The notes beneath the pieces are model-generated. The model made no database searches. It was given only the letters and a program-made list of their open reading frames with translations, and was not told where the DNA came from. DNA of 41,395 nucleotides from Bacteroidia bacterium (GTDB lineage: Bacteria; Bacteroidota; Bacteroidia; UKL13-3). The stretch lies in NCBI GenBank assembly GCA_020049855.1, contig JAGVLJ010000043.1:1-41395 (forward strand). Reading direction: 5' to 3'. Both the position numbers and the translations under genes were made by a program. The stretch's first letter is position 1; each line of letters begins with the position of its first letter. Of this stretch, positions 1 through 41,395 are shown in pieces.

Positions 1-839
1 TATTGTGTAAGCTCTTCCTCCTTTTGGCGCGGGTTGCCAAACCTATCTTCCATCACTTTTGAAAAAACACGGTTGTGTGAAGGGTCATTTTTTTCAAAAA
101 TCAACGTTTTTACTCCTTCAGTATGATGTGTAAAATAGTCAAGATTCAACTCAAAAAGTCCATCAGAAGTAGTTTTAAGAATGGCACGCAACTCATTTAC
201 ATAAGACGGGGAACCATAAGGTGCCAAACCCATAATTTTGTATTCATCGCCATAATGATAGAAACCTAAATATTGGGTAAATGCAGTATAAAAAACTCCA
301 ATTGAATGCGGAAATAATACCTGATTATATACATTAATGGTTGACTGATTTCCGGTGGCCACCATGCACGAACTGAAATCACCAAATCCGTCAATAGAAA
401 GTAAAGCAGCCTCCTGAAAAGGTGAGGCGAAAAAAGCCGAAGCCAGGTGAGAACGGTGGTGCTCAACGTTTACAATTCTGGCGGCTATATCTACCGGAGC
501 TTCTTTAAAATATCTCCTAAACTCCTCGTCAAGCGTAGCAACCTTTTTACTGTTTTTAAATCGCTCAACCAACCAACTTAAATTTGCTTTTCCTGTTAGA
601 ACCCGTTTAAGTTTTTTCATCCGATGTGCACCCGGATCACGGCCAATTGTGATGTAAGAAACATCGGAAAGCCCGATTTTCTCGTCATTCAAACAAGCCT
701 GAATTGACAAAGCCGGAAAGCCTGCCCAATGCTTAAAACGGGTAAAGCGTTCTTCTTCAAAAGCGCAAATCAGCTCACCATCCTTCAATAAGGCTGCCGA
801 TGAATCTCCGTGATATGCGTTTAGACCGAGTATATACAT
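1..839 (-). CDS. Carbamoyltransferase, NodU/CmcH family (3' end outside window)
   Basis: The reading frame opens at ATG 839 on the minus strand and stays open to the left edge, so about 279 N-terminal residues are visible and the C-terminus is missing. It begins MYILGLNAYHGDSSAALLKD and continues with the EEERFTRFKH, VEHHRSHLASAFF and LLSIDGFGD segments. These are typical of the ASKHA-fold N-terminal domain of NodU/TobZ-type O-carbamoyltransferases, which move a carbamoyl group from carbamoyl phosphate to a sugar hydroxyl through a carbamoyl-adenylate. The HHxxH pattern is the expected metal-binding site. A GGGAGGA purine run sits just before the ATG, which is unusual for this genome type. 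It is the last gene of the leftward polysaccharide block, so decoration of the exported glycan is the likely role (inference). Confidence 0.9.
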   Translation of the reverse strand, partial: MYILGLNAYHGDSSAALLKDGELICAFEEERFTRFKHWAGFPALSIQACLNDEKIGLSDVSYITIGRDPGAHRMKKLKRVLTGKANLSWLVERFKNSKKVATLDEEFRRYFKEAPVDIAARIVNVEHHRSHLASAFFASPFQEAALLSIDGFGDFSSCMVATGNQSTINVYNQVLFPHSIGVFYTAFTQYLGFYHYGDEYKIMGLAPYGSPSYVNELRAILKTTSDGLFELNLDYFTHHTEGVKTLIFEKNDPSHNRVFSKVMEDRFGNPRQKEEELTQ

Positions 840-984
840 TGGAAATCCTCCCATTTGTTGCGAAAATAAGAGGATAAATTTAACTATTGGGACACTATTT
901 GGGAAAGAGTTTTTTTATATAGGATAAGGTCTGATAAATAACACTGAGAACCAATTTTATATAATAATTTCAGACATTCTCTAT

Positions 985-2139
985 TTACGGTGCAAGTAGC
1001 TTCAGGTACTTTTCAGTGTTATTTTTAATATCTGACTTCTTGTCGAAATACACCTTTGCGCCTTCCTTCCACTTTAAGTGTTCATCGTTAGACATTTTGA
1101 GGCATTGCTTAATCACGAAGATCCAATTTTCAGAATTAGTAATTGCTATATCAAATCCGGCACGAACTTCACTTAATCCGCGCCATGGTGTTTTATCAGA
1201 AATTATTACAGGACAACCCGCACTCAGAGCTTCTGAAATTGAATGCCCAAAATTCTCATGTAGCGTAGGTAAAACCATGAAATCATAACCTGAATAATCA
1301 AATTTATGAATATGAAAATTCACTTCTCCAAAATAGTTAACCTGAATATTGATGGGCAATTTGCGTGATACATTTATGCATTTATTCCAGTACTCTTCCT
1401 CCTCAATAGGTCCATACACAGCTAATGAGACATCTCCTTCTTTTATTTCCGAAAGCAACTGTATAAGAAAAAGAAGGTTTTTAATAGGTAAAATTCTGGA
1501 GCAATAAACTAATCTTAGCACTCCTTCCTTTTTGCAGCTCTGATTTTTCTTAAAGTAATTAAACCTAACTGGTAAATTTGGAATCACCTCAATCTTGGGC
1601 TTCCCAGCTACAAATTGCTTAATCCGTTCTGCTTCCTCTTCGTTTGTCGCATGCCAGATAATTTTGCTGTACCATCTGGTTAAACGAGTCACAGTGAGGA
1701 ATAATCTTTTTTTGAATCTTTTTACCTGTAAGGTATTTTCACCTATCATTCCTCTGGGGCAAATAATCACCTTGCATGAAAGAACCTTTGCCCTCAGCAA
1801 TAATATTGGGAACAGGCTAAACCAAAAAGAGAAGATTCCGTTTATATAAACCACATCAGGTTTTTCAGTTTGCAGTATAAATATGATAGAACGAATCCGG
1901 TGATAACCTTTCGTTAAATAATAAACCTCTACCCCTGATATTTTCTCTGATACTTTTTGATTGAATAAAACCCCTCGAAACGGGGTTAAATCATTCAAAT
2001 CCCTGTCACCGGTGATTATAATAACATTAAAATAATTAGTCAATGTCTTTGAAAGAGCCAATACAGATGTAATAGGACCGCCTGCCTTAAATGCAGGAAG
2101 AAACCAGTCTATAAAAAAAACTATTTTAGGTTTATTCAA
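985..2139 (-). CDS. Glycosyltransferase, GT4 family
   Basis: A GT-B fold glycosyltransferase of about 384 residues. The N-terminal half has a GT4-type acceptor domain, including a GGP segment after FLPAFKAGG and an ICPRGMIGENT segment. The C-terminal half carries the nucleotide-sugar site, with LVYCSRILPIKNL followed by LHENFGHSISEALSAGCPV, the usual EX7E-type motif of GT4. The open frame reaches TTG 2175 without any ATG. I prefer TTG 2139 because it overlaps the asnB stop by only 8 bases and gives the normal N-terminus LNKPKIVFFIDWF. The donor and acceptor sugars cannot be read from the sequence. It should add one sugar of the repeat unit on the cytoplasmic side of the membrane. Confidence 0.9.
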   Translation of the reverse strand: MNKPKIVFFIDWFLPAFKAGGPITSVLALSKTLTNYFNVIIITGDRDLNDLTPFRGVLFNQKVSEKISGVEVYYLTKGYHRIRSIIFILQTEKPDVVYINGIFSFWFSLFPILLLRAKVLSCKVIICPRGMIGENTLQVKRFKKRLFLTVTRLTRWYSKIIWHATNEEEAERIKQFVAGKPKIEVIPNLPVRFNYFKKNQSCKKEGVLRLVYCSRILPIKNLLFLIQLLSEIKEGDVSLAVYGPIEEEEYWNKCINVSRKLPINIQVNYFGEVNFHIHKFDYSGYDFMVLPTLHENFGHSISEALSAGCPVIISDKTPWRGLSEVRAGFDIAITNSENWIFVIKQCLKMSNDEHLKWKEGAKVYFDKKSDIKNNTEKYLKLLAP

Positions 2140-3997
2140 TGACTTTGTTTTTAGAAAGCCATTCGTCAAGCACAACTATCTGCCAGATACGAGACCAGCT
2201 AATACCTGGATGACCGGAGTGAAATCGTTTCCATAGTCCGATTATATTTTCCTCATTTGCAAATGAACGGGCAGCAAACGAATTAATTCGTTCATTGCAA
2301 AATGACCACAGTTCATTGCGCATCCAAAGTTCCCAGGGAAACCCAAACCCCATTTTCTTTCTGGTATATACTTCGGCTGGTAATAAATCGCTCATACTTT
2401 TAATGAGAAGATTTTTTGGATATTTTCCTATTTTAATATCGTCAGGAAGCGATAATACGTATTTCACAAGCACGTGGTCAAGAAACGGAACACGTACCTC
2501 TAAGGAATGTGCCATACTCATTTGGTCAGTATCGCGCAACAATGTATCAGTAAGATAAGAATTTAATTCAAAACTACTTACCAGCGAATAGAGGTGGTTT
2601 GAATCCGTTGAAGGCAGTTGGGCAATTGTTTCCTGCAAAAAATTTCTTTCTACCTCAATTCCGGGGAGTAACAGTTTTATCTGAGAGTCAAAATATGTTT
2701 GTCTACTGGCAATCAAAAAACTTTTTATCAGGTCAGATCCTGAAAACGATTCCGAAAGTTTAAGTAAATAATTTTTACCCGTAACTGCATACATTGCACG
2801 GAAAATTTTCTTCCAAATTACATTAGGTAATATCCGGCTATACGCCATGAATTGATTCATGTGATGAGCAGCTTTAAAAACAGGGTATCCCCCGAATAAC
2901 TCATCGCCTCCTAAACCGGAAAGAACCACTTTAATTCCCTTTTCCTTTATTTTACCAGAAACAAAGTATGTATTTATTCCATCAGCCGTAGGGTGATCCA
3001 TTGCTCCCAAAGCGTTTGGTAAAGCTTCGAGCAAATCCATAGGTTTTAGCTCAATAGCGCAATGATTTGTTTTAAACTTCTTTGCCACAAAAGATGAAAA
3101 ATAACTCTCATCAAAACCCTGCTGCCCAAAGGTAACAGAGAGTGTATTAACGGGCTTGGTATCAATTTGGCTCATAAGAGCCACAATAACGCTCGAATCT
3201 ATACCTCCTGAAAGAAAAGCACCAACTTCAACATCGGCCACCAGTTGCTCTTCAACACTTTTTGTGAGCAATTGCCTTATATTCTTTAAAACTATATCGT
3301 TGGAAACAACGGGGCTAAATTCTAACTCCCGAGTAGAAAAGTACCGCTTCTCCTCTTTCCCAAACTCAGTCATTATCATGTAGGTACCTGGCTTCAAAAA
3401 ACTTACTCCATCAATCATAGTATGAGGGGCATTTACCCTTTGAAATCGCATGTATTCGGCTAAACCGCTATTGCAGAGGCGAGCTGTTATAAAACTACTT
3501 GAAAGAAGCGATCTTAACTCAGAAGAGAAAATAAATGTTTGACCTTTTTGAGCAAAATAAAGCGGTTTAACACCTAAATGATCTCTGGCAAGGACAAGTT
3601 TTTTTTCATCAATATCCCAAATAGCAAGTGCAAAAATTCCTTTAAGCATTCCAAACAAATCGGTGCCGTAGCGAATATATCCTGCCAAAATAACTTCAGT
3701 GTCGCTATCGGTTTGAAAATGATATGACTCCCTAAATTTTGCTTTTAGGTTTCTATAATTATAAATTTCTCCATTAAATACAATTACATACCTGTTAGTT
3801 GCTGAAATCATGGGTTGATGCCCTCCGGTAGTAGTGTCGATAATTGACAGCCGTCTATGCCCAAGGGTAACAAATGAGTCGGAATAGATTCCTTCATCGT
3901 CAGGACCACGGTGGGAAAGAGTTTTATTCATCCTCTGAACCTGATGAACATAAGGACCTACGCGTTGAAAATTCAAAATTCCGTTAATCCCGCACAT
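2132..3997 (-). CDS. asnB: Asparagine synthase-type glutamine amidotransferase
   Basis: A 621-residue class II glutamine amidotransferase. Cys2 after the initiator Met (MCGINGI) is the N-terminal nucleophile. RGPDDEG, FNGEIYN and the DSDTE segment build the glutaminase site. The C-terminal synthetase domain has the PP-loop SGGIDSS at about residues 263-269 and LSGLGGDELFGGYP further on. The chemistry is ATP-dependent transfer of glutamine-derived ammonia to a carboxylate. True AsnB makes asparagine, but homologues inside polysaccharide loci are thought to amidate uronic acids. The position between two glycosyltransferases, with 3 bases to one and 8 overlapping the other, favours the second role (inference). 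No catalytic residue appears to be missing. Confidence 0.93.
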   Translation of the reverse strand: MCGINGILNFQRVGPYVHQVQRMNKTLSHRGPDDEGIYSDSFVTLGHRRLSIIDTTTGGHQPMISATNRYVIVFNGEIYNYRNLKAKFRESYHFQTDSDTEVILAGYIRYGTDLFGMLKGIFALAIWDIDEKKLVLARDHLGVKPLYFAQKGQTFIFSSELRSLLSSSFITARLCNSGLAEYMRFQRVNAPHTMIDGVSFLKPGTYMIMTEFGKEEKRYFSTRELEFSPVVSNDIVLKNIRQLLTKSVEEQLVADVEVGAFLSGGIDSSVIVALMSQIDTKPVNTLSVTFGQQGFDESYFSSFVAKKFKTNHCAIELKPMDLLEALPNALGAMDHPTADGINTYFVSGKIKEKGIKVVLSGLGGDELFGGYPVFKAAHHMNQFMAYSRILPNVIWKKIFRAMYAVTGKNYLLKLSESFSGSDLIKSFLIASRQTYFDSQIKLLLPGIEVERNFLQETIAQLPSTDSNHLYSLVSSFELNSYLTDTLLRDTDQMSMAHSLEVRVPFLDHVLVKYVLSLPDDIKIGKYPKNLLIKSMSDLLPAEVYTRKKMGFGFPWELWMRNELWSFCNERINSFAARSFANEENIIGLWKRFHSGHPGISWSRIWQIVVLDEWLSKNKVIE

Positions 3998-4000
3998 ATC

Positions 4001-5005
4001 TTAGTTCTTGCTCTGCTGATAAACCTCTTGGTACAAGTTAAAGAACTGTTCAGCGATAACACGTTTATCAAACCGCTTTGCATTTTTATACCCGTTACTT
4101 ATAAGCTCATTTCTATACTCATAATCATTGATTATTTTTTTCAAGCCTAAATTAATTTGAGAAATGCTGAATGGATCCACAATACAGGCTGCATCAGCTG
4201 CCACTTCGGGCATAGAAGTAGTGTTTCCTGTTATCACACATCGTCCGATAGCATTAGCTTCAATAATAGGCATCCCAAAACCTTCGTATGTTGATACAAA
4301 GGATACAATATCACATTTATGGTAATGCTCTATTATTTCATCCTCTGTCAAGCGAGACTCCTCAATTAGGTGTTGTATGTTGTAAATTTTGAGTTTCGCT
4401 TTCAACCCATCATCTACCTTACCTATGATGGTTAACCGACATGGGATGTCGCGGATAGCCTCCACAAGCCTACTTATGTTTTTATTTGGAGCTGTTCCAA
4501 CTTGCAATATACTTGGAAGCCCGCTGTCAAAAGACTTTTCGCACTTTTTAAATTTTTCAGAAATGGAGACATAAATCACCCGTATTTTCTCGGATGGGCA
4601 TCCGGTATATTTTATTAGTTCCTGCTTGGTAGCTTCAGAAATAGAAGTAATAAATCCTGACCTTAAAACAGGAATATTAAACCAAAAGAGTTTAATAACA
4701 AGATACTTTATTCCCCGTGAAGCCGCCAACACATTGCAATCAAGAAATGTAGTTATTGTTTTGCGTTTTTTTAGAAAAATTGAAAGGTATGTAGCATCAC
4801 CCAGCACATGGTTTACGTCTTTTTGATGGAGTGCTGCTTCAATAGAATTGTAAATCCTTTTAATAAGGCCATTGCTTAAATATCGGCTTTGCACTACTTC
4901 AATAGAGACTCTGTTGTTAAGCTTCTCCCTTATGATACCAAAATATATCTCTATACTAAAGTTGCCAAAAGGACGTGGTTTTCTTGTAAAATGTACAACC
5001 CTCAT
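4001..5005 (-). CDS. Glycosyltransferase, GT4 family
   Basis: A glycosyltransferase of about 334 residues with the GT-B C-terminal half typical of GT4: ILQVGTAPNKNISRLVEAI, then VSTYEGFGMPIIEANAIGRCVI, then TTSMPEVAADAACIVDP. The acidic pair of the EX7E motif lies in EGFGMPIIE. The N-terminal half is less conserved. The start is either GTG 5008 or the adjacent ATG 5005; ATG is chosen. The gene follows the wzy-like stop by about 17 bases and precedes asnB by 3 bases, so it is part of the same leftward operon. The C-terminal PEVAADAA segment resembles mannosyl- or rhamnosyltransferases, but the sugar cannot be assigned. Confidence 0.9.
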   Translation of the reverse strand: MRVVHFTRKPRPFGNFSIEIYFGIIREKLNNRVSIEVVQSRYLSNGLIKRIYNSIEAALHQKDVNHVLGDATYLSIFLKKRKTITTFLDCNVLAASRGIKYLVIKLFWFNIPVLRSGFITSISEATKQELIKYTGCPSEKIRVIYVSISEKFKKCEKSFDSGLPSILQVGTAPNKNISRLVEAIRDIPCRLTIIGKVDDGLKAKLKIYNIQHLIEESRLTEDEIIEHYHKCDIVSFVSTYEGFGMPIIEANAIGRCVITGNTTSMPEVAADAACIVDPFSISQINLGLKKIINDYEYRNELISNGYKNAKRFDKRVIAEQFFNLYQEVYQQSKN

Positions 5006-5022
5006 CACTTGTTAATTAGTTA

Positions 5023-6408
5023 CTAAATCGTTAATCTTTTTCTCCAGCGCATCCGTAATACATACCCCATTCCTTTAGCCACAATGAAACACCACAATAT
5101 AAAAGTAGATGTGTAAAGCAAACTAACCATTTCAAAGCTGATGAAAAAAAGAGTACTTGTTATCATGAATTTAACAATTATATTATCTGAAAATCCTTGT
5201 GCCTGCTTATCCAACCATCTAAACACCAACATAATTATAGGAATAAAAAGTATTAACCATTGATAAGGAAAATTTAAAATAAAATCAGCATAGATGTTCA
5301 CCCCCCAAGCCGTGCTATCCGACTCCTCATTTACTAACCCAAGAATCAAAGCTCGCTCCCTGTTATTATAAGTATTAAAAGAAGGCTTATCCTGCCATAC
5401 GATACGCGGGATGAGTTGTAAAAAAACTTCCAAATAAGATAACCCAAAACGATATTCAAGATACCCTTTATTAATCCCATTTTGTGAGTAGGATAACTCA
5501 CGTCCATAATTAATACGTTCAGCAAAAAAAGAGCTTGCAAAAGCCAGACGCTCATCAAACGAGAGATTTAGGGTTTTGATAAACGTACCAGCAAGATTTT
5601 GCTTTGTTTTTTCATATTCTATTTTCTTTATCTGCTGAAAAGGAAGAATATACAGAATTCCAATAATTCCAAGCACAATTACCGGAAACATTGTTTTTCT
5701 TGATTTAAGCAAAAGACCCACTACAATAGCACCTGATGCCAATATCAACTCGCTACGCCACCAAGACGTGACGGCAAAATAAAATCCAGTAAAACATATT
5801 ATTAATGCAAGAAGTACCGATTTGCCGCGTTTAATTTGAACGGTGTAAATACTAAGAACCATATTTGGATAAAGGAATGTCTTAAAAACCGGAAACAGTG
5901 TTCCAATTCCTGATGTACTTATCTCAAGTTGTGCAAGCTGATAGCCAACTACCGAAAGCACAAAAAACAGCACTTTAACCTTGTTTAATAACCCTTCATT
6001 GGAATCTAACAATTCCCCTTGAATCTTTTTATTGTCCGGATATTCTTTGAACGATAACTGAACCAATAAACTAACTATATAACCGATAATAAAAAAGGGA
6101 GCCAACGTATTAAATAACTTAATAACCATCAATCCTGAAATAATCTTATCCGGACGATCCTCAATTTGGTTAAACAGATAGCAAAAAGGGCCAATTCCCA
6201 TAAAAAGTAACGACATCATGTTTAATCCGTTCACCCCTGAAAGAAACAGACTCTTTTTGGTGGATATATATATACCAATAATACTAATGCAAATAATTGC
6301 ACATGAATAATATATATATGTTTTGTAAATACTCAAACCTGGGTATGTATTCGGATGCAATATAAAAACTAAATACCTGAATAAATATAGACTGACCAAT
6401 GAGGCCAA
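5023..6408 (-). CDS. wzy: Oligosaccharide repeat-unit polymerase, Wzy-like membrane protein
   Basis: A 461-residue polytopic membrane protein with about ten or more hydrophobic segments along its length and a large hydrophilic loop near residues 270-345 (KTKQNLAGTFIK to WQDKPSFNTYNN). This layout, together with RIVWQDKPSFNT, is typical of O-antigen polymerase-type proteins, which join lipid-linked repeat units in the periplasm. Sequence conservation in this family is poor, so the call rests on topology and on the pairing with the Wzx flippase that starts divergently 120 bases away. The only start candidate in frame is TTG 6408, since a stop lies a few codons upstream. It is the first gene of the leftward block. 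Confidence 0.78.
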   Translation of the reverse strand: MASLVSLYLFRYLVFILHPNTYPGLSIYKTYIYYSCAIICISIIGIYISTKKSLFLSGVNGLNMMSLLFMGIGPFCYLFNQIEDRPDKIISGLMVIKLFNTLAPFFIIGYIVSLLVQLSFKEYPDNKKIQGELLDSNEGLLNKVKVLFFVLSVVGYQLAQLEISTSGIGTLFPVFKTFLYPNMVLSIYTVQIKRGKSVLLALIICFTGFYFAVTSWWRSELILASGAIVVGLLLKSRKTMFPVIVLGIIGILYILPFQQIKKIEYEKTKQNLAGTFIKTLNLSFDERLAFASSFFAERINYGRELSYSQNGINKGYLEYRFGLSYLEVFLQLIPRIVWQDKPSFNTYNNRERALILGLVNEESDSTAWGVNIYADFILNFPYQWLILFIPIIMLVFRWLDKQAQGFSDNIIVKFMITSTLFFISFEMVSLLYTSTFILWCFIVAKGMGYVLRMRWRKRLTI

Positions 6409-6528
6409 ATAATATAATTGTCCTTAAAGTAATTGCATTATTAAGTACATTCGCTACAATATTTTCGCAAAGCAAAAAGCTATTTATTATAAGCTAATAA
6501 ATTAAACTTCAACCCATTAATACTGCCA
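6409..6528. promoter_or_regulatory. Divergent intergenic region between wzy-like and wzx genes
   Basis: These 120 bases are very AT-rich and separate two blocks that start with non-ATG codons (TTG leftward, GTG rightward). Promoters for both directions must lie here or inside the 5' ends. Near-matches to the TAnnTTTG -7 element exist, for example TAGCTTTT read on the minus strand near 6470, but none has a properly spaced -33 partner. I therefore cannot place a start site. Confidence 0.4.
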
Positions 6529-7998
6529 GTGATTAAGCAGTTTTTAAAAAATACCGGATGGATACTACTTGCCAACATGGCAACCAAGGGAATTGGCTTA
6601 GTCACCATTTCTTTTTTATCAAAACTTATTACAAGCATTGAACTAGGAGTCTACAATTCATATATCAACACCGCAGCCTATATCAATCAAATTGCCGATT
6701 TAGGCTCAAGCACAGTACTACAGAAAGCAAGTGCGCTCGCAAAGGATCATAAATCAAAAATTACTCTTGAAAAAAAACTCTCGTCTGCCATATTGCTTGG
6801 TTTGCTGTCCAATTTATGTATTTTATTACTCATTGCCTTTAACATCGAGTTTTTTTCGCAATTATTTTTTAATCAAAAATCGGATAACTTAACTCACCTA
6901 CTCATACTAATTACCCTTATCCAATTCTTTTTTCAACTCCCCACTTATGTTCTTATGGGTATCGGTCATTTTCAATATTACTCAATGCGTAATATTGTTA
7001 CTGCATTTAATTCCTTTTTATGTGTAATTGCTTCGACCATATTTTGGGGATTAAGGGGTTCGGTCTTTGGCTACCTTACAGCCACTTTAATTAATACCTT
7101 TTTTACATGGATAATTACCATTAATATTCTAAAAAAAGAGCAGGTAAAAGTTTCACTCAGAAGTTCCATATCAGGACTTGTTCAATTACTTCGTGAGGGC
7201 TATTGGTTTTATTTCGGGAATACCTTTTTAGGGGCAATAGCCGGACTTTTCACAATTACCCTTTTTTCAAAGTACATAAGTATTGAAAGTTTCGGATTTT
7301 TAAGAATTGCAGCAAGTATAAATGCAATTACTGCTATTATCCCATCTGCAATTATGCCCGTTACACTCTCGGTACTATCCCGTCATTCTGCAAATGATAC
7401 AATCAGGATTAAATCCTTTCAAATACGCTACGTTTTTGGAACGATATTTATTTTCACAACCATTCTGCTACTGAGTATAAAGCCAATTATTGACATACTG
7501 TTCAATTCAGAATATGAAAAAGGATTGAGTCTAATCTGTCCATTAATTTTTATCAATATTATTATTCTAATGCAGGGTTTATTTAGCAACTTTTTGATTG
7601 CGGCTGGAAAAATGAAATTTCTCGGAACAATATCTACCCTAAGCATTGTGCTGCATATCGTTCTCGCATACCTCTTAATTCCATATTTAGGTAATATGGG
7701 GTATCTTATATCATGGTTAGTGCCACAGTTTTTATCACATTTATTTACTACAATGAAGGAGTTTTCAATGAACCATTCATATAAAAAAATAAACGAAATA
7801 AAACGCTTCTACCTTATTACTACACCTGCACTTTTGATAGTATTTTATGCTAGCTTTTTACCAACATGCAATCATCTAAAAACCTACATATTACTTCCTA
7901 TTCTTCCGTTATATTGCATAAGCTTTATTAAATTTGTTGTTATGAAAGAGGAACTAATTATATTTAAAACAAAGATGCTTGGTAGAAAAAAAATATGA
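6529..7998 (+). CDS. wzx: Polysaccharide flippase, Wzx-like (MATE/MVF superfamily)
   Basis: A 489-residue membrane protein with about 12-14 hydrophobic segments. It begins with the amphipathic QFLKNTGWILLANMATKGIG stretch typical of polysaccharide biosynthesis (PST) flippases, which move undecaprenyl-linked repeat units across the inner membrane. The start is GTG 6529, giving the family-like N-terminus MIKQFLKNTGW. It leads the rightward block and its stop overlaps the next start by 4 bases (ATGA), which implies translational coupling. The substrate is unknown but should be the repeat unit built by the glycosyltransferases on either side. Confidence 0.9.
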   Translation: MIKQFLKNTGWILLANMATKGIGLVTISFLSKLITSIELGVYNSYINTAAYINQIADLGSSTVLQKASALAKDHKSKITLEKKLSSAILLGLLSNLCILLLIAFNIEFFSQLFFNQKSDNLTHLLILITLIQFFFQLPTYVLMGIGHFQYYSMRNIVTAFNSFLCVIASTIFWGLRGSVFGYLTATLINTFFTWIITINILKKEQVKVSLRSSISGLVQLLREGYWFYFGNTFLGAIAGLFTITLFSKYISIESFGFLRIAASINAITAIIPSAIMPVTLSVLSRHSANDTIRIKSFQIRYVFGTIFIFTTILLLSIKPIIDILFNSEYEKGLSLICPLIFINIIILMQGLFSNFLIAAGKMKFLGTISTLSIVLHIVLAYLLIPYLGNMGYLISWLVPQFLSHLFTTMKEFSMNHSYKKINEIKRFYLITTPALLIVFYASFLPTCNHLKTYILLPILPLYCISFIKFVVMKEELIIFKTKMLGRKKI

Positions 7999-8594
7999 CC
8001 AAAAAAATAATTCATTATTTCAAAACATATTCGACCTTTGATTTTGTTAGGAAATGTATATTTAAATTGGTACAACTGAGTACCATGTTTAGTCTTTCTT
8101 CACTTAAGAAAAAGTATTTTTTCAAAAGCACCGACTTTAACCTTGGTAAAAATGTAATCTTGCGTGGATTTACCAAAAATATTTCTGTAGGTAAAAATAC
8201 TACAATTTATGATAATGCCATTTTTTCTATTTCAAATCATGATGCTAAACTAAAAATTGGAGAACATTGCACATTTTCATTTGGTGTATTAGTTGCCTGT
8301 CACTTCGATATTGAGATAGGAGATCAGGTGATGATAGGAGAATATTCGTCAATACGCGACACAACTCATATATATTCCGACTTATCTAAACCGATGATAA
8401 TGGCAGGAGATGTATCCCGAAAAATCAAAATAGGCTCTAACGTTTGGATTGGCAGAGGGTGCATCATTATGCCCGGTTCCACCATACAAGATGGTGCAGT
8501 TGTAGGTGCCAACAGTGTGGTGTCAGGTCATTTAGAATCAAATAAAATCTATGGTGGTAACCCTGCAAAATTAATTAAATATAGAACTGATTAA
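7995..8594 (+). CDS. Acyltransferase with left-handed beta-helix (hexapeptide repeat)
   Basis: A 199-residue protein with hexapeptide repeats from about residue 60 to 190, such as IGEHCTFSFG, IGDQVMIGEYSSI, IGSNVWIGRGCIIMPG and IQDGAVVGANSVVSG, ending in IYGGNPAKLIKY. This is the xenobiotic/maltose O-acetyltransferase-like (LbH_MAT/XAT) group. The His in the RDTTHIYSD region fits the catalytic His of these trimeric enzymes. It would transfer an acetyl or other acyl group from CoA to a sugar. It overlaps wzx by 4 bases and precedes the decayed methyltransferase by 1 base, so it probably decorates the repeat unit. The acceptor is not predictable. Confidence 0.88.
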   Translation: MTKKIIHYFKTYSTFDFVRKCIFKLVQLSTMFSLSSLKKKYFFKSTDFNLGKNVILRGFTKNISVGKNTTIYDNAIFSISNHDAKLKIGEHCTFSFGVLVACHFDIEIGDQVMIGEYSSIRDTTHIYSDLSKPMIMAGDVSRKIKIGSNVWIGRGCIIMPGSTIQDGAVVGANSVVSGHLESNKIYGGNPAKLIKYRTD

Positions 8595-8595
8595 C

Positions 8596-9423
8596 ATGAA
8601 GCGTATTATGGATCGTATCTTAAATAGAATTGGTATACTTAAACGGTTTAATATTTTATCAACTGTTTCAATAAATAACAAAAGATTCAAAATTCCCGTA
8701 CAAAATTGGATGAGCTTGAGGAATAAACGAAATCCCGAACATAAGTTAGATAAAATTTTCAACCAGCGACTAATCGACCTCAACGATTGTATGGTCATTT
8801 ATATGGGAGTTAATCTTGGTCAAACTCGACCCAAGGTGAGAGCTATTCATTTCGGTATTGCTTACAGTTGAAGAATGCCAAGATACACAAGTGTAAATTA
8901 TTTTAACGCGCTTAAAAAATTGAGTACAGGTAAGAAAAAACACCTTGTTGGCGGAGAACCATCAGACAAAAATAATATCGCAGTCGCGGAAGGTTTTTCG
9001 AATGAAAATACCAGAAGCACCCTAAAATCAGGAAGCCTCCAAGCAAATGGACAGCCAATGAAAAAATTTACCCCTACTTTTACCAAGTATAAACTGGCTA
9101 AATTACCCGATTCAAAAATCAGTACGGTTAATAGCAAATTTGATGTTGAAAGATTCGAATACAAAGTCACATCAGGAGCAGCAGAAATTAATTCACAAAT
9201 AAACCCACTTATCATATGTGAAGTATTGCCATATCAGGACAAATCTGAATACATTGAAGAACAGTCTAAATTTTTTCAATTGTTACCGGATTTAGGATAC
9301 CTTGTAGAAAGAATTAAACCCATCTATACGCTGGCGCGAGTTTCCCCATTCCGAAAAAAAGCAATTTGCCGGATTCCGCATATATTTCCATATACCCGAA
9401 TAAGTCTTTCATTTAACAAATAA
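8596..9423 (+). pseudogene. Decayed FkbM-family SAM-dependent methyltransferase
   Basis: Two open frames, 8596-8871 and 8875-9423, lie in the same reading frame separated by an in-frame TGA at 8869-8871. Read through, they align with FkbM methyltransferases. VIYMGVNLGQT stands for the usual (F)IDIGVNLGQT, so the SAM-binding Asp is Tyr. AYS-stop-RMPRYTSVNY stands for AYIGFEPNPTCVNY. FDVERFEYKV stands for DVEGFEYKV. LIICEVLPYQDKSEYIEE is well preserved. A frameshift near 9345-9355 follows: the frame starting at 9351 reads SNLPDSAYISIYPNKSFI and stops at 9414-9416, matching the FkbM C-terminus. Nonsense, frameshift and loss of key residues together indicate a dead gene. It sits in the rightward operon between the acyltransferase and a GT4, so O-methylation was probably once part of the pathway. 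Confidence 0.85.
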
Positions 9424-9443
9424 CTAAAAGTATAGACAACCGA

Positions 9444-10613
9444 ATGCTTTTCATATTATCACATCCCATACAATATATTTCTCCCCTTCTTAAATATCTG
9501 GCTTCAAAAACAGATATAGAAGTTTGCTATTATTCTGATGTAAGCGTAAAAGGAGGGTTTGACAAGGGCTTTGGCAAAGCAATAAAATGGGATATTCCGC
9601 TTCTAGATGGATATAAATTTGTTTTTGTAAAAAACTGGCGAAAAAATCAACCCATGGATACGCGTTTTATGAACGCTTTCAACCCCGGAATTATTCGTGA
9701 GTTAAGAAAAAGTAAAAGTAAAATTGTTGTAATTAACAGTTGGGCGTATGCCACAGATTGGCTGGTGCTTATTTTTGCTCCTTTATTTGGCAAAAAAATA
9801 TGGCTGCGTACGGAAAATCCGATTAACAAAGAGTTGAATAAATCATTGGTTACCCGATTTCTCAAAAAAATACTGCTCAAACACATCCTCTTCCGTTTCG
9901 TTATTGATAAGTTTCTGTTTATTGGAATCAGAAACAAAAAATTCTATGAATACTATGGGGTAACAGATGAAAGTAGGTTTATATTTACGCCCTACTGTGT
10001 AGACAACGATAGTATGAATAATAAATACCTTTATCTTAAACAGAGAAAAAATCAAATCCGTGAAAAGCTCAGCATACCTGCGAATAGAAAGGTGATTTTG
10101 TTTACCGGTAAGTACATTGTACAAAAACAACCCCTCGATCTAATGAAAGCATTTAAACTTTTGCCAAATGACCAATACTCACTTATCATGGTTGGAGAAG
10201 GCGAATTGCGCTCTCAAATGCAACAGTTTATAGATACAAATCAACTAACAGGCATAATACTCACCGGCTTTGTAAATCAAAGTGAAATATGGGAATATTA
10301 TATTGCTGCCGATGTTTTTGTGATGTGCTCAAATAGTGAAACCTGGGGGTTATCGGTAAATGAGGCAATGAATTTCCACCTACCGGTTGTCGTTTCGGAT
10401 GCAAGCGGATGTAGTGCTGATTTAGTTCAACCCGGAAACAATGGTTTTGTGTTTAAAGAAGGGAATATTGAGGAATTGGCCTCCTCAATCAAAAAAGCTA
10501 CAGAAAGTACAGAGATAAATTCAGCAATGGGAGCTTGCTCCGCGTCTATTATTCAGGGCTATAATATTTCCATTGTTAGCAATAACATCCTGAAAACCTT
10601 GCTTGGTAAGTAA
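9444..10613 (+). CDS. Glycosyltransferase, GT4 family
   Basis: A 389-residue GT-B glycosyltransferase. The N-terminus MLFILSHPIQYISPLLKYLA resembles GT4 members that begin with a HP(I/T)QY segment. The C-terminal half carries ILFTGKYIVQKQPLDLMKAF, ADVFVMCSNSETWGLSVNEAMNFHLPVVVSD (with the EX7E pair in ETWGLSVNE) and LVQPGNNGFVFKEGN. It lies about 20 bases after the methyltransferase remnant and about 55 bases before the next glycosyltransferase. It should add one sugar in the rightward part of the locus. Donor and acceptor are unknown. Confidence 0.9.
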   Translation: MLFILSHPIQYISPLLKYLASKTDIEVCYYSDVSVKGGFDKGFGKAIKWDIPLLDGYKFVFVKNWRKNQPMDTRFMNAFNPGIIRELRKSKSKIVVINSWAYATDWLVLIFAPLFGKKIWLRTENPINKELNKSLVTRFLKKILLKHILFRFVIDKFLFIGIRNKKFYEYYGVTDESRFIFTPYCVDNDSMNNKYLYLKQRKNQIREKLSIPANRKVILFTGKYIVQKQPLDLMKAFKLLPNDQYSLIMVGEGELRSQMQQFIDTNQLTGIILTGFVNQSEIWEYYIAADVFVMCSNSETWGLSVNEAMNFHLPVVVSDASGCSADLVQPGNNGFVFKEGNIEELASSIKKATESTEINSAMGACSASIIQGYNISIVSNNILKTLLGK

Positions 10614-10668
10614 AAAACATCTCTAATATATAAATAAATTAACTAAAATGGTGATATTGCATTGATTT

Positions 10669-11673
10669 ATGAAAATATTTCTCGCGGGTAATTTCAATAC
10701 ATACACTCTGGAGACTTCTTACAAAAACGCACTCATTGATGAAGGATATGAGGTAAGAACATTTGATTTTCCTACTGTTACCAGAAAATACATCAGATTT
10801 GGCAAAGTCGGCCATCTTCTTCATAACTTTCTTCCAGTACAAGCATGGATTAGAAAAGTTAACAGGGAGCTTGTTATTGAAGCAAAAAATTTCAGGCCAA
10901 ACTTACTTTTTGTTTTTACGAATACCCCGGTGCTCCCATCAAGTTTAGCATTTCTTAAATCTATTCTACCGATTAAATGTATTTTAATTTGGCCTGATAC
11001 GGTATTCAACCTTCAGTCGCATGTTCTATCATCAGCTCTAATGTATGATTTTGTCGCCTCCTATAGTTCGAACTGTTGCAAAACATTCTCTGAATTAGGA
11101 TTTAAAAAGGTGGAATGGATTCCACTTGCGGCTGACCCAAACTTGCACTACGCATCCGGCTCAGTTGAAAAAATTTATGACCTTACATTTGTTGGCGGGT
11201 GGCGACCCGAACGAGAAGAAGCTCTCGCTGCTATTGTCAAACATTTCCCCTCGAGCAAGTTGAAAATATGGGGGCCTTACTGGAAACGAAGTAAAAACAA
11301 AGCCATTCACCCGCACATTACCGAGAAACCATTATATGGCAAAGAATTTACTAAAATAGTACAAAACAGTCTAATCAACATGAATATCATAGATGAAACC
11401 AATTATCCTGCTGCTAATATGCGCTTTTTTGAAATTCCGGTAGCGGGTGGACTACAATTGGCCTCCGCATGTCCTGAAATGGAATCTATTTACAGACATA
11501 ACGAAACCATCATGTATTTTCATAACAAAGAAGAATTGCTTACACAGGTGGAATATGTTTTGTCCAACAGAGAAAAAAGCCTACAGATAGCTAAGAATAG
11601 CCAGGAATTTACGCTGGCTGCCCATACATACAAACACAGAACCCAACAGATTATTGAATTGCTTAACAAATAA
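10669..11673 (+). CDS. CgeB-like glycosyltransferase
   Basis: A 334-residue protein starting MKIFLAGNFNTYTLE. It has the CgeB/DUF3880-like N-terminal part (FRPNLLFVFTNTPV, CILIWPDTVFNLQSH) and the Glyco_trans_1_2 C-terminal part (YDLTFVGGWRPEREEALAAI, SLINMNIIDETNYPAANMRFFEIPVAGGLQLAS). This is a distant GT-B branch found in many surface-polysaccharide loci. The RFFEIPVAGGLQL segment takes the place of the usual GT4 EX7E motif. The start is ATG 10669 in an AT-rich leader. The gene is followed by the epimerase after 6 bases. Its sugar specificity cannot be read. Confidence 0.83.
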   Translation: MKIFLAGNFNTYTLETSYKNALIDEGYEVRTFDFPTVTRKYIRFGKVGHLLHNFLPVQAWIRKVNRELVIEAKNFRPNLLFVFTNTPVLPSSLAFLKSILPIKCILIWPDTVFNLQSHVLSSALMYDFVASYSSNCCKTFSELGFKKVEWIPLAADPNLHYASGSVEKIYDLTFVGGWRPEREEALAAIVKHFPSSKLKIWGPYWKRSKNKAIHPHITEKPLYGKEFTKIVQNSLINMNIIDETNYPAANMRFFEIPVAGGLQLASACPEMESIYRHNETIMYFHNKEELLTQVEYVLSNREKSLQIAKNSQEFTLAAHTYKHRTQQIIELLNK

Positions 11674-11679
11674 CAGTAC

Positions 11680-12609
11680 ATGAGAAAAATATTGATAACA
11701 GGTGGAGCCGGAAATATTGGAGGTAGCCTAGCATGCAGATTAACCGAAAATGAAAATAATTTTGTGGTTGTAGTCGATGACCTTTCTACCGGTTCAGCAG
11801 AAAAACTTCCTGACAACTCACTCGAAAATTTCAGGTTTATTAAAGCTGATGTAAATAACTGGAACGATATTTCATCCGTAATGATGTCGCATGGATTCGA
11901 GTTTGTATTTCACTATGCCGCTGTAGTAGGAGTGAAAAGAACACTTGATAATCCAATTAAGGTACTGAATGATATTAACGGAATCCGAAACATCCTTGAC
12001 CTGTCTAAAAACACCGGAGTAAAACGGGTATTTTTCTCTTCTTCATCTGAAGTATATGGAGAACCGGTTTCTTTGCCTCAGCACGAAGAAACTACACCAC
12101 TCAATTCACGGCTTCCTTATGCCATTGTGAAAAATGTGGCTGAAGCCTTTATGAAATCATATCAGAAAGAATATGGCCTTAACTACACCATACTTAGATT
12201 TTTTAATACATATGGCCCTAAACAAAGTGAAGATTTTGTACTCCCAAGGTTTTTGAATGCCGCACTGTCCAACAGAGATATTATCATTTACGGAGATGGT
12301 TCACAAACAAGAACATTTTGCTACATAAAAGATAATCTGGACACCATTGAAAAAATGCTTGAAACGGGACAGGCCGTGAATGATACGGTTAACATTGGAA
12401 GTGATCATGAAATCAGTATTCTTGACTTGGCGAAATTGCTTATTGACCTCACCAAATCGAAATCACAGATTAAATTAGCCTCCCCCCTTTCAGAAGGAGA
12501 TATGACCCGAAGACTCCCAGATATTTCAAAAATGAAGTCAATTTTAGGAAGAGAACTCACTCCTCTTCATACAGGAATTGAAAATGTATTGAAATCATTT
12601 ACAAGGTAA
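11680..12609 (+). CDS. NAD-dependent sugar epimerase/dehydratase (extended SDR)
   Basis: A 309-residue extended short-chain dehydrogenase. The Rossmann motif GGAGNIGG lies at residues 8-15, the active-site serine cluster SSSSEVYGEP at about 120-129, and the catalytic pair at Tyr147 and Lys151 (YAIVK). FFNTYGPKQ and YGDGSQTRTFCYIKD match UDP-glucose 4-epimerases and UDP-glucuronate decarboxylases. I cannot separate these two by eye. It should interconvert a nucleotide sugar for the locus. Its last 11 bases overlap the convergent 2-epimerase gene on the other strand, so no terminator fits between the two blocks. Confidence 0.88.
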   Translation: MRKILITGGAGNIGGSLACRLTENENNFVVVVDDLSTGSAEKLPDNSLENFRFIKADVNNWNDISSVMMSHGFEFVFHYAAVVGVKRTLDNPIKVLNDINGIRNILDLSKNTGVKRVFFSSSSEVYGEPVSLPQHEETTPLNSRLPYAIVKNVAEAFMKSYQKEYGLNYTILRFFNTYGPKQSEDFVLPRFLNAALSNRDIIIYGDGSQTRTFCYIKDNLDTIEKMLETGQAVNDTVNIGSDHEISILDLAKLLIDLTKSKSQIKLASPLSEGDMTRRLPDISKMKSILGRELTPLHTGIENVLKSFTR

Positions 12610-13729
12610 GCAAACTGTTCTTTAAATGCCTGACAATTCTCTCTGATGCTTTTCCGTCTCCGAATGGATTTATCGCATTTGACTTGAATACCGGATTAAA
12701 ATTATCAAAAGCTGCGATAATCTTTGCAGGATCGTTTCCCACCAAAACTGCATATCCACTCTCAACTGCTTCCGGTCTTTCGGTTGTTTCACGCATCACT
12801 AATACCGGCACCCCGAAAGATGGTGCCTCTTCCTGTATTCCGCCTGAATCGGTAAGTATTTTGGTGCAAGTACTCATTAGCTTCAATAACTCTATGTAGC
12901 TTAAAGGTTCGCAAATAATCACATTAGATAAATTCATGAGTCCCGAAGTTATTACTATATCTTTTACCATTGGATTCGCATGAACAGGCCAAATAAATGA
13001 AATATCTGTTGCCGAAAGAGCAAGTTGTTCAACCGCAGTGATTATATTTTGAAGATGAAGATGGTTCTCTCTTCTGTGGCAAGTGATAAGCACATTTCTA
13101 TTCCCAGCATCAACAACCTGTTGCACCTTCAAATTTGAAAAAATAACGTTTTGAAATTTTGGTGAATTTCGAATAAGTTCAATAGCATCTACAACAGTAT
13201 TACCAGCCATCATAATTTTTTCATAAGGTACTCTTTCCCCAATCAAATTGGATACGGCTTGCTGTGTAGGTGCGTAGTGAAAATCAGCTGTAATACTTGC
13301 TACCTTTCTGTTCAGCTCTTCAGGAAATGGATGCAATAAATTACCCGACCGTAAACCTGCTTCAAGGTGAAAAAAAAGAATCCTATTATAAAAAGCAACC
13401 AACGCAGAAGCCATTACAGTAGTGGTATCACCTTGAGCCATAACAATAGATGGATGATACCCATCACTGTGAATAGTTGCAATAAGTGATTCCAATTGGT
13501 TGACTGCTTTGGCCAAAGAAAAGGCTAATGTTTGACCTGGCGTCATAATATCAAGACTATAATCCGGTTTAATAGAAAAAAAATCAAAAAAAGGAATGAG
13601 CATTTCTTTATGCTGCCCGGAATTAACAATCAGGTAATCATTAAACCCTGATTGTTCCATTTGGTTGATAAGCGGATAAGTCTTGATTAACTCTGGACGT
13701 GTTCCTATGATTAAAACTATCTTATTCAT
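12599..13729 (-). CDS. wecB: UDP-N-acetylglucosamine 2-epimerase (non-hydrolysing)
   Basis: A 376-residue protein of the WecB/MnaA family, which interconverts UDP-GlcNAc and UDP-ManNAc. It begins MNKIVLIIGTRPELIKTYPL. Family motifs present are VNSGQHKEMLIPF, VMAQGDTTTVMASALVAFY, FHLEAGLRSGN, HPFPEELNRK, ITCHRRENH, LTDSGGIQEEAPSFGVPVLVMRETTERPEA and PFGDGKASERI. The length is normal for the family. It overlaps the upstream glycosyltransferase by 4 bases and closes the leftward export block. Its presence suggests that ManNAc or a derivative is part of the polysaccharide (inference). Confidence 0.94.
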   Translation of the reverse strand: MNKIVLIIGTRPELIKTYPLINQMEQSGFNDYLIVNSGQHKEMLIPFFDFFSIKPDYSLDIMTPGQTLAFSLAKAVNQLESLIATIHSDGYHPSIVMAQGDTTTVMASALVAFYNRILFFHLEAGLRSGNLLHPFPEELNRKVASITADFHYAPTQQAVSNLIGERVPYEKIMMAGNTVVDAIELIRNSPKFQNVIFSNLKVQQVVDAGNRNVLITCHRRENHLHLQNIITAVEQLALSATDISFIWPVHANPMVKDIVITSGLMNLSNVIICEPLSYIELLKLMSTCTKILTDSGGIQEEAPSFGVPVLVMRETTERPEAVESGYAVLVGNDPAKIIAAFDNFNPVFKSNAINPFGDGKASERIVRHLKNSLLTL

Positions 13730-14859
13730 GAGATAATACGATCAATCTGTTGCATTACCCCCCCCATGAAATGATCAATGGAAAGGTTTTTGGAAAAATA
13801 TGTTAAAATCTCTTTCTTGCTATGATTTTTACTTAAAAGGTATTTTGCGGTAATTTCATGCCGATTATCAGATTCAAAATCGATAAGCGACAATAATTGA
13901 TCGGGCAATTTAAGTTCTTTCAACCCCGCTAACGGATGTGCCAACACCCTAACACCATAAGTCAAATATTCATACAATTTATTAGGAGCACAATATTCAA
14001 AATTTTTTGATACCCCCTTGTAAAGAATCAATCCGTAATCCATTTGTCTATAATACTGTGGTAATTCATTATGAGGAACCAAATCTTTTAAGACAAGTCG
14101 GGGGTTACCTTTCGAAAGGAACCGTTGTTTGATTTCATCACTATACTGCCCTATCACCAAAAAATACAAGTTCTTATTCGATTTGTTTCGCGCTAGCAAC
14201 TCTTCAAGTACCCCAACATAGTGGTTATTCCCTATACTTCCAATATGACCGATAACCACCGCATCTGGGGGAAATAAAAAGGATTGTGTAACAGAAAAAG
14301 ATGCCACTACTGTAGTATTGGGGAGTAAATAACACTTTTCACATGGAACAACACCTGTTTCTGTAGCAAAACTTGTCAGCCGATTTTTCTCGGGAAATAT
14401 CGCCATCTGAATATATTCCGCAGCATGATTCTTAACCACTCGCCACATTGCTGAACTTATAAAAGACAATTCGTCCGAATCAACCAGTTCAAATTGGTGA
14501 TAAATAATTTTTTTTCTATACCGAGGCAGCAACCTGTTCATCATTATGACCCAAAATACTACCTGATAATCGGGAGTGTATACAACCTCATTTTTTGAAC
14601 GCTTAAGAAGAAAGTACAACAGTCTAAAGTGTTTCATTATCTTCCTAGTGAGTGGCAAACTACCTAACTTAATTCCATGCGGATAAACTGCCAATCTATT
14701 GTGCACAGATACCTTGTCAAACAAATATTGACCCTGAATGTAGGTTTCAGTGACAGAAGAATTATATCGATTTGAAACCGTATTAATAATAAAACGGGAG
14801 ACTGGAGTTTGTGTAAAATTATTAAGAGTTACAAAATGTACAAACACTACTTTTACCAA
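13726..14859 (-). CDS. Glycosyltransferase, GT-B type (GT4-like)
   Basis: A 377-residue glycosyltransferase. The C-terminal half shows AVVIGHIGSIGNNHYVGVLEELL, LYFLVIGQYSDEIKQRF, and YGLILYKGVSKNFEYCAPNKLYEYLTYGVRVLAHPL, the last being the APNKLYEY nucleotide-sugar site common in capsule GT4-like enzymes. The start is TTG 14859, overlapping the autokinase stop by 7 bases; a GTG four codons later is an alternative. The gene is sandwiched between wzc and wecB with overlaps on both sides, which implies tight co-translation. The sugar transferred is unknown. Confidence 0.87.
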   Translation of the reverse strand: MVKVVFVHFVTLNNFTQTPVSRFIINTVSNRYNSSVTETYIQGQYLFDKVSVHNRLAVYPHGIKLGSLPLTRKIMKHFRLLYFLLKRSKNEVVYTPDYQVVFWVIMMNRLLPRYRKKIIYHQFELVDSDELSFISSAMWRVVKNHAAEYIQMAIFPEKNRLTSFATETGVVPCEKCYLLPNTTVVASFSVTQSFLFPPDAVVIGHIGSIGNNHYVGVLEELLARNKSNKNLYFLVIGQYSDEIKQRFLSKGNPRLVLKDLVPHNELPQYYRQMDYGLILYKGVSKNFEYCAPNKLYEYLTYGVRVLAHPLAGLKELKLPDQLLSLIDFESDNRHEITAKYLLSKNHSKKEILTYFSKNLSIDHFMGGVMQQIDRIIS

Positions 14860-17252
14860 TTAAACCTATTCTTCCAGGTTTTTTGCATTTTGCTTTTATT
14901 GTCATATTCATAATAATATCCTTCGCCCCGTCCACCATAGCCATAGTAACCATAAGACCCGCTTTTTCGTTTTTTATCCGCTTTGTAGGAGTTAAGCAAC
15001 AAATAAACAGATTTCAGGTTATGCTCATTTTTAATTTTACTTGGCAATTGCAAAAACTCCTTCTGACTATAACCAGCCTTAACTACGTATAATACAATAT
15101 CACTTTGTTTCATTAACACAATAGCATCAGAAACCAAACCAACAGGTGGGGTATCAAGCAGTATGTAATCGTACATTTCCTGCAACGATGCCAAAAGTGT
15201 ACTCATTTTTTCCGTGTTTAATAACTCGGATGGATTAGGAGGAATAGACCCTGTTAAAATTACAGATAAATTCTCGATATCTGTCCTGCCAATAATTTCC
15301 TCTATTGTAGATTTACCTATTAGATAACTACTCAACCCATGCTGGGTATTTACTCTGAATGTATTTGCCAATTGAGGCTTACGCAAATCACATCCAATTA
15401 ACACCACCCGCTTATCTAACATAGTTAATGATCCTGCCAGATTAATTGTTGTGAAAGTTTTACCTTCTCCGCTAATAGTTGAAGAAATGGTGATAATTTT
15501 ACTTTTCTTATTCGGTAAAAGAAATTGCAAATTGGTACGAACGGCACGGAGTGACTCACCGAAAACAGTGCGATGTTCTTTTACGGCCAATAACCTAGAT
15601 TCTTCGTCTGCAAGCTTCTGAGGATAGGCTAATACAGTCCCTAATACCGGAAGATTGCAAATAGCCTCAATTTCTTCAATAGAGTGAATTTTATTATTTA
15701 AAACTCGCAATGCAATTATCAAAACTATTCCTCCTGTAAGACCTAAGGTAACATAGACCAAAAAAGTAAGTTTTCGATTGGGGTGAACCGATATCCGGGG
15801 AGTTTCAGCCTCATCAATTATGCGAGCAGATGAAACAATTGATGCTCGTGAAATAGATGCCTCTAATTTGGTTTGAAGAAGGAAACCATATACCTTCTGA
15901 TTTACTTCCAAATCACGCTTCAAGGTAATGTATTGCTTCTCAACAGTAGGTAATTTATGCATGCCAGCTATGATGGTATTGATTTGTTTTTGATAATAAT
16001 CGATTTGTGTATTAATTTTCTGCCTGGTAAACCGAATATTTTGCTTTACCGACTGAATAACTTCACTTATCTGTTTATTTAACTCAATCATACCTGAACT
16101 GCTTGGTGTAAGCTTTTCTGAACGCACAATTTTTTCTGCATTCAATTTATTTAAATCAGAAAGTAATTCTATCAAGACTGGATCAACTTTACTATCAACA
16201 TTGATTGGTAGAGAAGTCGTGTTTTTATTTTCAGATATTTGTTTTTCCACATTCTCTATTGCCAATAACTGAAGTTGAAGCATTCTTTGGTTTACTTGCA
16301 TATCGGTTAAATCACTTAATCCTTTCTCATTTGCAAGCTCTATGTCTAGCAGGTTATTTCCCTGTTTGAAATCGGCCATATTCAACTCTGAGGTCTGTAC
16401 GGTTTTATTCAAATCATTAATTAGCCGATTCATAAACTCTATCGTTTGGGTTGCCGTTTGAGATTTGTACATAATATCATACTCAGTGTATACCTTTGAT
16501 AGTTGATTAACCAAATCTCTTGCAAACTCTGGAACTACATCCTGATATACAATATTGATGACAGATACTCCTTTATCCACTTGTTCTACAAACAAATTAG
16601 ATGATACCCGCTCGTAAAGGCTATTTTTACTGTTAAATACGAAGTTGAAGGTTCGTGTGTTTTGTTTAAAAACTAAAAAATTATAATGATCAAAAGATAC
16701 GCAAACCTTGTTCTTATCAAACTCAATAGTATCCCCAAACCGTGCTTTTACCGATTTGGCCCTACCTAATTCATCTTCCCACATTATGGTAAAATCATTA
16801 TCGCTTTCGATACTCAAAGAATAAGATTTATCAAACCAAACAGAATCAGGATTAACAGGTGTGACAATAATAGGAGAAGATGTATAAATTTCTTTATTCA
16901 CTACTCGTCCGCTTGAAAAGTAGCTTACTCCAATTGGCAACTGCTCAACCGCTTTTAGAATAAGCAGTTTTGATTTAATGATATAAGTTTCTGTAAGGAT
17001 TTTATCCTTGGGGCTACCAAAATCTTTTAGAATTGCAACGTCCTTAAGAAGATTGTTATTTTCTGTATCAATTTTTATTGATCCTTTTGCTTCATAATAC
17101 TCATCCTCGTAACGAAGTTGTAGATAAGCCAGACAGAAAGCAATTGACCCAAATAATACAATCCAATGAATATTTCTAAACACTAAACGGACATAATCTG
17201 AAAGGATAATATCATCGTTATTTGACGATATATTATTTTTAAATCCCTGCAT
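14853..17252 (-). CDS. wzc: Polysaccharide co-polymerase and tyrosine autokinase, Wzc-like
   Basis: A 799-residue BY-kinase. There is a membrane segment at about residues 30-46, a Wzz-type periplasmic region with coiled-coil character at about 240-460, and a second membrane segment at about 495-517. The cytoplasmic kinase has a Walker A motif (SGEGKT, about 594-599), an A' motif (VVLIGCDLRKP, about 616-626, with Gly in place of the first Asp) and a Walker B motif (YDYILLDTPP, about 694-703). The C-terminus has the expected tyrosine cluster with eight Tyr between 767 and 783. Such proteins control chain length and, by cycles of phosphorylation, drive export with Wza. It lies 8 bases after the Wza-like gene. 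Confidence 0.94.
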   Translation of the reverse strand: MQGFKNNISSNNDDIILSDYVRLVFRNIHWIVLFGSIAFCLAYLQLRYEDEYYEAKGSIKIDTENNNLLKDVAILKDFGSPKDKILTETYIIKSKLLILKAVEQLPIGVSYFSSGRVVNKEIYTSSPIIVTPVNPDSVWFDKSYSLSIESDNDFTIMWEDELGRAKSVKARFGDTIEFDKNKVCVSFDHYNFLVFKQNTRTFNFVFNSKNSLYERVSSNLFVEQVDKGVSVINIVYQDVVPEFARDLVNQLSKVYTEYDIMYKSQTATQTIEFMNRLINDLNKTVQTSELNMADFKQGNNLLDIELANEKGLSDLTDMQVNQRMLQLQLLAIENVEKQISENKNTTSLPINVDSKVDPVLIELLSDLNKLNAEKIVRSEKLTPSSSGMIELNKQISEVIQSVKQNIRFTRQKINTQIDYYQKQINTIIAGMHKLPTVEKQYITLKRDLEVNQKVYGFLLQTKLEASISRASIVSSARIIDEAETPRISVHPNRKLTFLVYVTLGLTGGIVLIIALRVLNNKIHSIEEIEAICNLPVLGTVLAYPQKLADEESRLLAVKEHRTVFGESLRAVRTNLQFLLPNKKSKIITISSTISGEGKTFTTINLAGSLTMLDKRVVLIGCDLRKPQLANTFRVNTQHGLSSYLIGKSTIEEIIGRTDIENLSVILTGSIPPNPSELLNTEKMSTLLASLQEMYDYILLDTPPVGLVSDAIVLMKQSDIVLYVVKAGYSQKEFLQLPSKIKNEHNLKSVYLLLNSYKADKKRKSGSYGYYGYGGRGEGYYYEYDNKSKMQKTWKNRFNW

Positions 17253-17260
17253 ACCTTTTT

Positions 17261-18031
17261 TTATTTGATTGCACTAAACGCAAGAATTAAGGTGGAAATG
17301 GAAGTTAGAACAATGAAATAGGGACTTAATCCGGCAATGGTGGCTCCCCTTAACTTGTTTTTTACCGGCTCTACATACACAATATCTTTATCCTGAATAA
17401 TAATATCAGGTTTTTTTAAAGAATTGGTTTTGCCAAGATCTACTTCAATAATTTGAGGTGATTTTAAATTGCCACGAATAATTTTAATATTATAAATTTT
17501 TCCATACTCTGTTGGCCCACCGGCCATTGCCAAAACCTCAATTAGGGTGGTATTTTCTTTGTCGAGTTTGTAACTACCCGGCATCCTCACTTCGCCAAGA
17601 ACACTCACAGAGAGATTAATGATAATTACATCAATAATTGGGTTAACTATGTATTTTGAATAAAGCAGCTCAAGTTTTCTGGCCGCATCAAGTCTGGTCA
17701 ATCCACCTAAATCGGTTCGGCCAATAATAGGTAAGGTAACCATACCGGAATAGTCCACCAAAAAACCTGACTCCTCTATGCTGGAAGTACCAATAGAGGA
17801 AAGATTATTTTTTTCCAGATCAATGTTATTTAAAAAACGAATCCTAATACGGTCGTCTGCTGCTATCCTGTGCCCATACACATCGGAATCAGATGAAAAA
17901 ACCAATTTTGAAATAGTATCCTGCCCCTCAGACTTAAACATTATATTTCTGGATGTATTACATGAAATGAGAATAATTATCATTATCCCCAAAAAAAAAC
18001 TTAACTGTAATTGTTTATAATATCTCAACAT
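17261..18031 (-). CDS. wza: Polysaccharide export lipoprotein, Wza-like
   Basis: A 256-residue protein with a lipoprotein signal peptide; the lipobox is near ILISC, with the modified Cys at about residue 24. The Poly_export domain (DRIRIRFLNN to YSKYIVNPIIDVIIINLSVSVLGEVRMPGSY) is followed by an SLBB-like segment (TTLIEVLAMAGGPTEYGKIYNIKIIRG). A C-terminal hydrophobic helix (about 236-254) could be a membrane anchor. Family members form the outer-membrane export channel with the Wzc partner. Bacteroidota members are shorter than E. coli Wza, as here. ATG 18031 begins the leftward export block, about 35 bases from the amidohydrolase gene. Confidence 0.92.
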   Translation of the reverse strand: MLRYYKQLQLSFFLGIMIIILISCNTSRNIMFKSEGQDTISKLVFSSDSDVYGHRIAADDRIRIRFLNNIDLEKNNLSSIGTSSIEESGFLVDYSGMVTLPIIGRTDLGGLTRLDAARKLELLYSKYIVNPIIDVIIINLSVSVLGEVRMPGSYKLDKENTTLIEVLAMAGGPTEYGKIYNIKIIRGNLKSPQIIEVDLGKTNSLKKPDIIIQDKDIVYVEPVKNKLRGATIAGLSPYFIVLTSISTLILAFSAIK

Positions 18032-18065
18032 TCTTTACTAATATCAACAAATATAAGTGTTTTGC

Positions 18066-19256
18066 TTATTGAGACAACTCCCGTACAGCCTGCCAGGCCA
18101 TCATCCCCATGCCAATTTCAAGTGCACTTTCGTCAATATCGAAAGTTGGCGTATGTACAGAGGAGATAATTCCTTTAGCATCATTACGTGTGCCAAGCCG
18201 ATAAAAACATGACGGAACCTGCTGAGAATAAAAACTAAAATCTTCCGCAGCCATCCATATATCCAAATCCACTACCTGCTGTTGTCCCAAATAATCAATC
18301 GCATTTTGTTTTGCGGTTTTAGTGAGTGCTTCATCATTTTTTAAAAACGGATAACCCTTCATTATTTTAAAATCTACCTTTCCTCCCATACTTTCGGCCA
18401 CTCCGTTGGCTATTTTCACCATCAAGTGGTGCGCCTCGGCACGCCACCTTTCATCCAATGTCCGAAAAGTTCCTTCCAGATACACTTCATTGGGTATGAC
18501 ATTAGTGGCTCCATTGGCTATCACTTTTCCAAATGATAATACCGAAGGAATGGTAGGATTGGCATGACGGCTCACCACCTGTTGCAAAGCCGTAAGCATT
18601 TGTGCCGTAATCATCACCGGGTCAATATTCAAATGAGGCATGGCTCCGTGCCCTCCTTTCCCTTTAACAGTTACATAAATTTCATCGGTTGAGGCCATGT
18701 ACAATCCGGGTCTGAAACCTACTTTTCCGGCAGGTAGCAAAGGCATTACATGCTGCCCAAACATACTTTTCACGTCAGGTGATTTCAACACACCTTCTTG
18801 TATCATCAGGCTGGCTCCACCCGGAAGTTTTTCTTCTCCCGGCTGAAAAACCAACTTTACCGTTCCATCAAACGAACCACGTAAGTCAAATAAAATTTTT
18901 GCTGCCCCAAGTAGGGATGCAGTATGTACATCATGACCGCACGCATGCATCACTCCTTGGTTACATGATTTGTACGAAACATTATTTTGCTCCACAATGG
19001 GCAATGCATCCATATCGGCACGCAGAGCCACCACTTTTTTTGATGGATTATTACCCTCTATTATTGCCACCCTGCCTGTACCAGCAACCGTTTTTACAGT
19101 AGATATTCCAATGGCCTTCAACTGCTCTTCAACGTAAGCACTGGTTTTAAACTCCTTAAACGAAAGCTCGGGGTTGGCATGTAAATGCCTCCGCATTGCT
19201 ATTACAGATGCCAATAAATCAGCAGAGGCTTTGCGGATATGTTCTTTTAAATCCAT
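18066..19256 (-). CDS. M20 family amidohydrolase
   Basis: A 396-residue M20D metallopeptidase-like hydrolase of the N-acyl-L-amino acid amidohydrolase / hippurate hydrolase group. Visible motifs are RRHLHANPELSFKEF, LRADMDALPIVEQN, MHACGHDVHTASLLGAA (metal site), LVFQPGEEKLPGGA (catalytic Glu-Glu) and the dimerisation domain around GKGGHGAMPHLNIDP. The C-terminal metal ligand region is SVHTPTFDIDE. No signal peptide is seen, so it is cytoplasmic. It is not related to the polysaccharide genes and marks the edge of that locus. The substrate is likely an N-acyl amino acid or dipeptide. Confidence 0.92.
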   Translation of the reverse strand: MDLKEHIRKASADLLASVIAMRRHLHANPELSFKEFKTSAYVEEQLKAIGISTVKTVAGTGRVAIIEGNNPSKKVVALRADMDALPIVEQNNVSYKSCNQGVMHACGHDVHTASLLGAAKILFDLRGSFDGTVKLVFQPGEEKLPGGASLMIQEGVLKSPDVKSMFGQHVMPLLPAGKVGFRPGLYMASTDEIYVTVKGKGGHGAMPHLNIDPVMITAQMLTALQQVVSRHANPTIPSVLSFGKVIANGATNVIPNEVYLEGTFRTLDERWRAEAHHLMVKIANGVAESMGGKVDFKIMKGYPFLKNDEALTKTAKQNAIDYLGQQQVVDLDIWMAAEDFSFYSQQVPSCFYRLGTRNDAKGIISSVHTPTFDIDESALEIGMGMMAWQAVRELSQ

Positions 19257-19337
19257 GCACTGCGAAAATAACGGAAAAATACCTTAGGAAAGAAATGTAA
19301 TCTGATAGGGGAAGAATATGCTGGGGCAAAACCAAAT

Positions 19338-19523
19338 TCAGTCGAGAATACCTTTGGCAGCAAACAACACTGCCAGCCAGATAATTCCTTTAATCAGAAA
19401 AAAGAAAAAACCAATCCACCCAAAACGTTTTGCCCACGTTTTAAAACTCTTCTGTCCCGTTTTACTTATCGGACAAGTAAGTTCTGCGGGTTGCTCTTTA
19501 TGAATTATTTCTGCCTGTTTCAT
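19338..19523 (-). CDS. Small single-pass membrane protein, function unknown
   Basis: A 61-residue protein with a hydrophilic N-terminal half containing one Cys (ELTCPISKTGQKSFKTWAKR) and one hydrophobic segment at about residues 35-56 (GWIGFFFFLIKGIIWLAVLF). The CPxSKTGxKxFxxWxKRxGWxGF pattern looks like a small conserved Bacteroidota membrane protein, but I cannot name the family. It starts at ATG 19523, lies between accC and the amidohydrolase on the same strand, and could be cotranscribed with either. An antisense frame of the same length covers it but has no protein-like features. Confidence 0.65.
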   Translation of the reverse strand: MKQAEIIHKEQPAELTCPISKTGQKSFKTWAKRFGWIGFFFFLIKGIIWLAVLFAAKGILD

Positions 19524-19626
19524 CCGGCATTTTTATATTAATAGATATGTTGGCTGCAAATATCTTAAAACTTTGGTTATTTTAAGAATTTAGAACTCCC
19601 TCATAAAAAGTTTAACCCGGCAGCAA

Positions 19627-21114
19627 CTACTGCGTCCTGTTTTTCTGCCAGTTAGATTTCAATATAGCACTATGGGAGCCTCCAGTATTTTTTTGCCCTT
19701 TCGATTGCAACTGCAAGACCACCGAGGCCAAGGCAGCAATACCTTCTCCTACTTCAGCCAACTGTGGCAATTGCTCGGGAGTAAAATAATTGGGGATAAA
19801 TGCGGTATCGAATTTACCACTTACAAATGCCTCGTGATTCATAACAAAGGTTCCGAAGGGCAAAGTTGTAGCAATGCCGCTAATTTGGTAGTCGGCAATG
19901 GCGCGTTTCATTCTCCGTATCGCATCCTTGCGGTCGTGCCCCCATACAATCAGTTTTGCTATCATCGGGTCGTACTGAATAGGTATCTCCATCCCGGCTT
20001 CAAAGCTGTCATCCACCCGCACGCCATAACCCTGCGGAATTTTATACGTATGCAGTTTACCGATATCGGGCAAAAAGTTGTTGGCCGGATCCTCAGCACA
20101 CACGCGCAACTCAATGCTGTGTCCGCTTATTTTTAAATCGTCCTGTGTGTATCCCAGCTTCTCACCAAAGGCAATGCGAAATTGTTCGCGCACCAGATCG
20201 AGCCCTGTGATTTGTTCCGTTACCGGATGTTCCACCTGCAGGCGGGTATTCATTTCCAGAAAATAAAAATCCAGATTGGCATCTACCAAAAACTCTACGG
20301 TACCCGCACCGGTATAGTTACAGGCCTTGGCCACATTCACGGCCGCCTCTCCCATTCGCTTACGTAATTCAGGAGTGAGTACACAACTCGGTGCTTCTTC
20401 CACTAATTTCTGGTGCCTGCGTTGTACCGAACATTCCCGCTCGAATAAATGCACAATATTGCCATGCGTATCGCCCAAAATCTGAAACTCTATATGCCGT
20501 GGTCCTACCACATATTTCTCAATAAAAACAGACCCATCGCCAAAAGCAGATAAAGCCTCGCTCATGGCCATTTGTACCTGTTGCTCAAATTCGCTTGAGT
20601 TATTTACTACCCGCATACCCTTTCCTCCTCCACCGGCCGAGGCTTTAATCAATACCGGAAAGCCGGTTTGCTCCGCAACTTTTTTTGCTTCGCCTATATC
20701 AGTAATTGCACCTTCTGTACCCGGCACCATGGGCACATTAAATTTTTTTACGGCCGCCTTAGCTCCCAGTTTACTTCCCATTACCTCAATAGCCTCGGGG
20801 GTAGGGCCAATAAACACCATACCCGCCTCGCTCACCTTACGGCTGAACTGGGCATTCTCCGAAAGAAAACCATAACCCGGATGAATGGCTGTAACACCTA
20901 ATTCCTTGGCTACCTCAATAATTTTATCCATCAATAAATACGATTGATTGGAAGGAGGCGGACCAATACACACAGCCTCATCAGCATATTGCACATGCAG
21001 GGCGGTGCGGTCGGCTTCACTAAAAACGGCTACGGTTTTATATCCCAGCTCTTTGGCGGTGCGCATCACACGCAAGGCAATTTCTCCGCGATTGGCTATA
21101 AGTATTTTATGCAT
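19627..21114 (-). CDS. accC: Biotin carboxylase (acetyl/propionyl-CoA carboxylase subunit)
   Basis: A 495-residue biotin carboxylase that carboxylates the biotin of a carrier protein using ATP and bicarbonate. It begins MHKILIANRGEIALRVMRTA. Motifs include HPGYGFLSENAQFS, the glycine-rich ATP-grasp loop KASAGGGGKGMRVV (about 158-171), FIEKYVVGPRHIEFQILGD, RECSVQRRHQKLVEEAPS and MNTRLQVEHPVTEQITG. The length is slightly above the usual 450 because of a low-complexity C-terminal tail after about residue 465. No biotin carrier or carboxyltransferase gene is next to it here. Its 5' end and upstream bases are partly duplicated at 22233-22285. Confidence 0.95.
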   Translation of the reverse strand: MHKILIANRGEIALRVMRTAKELGYKTVAVFSEADRTALHVQYADEAVCIGPPPSNQSYLLMDKIIEVAKELGVTAIHPGYGFLSENAQFSRKVSEAGMVFIGPTPEAIEVMGSKLGAKAAVKKFNVPMVPGTEGAITDIGEAKKVAEQTGFPVLIKASAGGGGKGMRVVNNSSEFEQQVQMAMSEALSAFGDGSVFIEKYVVGPRHIEFQILGDTHGNIVHLFERECSVQRRHQKLVEEAPSCVLTPELRKRMGEAAVNVAKACNYTGAGTVEFLVDANLDFYFLEMNTRLQVEHPVTEQITGLDLVREQFRIAFGEKLGYTQDDLKISGHSIELRVCAEDPANNFLPDIGKLHTYKIPQGYGVRVDDSFEAGMEIPIQYDPMIAKLIVWGHDRKDAIRRMKRAIADYQISGIATTLPFGTFVMNHEAFVSGKFDTAFIPNYFTPEQLPQLAEVGEGIAALASVVLQLQSKGQKNTGGSHSAILKSNWQKNRTQ

Positions 21115-21153
21115 CTTTGGGTTGTGCTAAATCAGGGTGCTATATTCGGGAAA
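21101..21153 (+). repeat. Direct repeat, copy 1: accC 5' end and upstream flank
   Basis: About 53 bases from AGTATTTTATGCATCT to TATATTCGGGAAAA match 22233-22285 at about 83% (roughly nine mismatches, no gap). Copy 1 includes the first codons of accC read on the minus strand (M H K I). Read rightward it also contains TTTG at 21116-21119 and TATATTCG at 21141-21148, separated by 21 bases. This resembles a Bacteroidota promoter (TTTG, 19-21 bases, TAnnTTTG) with one mismatch. Confidence 0.7.
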
Positions 21154-21223
21154 ATATCGGGAAAACAGTAGTTAGAAATTTTCACAAAATAGCAGACCAC
21201 AGATAGAGTGCGCTCTGCCAAGT

Positions 21224-21231
21224 TAATTTTG
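21224..21231 (+). promoter_or_regulatory. Candidate -7 element for the small coiled-coil gene
   Basis: TAATTTTG matches the Bacteroidota -7 consensus TAnnTTTG exactly and lies 20 bases before ATG 21252. No convincing TTG-type -33 element is seen 19-21 bases upstream, so the promoter call rests on the -7 box and its position only. Confidence 0.45.
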
Positions 21232-21251
21232 GGGTAACAAAATTAAACGGT

Positions 21252-21560
21252 ATGGAATATAAAGATGAAATTAAACGATTAGAGTTAGTAGATAAGCGAA
21301 TTGAAATTCAAAAGAAAAAGCTGGAGGTAAAAAAAGAAAAAAGCAACCACACCCAATCAATAGAGCAATCCCAACTTCGGATTGAAGAACAACGACTCCT
21401 TATTCAAAAAATTTCAGAACTCAGGTTTTTGCTTACCGATTTTATTGTAGATGATGAACGTGCTGTGATTGGAAGCGAACCGTTTTATAAGCCTTCCATT
21501 ACCGGACTTAACCGGGAAAAAATTACGCTTAAATTAATGGATTTGATAGGTCAGGTATGA
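21252..21560 (+). CDS. Small coiled-coil protein, function unknown
   Basis: A 102-residue protein. The first 60 residues are highly charged with heptad-like spacing (IKRLELVDKRIEIQKKKLEV and QSQLRIEEQRLLIQKISEL), predicting a coiled coil. The C-terminal part (FLLTDFIVDDERAVIGSEPF) looks folded. No family is recognised. It begins at ATG 21252 behind a good -7 box and is followed 16 bases later by the first REP repeat. It lies inside the accessory insert between accC and the dehydratase gene, so it may have arrived with the insert. Confidence 0.55.
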   Translation: MEYKDEIKRLELVDKRIEIQKKKLEVKKEKSNHTQSIEQSQLRIEEQRLLIQKISELRFLLTDFIVDDERAVIGSEPFYKPSITGLNREKITLKLMDLIGQV

Positions 21561-21575
21561 TATATTGCCCAATGG

Positions 21576-21621
21576 CGCGAGGCTCCAGCCTCGTGACAAA
21601 CTATCACCAGGCATCTTGCCT
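21576..21621 (+). repeat. REP element copy A (two hairpins)
   Basis: Copy A has a first hairpin at 21578-21593 (CGAGGCT, two-base loop, AGCCTCG) and a second at 21609-21621 (AGGCA, TCT, TGCCT). Between them a GTGA (21593-21596) can pair with TCAC (21604-21607). It lies between the coiled-coil gene and the RAYT start. It matches copy C at 23431-23477 almost base for base, and copy B at 22196-22217 is its inverted partner. This is the layout expected of REP sequences flanking their own RAYT. Confidence 0.8.
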
Positions 21622-21651
21622 TTTTCGCAAAAAATCGAATAACTTGCATTC

Positions 21652-22188
21652 ATGTCTGAAAAATATAAAACCTTTCCGGGTGGGCTGTTCTTTGTTACCC
21701 TCACTCTTGTTGGCTGGATAGATTTGTTTACCCGCTATGATTACTGCAACGAACTCGTCAATAATCTGAATTTTTGTATTGATAAAAAAGGGCTCCGTGT
21801 ATTTTCATTTTGCATTATGCCAAGTCATGTGCATATGGTGGCCACCGTAAACGATGAGCAGAAACAATTAAGTGATGTGTTACGCGACCTGAAAAGTTTT
21901 TCAGCCAAACAATTTCTAAAAATGATAAAAAAACATCCGCAGGAAAGCCGAAAAGAATGGCTGCTACATATGTTTGCTTACTTCGCCAAACACAATAAAC
22001 ATAACAGCCAATACCAAATTTGGCAACAGCATAATCACCCTATCCATTTATTTTCCAATGAATGGATAGAGGAAAAAGTGAAATACATTCACCAGAATCC
22101 TGTAAAAGCCTGTTTGGTTACCGAACCTGAGGCGTACGTCTACAGCAGTGCCAATCCGTATACACAGGTAAAGCTGGAAGCTTTATAA
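21652..22188 (+). CDS. REP-associated tyrosine transposase (RAYT, Y1/HUH family)
   Basis: A 178-residue protein of the IS200-like TnpA_REP group. The HUH motif is His59-Val60-His61 in CIMPSHVHMV. Other family segments are FFVTLTLVGWIDLFTR, LSDVLRDLKSFSAKQ, ESRKEWLLHMF, YQIWQQHNHP, LFSNEWIEEKVKYIHQNPVKA and YVYSSANPY. The catalytic Tyr is probably in the region around Tyr110-Tyr121, but I cannot fix which. RAYTs nick and mobilise REP hairpins as single-stranded DNA. The REP copies on both sides in opposite orientation support that it acts on these. The gene looks intact. Confidence 0.9.
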   Translation: MSEKYKTFPGGLFFVTLTLVGWIDLFTRYDYCNELVNNLNFCIDKKGLRVFSFCIMPSHVHMVATVNDEQKQLSDVLRDLKSFSAKQFLKMIKKHPQESRKEWLLHMFAYFAKHNKHNSQYQIWQQHNHPIHLFSNEWIEEKVKYIHQNPVKACLVTEPEAYVYSSANPYTQVKLEAL

Positions 22189-22195
22189 TAATTTA

Positions 22196-22217
22196 TCACG
22201 AGGCTGGAGCCTCGCGC
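22196..22217 (-). repeat. REP element copy B, inverted, directly after RAYT
   Basis: These 22 bases, from TCACGAGGCT to AGCCTCGCGC, are the exact reverse complement of 21576-21597, the first hairpin of copy A with its flanks. The second hairpin of copy A is absent here. The stem (22199-22214) begins 11 bases after the RAYT stop, so it could also slow or end transcription. Copies A and B make an inverted pair around the transposase gene. Confidence 0.8.
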
Positions 22218-22232
22218 TAGCAGTCAATATTT

Positions 22233-22285
22233 AGTATATTATGCATCTCTTGGTTGTAAAAAATCGGGATGCTATATTCGTGAAA
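22233..22285 (+). repeat. Direct repeat, copy 2 of the accC 5' flank (possible promoter)
   Basis: This segment is about 83% identical to 21101-21153 in the same orientation. Read leftward it still encodes a degenerate accC start (M H N I L, then a stop about five codons later). Read rightward it holds TTG 22250-22252, a 20-base spacer and TATATTCG 22273-22280, a promoter-like arrangement 44 bases before the SIR2 gene start. Whether it fires is not known. Confidence 0.65.
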
Positions 22286-22324
22286 AGTTCCGTAAAGAAT
22301 AGACTAATTTTATAAGATTAAACC

Positions 22325-23410
22325 GTGGCTAAATTTACATACCTACTTGGTGCAGGTGCAAGTGCAAATAGGTTACCGACAATAATTGATTTTATTCATG
22401 GATTAGAATATGTGCGGGGACTATTTACTGCTAAGGACGGAATACTAACATCGCGTGAAACAATCAACATAGGAACCAATTTTGAACGGGAAATTTTGCT
22501 AAGAGACTTATCTTGGCTAATTGATGAAACAAAATCTCATGCAACAATAGACACCTTTGCGAAGAAGCTATTTTTGACAGAAGGCATTAACGACCCAAAC
22601 TATAATAAATTAAAACACCTACTTCAGTTTGTATTAACTATTTGGCATTTTAAAAAAGAAACTTTGTCCTTTATTAAGAAAGAAAAAACCGAGTATAGCT
22701 TTGATGTTGATCCAAGATATGATGCATTTTTCTCGAATATAATTAATAAAAGTTTACAAGGAACAGGTCCAAATACTCTTGATGGTAGGATTTCCATTAT
22801 TTCATGGAATTATGACTATCAAATAGAATATTCACTATGCAAGTTTTTTACTCCTGATGAAGTATCAAATATACTATTCCCATTATCGAGAGTTGAAATT
22901 CCAGGAACCACTACTACTTCTTTTACCAAATTGTCATTAAATGGTACCGTTGGAGAAAAATTTGATAAAGTCCTTTGTTCTGATATGGCAAAAGCTCAAA
23001 ATAGTACTCATGAAGTGCAGCACTCTCTTATAAAAAAGTACTTCGAAAAATACAATTCTGCGCTTTCCTCCAAAATTACAGAGTCGCCAATTAGTTATGC
23101 TTGGGAAGAAAAAGCACATGCTGTAGAAATGAGAAAGAAAGCTGAAGAGTTATTATCACATTCGGACTATCTTATAATCATTGGCTATTCTTTTCCTAAT
23201 TTTAACAGGGAAATTGATAAGGATATATTAAATGCGATGAATCGAGACATAAAAGTAATTATGCAATGCCCTGAAAAAGACTTTGAACAAACTCGTGACC
23301 GATTTTTAGCTAGATTATCCTCAAAAACGAATGCAGAAATTGGTGTAGTGAAAAAATACACTATCCCTTCTAAAGACATCAATGAGTTTCATATCCATAG
23401 AATGTTTTAA
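22325..23410 (+). CDS. SIR2-like domain protein (possible antiviral NADase)
   Basis: A 361-residue stand-alone SIR2-like protein. Gly-Ala-Gly-Ala-Ser at residues 9-13 (LLGAGASAN) is the NAD-binding loop. SWNYD at about 160-164 takes the place of the TxNxD motif. GYSFPNFNREID at about 287-298 is the usual C-terminal signature. The position that normally holds the catalytic HG is Asn-Gly (LSLNG, about 203-207), so the standard His is missing or displaced. Such SIR2_2-type proteins often serve in phage defence by depleting NAD+, usually with a partner; none is adjacent here. The start is GTG 22325 with no ATG nearby. The gene lies between REP copies B and C, which suggests lateral arrival. Confidence 0.82.
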   Translation: MAKFTYLLGAGASANRLPTIIDFIHGLEYVRGLFTAKDGILTSRETINIGTNFEREILLRDLSWLIDETKSHATIDTFAKKLFLTEGINDPNYNKLKHLLQFVLTIWHFKKETLSFIKKEKTEYSFDVDPRYDAFFSNIINKSLQGTGPNTLDGRISIISWNYDYQIEYSLCKFFTPDEVSNILFPLSRVEIPGTTTTSFTKLSLNGTVGEKFDKVLCSDMAKAQNSTHEVQHSLIKKYFEKYNSALSSKITESPISYAWEEKAHAVEMRKKAEELLSHSDYLIIIGYSFPNFNREIDKDILNAMNRDIKVIMQCPEKDFEQTRDRFLARLSSKTNAEIGVVKKYTIPSKDINEFHIHRMF

Positions 23411-23430
23411 GAATGGCTAGTTTTGGTTGT

Positions 23431-23477
23431 CGCGGAGGCTCCAGCCTCGTGACAAACTATCACCAGGCATATTGCCT
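23431..23477 (+). repeat. REP element copy C, at the 3' end of the dehydratase gene
   Basis: It is nearly identical to copy A: the 39 bases from GAGGCT to TGCCT differ at one position. It begins about 20 bases after the SIR2 stop. Its right boundary, where similarity to copy A ends, falls at 23477, and the minus-strand dehydratase stop TAG occupies 23478-23476. Two of the three stop-codon bases therefore come from the repeat. Confidence 0.8.
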
Positions 23478-24441
23478 ACTTATCGGCCAGCACCTGCATT
23501 TTACTTTCCACCATCAGGCGCACAATATTTTTCATATCGGTTTGTGCTTTCCATCCAAGTAAACGCTCGGCTTTACCGGCATCGCCAAAACTCTTGCTGA
23601 TATCCGTTGGACGAATGAGGCTGGGGTCGGTTTCACAATGCTCTTTCCAGTTCAGGTTAAAATACGAGAACGATTCGGCTACAAAGGCTTCCAGACTATG
23701 GCTGGTTCCGGTGGCAATTACAAAGTCTTCGGGTTCTTTGTGCTGTATCATGCGGTAAATAGCTTCCACATACTCGGGAGCATACCCCCAATCGCGAATC
23801 ACATACAGGTTACCGAGTTTTAATTTCTCTTTACTGCCGCTGGCAATACGTATAGCCCCGGAAATAATTTTTTGTGTCACAAAACGCTCGGGTCTTAAAG
23901 GCGATTCATGATTAAACAAAATCCCTGAGCAACTGAACATATTATATGCCTCGCGGTAATTGGATACAATCCAGTGGGCAGCTGCCTTTGCTGCGGCATA
24001 CGGGCTACGCGGACGGAAGGCAGTTTCTTCATTGGCGGGTACTTCTGTATTGCCAAAACACTCGGATGAGCTGGCATTATAAAAACGAATAGCCGGATTT
24101 AAAAAACGAATAGCCTCAAGCAGGTTGATGGTACCAACAGTAACCGTTTCAAAAGTTTCCACCGGCTGCTCAAACGATAAGCCCACCGAAGTTTGTCCAG
24201 CCAGATTGTATACCTCATCGGGAGAAATGAGCTTCATGGTTTGAAGCACACTCCTAAAATCAGTTTGAGTCATGGATAGCAGATGCACCTCATCTTTAAT
24301 TCCCAACCTGTTCAATCCCGTAAACGGATTAATTTGGGCATCGCGCGAGGTACCGTACACTTCATATCCTTTATATAAAAGCAATTGAGCCAGATAACTT
24401 CCATCCTGCCCAGAAATTCCGCAAATAAGAGCCCGTTTCAT
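23476..24441 (-). CDS. gmd: GDP-mannose 4,6-dehydratase-like SDR protein
   Basis: A 321-residue extended SDR. GISGQDGSYL at about residues 8-17 is the typical GMD nucleotide-binding loop, NLAGQTSVGLSFEQP follows, the active-site Ser/Glu lie in ASSSECFGNT, and Tyr148/Lys152 form the catalytic YxxxK. NHESPLRPERFVTQKI and IRDWGYAPEYVEA are strong GMD signatures. GMD turns GDP-mannose into GDP-4-keto-6-deoxymannose, the precursor of GDP-fucose and GDP-rhamnose. At 321 residues it is shorter than E. coli Gmd (about 370), and its stop codon straddles a REP boundary, so some C-terminal residues may have been lost. No fucose synthase gene is beside it. Confidence 0.85.
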   Translation of the reverse strand: MKRALICGISGQDGSYLAQLLLYKGYEVYGTSRDAQINPFTGLNRLGIKDEVHLLSMTQTDFRSVLQTMKLISPDEVYNLAGQTSVGLSFEQPVETFETVTVGTINLLEAIRFLNPAIRFYNASSSECFGNTEVPANEETAFRPRSPYAAAKAAAHWIVSNYREAYNMFSCSGILFNHESPLRPERFVTQKIISGAIRIASGSKEKLKLGNLYVIRDWGYAPEYVEAIYRMIQHKEPEDFVIATGTSHSLEAFVAESFSYFNLNWKEHCETDPSLIRPTDISKSFGDAGKAERLLGWKAQTDMKNIVRLMVESKMQVLADK

Positions 24442-24686
24442 AAATAGATCGGCAAGTTACTACTTCTTAAGTTAAAGCCAATGAATTTATAAATAAGCTG
24501 TCCAAATAAACAATAAAAGTAAACACGAGAATAGATTTATTTTTCGATAACCAAAAGCAACCTGTTTAATATCTTCGACTCTGTTTTTTAACCCAACAGT
24601 TATCGCAATTATATGCAACCAGCACATTTACCAGATATAACTTTTCTGGAATCCTTGCCTCAACCCACTCCGAATATCTTTTGCCG

Positions 24687-25125
24687 ATATTCTTTAGTGC
24701 TTAACTTGCTGGAATGTTACGCGGATTTGACGAAACCAATAATGGCACTTATCCGGCTGCTCAAAGTTTGCTTAAACTTCCCAAACTAAAGTCGATAGTC
24801 TTTTGTCCTCAGCATTTTTCGGTTGGTACACCTCGTGAGTTGCGCTATATACATGGTGGAACCGACCATCATGTATTGATGGGACAGCCCGTGTGCTCAC
24901 CGAATCAGAAAACGACTGGACTGAAAGTAATGATACACGGAGCCGGACAAATGCTAAAAGTTGTCCTTGAAAATAAAGTATTACTTGCCATTTTACTCGA
25001 CATCAGTGCTGCCTGTGGTTTACAGGTAATATCCATTGGCCAACGAACATCCGGTAAGAGTTCTTACCATATTAAGTACAGGGGCGGCAACTGCATTACT
25101 TATTCGAAATAAAAAAAATGATTAG
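24687..25125 (+). pseudogene. Decayed DUF523 (TudS-like) gene
   Basis: An apparent open frame 24714-25112 is the middle of a decayed DUF523 gene. Reading upstream in the same frame gives FFSA-stop-LAGMLRGFDETNN, matching the family start SACLxGxxxRYDGxN, with the first cluster Cys replaced by TAA (24702-24704). The core IVFCPQHFSVGTPREL matches the xxxCPExxGGLPTPR segment, IHGAGQMLKVVLENKVLLAIL matches the xxGAExxLxxAKxxxxxxAIL helix, and ISAACG matches the SPSCG site. Near the end the frame shifts: from 25081 the other frame reads GAATALLIRNKKND and stops at 25123-25125, matching the family's GxxTALLxxxGI ending. It lies before the ars operon on the same strand. Confidence 0.75.
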
Positions 25126-25318
25126 AAACGTAATTGTAAAACCCTCCGGTTGCTGTATAGAAAAATTATTCTTACTTTCAAACCAATGAAAGAAGCCATT
25201 TACCACCAACTAACCGAATGATACCGACAATATTTTTCAAGGATAACACACATCCATAAATTAATCTGTTTTATCTCAACTTTTTGCATCAGGTTGAAAA
25301 AATAAAATCAGATTTTTC
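25126..25318. other. Intergenic stretch upstream of the ars promoter
   Basis: This stretch is AT-rich. A short frame from the ATG at about 25186 (MKEAIYHQLTE, then a TGA, then YRQYFSRITHIHK) looks faintly protein-like and could be another fragment, but I recognise no family. Nothing else is seen. Confidence 0.25.
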
Positions 25319-25353
25319 TTGACCGGATGTATAATAATCGTAATTTTGCGATT
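25319..25353 (+). promoter_or_regulatory. arsR promoter with inverted-repeat operator over the -7 box
   Basis: TTG at 25319-25321 and TAATTTTG at 25341-25348 are 19 bases apart and match the Bacteroidota promoter consensus. The -7 element is bracketed exactly by AATCG (25336-25340) and CGATT (25349-25353), a perfect 5-base dyad. ArsR repressors bind such dyads and leave when arsenite binds, so autoregulation of the operon is likely. ATG 25368 follows 14 bases after the right arm. Confidence 0.7.
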
Positions 25354-25367
25354 GAAATATTAAACAA

Positions 25368-25697
25368 ATGGGAGTTACAAAAGCTGAAGAATTTTCCGTT
25401 AAAGATAATCGCTTAGCCAAATATGCCAAAGCTTTATCACATCCAGCCCGCATTGCCATTTTAAAGCTGCTCATTCAAAAACAAGCTTGCATTTGCGGAG
25501 ATATTGTAGAGGAGCTTCCTTTATCTCAAAGCACTGTATCACAACATTTAAAGGAATTGAAAGAAGCCGGCCTGATTAAAGGAGATATTGACGGAGCTAA
25601 AGTGTGCTATTGTATTGACGAGAAAGAATGGAAAGCCGCCAAAAATTACCTGAACGATCTTTTTGAAAACTACAAAAGCCAAAAAAACTGCTGCTGA
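25368..25697 (+). CDS. arsR: ArsR/SmtB-family transcriptional repressor
   Basis: A 109-residue winged-helix regulator. [20 protein letters not shown] and the recognition helix [21 protein letters not shown] are classic. Cys41 and Cys43 (ACICGDI) lie just before the recognition region, similar in position to the ELCVCDL arsenite site of E. coli ArsR. Further Cys at 80 and 82 and a terminal Cys108-Cys109 pair could also bind As(III). It is the first gene of the operon, behind a promoter with an overlapping dyad, so it should repress its own operon until arsenite arrives. Confidence 0.94.
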
Positions 25698-25734
25698 CTT
25701 TTTAAAAACAAATCATCGAATAATTACGATTAAT

Positions 25735-26574
25735 ATGAAAACATCAGAACAACTGAAACAACTGGTTAAAGAAAAATACAGCCAAATTGCCCTTCAGGAT
25801 AAAAAAACCAACCAATCGTCCTGTTGCGGAACAGGTGGCTGCTCAACCGAAGTATATAACATAATGACGGATGACTACGATAAAGTAAGTGGGTACAATA
25901 ACGAAGCCGACCTTGGTTTAGGTTGCGGATTACCCACCCAATTTGCCAAAATAAAAAAGGGTGATCTGGTAATTGATCTGGGTTCAGGAGCAGGCAATGA
26001 TTGTTTCGTAGCGAGGCATGAAACCGGAGAAACCGGAAAAGTAATCGGTATTGATTTTACTCCTGCCATGATTGAACGGGCCCGAGAAAATACCAAGAAA
26101 CTTGGCTATAACAATATTGAGTTCAGGCAAGGCGATATTGAAAAAATACCGATAACCGCCAATGTAGCCGATGTTATTGTAAGCAATTGCGTATTGAATC
26201 TAGTACCTGATAAAGGCAATGTATTCAAAGAAATTTTCCGCGTGTTGAAGCCGGGCGGACATTTCAGTATTTCAGATGTGGTGTTGATGGGACAACTTCC
26301 GAAAGCCTTGCAAAAAGACGCTGAAATGTATGCCGGATGTGTGGCCGGTGCCATTCAAAAAAATGAATATCTACAATTGATACAACAAAACGGATTTAAA
26401 AATATTACCCTACAGAAAGAAAAGCCCATCAGTATACCGGATGATATATTGATGGGTTACCTGCAGGGAAAAGAACTGGAAGAATTTAAACAACAGCATA
26501 CCGGTATCTTTAGCATTACCGTGTATGGCGAAAAACCTGCTGATTGTTGTACCCCCGGTGGCGGTTGCTGCTGA
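25735..26574 (+). CDS. arsM: Arsenite S-adenosylmethionine methyltransferase
   Basis: A 279-residue methyltransferase from ATG 25735. The frame extends back to a TTG at 25663 inside arsR, but the family N-terminus and the 37-base gap favour the ATG. The SAM site is VIDLGSGAGNDCFVAR and IGIDFTPAMIERAREN. The three Cys positions conserved in ArsM enzymes are all present: GLGCGLP, SNCVLNL and YAGCVAGA. An extra CCGTGGC lies near the N-terminus and the protein ends in CCTPGGGCC, giving several more thiols for As(III). It methylates trivalent arsenic to mono- and dimethyl forms. Confidence 0.94.
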   Translation: MKTSEQLKQLVKEKYSQIALQDKKTNQSSCCGTGGCSTEVYNIMTDDYDKVSGYNNEADLGLGCGLPTQFAKIKKGDLVIDLGSGAGNDCFVARHETGETGKVIGIDFTPAMIERARENTKKLGYNNIEFRQGDIEKIPITANVADVIVSNCVLNLVPDKGNVFKEIFRVLKPGGHFSISDVVLMGQLPKALQKDAEMYAGCVAGAIQKNEYLQLIQQNGFKNITLQKEKPISIPDDILMGYLQGKELEEFKQQHTGIFSITVYGEKPADCCTPGGGCC

Positions 26575-26586
26575 TAAATAAATCGT

Positions 26587-27669
26587 ATGAGCGCTACCAA
26601 CTGCAACCCCACTCACCAGCGGAAAAAGCTTGGGTTCCTTGACCGCTTTTTAACCCTTTGGATTTTTCTCGCTATGATACTTGGTATTGGGATAGGCTAT
26701 TTTATACCAGCCATTCCATCGGCCATTAACCAGATGTCAAGCGGCACCACCAATATTCCCTTGGCCATCGGATTAATTCTGATGATGTACCCCCCGCTGG
26801 CAAAAGTTAAATACGATAAAATTCCCGGACTGTTCAAAAACAGCAAATTATTTCTACTCTCCATGGGCATTACGTGGATACTTGGCCCTTTGCTCATGTT
26901 TTTATTGTCCATCACTTTTCTTCGGGATAATCCCGAATACATGACCGGGCTTATACTTATTGGAATCGCTCCCTGCATTGCCATGGTCATTGTATGGAAT
27001 GAACTGGCTGAAGGGAATCGCGAATACATAGCAGGATTAGTTGGTATTAACAGCCTTATGCAGGTATTCTTCTTTAGTGCCTACGCTTACTTTTACCTTT
27101 CTATAATGCCTCCTCTCTTCGGAATAAAAAGCATGAAGGTAACTATCACAATCGGAGAAATTGCCCGCACGGTGGCCATTTACCTGGGCATTCCGTTCGC
27201 TGCCGGTGTCATCAGTCACTATTCTCTAATCAAAAATAAAGGGGAGGTCTGGTTCAATGAAAAATTTGTTCCGGCAGTATCTCCTATTACACTTGTAGCT
27301 TTGTTGTTTACCATAATGGTCATGTTTAGTCTTAAAGGCGAACTGATTATTCAAATACCCTTTGATGTATTGCGTATTTCCATACCTCTGGTAATTTATT
27401 TCGTCATCATGTTCCTGTTTACTTTTTTTGCAGCAAAAGCCATAGGAGCCGATTATGAAAAAAATGCTTCAGTGTCATTTACTGCTTCCGGAAATAATTT
27501 TGAATTAGCCATTGCCGTAGCAATAGGCGTATTTGGGCTAAACAGCGGCCAAGCTTTTGCAGGGGTCATTGGCCCATTGGTAGAAGTTCCTGTACTTATT
27601 GCTTTGGTAAATGTGGCTTTCTGGCTACGAAAAAAATATTATCCAAATCAAAAAACAAAGAACTTATGA
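26587..27669 (+). CDS. acr3: Arsenite efflux transporter, ACR3 family
   Basis: A 360-residue membrane protein with about ten hydrophobic segments. It begins with FLDRFLTLWIFLAMILGIGIG and contains IPLAIGLILMMYPPLAKVKY, LIGIAPCIAMVIVWNELAEG with the Cys essential in ACR3 proteins, and ASGNNFELAIAVAIGVFG. It exports As(III) across the inner membrane using the proton gradient. It starts 12 bases after arsM and its stop overlaps the arsC start by 4 bases (ATGA). Confidence 0.96.
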   Translation: MSATNCNPTHQRKKLGFLDRFLTLWIFLAMILGIGIGYFIPAIPSAINQMSSGTTNIPLAIGLILMMYPPLAKVKYDKIPGLFKNSKLFLLSMGITWILGPLLMFLLSITFLRDNPEYMTGLILIGIAPCIAMVIVWNELAEGNREYIAGLVGINSLMQVFFFSAYAYFYLSIMPPLFGIKSMKVTITIGEIARTVAIYLGIPFAAGVISHYSLIKNKGEVWFNEKFVPAVSPITLVALLFTIMVMFSLKGELIIQIPFDVLRISIPLVIYFVIMFLFTFFAAKAIGADYEKNASVSFTASGNNFELAIAVAIGVFGLNSGQAFAGVIGPLVEVPVLIALVNVAFWLRKKYYPNQKTKNL

Positions 27670-28064
27670 AAAAACGTTTGCTCTTTGTATGCATTGAAAA
27701 TTCCAACCGCAGCCAGATGGCTCAGGCCTTTGCCAAAATACATGGAGGCAATGAAATAGAAGCTTACAGTGCTGGTTCAAAACCCTCCGGAAAAATAAAT
27801 CCAAAAGCCATTGCTGCTATGAATGAACTGGGCTATGACCTCAGTACTCATGACTCGAAATCATTAGATGAGGTTCCGAAAGAACCATACGAGTATGTAG
27901 TAACCATGGGATGCGGTGATGCCTGCCCATGGATGCCCGCCAAACATTTTATTGACTGGCAAATCCCCGACCCAAGAAATATGAACCCCGATGAATTCAG
28001 AAAAGTACGCGACTTAATTGAATCTAAAGTAAAAGAACTGCTGCAGGCAGCCGAGTTAGTGTGA
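27666..28064 (+). CDS. arsC: Arsenate reductase, LMW-phosphatase (thioredoxin-coupled) type
   Basis: A 132-residue protein with the P-loop CX5R (Cys9 to Arg15, CIENSNRS) at the N-terminus and the Asp in DWQIPDPRNM acting as general acid. Cys83 and Cys87 (MGCGDACPW) supply the redox cascade, so it should belong to the thioredoxin-linked class related to S. aureus ArsC. It reduces As(V) to As(III), which ACR3 then exports or ArsM methylates. It is coupled to acr3 by a 4-base overlap and is the last gene of the operon. No terminator hairpin is obvious after it. Confidence 0.94.
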   Translation: MKKRLLFVCIENSNRSQMAQAFAKIHGGNEIEAYSAGSKPSGKINPKAIAAMNELGYDLSTHDSKSLDEVPKEPYEYVVTMGCGDACPWMPAKHFIDWQIPDPRNMNPDEFRKVRDLIESKVKELLQAAELV

Positions 28065-28122
28065 ATATTAATATTACTTTAGGCATAGTAAAGTAGCAGC
28101 AGGTTTTGCCAAAGCTCAATTA

Positions 28123-28542
28123 AAAACACAAAAAACAAAGCCAGCTTAGAAGGTTTTGAACTCTGTTTAGGAATAACAAAAACGGGCTACCCCCTTTAGA
28201 ATCCCTGAATTAATGCAAAATGCCACCAAACTGAAGCCTAAAATGTGGGAAACTAGTACTGTAGGCTTTGCTAATTTCGCTTATAAATATGCAAATAGTA
28301 GCGAAGGCAATTGGTATCTGATAGGTTTCTCCCCACGCAAGCAAAACCTTACTGTTTACAATTATGACAAGTTATGAACTCCACCCGGATATCATGTTAC
28401 GTTTGGGCAAATTAGAAATAGGAAATCCTGAATAAACATTAAAAAACCAAGCGATATAAATGAAAAAGTACTCAGGGATATTTTGACTGTTGCACAAACC
28501 GACTTAATGGTTCTGCAAACTTATTTTGAAAAGAAAAAATAA
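28123..28542 (+). pseudogene. Decayed DUF1801 gene
   Basis: One reading frame, interrupted by five stops, reads as a DUF1801 protein. It runs KTQKTKPA-stop-KVLNSV-stop-E-stop-QKRATPFRIPELMQNATKLK, then PKMWETSTVGFANFAYKYAN, SSEGNWYLIGFSPRKQNLTV, a TGA at 28375-28377, a TGA before INIKKPSDINEKVLRDIL, and finally TVAQTDLMVLQTYFEKKK ending at 28540-28542. The family hallmarks PKMWGxxxVGFGxYxYKY and GFSPRKxxLTxY are clear. All pieces stay in one frame, so decay was by substitution. It lies directly after the ars operon on the same strand. Confidence 0.8.
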
Positions 28543-28869
28543 TCCTCCGTTTACTAAAATAGTGAATCCTAAATGCCATCTCTTATCTTTTAGGCCAACC
28601 ACAACTAAAGCTACTAACACGGAAGGTAACTTGTTATTCAGCCCTCGGCAAATTCTTGAAATCCGTTTTACCTTTTGGAAACCCTCGCCTATTGGCACTC
28701 TCATACCAGTACAAATGAGTTGCAGCAAAACAAGTATCCACTTCATAAATTCACAAACAGATAAATTGATTGTTCCCTACTCATGTCCCATTTCAACTCT
28801 TAAAATTAAAGACTTGAGTAGAAGACCTCGGATGCTATCCACTACCAATTCAATAAATACAAGCACCAT
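28504..28869 (-). pseudogene. Possible remnant of a small membrane-protein gene
   Basis: Read leftward from ATG 28869, one frame gives MVLVFIELVVDSIRGLLLKS and LILRVEMGHE, a TAG at 28779-28777, then GTINLSVCEF and MKWILVLLQLICTGMRVPIG, continuing to LVALVVVGL and ending at 28504. Hydrophobic blocks suggest a multi-pass membrane protein with a nonsense mutation. I recognise no family with confidence. The plus-strand open frame over the same bases (28526-28900) has no protein-like pattern. Its end overlaps the DUF1801 remnant tail-to-tail. Confidence 0.35.
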
Positions 28870-29254
28870 ATTATGCAGGAAAGTTGTATTTAAAATTTAA
28901 AATGAGCAGTGCCTAAACGTATCGCTTTATTAAAAAATAATGTGTGGTGTTATCAAAACAAATGAGCAAGTACACTGTCAATATTCCATTTATACTTAAT
29001 AAATATTTATCATGTTCCCTGCATAAATACACAAGGTGTTGCTGTTTAATATGCAGTTATGTTTCAATGTGTGTTTTTAAATCACACAGGGATATAAAAC
29101 AGGGTGCATAAAAATAGATAAATTGTTGTACACAACGCCACTGCCGCAGGTTATGGATGCTTATGCCCGTTTTAATTACCATACTAAAATGCCAACATAT
29201 ATTGCCAAGCACGATAAAATAAAAATGGCCTGATATTTGAAAAATCAGTTCCTT
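28870..29254. other. Intergenic region with one protein-like fragment
   Basis: No complete gene is seen. On the plus strand a short open stretch ending at a TGA at about 29231-29233 reads KIDKLLYTTPLPQVMDAYAR followed by FNYHTKMPTYIAKHDKIKMA. It looks like the tail of a real protein rather than random translation, but it has no good start and I recognise no family. The rest is AT-rich. Confidence 0.3.
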
Positions 29255-29941
29255 ATGAGGAACACACCGCTACATATTCTCTTTATTCTGATTTTACTAA
29301 ATGCCTGCACACGCGAGTCAAAAAATAACTCCGTATTGGTGAGCACAGATACCATCGTTCACAAAAAAACAATTGTTGTATATGAGACTGAAACGGTAAA
29401 AGTGATAAAAACTCCGGTTATTATAGATCAAACTCGGGTAGAAAAACCAATTACCCCCGAAGCCCCTAAACCAATACAGCCGGTTAAACGAAAAAAAAAT
29501 CCAACAAAAAAAATCCAACCCCTGCCCGTTTATAAATTCCCTACCGATACTGAATACCATTATTACTCAAATAAAAAAATCTCTGTTAAAATAAGTCCGT
29601 GGAAAAATGAGGAACGAAGTATTTTGTTGTTTGATTACGACCGAAATATTACCTACACTTTTGAAGATGTGCGCCATTCCTATTCTTATTTTACTGAACT
29701 ATCATATCACCCTAACGGGGCCGTTTCAATTGCCGTTACACACCTGAATCCAGGTGCAAGCATGTATTGGTATGAAACCGAAATACAGTTTACCGAATAC
29801 AATATTCCGATTACCAAAAAAAGCACCCAGTTCCCAACGGAGCTCGACAATCCTCCTTCTATTCAATACTGGAATGTACAAAAAAAACAATGGGTTGATC
29901 AACTTACAATAGAGTGCCAACCGCCCCCTCAAAAGCAGTAA
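29255..29941 (+). CDS. Predicted lipoprotein, function unknown
   Basis: A 228-residue protein from ATG 29255. A TTG 18 bases upstream is in frame, but the ATG gives a clean signal peptide MRNTPLHILFILILLNAC with the lipobox Cys at residue 18. After it comes a linker rich in Thr, Val, Pro and Lys (EKPITPEAPKPIQPVKRKKN), and then a globular part with many Tyr and Trp (about residues 90-225). The YHPNGAVSIAVTHLNPGAS segment faintly recalls MORN/antitoxin-like or beta-rich repeats, but no family is recognised. It is likely anchored in a membrane facing the periplasm. It precedes the ccm cluster on the same strand by 36 bases and may or may not be part of it. Confidence 0.75.
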   Translation: MRNTPLHILFILILLNACTRESKNNSVLVSTDTIVHKKTIVVYETETVKVIKTPVIIDQTRVEKPITPEAPKPIQPVKRKKNPTKKIQPLPVYKFPTDTEYHYYSNKKISVKISPWKNEERSILLFDYDRNITYTFEDVRHSYSYFTELSYHPNGAVSIAVTHLNPGASMYWYETEIQFTEYNIPITKKSTQFPTELDNPPSIQYWNVQKKQWVDQLTIECQPPPQKQ

Positions 29942-29965
29942 ATCGGAAAAGCGGTACAAATCTGT

Positions 29966-29973
29966 TAATTTTG
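29966..29973 (+). promoter_or_regulatory. Candidate -7 element immediately before ccmB
   Basis: TAATTTTG is an exact TAnnTTTG match only 4 bases before ATG 29978. If it is used, the transcript would start at or just after the start codon, giving a leaderless message or the use of a later start. No clear TTG-type -33 box was found, so this may be chance. Confidence 0.35.
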
Positions 29974-29977
29974 CGCC

Positions 29978-30637
29978 ATGTTGCTGGCAAAAGAAGTAAA
30001 GGTACTCCTGCATAAAGAATTACTAACTGAATGGAGACAACGTTATGCTATCAATGGCATGTTGCTCTATGTAGTTTCGTCCGTTTTCGTAGCTTTCCTC
30101 TCCTTTCATGTGGTAAATCCGTCCAGTTGGAATGCCCTTTTTTGGATTATTATGCTATTTACCAGTGTAAGTGCCATTGCCAAATCATTTATTGGCGAAA
30201 GTAAAGGGCGCATGTTGTATTACTTCACTATTGCTTCGCCACAAGGCGTTATGCTGTCTAAAATGATTTACAACACACTGTTGATGCTGGCCTTAAGTCT
30301 TTTATGCCTTTCGGTGTATTGTATGCTTATCGGTAATATGGTAACAAATATATGGGCCTTTGCATTAGCAGCTGCTTTGGGTAGCATGGGAATGGCCGGT
30401 TGTTTCACTATGGTGTCGGCCATTGCATCAAAAGCCAATAACAGCCATGTACTCATGCCAATTCTAAGTTTTCCGGTTATTTTGCCACTCTTGCTTGTTA
30501 CTATAAGAGTTTCTAAAAAGGCTATTGACGGACTGGACTTCAGTACATTTATGATGGATTTTGGGGTTATTTTCTTTATCAATTTTATCATCACTTCCTT
30601 AGCCTATATCCTATTTCCGTTTATCTGGAAAGATTAA
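29978..30637 (+). CDS. ccmB: Heme exporter membrane subunit CcmB
   Basis: A 219-residue membrane protein with six hydrophobic segments. It begins with KVLLHKELLTEWRQRYAING and contains ISAIAKSFIGESKGRMLYYF-like text, namely VSAIAKSFIGESKGRMLYYF, followed by SPQGVMLSKMIYN. These match CcmB, the permease of the CcmAB ABC transporter that helps load and release heme on CcmE in system I cytochrome c maturation. The ATPase gene ccmA is not in the window. It opens the ccmB-C-D-E-F series. Confidence 0.92.
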   Translation: MLLAKEVKVLLHKELLTEWRQRYAINGMLLYVVSSVFVAFLSFHVVNPSSWNALFWIIMLFTSVSAIAKSFIGESKGRMLYYFTIASPQGVMLSKMIYNTLLMLALSLLCLSVYCMLIGNMVTNIWAFALAAALGSMGMAGCFTMVSAIASKANNSHVLMPILSFPVILPLLLVTIRVSKKAIDGLDFSTFMMDFGVIFFINFIITSLAYILFPFIWKD

Positions 30638-30714
30638 CCCTAAATTTTCCTGTATAAAACTTTATCGTTTTTCCCTTACAAACTGCTTATCAAATATTAC
30701 ATTTGCCCCAGTTT

Positions 30715-31377
30715 ATGTATAAGCATTGGTGGAAATTAATCGGAGTAGTATCATTGTATTACACTATTTTAAGGGGTTTTACAGGGGAAATACCTCATTT
30801 ACCCATTCTTGAAGAATCAATCAGAAATCTTTATTTTCATGTACCTATGTGGTTCAGCATGCTCTTGTTGCTGCTTGCATCAACGGTGTACAGTATTAAA
30901 TTTCTAGGCAAAAACAAACCTGAACATGATATCATAGCCTCGGAATTGGCCTATACCGGAATATTTTTCGGGATATTAGGAATATGCACAGGAATGATTT
31001 GGGCCAAAAACACTTGGGGCACCTGGTGGACTAATGACCCAAAACTTAACAGTGCCGCTATTGGCATGCTCATGTATTTTGCTTATGCCATTCTCAGAGA
31101 TGCAATTGATGATGTTGAAAAGAAAGCAAGGATTTCAGCCGTTTACAATATCTTTGCCTTTCCGGTATTTGTGGTACTCATCTTTGTATTGCCCCGACTC
31201 ACTGCATCCCTTCACCCAGGAAATGGCGGGAACCCTGGATTTAATCAATACGATTTGGACAATAAGATGCGTTTGATTTTTTATCCGGCTGTTTTAGGAT
31301 GGACCTTACTTGGCCTATGGATTGCCCATTTGCGCATACGAGTTAAAAAAATAGAAAAAATAATAAACGAAAACTGA
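30715..31377 (+). CDS. ccmC: Heme handling protein CcmC/CcsA family
   Basis: A 220-residue membrane protein from ATG 30715; a TTG four codons upstream is less likely. It has six hydrophobic segments and the tryptophan-rich heme-handling motif WGTWWTNDPKLNSAAIGMLM (WWD-type) between membrane segments. Conserved His lie near LYFHVPMWF and in LTASLHPGNG. CcmC presents heme to CcmE on the periplasmic side. A TACATTTG sequence (30698-30705) 9 bases before the ATG matches a -7 box and may give a short-leader transcript. ccmD follows after 1 base. Confidence 0.93.
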   Translation: MYKHWWKLIGVVSLYYTILRGFTGEIPHLPILEESIRNLYFHVPMWFSMLLLLLASTVYSIKFLGKNKPEHDIIASELAYTGIFFGILGICTGMIWAKNTWGTWWTNDPKLNSAAIGMLMYFAYAILRDAIDDVEKKARISAVYNIFAFPVFVVLIFVLPRLTASLHPGNGGNPGFNQYDLDNKMRLIFYPAVLGWTLLGLWIAHLRIRVKKIEKIINEN

Positions 31378-31378
31378 T

Positions 31379-31603
31379 ATGAAAGCTGTTATCGCATTTT
31401 TTTTAAGTTTATTTCATACTCCAAATTTGGATATGCTTACTTCTGTACAGGGAACGGTGACAGAAACCGATACTTCGGATAATAAACTATTTGTAGTTGT
31501 GGCTGTGGTGGCCGTAATATTTACAGGCATTGTGCTTTACCTGCTGTTTATTGATAAAAAAGTTGGACGTATAGAAAAACAAATTCACTCGGATAAAAGC
31601 TAG
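31379..31603 (+). CDS. ccmD: CcmD-like small membrane protein
   Basis: A 74-residue protein with a hydrophobic start and one central membrane segment at about residues 37-58 (LFVVVAVVAVIFTGIVLYLLF), followed by a charged tail DKKVGRIEKQIHSDKS. Sequence conservation of CcmD is weak, so the call depends on size, topology and position between ccmC and ccmE. CcmD helps release holo-CcmE from CcmC. The VQGTVTETDTSDNKL stretch before the membrane segment is typical of Bacteroidota CcmD-like proteins. Confidence 0.8.
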   Translation: MKAVIAFFLSLFHTPNLDMLTSVQGTVTETDTSDNKLFVVVAVVAVIFTGIVLYLLFIDKKVGRIEKQIHSDKS

Positions 31604-31621
31604 TGTAACAGAAAAGAATTA

Positions 31622-32014
31622 ATGAAACCAAAATACATAATTGCTATTATTTTAATTGCCGTTGCTATAGGAGCCATCATTAGTATGTATGGTGATAGCA
31701 GCACTTACGTAGATTTTAAAACAGCCGTTGCCAGTTCTGATCGTGATTACCATGTAATAGGTACCCTGAACAAAGAAAAACCTTTGGAATATAATCCTGA
31801 AAAAAATGTAAACCTTTTTAGTTTCTATATGCTCGATAGTCTCGGCTACGAAATGAAAGTATTATATCATAACACAAAGCCTCAGGATTTTGAGCGTTCA
31901 GAAAAAATTGTCATTGTTGGTCGTGCGTTGTCGGCACAGGAATTCGAAGCTTCTCAAATTTTATTAAAATGCCCTTCCAAATATACCGAAGGCCGGAAGC
32001 CCGGAGAAAATTAA
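31622..32014 (+). CDS. ccmE: Heme chaperone CcmE, CxxxY type
   Basis: A 130-residue membrane-anchored protein with an N-terminal membrane segment (about 5-22), then an OB-fold domain (YHVIGTLNKEKPLEYNPEKN, FYMLDSLGYEMKVLYHNTKP, EKIVIVGRALSAQEFEASQI) and a short tail. CcmE carries heme from CcmC to CcmF, bound covalently at a His in the HxxxY motif of most bacteria. Here the site reads LLKCPSKYTEGRK: Cys117 to Tyr121, the CxxxY variant known from some Deltaproteobacteria and archaea. It follows ccmD by 18 bases. Confidence 0.93.
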   Translation: MKPKYIIAIILIAVAIGAIISMYGDSSTYVDFKTAVASSDRDYHVIGTLNKEKPLEYNPEKNVNLFSFYMLDSLGYEMKVLYHNTKPQDFERSEKIVIVGRALSAQEFEASQILLKCPSKYTEGRKPGEN

Positions 32015-32023
32015 TATAGATTC

Positions 32024-34447
32024 ATGGAGGAAATTATTTTTCAGGGAGAACATTTACTACCCGGCAATTTGGGACACTTGTCCATTGTTATGGCTTTTGC
32101 CAGTTCACTCTTTGCTACTATTGGTTTTTTTATAGCCTCACGTCAGAATACTGATACACCTTGGAGCAAAGCGGCTGTTACTTCTTTTTATATTCACGTA
32201 GTTTCCGTTCTCGCCATTGTTGCCTCTTTATTTTATATTATTCATAGTCATTATTACGAGTACCAATATGCCTGGCAACACTCCTCGTCAGATTTGCCCT
32301 GGTACTATATGATTTCCTGTTTCTGGGAGGGGCAGGAAGGAAGTTTTCTGCTTTGGATATTCTGGCATGCCGTACTTGGAGTTATTTTATTGGCAAAAGC
32401 AAAAGACTGGAGAAATCCGGTTATGGGGGTAATAAGCCTATGCCAGATAGCACTAACCTCTATGCTTATTGGCGTAAAAATACTAGGATATAAACTAGGG
32501 AGCAGCCCCTTTGACTTAGTGCGTGTGGTAAATGAAAGCGGCCCATTATTTAACCAACCCGACTACTTAACCCAGATTAAAGACGGGAATGGATTAAATC
32601 CGCTGCTGCAAAACTACTGGATGGTTATTCATCCGCCAACCTTATTTCTTGGTTTTGCTTGCACCATAGTTCCTTTTGCTTACTCCATTGCTGCCCTTAT
32701 TCAGAAAAGATACAATGAATGGATAAAACCTGCCTTACCATGGGCATTGATTGGAGTAATGGTATTAGGAACAGGAATTATTATGGGTGGTTTTTGGGCT
32801 TACGAATCATTGAGCTTTGGCGGATACTGGGCTTGGGATCCCGTTGAAAATGCTTCGCTGATACCATGGCTTACTCTTATTGGTTCGGTGCATGTAATGC
32901 TCATTCATAAATCAACAGGTTCATCGCTTCATTTAGCCTACCTGATGGTAATTTTAACTTTTGTACTTGTACTTTATGCCACCTTTCTTACACGCAGCGG
33001 AATACTTGGCGACTCTTCCGTTCATTCGTTTACAGATTTGGGAATGAGCGGGCAATTACTGGTATTTTTGCTTATATTTACGATACTATCTGTTTTTTTG
33101 ATGGTAAAGGAATGGAAAAAAATTCCATCCTTGTCATCTGAAGAAAATATTTATTCCAGAGATTTCTGGATGTTTATCGGTGCCCTCGTTTTAATCATTT
33201 CTTCGTTTCAGGTATTGCTTACCACATCCATTCCGGTTATCAATAAAATTTGGGGTAGTAATATGGCTCCGCCTGCCGACCCTGTTGAACACTACAATAA
33301 ATGGCAACTGCCTTTTGCCATTATCATAGCTTTTCTTACCGGAATAGGTCAATTATTAAAATTCAAAAAAAGCGACCCTAAAAAATTCTGGAAAGACAAT
33401 ATCACTGCTGGTGGTATTACCTTGATACTGTCGGGGATTTTATTCTGGTGGTTTGAGTTAAACAACTGGCTTTATTTCATCCTGCTTTTCGCTTCAGTCT
33501 ATACTATTTTAGTCAACACGCAAAAAGCCTGGCCATTTATTAATGGGAAAGTGAAAGTTACCGGAGCCTCGGTAGCACATATCGGATTCGGGTTAATGCT
33601 CATTGGAGTATTGGTATCATCGGCAAATAAAAATGTAATTTCGCGCAACGAAACCAATGTTGCGTATTTTGATGGGAACGATGCCAAAACCATGAAAGAA
33701 AACTATGAGAACATTTATCTGGAGAAAGGAAAGCCCGTTAAAATGCAAAACTATAGAGTAACCTATCTTGGAGACTCTTTGCACTGGGTAAATAATTACT
33801 ATAAGGTAAAATATGAAGAACTTGACCAAACAGGAAAGGTAATAAATGAATTTATACTGTATCCCAACGGACAAAGTAATCCGAAAATGGGTTTTATTGC
33901 CAACCCTGATACACGACATTACCTGAACCGTGATATTTTCACCTATGTTAGTTCGGTTCCAAATAAAGAACGCAGAGAAGAAGATGAGTTTATTAATGAA
34001 AAATACCACAACATCAAGGTAGGTGATACCATTCAAACCAATAATGGCATCGTTTTGCTTGAAGGAATTGAATCAGACCTTGACACTACTAAAATATCCA
34101 ACTCAAACATTAACGTAAAAGTAAAAGCACTGCTTAAAATTATTACACTTGATAAAACGTACCACGCAAACCCCATTTACGCTATTGAGAACAACGGCAT
34201 TGTAAGTATTGAAGAAGTGGTTGAAGAAGCCGGACTTAGGTTTCGGTTTATGAAAATTAATCCTGACAAAGGAACGATTGAAATTCAAACGGCCGAGCGC
34301 ACGCCTCATAAGCAATTTATCATTATGAAAGCCATTGTTTTTCCCTATATCAATTTCCTTTGGGGAGGAACTATCGTTATGATCATTGGTTTTCTATTAT
34401 CTATCAAGCGAAGAATTTACGAACTTAGGCGCTCAAATGTAGCCTGA
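32024..34447 (+). CDS. ccmF: Cytochrome c assembly protein CcmF/CcsA
   Basis: An 807-residue membrane protein with more than a dozen hydrophobic segments. The WWD-type motif GGYWAWDPVENASLIPWL (about 265-283), FWEGQEGSFLLWIFWHAVLG, MVIHPPTLFLGFACT and FLTRSGILGDSSVHSF are CcmF signatures. A long soluble C-terminal loop (about 535-770) sits before the last membrane segment. CcmF joins heme to the CxxCH of apocytochromes. It lies 9 bases after ccmE and its stop shares a base with the next start (TGATG). Confidence 0.95.
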   Translation: MEEIIFQGEHLLPGNLGHLSIVMAFASSLFATIGFFIASRQNTDTPWSKAAVTSFYIHVVSVLAIVASLFYIIHSHYYEYQYAWQHSSSDLPWYYMISCFWEGQEGSFLLWIFWHAVLGVILLAKAKDWRNPVMGVISLCQIALTSMLIGVKILGYKLGSSPFDLVRVVNESGPLFNQPDYLTQIKDGNGLNPLLQNYWMVIHPPTLFLGFACTIVPFAYSIAALIQKRYNEWIKPALPWALIGVMVLGTGIIMGGFWAYESLSFGGYWAWDPVENASLIPWLTLIGSVHVMLIHKSTGSSLHLAYLMVILTFVLVLYATFLTRSGILGDSSVHSFTDLGMSGQLLVFLLIFTILSVFLMVKEWKKIPSLSSEENIYSRDFWMFIGALVLIISSFQVLLTTSIPVINKIWGSNMAPPADPVEHYNKWQLPFAIIIAFLTGIGQLLKFKKSDPKKFWKDNITAGGITLILSGILFWWFELNNWLYFILLFASVYTILVNTQKAWPFINGKVKVTGASVAHIGFGLMLIGVLVSSANKNVISRNETNVAYFDGNDAKTMKENYENIYLEKGKPVKMQNYRVTYLGDSLHWVNNYYKVKYEELDQTGKVINEFILYPNGQSNPKMGFIANPDTRHYLNRDIFTYVSSVPNKERREEDEFINEKYHNIKVGDTIQTNNGIVLLEGIESDLDTTKISNSNINVKVKALLKIITLDKTYHANPIYAIENNGIVSIEEVVEEAGLRFRFMKINPDKGTIEIQTAERTPHKQFIIMKAIVFPYINFLWGGTIVMIIGFLLSIKRRIYELRRSNVA

Positions 34448-35214
34448 TGCCCTACAAAATAACATTGATTGGCTCCGGAAATATGGCTTGGAATCTGGGT
34501 CATGCACTACATCAACATGGACAAATTATTCAGCAAGTCATCAGTAAAACTCCAGAATCTGCCTATGAACTGGCCGCTAAACTAAAGGCAAAAAGCACCT
34601 CCCTCCTTTCTGAATTAGATCAAACATCAGATATTATTTTACTTTGTGTTAAAGACGAAGCTATTGAACAGGTAGCGTCTAAAATTAATGTAAACCGTCA
34701 GGTGGTAGCACATTGCTCTGGAAGTATCCCTGTGGAAGTGTTATCCAAAGCCTCGTTTTGTTATGGTGTGTTTTATCCATTGCAAACTTTTACCAAAAAT
34801 GCGCTAAAAGATTTTATGGATGTGCCTGTGTGCGTGGAAGGATGTACTAAAAAAACTGAAGAAATACTTTTCACCCTTGCCTACTCAATAAGTAATCAGG
34901 TACATCGAATCAGTAGTATCCAAAGGTTACATTTACATCTGGCTGCTGTAATTGCTAATAACTTTACCAACTTTCTTTATGTAAGTGCCAAGGAAATTCT
35001 CGATCGACACCACCTGCCGTTTGATTTACTCAAACCGCTTATAACTGAAACAGCCAAAAACGTGCAGCAATATGACCCCAGCCAAATGCAAACCGGACCT
35101 GCCAAAAGGCATGATGAGGCAGTGATTCAAAAACACCTCGAACTACTGGCCAACAATCCTGAATGGCAGCAACTTTATAACCTATTAAGCAACCTCATTC
35201 AAAAACAATACTAA
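34447..35214 (+). CDS. Rossmann-like and DUF2520 domain-containing protein
   Basis: A 255-residue protein with an N-terminal NAD(P)-binding fold like that of pyrroline-5-carboxylate reductase (ITLIGSGNMAWNLGHALHQ) and a C-terminal helical DUF2520 domain (RLHLHLAAVIANNFTNFLYV, TGPAKRHDEAVIQKHLELL). The family is widespread in Bacteroidota and of unproven function; an oxidoreductase role is expected. It overlaps ccmF by one base and precedes the KdsC-like gene by 5 bases, so it is translated in the same unit. Confidence 0.9.
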   Translation: MPYKITLIGSGNMAWNLGHALHQHGQIIQQVISKTPESAYELAAKLKAKSTSLLSELDQTSDIILLCVKDEAIEQVASKINVNRQVVAHCSGSIPVEVLSKASFCYGVFYPLQTFTKNALKDFMDVPVCVEGCTKKTEEILFTLAYSISNQVHRISSIQRLHLHLAAVIANNFTNFLYVSAKEILDRHHLPFDLLKPLITETAKNVQQYDPSQMQTGPAKRHDEAVIQKHLELLANNPEWQQLYNLLSNLIQKQY

Positions 35215-35219
35215 CGTAT

Positions 35220-35750
35220 ATGAGTACCACTTTTTTGGAAAAACTTCACACCGTAACCACACTTATGTTTGATGTTGACGGAGTATTAACCGATGGAAGT
35301 GTATTGGCTACCGATACAGGCGAGCAACTAAGGGTGTTTAACATAAAAGACGGGTATGCATTGCAACTGGCAGTAAAATGTGGTTACCGAATTGTAATCA
35401 TCACTGGAGGCAAATCTCCCGGTGTAATAAAACGCTTACAAGGGTTAGGTATAACAGATATTTACACCGGGGTATCCGACAAATTGCTGAAGTATGATGA
35501 GTACGTAAATAAACATCAATTACCTGCTGAACAAATTATGTACATGGGCGATGATATTCCTGATTATTCAGTTATGCAAAAAGCAGGACTTCCCTGTTGC
35601 CCGGCTGATGCAGCAACCGAACTAAGAGAAATTTCAATCTATATTTCCCAATTTACCGGTGGAAAAGGCTGCGTGCGTGATGTGATTGAAAAAATAATGA
35701 AAATACAGGGAAAATGGACTATTGATGAGCAGCAGAATTTGATTTGGTAA
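35220..35750 (+). CDS. kdsC: KdsC-like HAD phosphatase (3-deoxy-manno-octulosonate 8-phosphate type)
   Basis: A 176-residue HAD-superfamily subclass III protein without a cap domain. The nucleophile loop is FDVDGVLTDG (Asp18 and Asp20). RVFNIKDGYALQLA, ITGGKSPGVIKRLQGLGI, MGDDIPDYSVMQKAGLPCCPADA and GGKGCVRDVIEKI follow. This matches KdsC, which dephosphorylates KDO-8-phosphate for lipid A core synthesis and acts as a tetramer. The gene overlaps the prenyltransferase start by one base (TAATG). Confidence 0.92.
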   Translation: MSTTFLEKLHTVTTLMFDVDGVLTDGSVLATDTGEQLRVFNIKDGYALQLAVKCGYRIVIITGGKSPGVIKRLQGLGITDIYTGVSDKLLKYDEYVNKHQLPAEQIMYMGDDIPDYSVMQKAGLPCCPADAATELREISIYISQFTGGKGCVRDVIEKIMKIQGKWTIDEQQNLIW

Positions 35751-36619
35751 TGAAAACCATCATCGACTTCTTCCGACTAATACGCTGGCTTAATTTACTC
35801 ATCATTGCCCTTACCCAATACGCTGCAGCCTGGTGCTTGGCACCACATAAAAACATAGCTCATTTTTTTGAATTAAGATTTGCCTTATTGGTGATTGGCA
35901 CTATGCTCATAGCAGCCGCAGGATATATACTAAATGATTACATGGATGTGAAACTGGATTTGGTAAATAAACCGGATAAAGTAGTTATTGGTAATACCAT
36001 TTCGCGCAGAAAAGCCATGATATGGCACTCCATTTTTAACGGAATGGCTTTGTTAATCGGGGTATTTCTATCTGCGAAACTTGCAATTGTTTTTCTATTT
36101 TCAGAACTAGTGCTATGGGCCTACTCATCCATATTAAAGCGAAAATTTTTCAGCGGCAACTTTGCGGTTGCCATGCTAGTAGCCGTAAGCATCCTTATTC
36201 TTCCGGCATTTGATGCGAGTATTTTATGGCGTCCCATTATAGCCTACACGGTATTTGCTTTTTTACTTACGCTGGTGAGGGAGATTATTAAAGATATTGA
36301 AGATATGAAGGGAGATGCAGTGCACAACTGTAAAACATTACCCATTGTGCTTGGCTTACGCCCAACCAAACAAATTATTCGCGGCATTTTGTTCATGCTA
36401 ATGCTGGCAGTGATTCTCTATGCCATCAGAGAGGCGCAGTTTATCGGCTGGCATTTCTTTATCTATGGAATGTTGACTGTGTTAATTCCAATGTTTTACC
36501 TTTTTACAACACTTCATAAGGCTGATAAAAAGAAAGATTTTTCGCGGTTAAGCATCTGGTGCAAAGTTATTATGTTTGCCGGCATTTTAAGTATGTTCTT
36601 TTTTAAAATAATGTACTGA
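35750..36619 (+). CDS. UbiA-family prenyltransferase
   Basis: A 289-residue membrane protein from ATG 35750, which overlaps the previous stop codon; an upstream in-frame TTG at 35744 is less likely. About eight hydrophobic segments are present. The two Asp-rich sites of the UbiA superfamily are NDYMDVKLDLVNKPDK (about 66-81) and DIEDMKGDAVHNCKTLP (about 182-198), which bind Mg and the prenyl diphosphate. Bacteroidota homologues are often annotated as geranylgeranylglycerol-phosphate geranylgeranyltransferase-like. The acceptor cannot be decided from the sequence. Confidence 0.88.
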   Translation: MKTIIDFFRLIRWLNLLIIALTQYAAAWCLAPHKNIAHFFELRFALLVIGTMLIAAAGYILNDYMDVKLDLVNKPDKVVIGNTISRRKAMIWHSIFNGMALLIGVFLSAKLAIVFLFSELVLWAYSSILKRKFFSGNFAVAMLVAVSILILPAFDASILWRPIIAYTVFAFLLTLVREIIKDIEDMKGDAVHNCKTLPIVLGLRPTKQIIRGILFMLMLAVILYAIREAQFIGWHFFIYGMLTVLIPMFYLFTTLHKADKKKDFSRLSIWCKVIMFAGILSMFFFKIMY

Positions 36620-36627
36620 AAATTCAC

Positions 36628-36658
36628 TCTGCAAAACCCAATTTATCACCTATTTTTG
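36628..36658 (+). promoter_or_regulatory. Candidate proS promoter
   Basis: TATTTTTG at 36651-36658 is an exact TAnnTTTG match, 30 bases before ATG 36689. A weak TCTG at 36628-36631 lies 19 bases upstream of it in the -33 position. Confidence 0.5.
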
Positions 36659-36688
36659 CTTTTAGTTAAACGTTAGATTGCCTCATCA

Positions 36689-38167
36689 ATGGACAATAAG
36701 AAAATAAAGCGAAGCGATGATTATTCCCTTTGGTATAATAACCTTGTAAAAAATGCCGATTTAGCTGAACATTCAGCCGTTAAAGGGTGCATGGTTATTA
36801 AGCCCTATGGGTATGCTATTTGGGAAAAAATGCAACAGGAACTAGACCGTATGTTTAAAGCCACCGGACACGTAAATGCCTATTTCCCCTTATTCGTACC
36901 AAAAAGTTTATTTGAAGCCGAAGAAAAAAATGCGGAAGGTTTTGCCAAAGAATGTGCTATTGTAACTCACTACCGCCTTAAAACCGACCCGGATAATAAA
37001 GGGAAATTGATAGTAGACCCTGAAGCAAAACTGGAAGAAGAGTTAATTGTTCGACCTACTTCAGAAGCAATTATTTGGAATACCTACAAAAACTGGATTC
37101 AGTCATACCGAGACCTTCCTATACTTATAAATCAATGGGCAAACGTGGTAAGATGGGAAATGCGTACACGTCTATTTCTTCGTACTGCTGAATTTTTGTG
37201 GCAGGAAGGTCATACTGCGCATGCTACCAAAGAAGAGGCAATGGAAGAAACAAGAAAAATGCTTGACGTGTATGCCGAATTTGCAGAAACATTTTTAGCC
37301 ATACCCGTTATTAAAGGCAGAAAAACCGAAAATGAACGTTTTGCCGGTGCCGATGATACTTTTTGTATTGAAGGACTAATGCAGGATGGAAAAGCCCTTC
37401 AAATGGGAACTTCACATTTTCTGGGTCAAAATTTCGCAAAAGCGTTTGATGTTCAGTTTGCAGGTAAAGATGGTAAAAGAGATTTTGTATGGGCCACCTC
37501 ATGGGGGGTTTCTACCCGACTTATGGGAGCGCTTATTATGGCACATTCTGATGATGACGGCCTTGTTCTTCCACCCACCATTGCCCCAGTACAGGTTGTT
37601 ATAGTACCTATTTACCGATCAGATGAAGAATTTACTAAGGTAAACAATGTAGCGCTTGATATTAAAAAACGACTCGAAAAACAGAACCTCTCTGTAAAAT
37701 ACGACAACAGAGATACACATAAGCCCGGGTGGAAATTTAACGAATATGAACTTAAGGGAGTTCCCATACGTATTGCCATAGGGCCACGCGATGTAGATAA
37801 TCAATGTGTGGAAATAGCCAGAAGAGATACTAAAGAAAAACAATCGCTGAGTAATGTGGATCTGGAACATAAAATTCCGCATTTGCTGGAGCAGATGCAG
37901 AAAAATATTTATGATAAAGCCCTTTCTTTCCGCGACCAGAATATCCACTCGGTAAATACCTATTCGGAATTTAAGGAGAAACTGGAACACCCTGGTGGTT
38001 TTATATCCGCACATTGGGATGGAACCGGAGAAACAGAAAATAGAATTAAGGAAGAAACAAAGGCCACCATTCGTTGTATTCCCTTAAATGCTTCGATAGA
38101 AAAGGGTACATGCATTTACAGCGGAAAACCATCGGCCCAACGTGTGTTGTTTGCTAAAGCTTACTAG
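36689..38167 (+). CDS. proS: Prolyl-tRNA synthetase, archaeal/eukaryotic-like type
   Basis: A 492-residue class IIa synthetase that charges tRNA(Pro). It has no large editing insertion. Motifs include [80 protein letters not shown] and [20 protein letters not shown]. The anticodon domain is [14 protein letters not shown] to [20 protein letters not shown], and the C-terminal domain ends in RVLFAKAY. The conserved C-terminal Tyr is a mark of the archaeal-type enzyme. A promoter-like element lies just upstream and the next gene begins 3 bases after the stop. Confidence 0.96.
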
Positions 38168-38170
38168 AAC

Positions 38171-38851
38171 ATGGAGTCGAAAAAAGAAGAAATTTTACGG
38201 TTGCTGAGTACAAAAGCCTGCACCAAACAGTATGTGTACCGGAACATGTTAAATGTATTTCAAAAATTCAAGCTACAGCTACAACAACTGGAAGAAAACC
38301 TGTCGGCCAAAATGGCTTCGATTGATAACCATGTAGAATTAAAATTTTACGATAAAGGTCCGTTTGAAGCCCAGTTGAAATTCTCGGGCGACACCATGGT
38401 GTTTATGATGCATACCAATGTATTTGATTTCCCCGATGACCACCATATTATGAGACTCCCTTATATAACTGAAGACAGAATGAGGGAATATTGCGGAGTA
38501 ATACAGGTGTACAATTTCCTTTCTGATTCCATCAAATACAATCGAAATGGAGATATTGGTATTCTAGTTGGGCGAATTTTTATAAACAAAGATAATCACT
38601 TTTTTATTGAAGGAAAAAGACCATTGAGTTTTCTGTTTAACGACATCTCTCGTCATGAAATGAATGACGAAAATGTGCAGCAGATAATTGAAGAAGCTAT
38701 GCTCTTCTGCCTCAATTTTGATTTGGTTGCGCCACCTGTGGATTCAGTAAGTTTTATTTCTGTAGAGCAGAAAAATATTGAACTGTACAGTTCCGGACTG
38801 CCCACTTCCAAGGCGCTAGGATTTCAAATGAACAAAGATGGCGATAATTAA
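38171..38851 (+). CDS. Conserved hypothetical protein
   Basis: A 226-residue soluble protein with no signal peptide. It begins with a helical region (MESKKEEILRLLSTKACTKQ and FQKFKLQLQQLEENLSAKMA), followed by a mixed fold containing VELKFYDKGPFEAQLKFSGD, FMMHTNVFDFPDDHHIMRLP and GILVGRIFINKDNHFFIEGK. I recognise the text as Bacteroidota-like but can give no function. It starts 3 bases after proS and so is probably cotranscribed. Its stop overlaps the convergent response-regulator gene by 4 bases. Confidence 0.85.
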   Translation: MESKKEEILRLLSTKACTKQYVYRNMLNVFQKFKLQLQQLEENLSAKMASIDNHVELKFYDKGPFEAQLKFSGDTMVFMMHTNVFDFPDDHHIMRLPYITEDRMREYCGVIQVYNFLSDSIKYNRNGDIGILVGRIFINKDNHFFIEGKRPLSFLFNDISRHEMNDENVQQIIEEAMLFCLNFDLVAPPVDSVSFISVEQKNIELYSSGLPTSKALGFQMNKDGDN

Positions 38852-39939
38852 ACAGTCGGTAGTTTCACCAGTACAATAGTTCCCTTTTCCGGTTTACTCT
38901 CAATTGTTAGGCTGCCTGAAAAAAGTTCGGCTGTCATTTGGCAAATAGCCAAGCCCAACCCGCTGCCTTGTTGCTCATAGAAATTCCGTCCCGGCTGACT
39001 AAATACCCCAAGTTCCTCCAGTTGCGTTTCCGTCATCCCCCGTCCTTTATCCGAAAAACTAACTAAATAACCTGAGGGGAGATTAAACCCGCTAACCTCT
39101 ATTTCAGTTCCAGCCATTGAAAATTTGCATGAGTTATCTGTTAACTCCGTTACAATTTTAGATACGAAATCCTCAGGCATTTTGATAGATGTTTCCTGCA
39201 AATTAAGTATAAGATCATCTACGCGCCCATAGTTAGAAGCAACCGAAAGTATCGCTTCTTTCATAACGTCAGAAGCCGCCTTGGTTATCTTGGCCTTAAT
39301 GATAGCCAAATTTTCGGGCAAGAGGTAATGACTTTGCAATAATGAAAATAAAATAAAATTTTCAATAAGGTGCTCCAATCGTTTCCCTGAATCATAAATA
39401 AATTTCAACATTTCACCCACTTCACTCTTTTCAATACTATCATACCCGGTAGAGAGTATTTCAGCAAACCCAAGAATACTGTTGAGCGGAGTACGCAATT
39501 CGTGTGGTAAACTTGTACTTATTGACGTTCTAAGATCATGGAGTTTTTGCTCCGCTTTCCGTTTTAAGTCAGCCTGTTTATTCATTCGGACTTTTACCGC
39601 AAGCAAGAGACCATCAATAGTAAATGGTTTGGTAAGGTAATCATCGGCTCCAAGTATCATTCCTTTTCGCAAATCCGTCATGTCAGCCTTTGCTGTTAAA
39701 AATAAAAAAGGCACGGTAGAAAATTCGGGTTTCTTTCTTAATTCCGCTAATAAACCGTACCCATCCAATTCAGGCATCATTATATCGCTTATAATTAAAT
39801 CGGGTAAAAAAACAGAAGCAAGTTTAAGTCCCTCCAGTCCGTTGGTTGCCTGTTTCGTGATGAAACCCTCGAGTTCAAGAATTTCATTTATGTTCTCCCT
39901 AACAGGGGTTTCATCTTCTACTATTAATATTTTTTTCAT
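38848..39939 (-). CDS. Hybrid response regulator-histidine kinase (REC-HisKA-HATPase)
   Basis: A 363-residue protein. The receiver domain (about 1-120) has the phospho-acceptor Asp in DLIISDIMMPELDGYG and the Lys in DYLTKPF. A dimerisation/phosphotransfer helix follows (TSLPHELRTPLNSILGFAEI, His near residue 145) and then a HATPase domain with an N box (ELTDNSCKFS), G1 box (FSDKGRGMT) and G2 box (GSGLGLAICQMTAEL). The REC-first layout suggests that kinase output is controlled by phosphorylation from a partner, likely the PAS kinase encoded just upstream with a 4-base overlap. No DNA-binding domain is present. Confidence 0.92.
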   Translation of the reverse strand: MKKILIVEDETPVRENINEILELEGFITKQATNGLEGLKLASVFLPDLIISDIMMPELDGYGLLAELRKKPEFSTVPFLFLTAKADMTDLRKGMILGADDYLTKPFTIDGLLLAVKVRMNKQADLKRKAEQKLHDLRTSISTSLPHELRTPLNSILGFAEILSTGYDSIEKSEVGEMLKFIYDSGKRLEHLIENFILFSLLQSHYLLPENLAIIKAKITKAASDVMKEAILSVASNYGRVDDLILNLQETSIKMPEDFVSKIVTELTDNSCKFSMAGTEIEVSGFNLPSGYLVSFSDKGRGMTETQLEELGVFSQPGRNFYEQQGSGLGLAICQMTAELFSGSLTIESKPEKGTIVLVKLPTV

Positions 39940-41395
39940 TTGTTAGTTTGGTGGATTGGGATACAAACTTCGAAGGTAGTTCCATTAATACCCGATATAA
40001 ATTTAATTTCACCTTTATGCATATCAATTGCATTTTTTATAATAGACATCCCCAAGCCCGTGCCTGAAATATTTCCAACATTAGATGCCCTATGAAATGT
40101 TTCAAATAATTTATCTTGGTCAACTTCGGGAATACCTATTCCTTTATCACTGATTGAAAAAACAAAGGAATCTTCCTTCCGGAAAACTGTCATTTTTACA
40201 GTAGAACCCTGATCAGAATACTTGATGGCATTAGTAAGCAGGTTGGTAATTACCTGCCTGAAAAGTTTTTTATCTATCGAAGCTTCTATTGGCTTGGTGC
40301 AGATAAAACGCAGTTGATGCTTTGATAAAATGCTTGATCCTATTTCATCAATAACTTCATTGCAAAAAGATCCGATATCTGTTACTTCAGGAATAAAATC
40401 CATTTTGCCTGATTCTATTTTCCCGATAATTAAAACATCATTCAATAATTGAGTCATATGCATAACAGCCGAGCGAACCTGATTAAATAATTTTGATTTC
40501 TTTTCCACAGCAAGCCGTTCATTGTATTTTTCAATTAGTTCCATTGAGGAAAGAATGGTACTCATTGGTGTTCTGAATTCGTGCGAAGCCATGGATATAA
40601 ATCGTGACTTTAAATCCCCTAATTCTCTTTCTTTAACCAGCATTTTTCGTATCTCTTCTTCCGCCTTTTTCAAATCGGTAATATCGCGGGCTGATGTCAT
40701 CACGCTTACTACTTCTCCCTGTGCATCAAACTCGGGTACTAACTGCCAGTGAAGCCACATGGTATTTCCACGAACCGGAACTTCAATTCTTACTGTTTCT
40801 TTTTTTTCAAAAACGCGGTCAATAATTTCTCTGAAAAAACGGGCTGTTTCAGCAGAAGCTCCCATTTCCTCATGGGTCTTACCAAGAACCTGTTCCTTAT
40901 TAAGTCCCGTAAAATTTTTCACAATGGGATTCACATATAAGTGTCGGTGATCCTTGTCAAAACGCATAATCATATCCTGAGAAAACTCGGCCAGAGAACG
41001 AAACATTTGATCAGACTTAAACTCTTGCTCTTTTCGGGTGGTAAGATTGCGGAAATTAAACGTAAAAAATAGATGTCCCTTATATTTCCACTTCACACAC
41101 GAAACATCAACCGGTACACTGCTCCCTTCCTTATGTTGTATAAAAAAATTTCCAACCGATCCGACCTGACCATTCATTGAACCGGCTAATCTCTTCATCT
41201 CTTTTTTAAAGTAAGACAAGGATTCCGGTGCTACTAAATAGTGAATATGCTTACCTTTAATCTCCGGATACGAATAGCCAAAAATAGTTGTTGTTGCGAT
41301 ATTACATGAGCATATACTCAAGTGATCACTAACTGAAACAAGCGCATCAACTGAAAGGTTGGCCACAGCCTGCCACTGACTTTCGTATTCGCTCA
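39936..41395 (-). CDS. PAS-domain sensor histidine kinase (5' end outside window)
   Basis: The frame is open to the right edge, so the N-terminus lies outside. A GTG at 41366 is an internal codon rather than the start, because the eight or so codons before it (EYESQWQA) continue a normal PAS domain. Visible are a PAS domain (ALVSVSDHLSICSCNIATTT, IFGYSYPEIKGKHI), a second PAS domain with a PAC-like end (MIMRFDKDHRHLYVNPIVKN, VSVMTSARDITDLKKAEEEI), the phospho-acceptor His in MASHEFRTPMSTILSSMELI, and a HATPase domain (NLLTNAIKYS, DKGIGIPE, GTGLGMSIIKNAID). It appears soluble in the visible part. It should pair with the downstream REC-kinase. Confidence 0.93.
   Translation of the reverse strand, partial: SEYESQWQAVANLSVDALVSVSDHLSICSCNIATTTIFGYSYPEIKGKHIHYLVAPESLSYFKKEMKRLAGSMNGQVGSVGNFFIQHKEGSSVPVDVSCVKWKYKGHLFFTFNFRNLTTRKEQEFKSDQMFRSLAEFSQDMIMRFDKDHRHLYVNPIVKNFTGLNKEQVLGKTHEEMGASAETARFFREIIDRVFEKKETVRIEVPVRGNTMWLHWQLVPEFDAQGEVVSVMTSARDITDLKKAEEEIRKMLVKERELGDLKSRFISMASHEFRTPMSTILSSMELIEKYNERLAVEKKSKLFNQVRSAVMHMTQLLNDVLIIGKIESGKMDFIPEVTDIGSFCNEVIDEIGSSILSKHQLRFICTKPIEASIDKKLFRQVITNLLTNAIKYSDQGSTVKMTVFRKEDSFVFSISDKGIGIPEVDQDKLFETFHRASNVGNISGTGLGMSIIKNAIDMHKGEIKFISGINGTTFEVCIPIHQTNK

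Follow-up and report, generated by a model that had tools for sequence, protein, structure and literature searches.

A stand-alone SIR2-fold protein with asparagine at the position of the catalytic histidine: a candidate NAD+-cleaving antiphage family, mainly of Bacteroidota

The DNA analysed here, called the window in the following, is the complete stretch of 41,395 nucleotides of contig JAGVLJ010000043.1 from a Bacteroidia bacterium (lineage UKL13-3). An accC-like gene upstream and an epimerase-type (sugar-nucleotide) gene downstream, both on the opposite strand and both named from a reading of the sequence, enclose a variable segment, which contains the gene of a SIR2-fold protein. The features of this locus are:

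21252-21560: ORF of 102 amino acids, found in the same slot in a genome of the same genus (L163:4636-4944)
21578..21593, no strand: palindrome P1, which begins a 43-nt direct repeat in common with P3 (98%)
21652..22188, plus strand: RAYT (REP-associated tyrosine transposase), NF047646 score 100.9 at a cut-off of 80 bits, Y1_Tnp
22199..22214, no strand: palindrome P2, in the opposite orientation to P1 and P3
22233..22296, no strand: sequence just ahead of the SIR2 start that repeats, at 80%, the 5' end of accC together with the region preceding it (original at 21101-21164)
22325..23410, plus strand: gene of the SIR2-fold, NG-type protein, GTG start, 361 amino acids, one intact ORF
22349..22363, plus strand: GAGAS NAD-binding loop, residues 9-13 (sequence and family alignment)
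22709..22717, plus strand: D129-P-R131, whose D129 and R131 are invariant in the NG clade
22802..22816, plus strand: SWNYD, residues 160-164 (sequence and family alignment)
22937..22945, plus strand: L205-N206-G207, NG in place of the catalytic HG
23183..23218, plus strand: GYSFPNFNREID, residues 287-298, with N294 and D298 clade-specific
23434..23449, no strand: palindrome P3, beyond the SIR2 stop

Three copies of the REP-like palindrome CGAGGCTSSAGCCTCG lie within 21562-23477; P1 and P2 flank the RAYT gene, P2 and P3 flank the SIR2 gene. The 14-nt core of the palindrome occurs nowhere else in the 2.9-Mb assembly; the RAYT therefore lacks a REP family of this type scattered over the genome. 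Judged by its sequence, the copy of the accC 5' end in front of the SIR2 gene is a scar of a duplication or an insertion. In two genomes of the same genus, both without a family gene, the gap between accC and the epimerase gene is occupied differently: One contains a gene resembling P-type ATPases and an ORF of outer-membrane type (names from sequence reading), the other the shared 102-aa ORF and several further ORFs. This arrangement would fit a RAYT-linked arrival of the SIR2 gene. Scans for promoters and terminators gave results at chance level, and the locus had no match in Rfam. Further downstream (25368-28064) follow ORFs, which we take to be arsenic-resistance-like: an ArsR-like protein, a methyltransferase, an ArsB/ACR3-like permease, and an ArsC-like protein.

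The window protein alone matched no SIR2 model of Pfam, NCBIfam or PADLOC at E ≤ 1 and no solved chain, and single-sequence scans of genome contigs, viral contigs and plasmids retrieved no close relatives. Among 15 relatives, four matched the Pfam SIR2_2 model at E ≤ 1 (best value 0.0022). An AlphaFold2 model computed from a 65-row alignment had a pLDDT of 87.6 and a pTM of 0.89. Its top match among solved structures was PsSIR2 (Z 14.4, 251 aligned residues, RMSD 4.1), followed by a SIR2/HerA complex (Z 14.3), sirtuins, SPARSA (Z 12.4), and ThsA (Z 11.8); the best Foldseek match was 8wld_J (E 4.1e-4). The model thus indicates a SIR2 fold, whose best solved matches are antiphage SIR2s. The predicted fold, together with GAGAS, SWNYD, and GYSFPNFNREID at the residues listed above, bears out the SIR2-like nature assigned to the protein in the original prediction. 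As CxxC is absent from the sequence, the zinc module of canonical sirtuins is missing; domain-model searches of the 361 residues gave no match to a C-terminal SLOG/STALD domain as found in ThsA.

To our knowledge, the histidine of the HG motif has hitherto been regarded as absolutely conserved in SIR2 proteins. The window protein reads LNG at positions 205-207 (codon AAT of N206 at 22940-22942), as had been predicted, and three alignments put N206 into the column of the catalytic histidine. In profile alignments, distant SIR2 proteins spanning column 206 have histidine in 14 of 15 cases and asparagine in one (L139). In a hand-built alignment, NG of the 38 family rows stands opposite HG of the 27 His-type rows without exception. 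Finally, the family profile aligns N206 with the engineered Asn 146 of a solved chain labelled KomC(H146N), which is the best sequence-profile match among solved chains, though a weak one (E 0.41); we take the H146N of this label to denote an inactivating mutant. An hhalign comparison of the family with seven SIR2_2 proteins reached only NYD (prob 68.5), and column 206 lies outside of it. In the structure model, N206 follows the strand 201-204. SIR2_2 relatives in the window's own bacterial family have HG in 10 of 10 loci, as read by eye from the proteins. As far as alignments can tell, N206 stands exactly at the position of the catalytic histidine of SIR2 NADases.

A 15-row alignment retrieved 239 relatives from genome contigs; 80 of these loci were kept, most of them from Bacteroidota and a few from Balneolota/Rhodothermia, Ignavibacteria, Spirochaetota, and Deltaproteobacteria/Myxococcota. 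Viral contigs contributed 11 loci, and the family also has a representative in LE1-like Leptospira phages. The distribution is patchy: Including the window's own genome, 6 of 395 genomes in the phylum search and 9 of 58 genomes of near relatives contain the family. Large added domains are improbable, because the proteins mainly comprise 330-400 residues. For conservation analysis, 90 non-redundant relatives, whose identity with the window protein is about 24-32%, were used, after excluding L070/L010 (internal stops), L007/L118 (truncated), L015 (frame ends early), and four duplicates. The copy at L070:8001-8966, the same locus as L010, has two in-frame stops and is apparently broken.

Measured against what defines SIR2-fold NADases (SIR2_2/SIRim), the family has the fold, GAGxS, and NxD, and the HG histidine is asparagine in all 90 relatives. 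Likewise invariant (90/90 each) are G207, N162, D164, D76, R131, N294, D298, and Q314. The viral loci read [LI]NG in 11 of 11 cases, at least two of which are redundant (L148/L149 are near-identical; L144 is apparently the same sequence as L072). Given Asn 206 in 90/90 relatives and 11/11 viral loci, an effect of chance or sequencing is ruled out. The 80 loci were found by the patterns WNYDxQ and GYSFPxxN, which makes these columns conserved partly by construction; column 206 is in no pattern. A pattern-free family profile run over the 395 genomes found six members including the window gene, all with asparagine, after which the score drops from 226.7 to 61.8 bits; the lower-scoring SIR2 proteins mostly have histidine. 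In the 26 of 28 flavobacterial pairs for which dS was finite, dN/dS was 0.12-0.34, with synonymous sites near saturation; this subgroup is under purifying selection. Invariant N162 and low dN/dS disfavour a decay of the family. Within this family LNG is the standard motif, and NG has been described for Avs5. The idea that the motif is normal in an already described subfamily holds to this extent; the family itself is named by no Pfam, NCBIfam or PADLOC model, and the open-access literature searched yielded no description of it.

In a tree computed without columns 205-207, the 38 NG rows form one branch (support 100/99), although many rows are long, the bootstrap is not fully settled, and the His rows were picked for having histidine. 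This topology fits a single origin of the NG clade. Several sites separate the two types: R131 (38/38 NG rows, 0/26 His rows), D129 (38/38, 1/26), W161 (38/38, 0/27), Q166 (37/38, 0/27), N294 (38/38, 2/27, with aspartate in 23), D298 (38/38, 3/26), and Q314 (38/38, 3/27). N162 and D164 are common to all SIR2 proteins compared, of both types. Judged from the aligned rows, a wider shift of conserved sites accompanied the exchange of histidine for asparagine.

The same columns bear on a replacement of the lost base. That another residue takes over was among the original suggestions, and a histidine elsewhere in the catalytic position would have spoken against the original reading; the best alternative column is H72, which is histidine in only 65 of 90 members, and a substitute histidine was rejected. 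NAD+ hydrolysis with a base supplied by H72, D76 (aspartate in 90/90) or E261 (glutamate or aspartate in 89/90) could draw on the frequencies of these residues; we regard it as very unlikely, since H72 is missing in 25 of 90 members and many His-type relatives (17/25) have D76 too.

Among known systems, SIR2-HerA proteins (PsSIR2 and E. coli SIR2) have the solved folds closest to the window model (Z 14.4 to about 12). Their SIR2 protein carries HG, the window protein NG, and they act with a HerA partner, whereas no HerA ATPase adjoins the window gene in the surrounding ORFs or the searched neighbours. ThsA (Thoeris), DSR1/DSR2, and the SIR2 protein of SPARSA share the SIR2 fold, GAGxS, and NxD with the window protein; all of them have histidine at the NG position and, unlike the window protein, extra domains or partners. 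KomC of the Kongming system, which works with KomA and KomB, has a wild-type His 146 according to the chain label, in contrast to Asn 206. The SIR2 domain of PaAvs5-1 (AVAST type 5) resembles the family in having GAGxS, NxD and, as published (PMC12931631), NG instead of HG as its natural state. There, it is part of a large STAND ATPase protein, whereas the window protein is a stand-alone ORF of 361 residues without STAND ATPase; moreover, Avs5 proteins have TTNXD, and NG in about half of the homologues, compared to [ST]WNYD and a fixed NG in the window clade. Class M sirtuins (SirTM) similarly have an amide residue at the His position; they differ by QG, a macrodomain operon, and a GVGx[NT]TP motif (PMC4518038).

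Whether a protein with NG can be catalytically competent is answered differently by mutants and by natural variants. The exchanges H152A in ThsA (PMC7272460) and H186A in SPARSA (PMC10781750) abolished NADase activity. PaAvs5-1, for which NG at residues 153-154 is the natural state, is described as losing defence upon N153A and N153Q and retaining part of it upon N153H; in infected cells NAD+ decreased about threefold and ADPR increased (PMC12931631). SirTM proteins are protein ADP-ribosyltransferases with robust mono-ADP-ribosylation, in which Gln 137 replaces the histidine and contacts the 3'-OH and the conserved Arg 192; Gln137-to-His was reported to cost the activity (PMC4518038). PaAvs5-1 with NG and class M with QG suggest that amide residues at the His position are compatible with NAD+ cleavage chemistry. 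For asparagine, this argument draws on Avs5 only, which was set beside the family by its published description.

A non-catalytic sensor of NAD+, ADP-ribose or another nucleotide, i.e. a pseudoenzyme acting through binding, would agree with the fact that this histidine is the residue usually mutated to inactivate SIR2 NADases (as in ThsA H152A and SPARSA H186A) and that a solved chain bears, by its label KomC(H146N), the identical change. We consider such a sensor improbable: D164 and N162, the residue on which the cleavage step depends, are both invariant, the 80 loci showed no effector, fused or linked, that a sensor could drive, and PaAvs5 demonstrates the competence of NG (PMC12931631). Of the altered chemistry or pure sensing originally proposed, the His-to-Asn exchange is thus real, and a mere sensor or a loss of hydrolysis is weakened by the two invariant residues and by the NAD+ loss seen with PaAvs5-1.

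Altered chemistry in the form of ADP-ribosyl transfer is conceivable, since the QG sirtuins of class M perform it (PMC4518038). The amide would then replace the base, which is superfluous once nicotinamide has left, and ADP-ribose would be passed to a protein, a nucleic acid or a small molecule. In accordance with the SirTM precedent of Gln 137 with Arg 192 and a dead Gln137-to-His variant, the clade couples the amide N206 with R131, which is invariant and clade-specific. However, R131 precedes the NYD strand and hence has a place in the sequence unlike Arg 192, and no macrodomain or acceptor gene recurs among the 25 most frequent neighbour families (148 neighbour proteins). Furthermore, asparagine and glutamine are not interchangeable in PaAvs5, where N153 works and N153Q is dead (PMC12931631). 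Altogether, we judge a transferase to be unlikely.

The genomic surroundings are those of a single gene. As predicted, no TIR, HerA or Argonaute gene adjoins it in the ORF list or among the searched neighbours, and apart from local synteny no partner gene recurs across the 80 loci. Eight flavobacterial copies lie between an SDR gene and a downstream Schlafen-AlbA_2/DUF5929 gene (Pfam assignment for the L041 copy). The latter was rejected as a partner, since this gene is common among flavobacteria: It was found above the cut-off in 18 of 198 genomes, all of one family. In 10 of these 18 loci the SDR gene is directly upstream without a SIR2 gene in between, which argues for insertion of the flavobacterial SIR2 gene rather than pairing; the other eight have another or an undetected gene there. 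Two Saprospiraceae copies are located 13-18 bp behind a methylmalonyl-CoA mutase gene; for a third member, the distance to an upstream gene of this type is 380 bp. Within 1 kb (148 of 183 proteins scanned), N6_Mtase was found five times, MmeI_Mtase four times, ResIII and HsdM_N three times each. With PADLOC, families reached up to five members in this near set and at most one in a control set taken farther away at the same loci (148 of 286 proteins). Restriction-modification genes are thus commoner near the family, yet the enrichment is modest and inflated by overlapping models.

The RAYT was rejected as a conserved partner as well, because the one in the window has no homologue near the other 80 loci (phmmer, E up to 10); another Y1_Tnp domain was found in 2 of 148 neighbour proteins. 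At L082:5496-7970, a restriction-methylase ORF of the MmeI/Eco57I type, which contains a Y1 transposase domain in the same frame, precedes a family member by 12 bp.

The predicted SIR2 fold, fixation and position of N206 across the family, its single clade, purifying selection in a subgroup, and the stand-alone, mobile setting are what was observed. Our preferred interpretation is an active NG-type SIR2 NADase, encoded by a stand-alone mobile accessory gene and probably directed against phages; we assign this reading a probability of about 50%. Upon a trigger, such an enzyme would cleave NAD+ to nicotinamide and ADP-ribose. NAD+ would be bound by GAGAS, N162/D164, and the GYSFPxFNRxxD segment, with N162 placing the nicotinamide ribose and a water molecule. 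N206 would form hydrogen bonds to the ribose hydroxyls rather than act as a base, presumably assisted by the clade-specific residues R131/D129, W161, and Q166. The most likely role would be abortive infection by a single gene; alternatively, the protein could serve superinfection exclusion by prophages.

This NADase reading is in line with the antiphage SIR2 folds, the constrained sites, the single clade, the PaAvs5-1 precedent, the restriction-modification neighbours, the carriage by phages, and the patchy occurrence. It has to be reconciled with the alanine mutants of the equivalent histidine, which kill the NADases ThsA and SPARSA (PMC7272460, PMC10781750), with the missing match of the window protein alone to any SIR2 model, and with the fact that no sensor domain or partner accounts for an off-state. 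Against a role in defence speak, besides the modest enrichment, the several members that lie behind housekeeping genes (SDR, methylmalonyl-CoA mutase) instead of in islands.

A more far-reaching interpretation, which we put forward tentatively and with a rather low chance of being correct, is a separate sirtuin-fold class. Its site, composed of the Asn amide and the invariant Arg 131, would constitute a third chemistry without histidine beside the QG of class M and the NG of Avs5. A one-gene system of this kind might transfer ADP-ribose to a target of phage or host, or hydrolyse NAD+ without a base, and might spread as a cassette shared by bacteria and phages.

The family is probably functional and not degenerate; it would be a scarcely studied kind of defence protein that consumes NAD, and would add a candidate one-gene defence family unnamed by the defence and protein-family models tried. 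SIR2 NADases and NG in Avs5 are already known; the earlier account of NG is one paper of 2026 and concerns half of one large multidomain family (PMC12931631). What is new is a stand-alone clade fixed for NG. Being small and of a single domain, it offers a clean system for studying the role of histidine and asparagine in NAD+ cleavage by SIR2 proteins.

A SIR2-containing protein outside the NG clade (L139:1234-3363) combines TTNYD and LNG in a frame of 1049 residues and is ThsA-like according to PADLOC and the solved-chain search. From its sequence, it is likely an independent case of NG and possibly Avs5-like; its position outside the clade suggests that HG changed to NG more than once.
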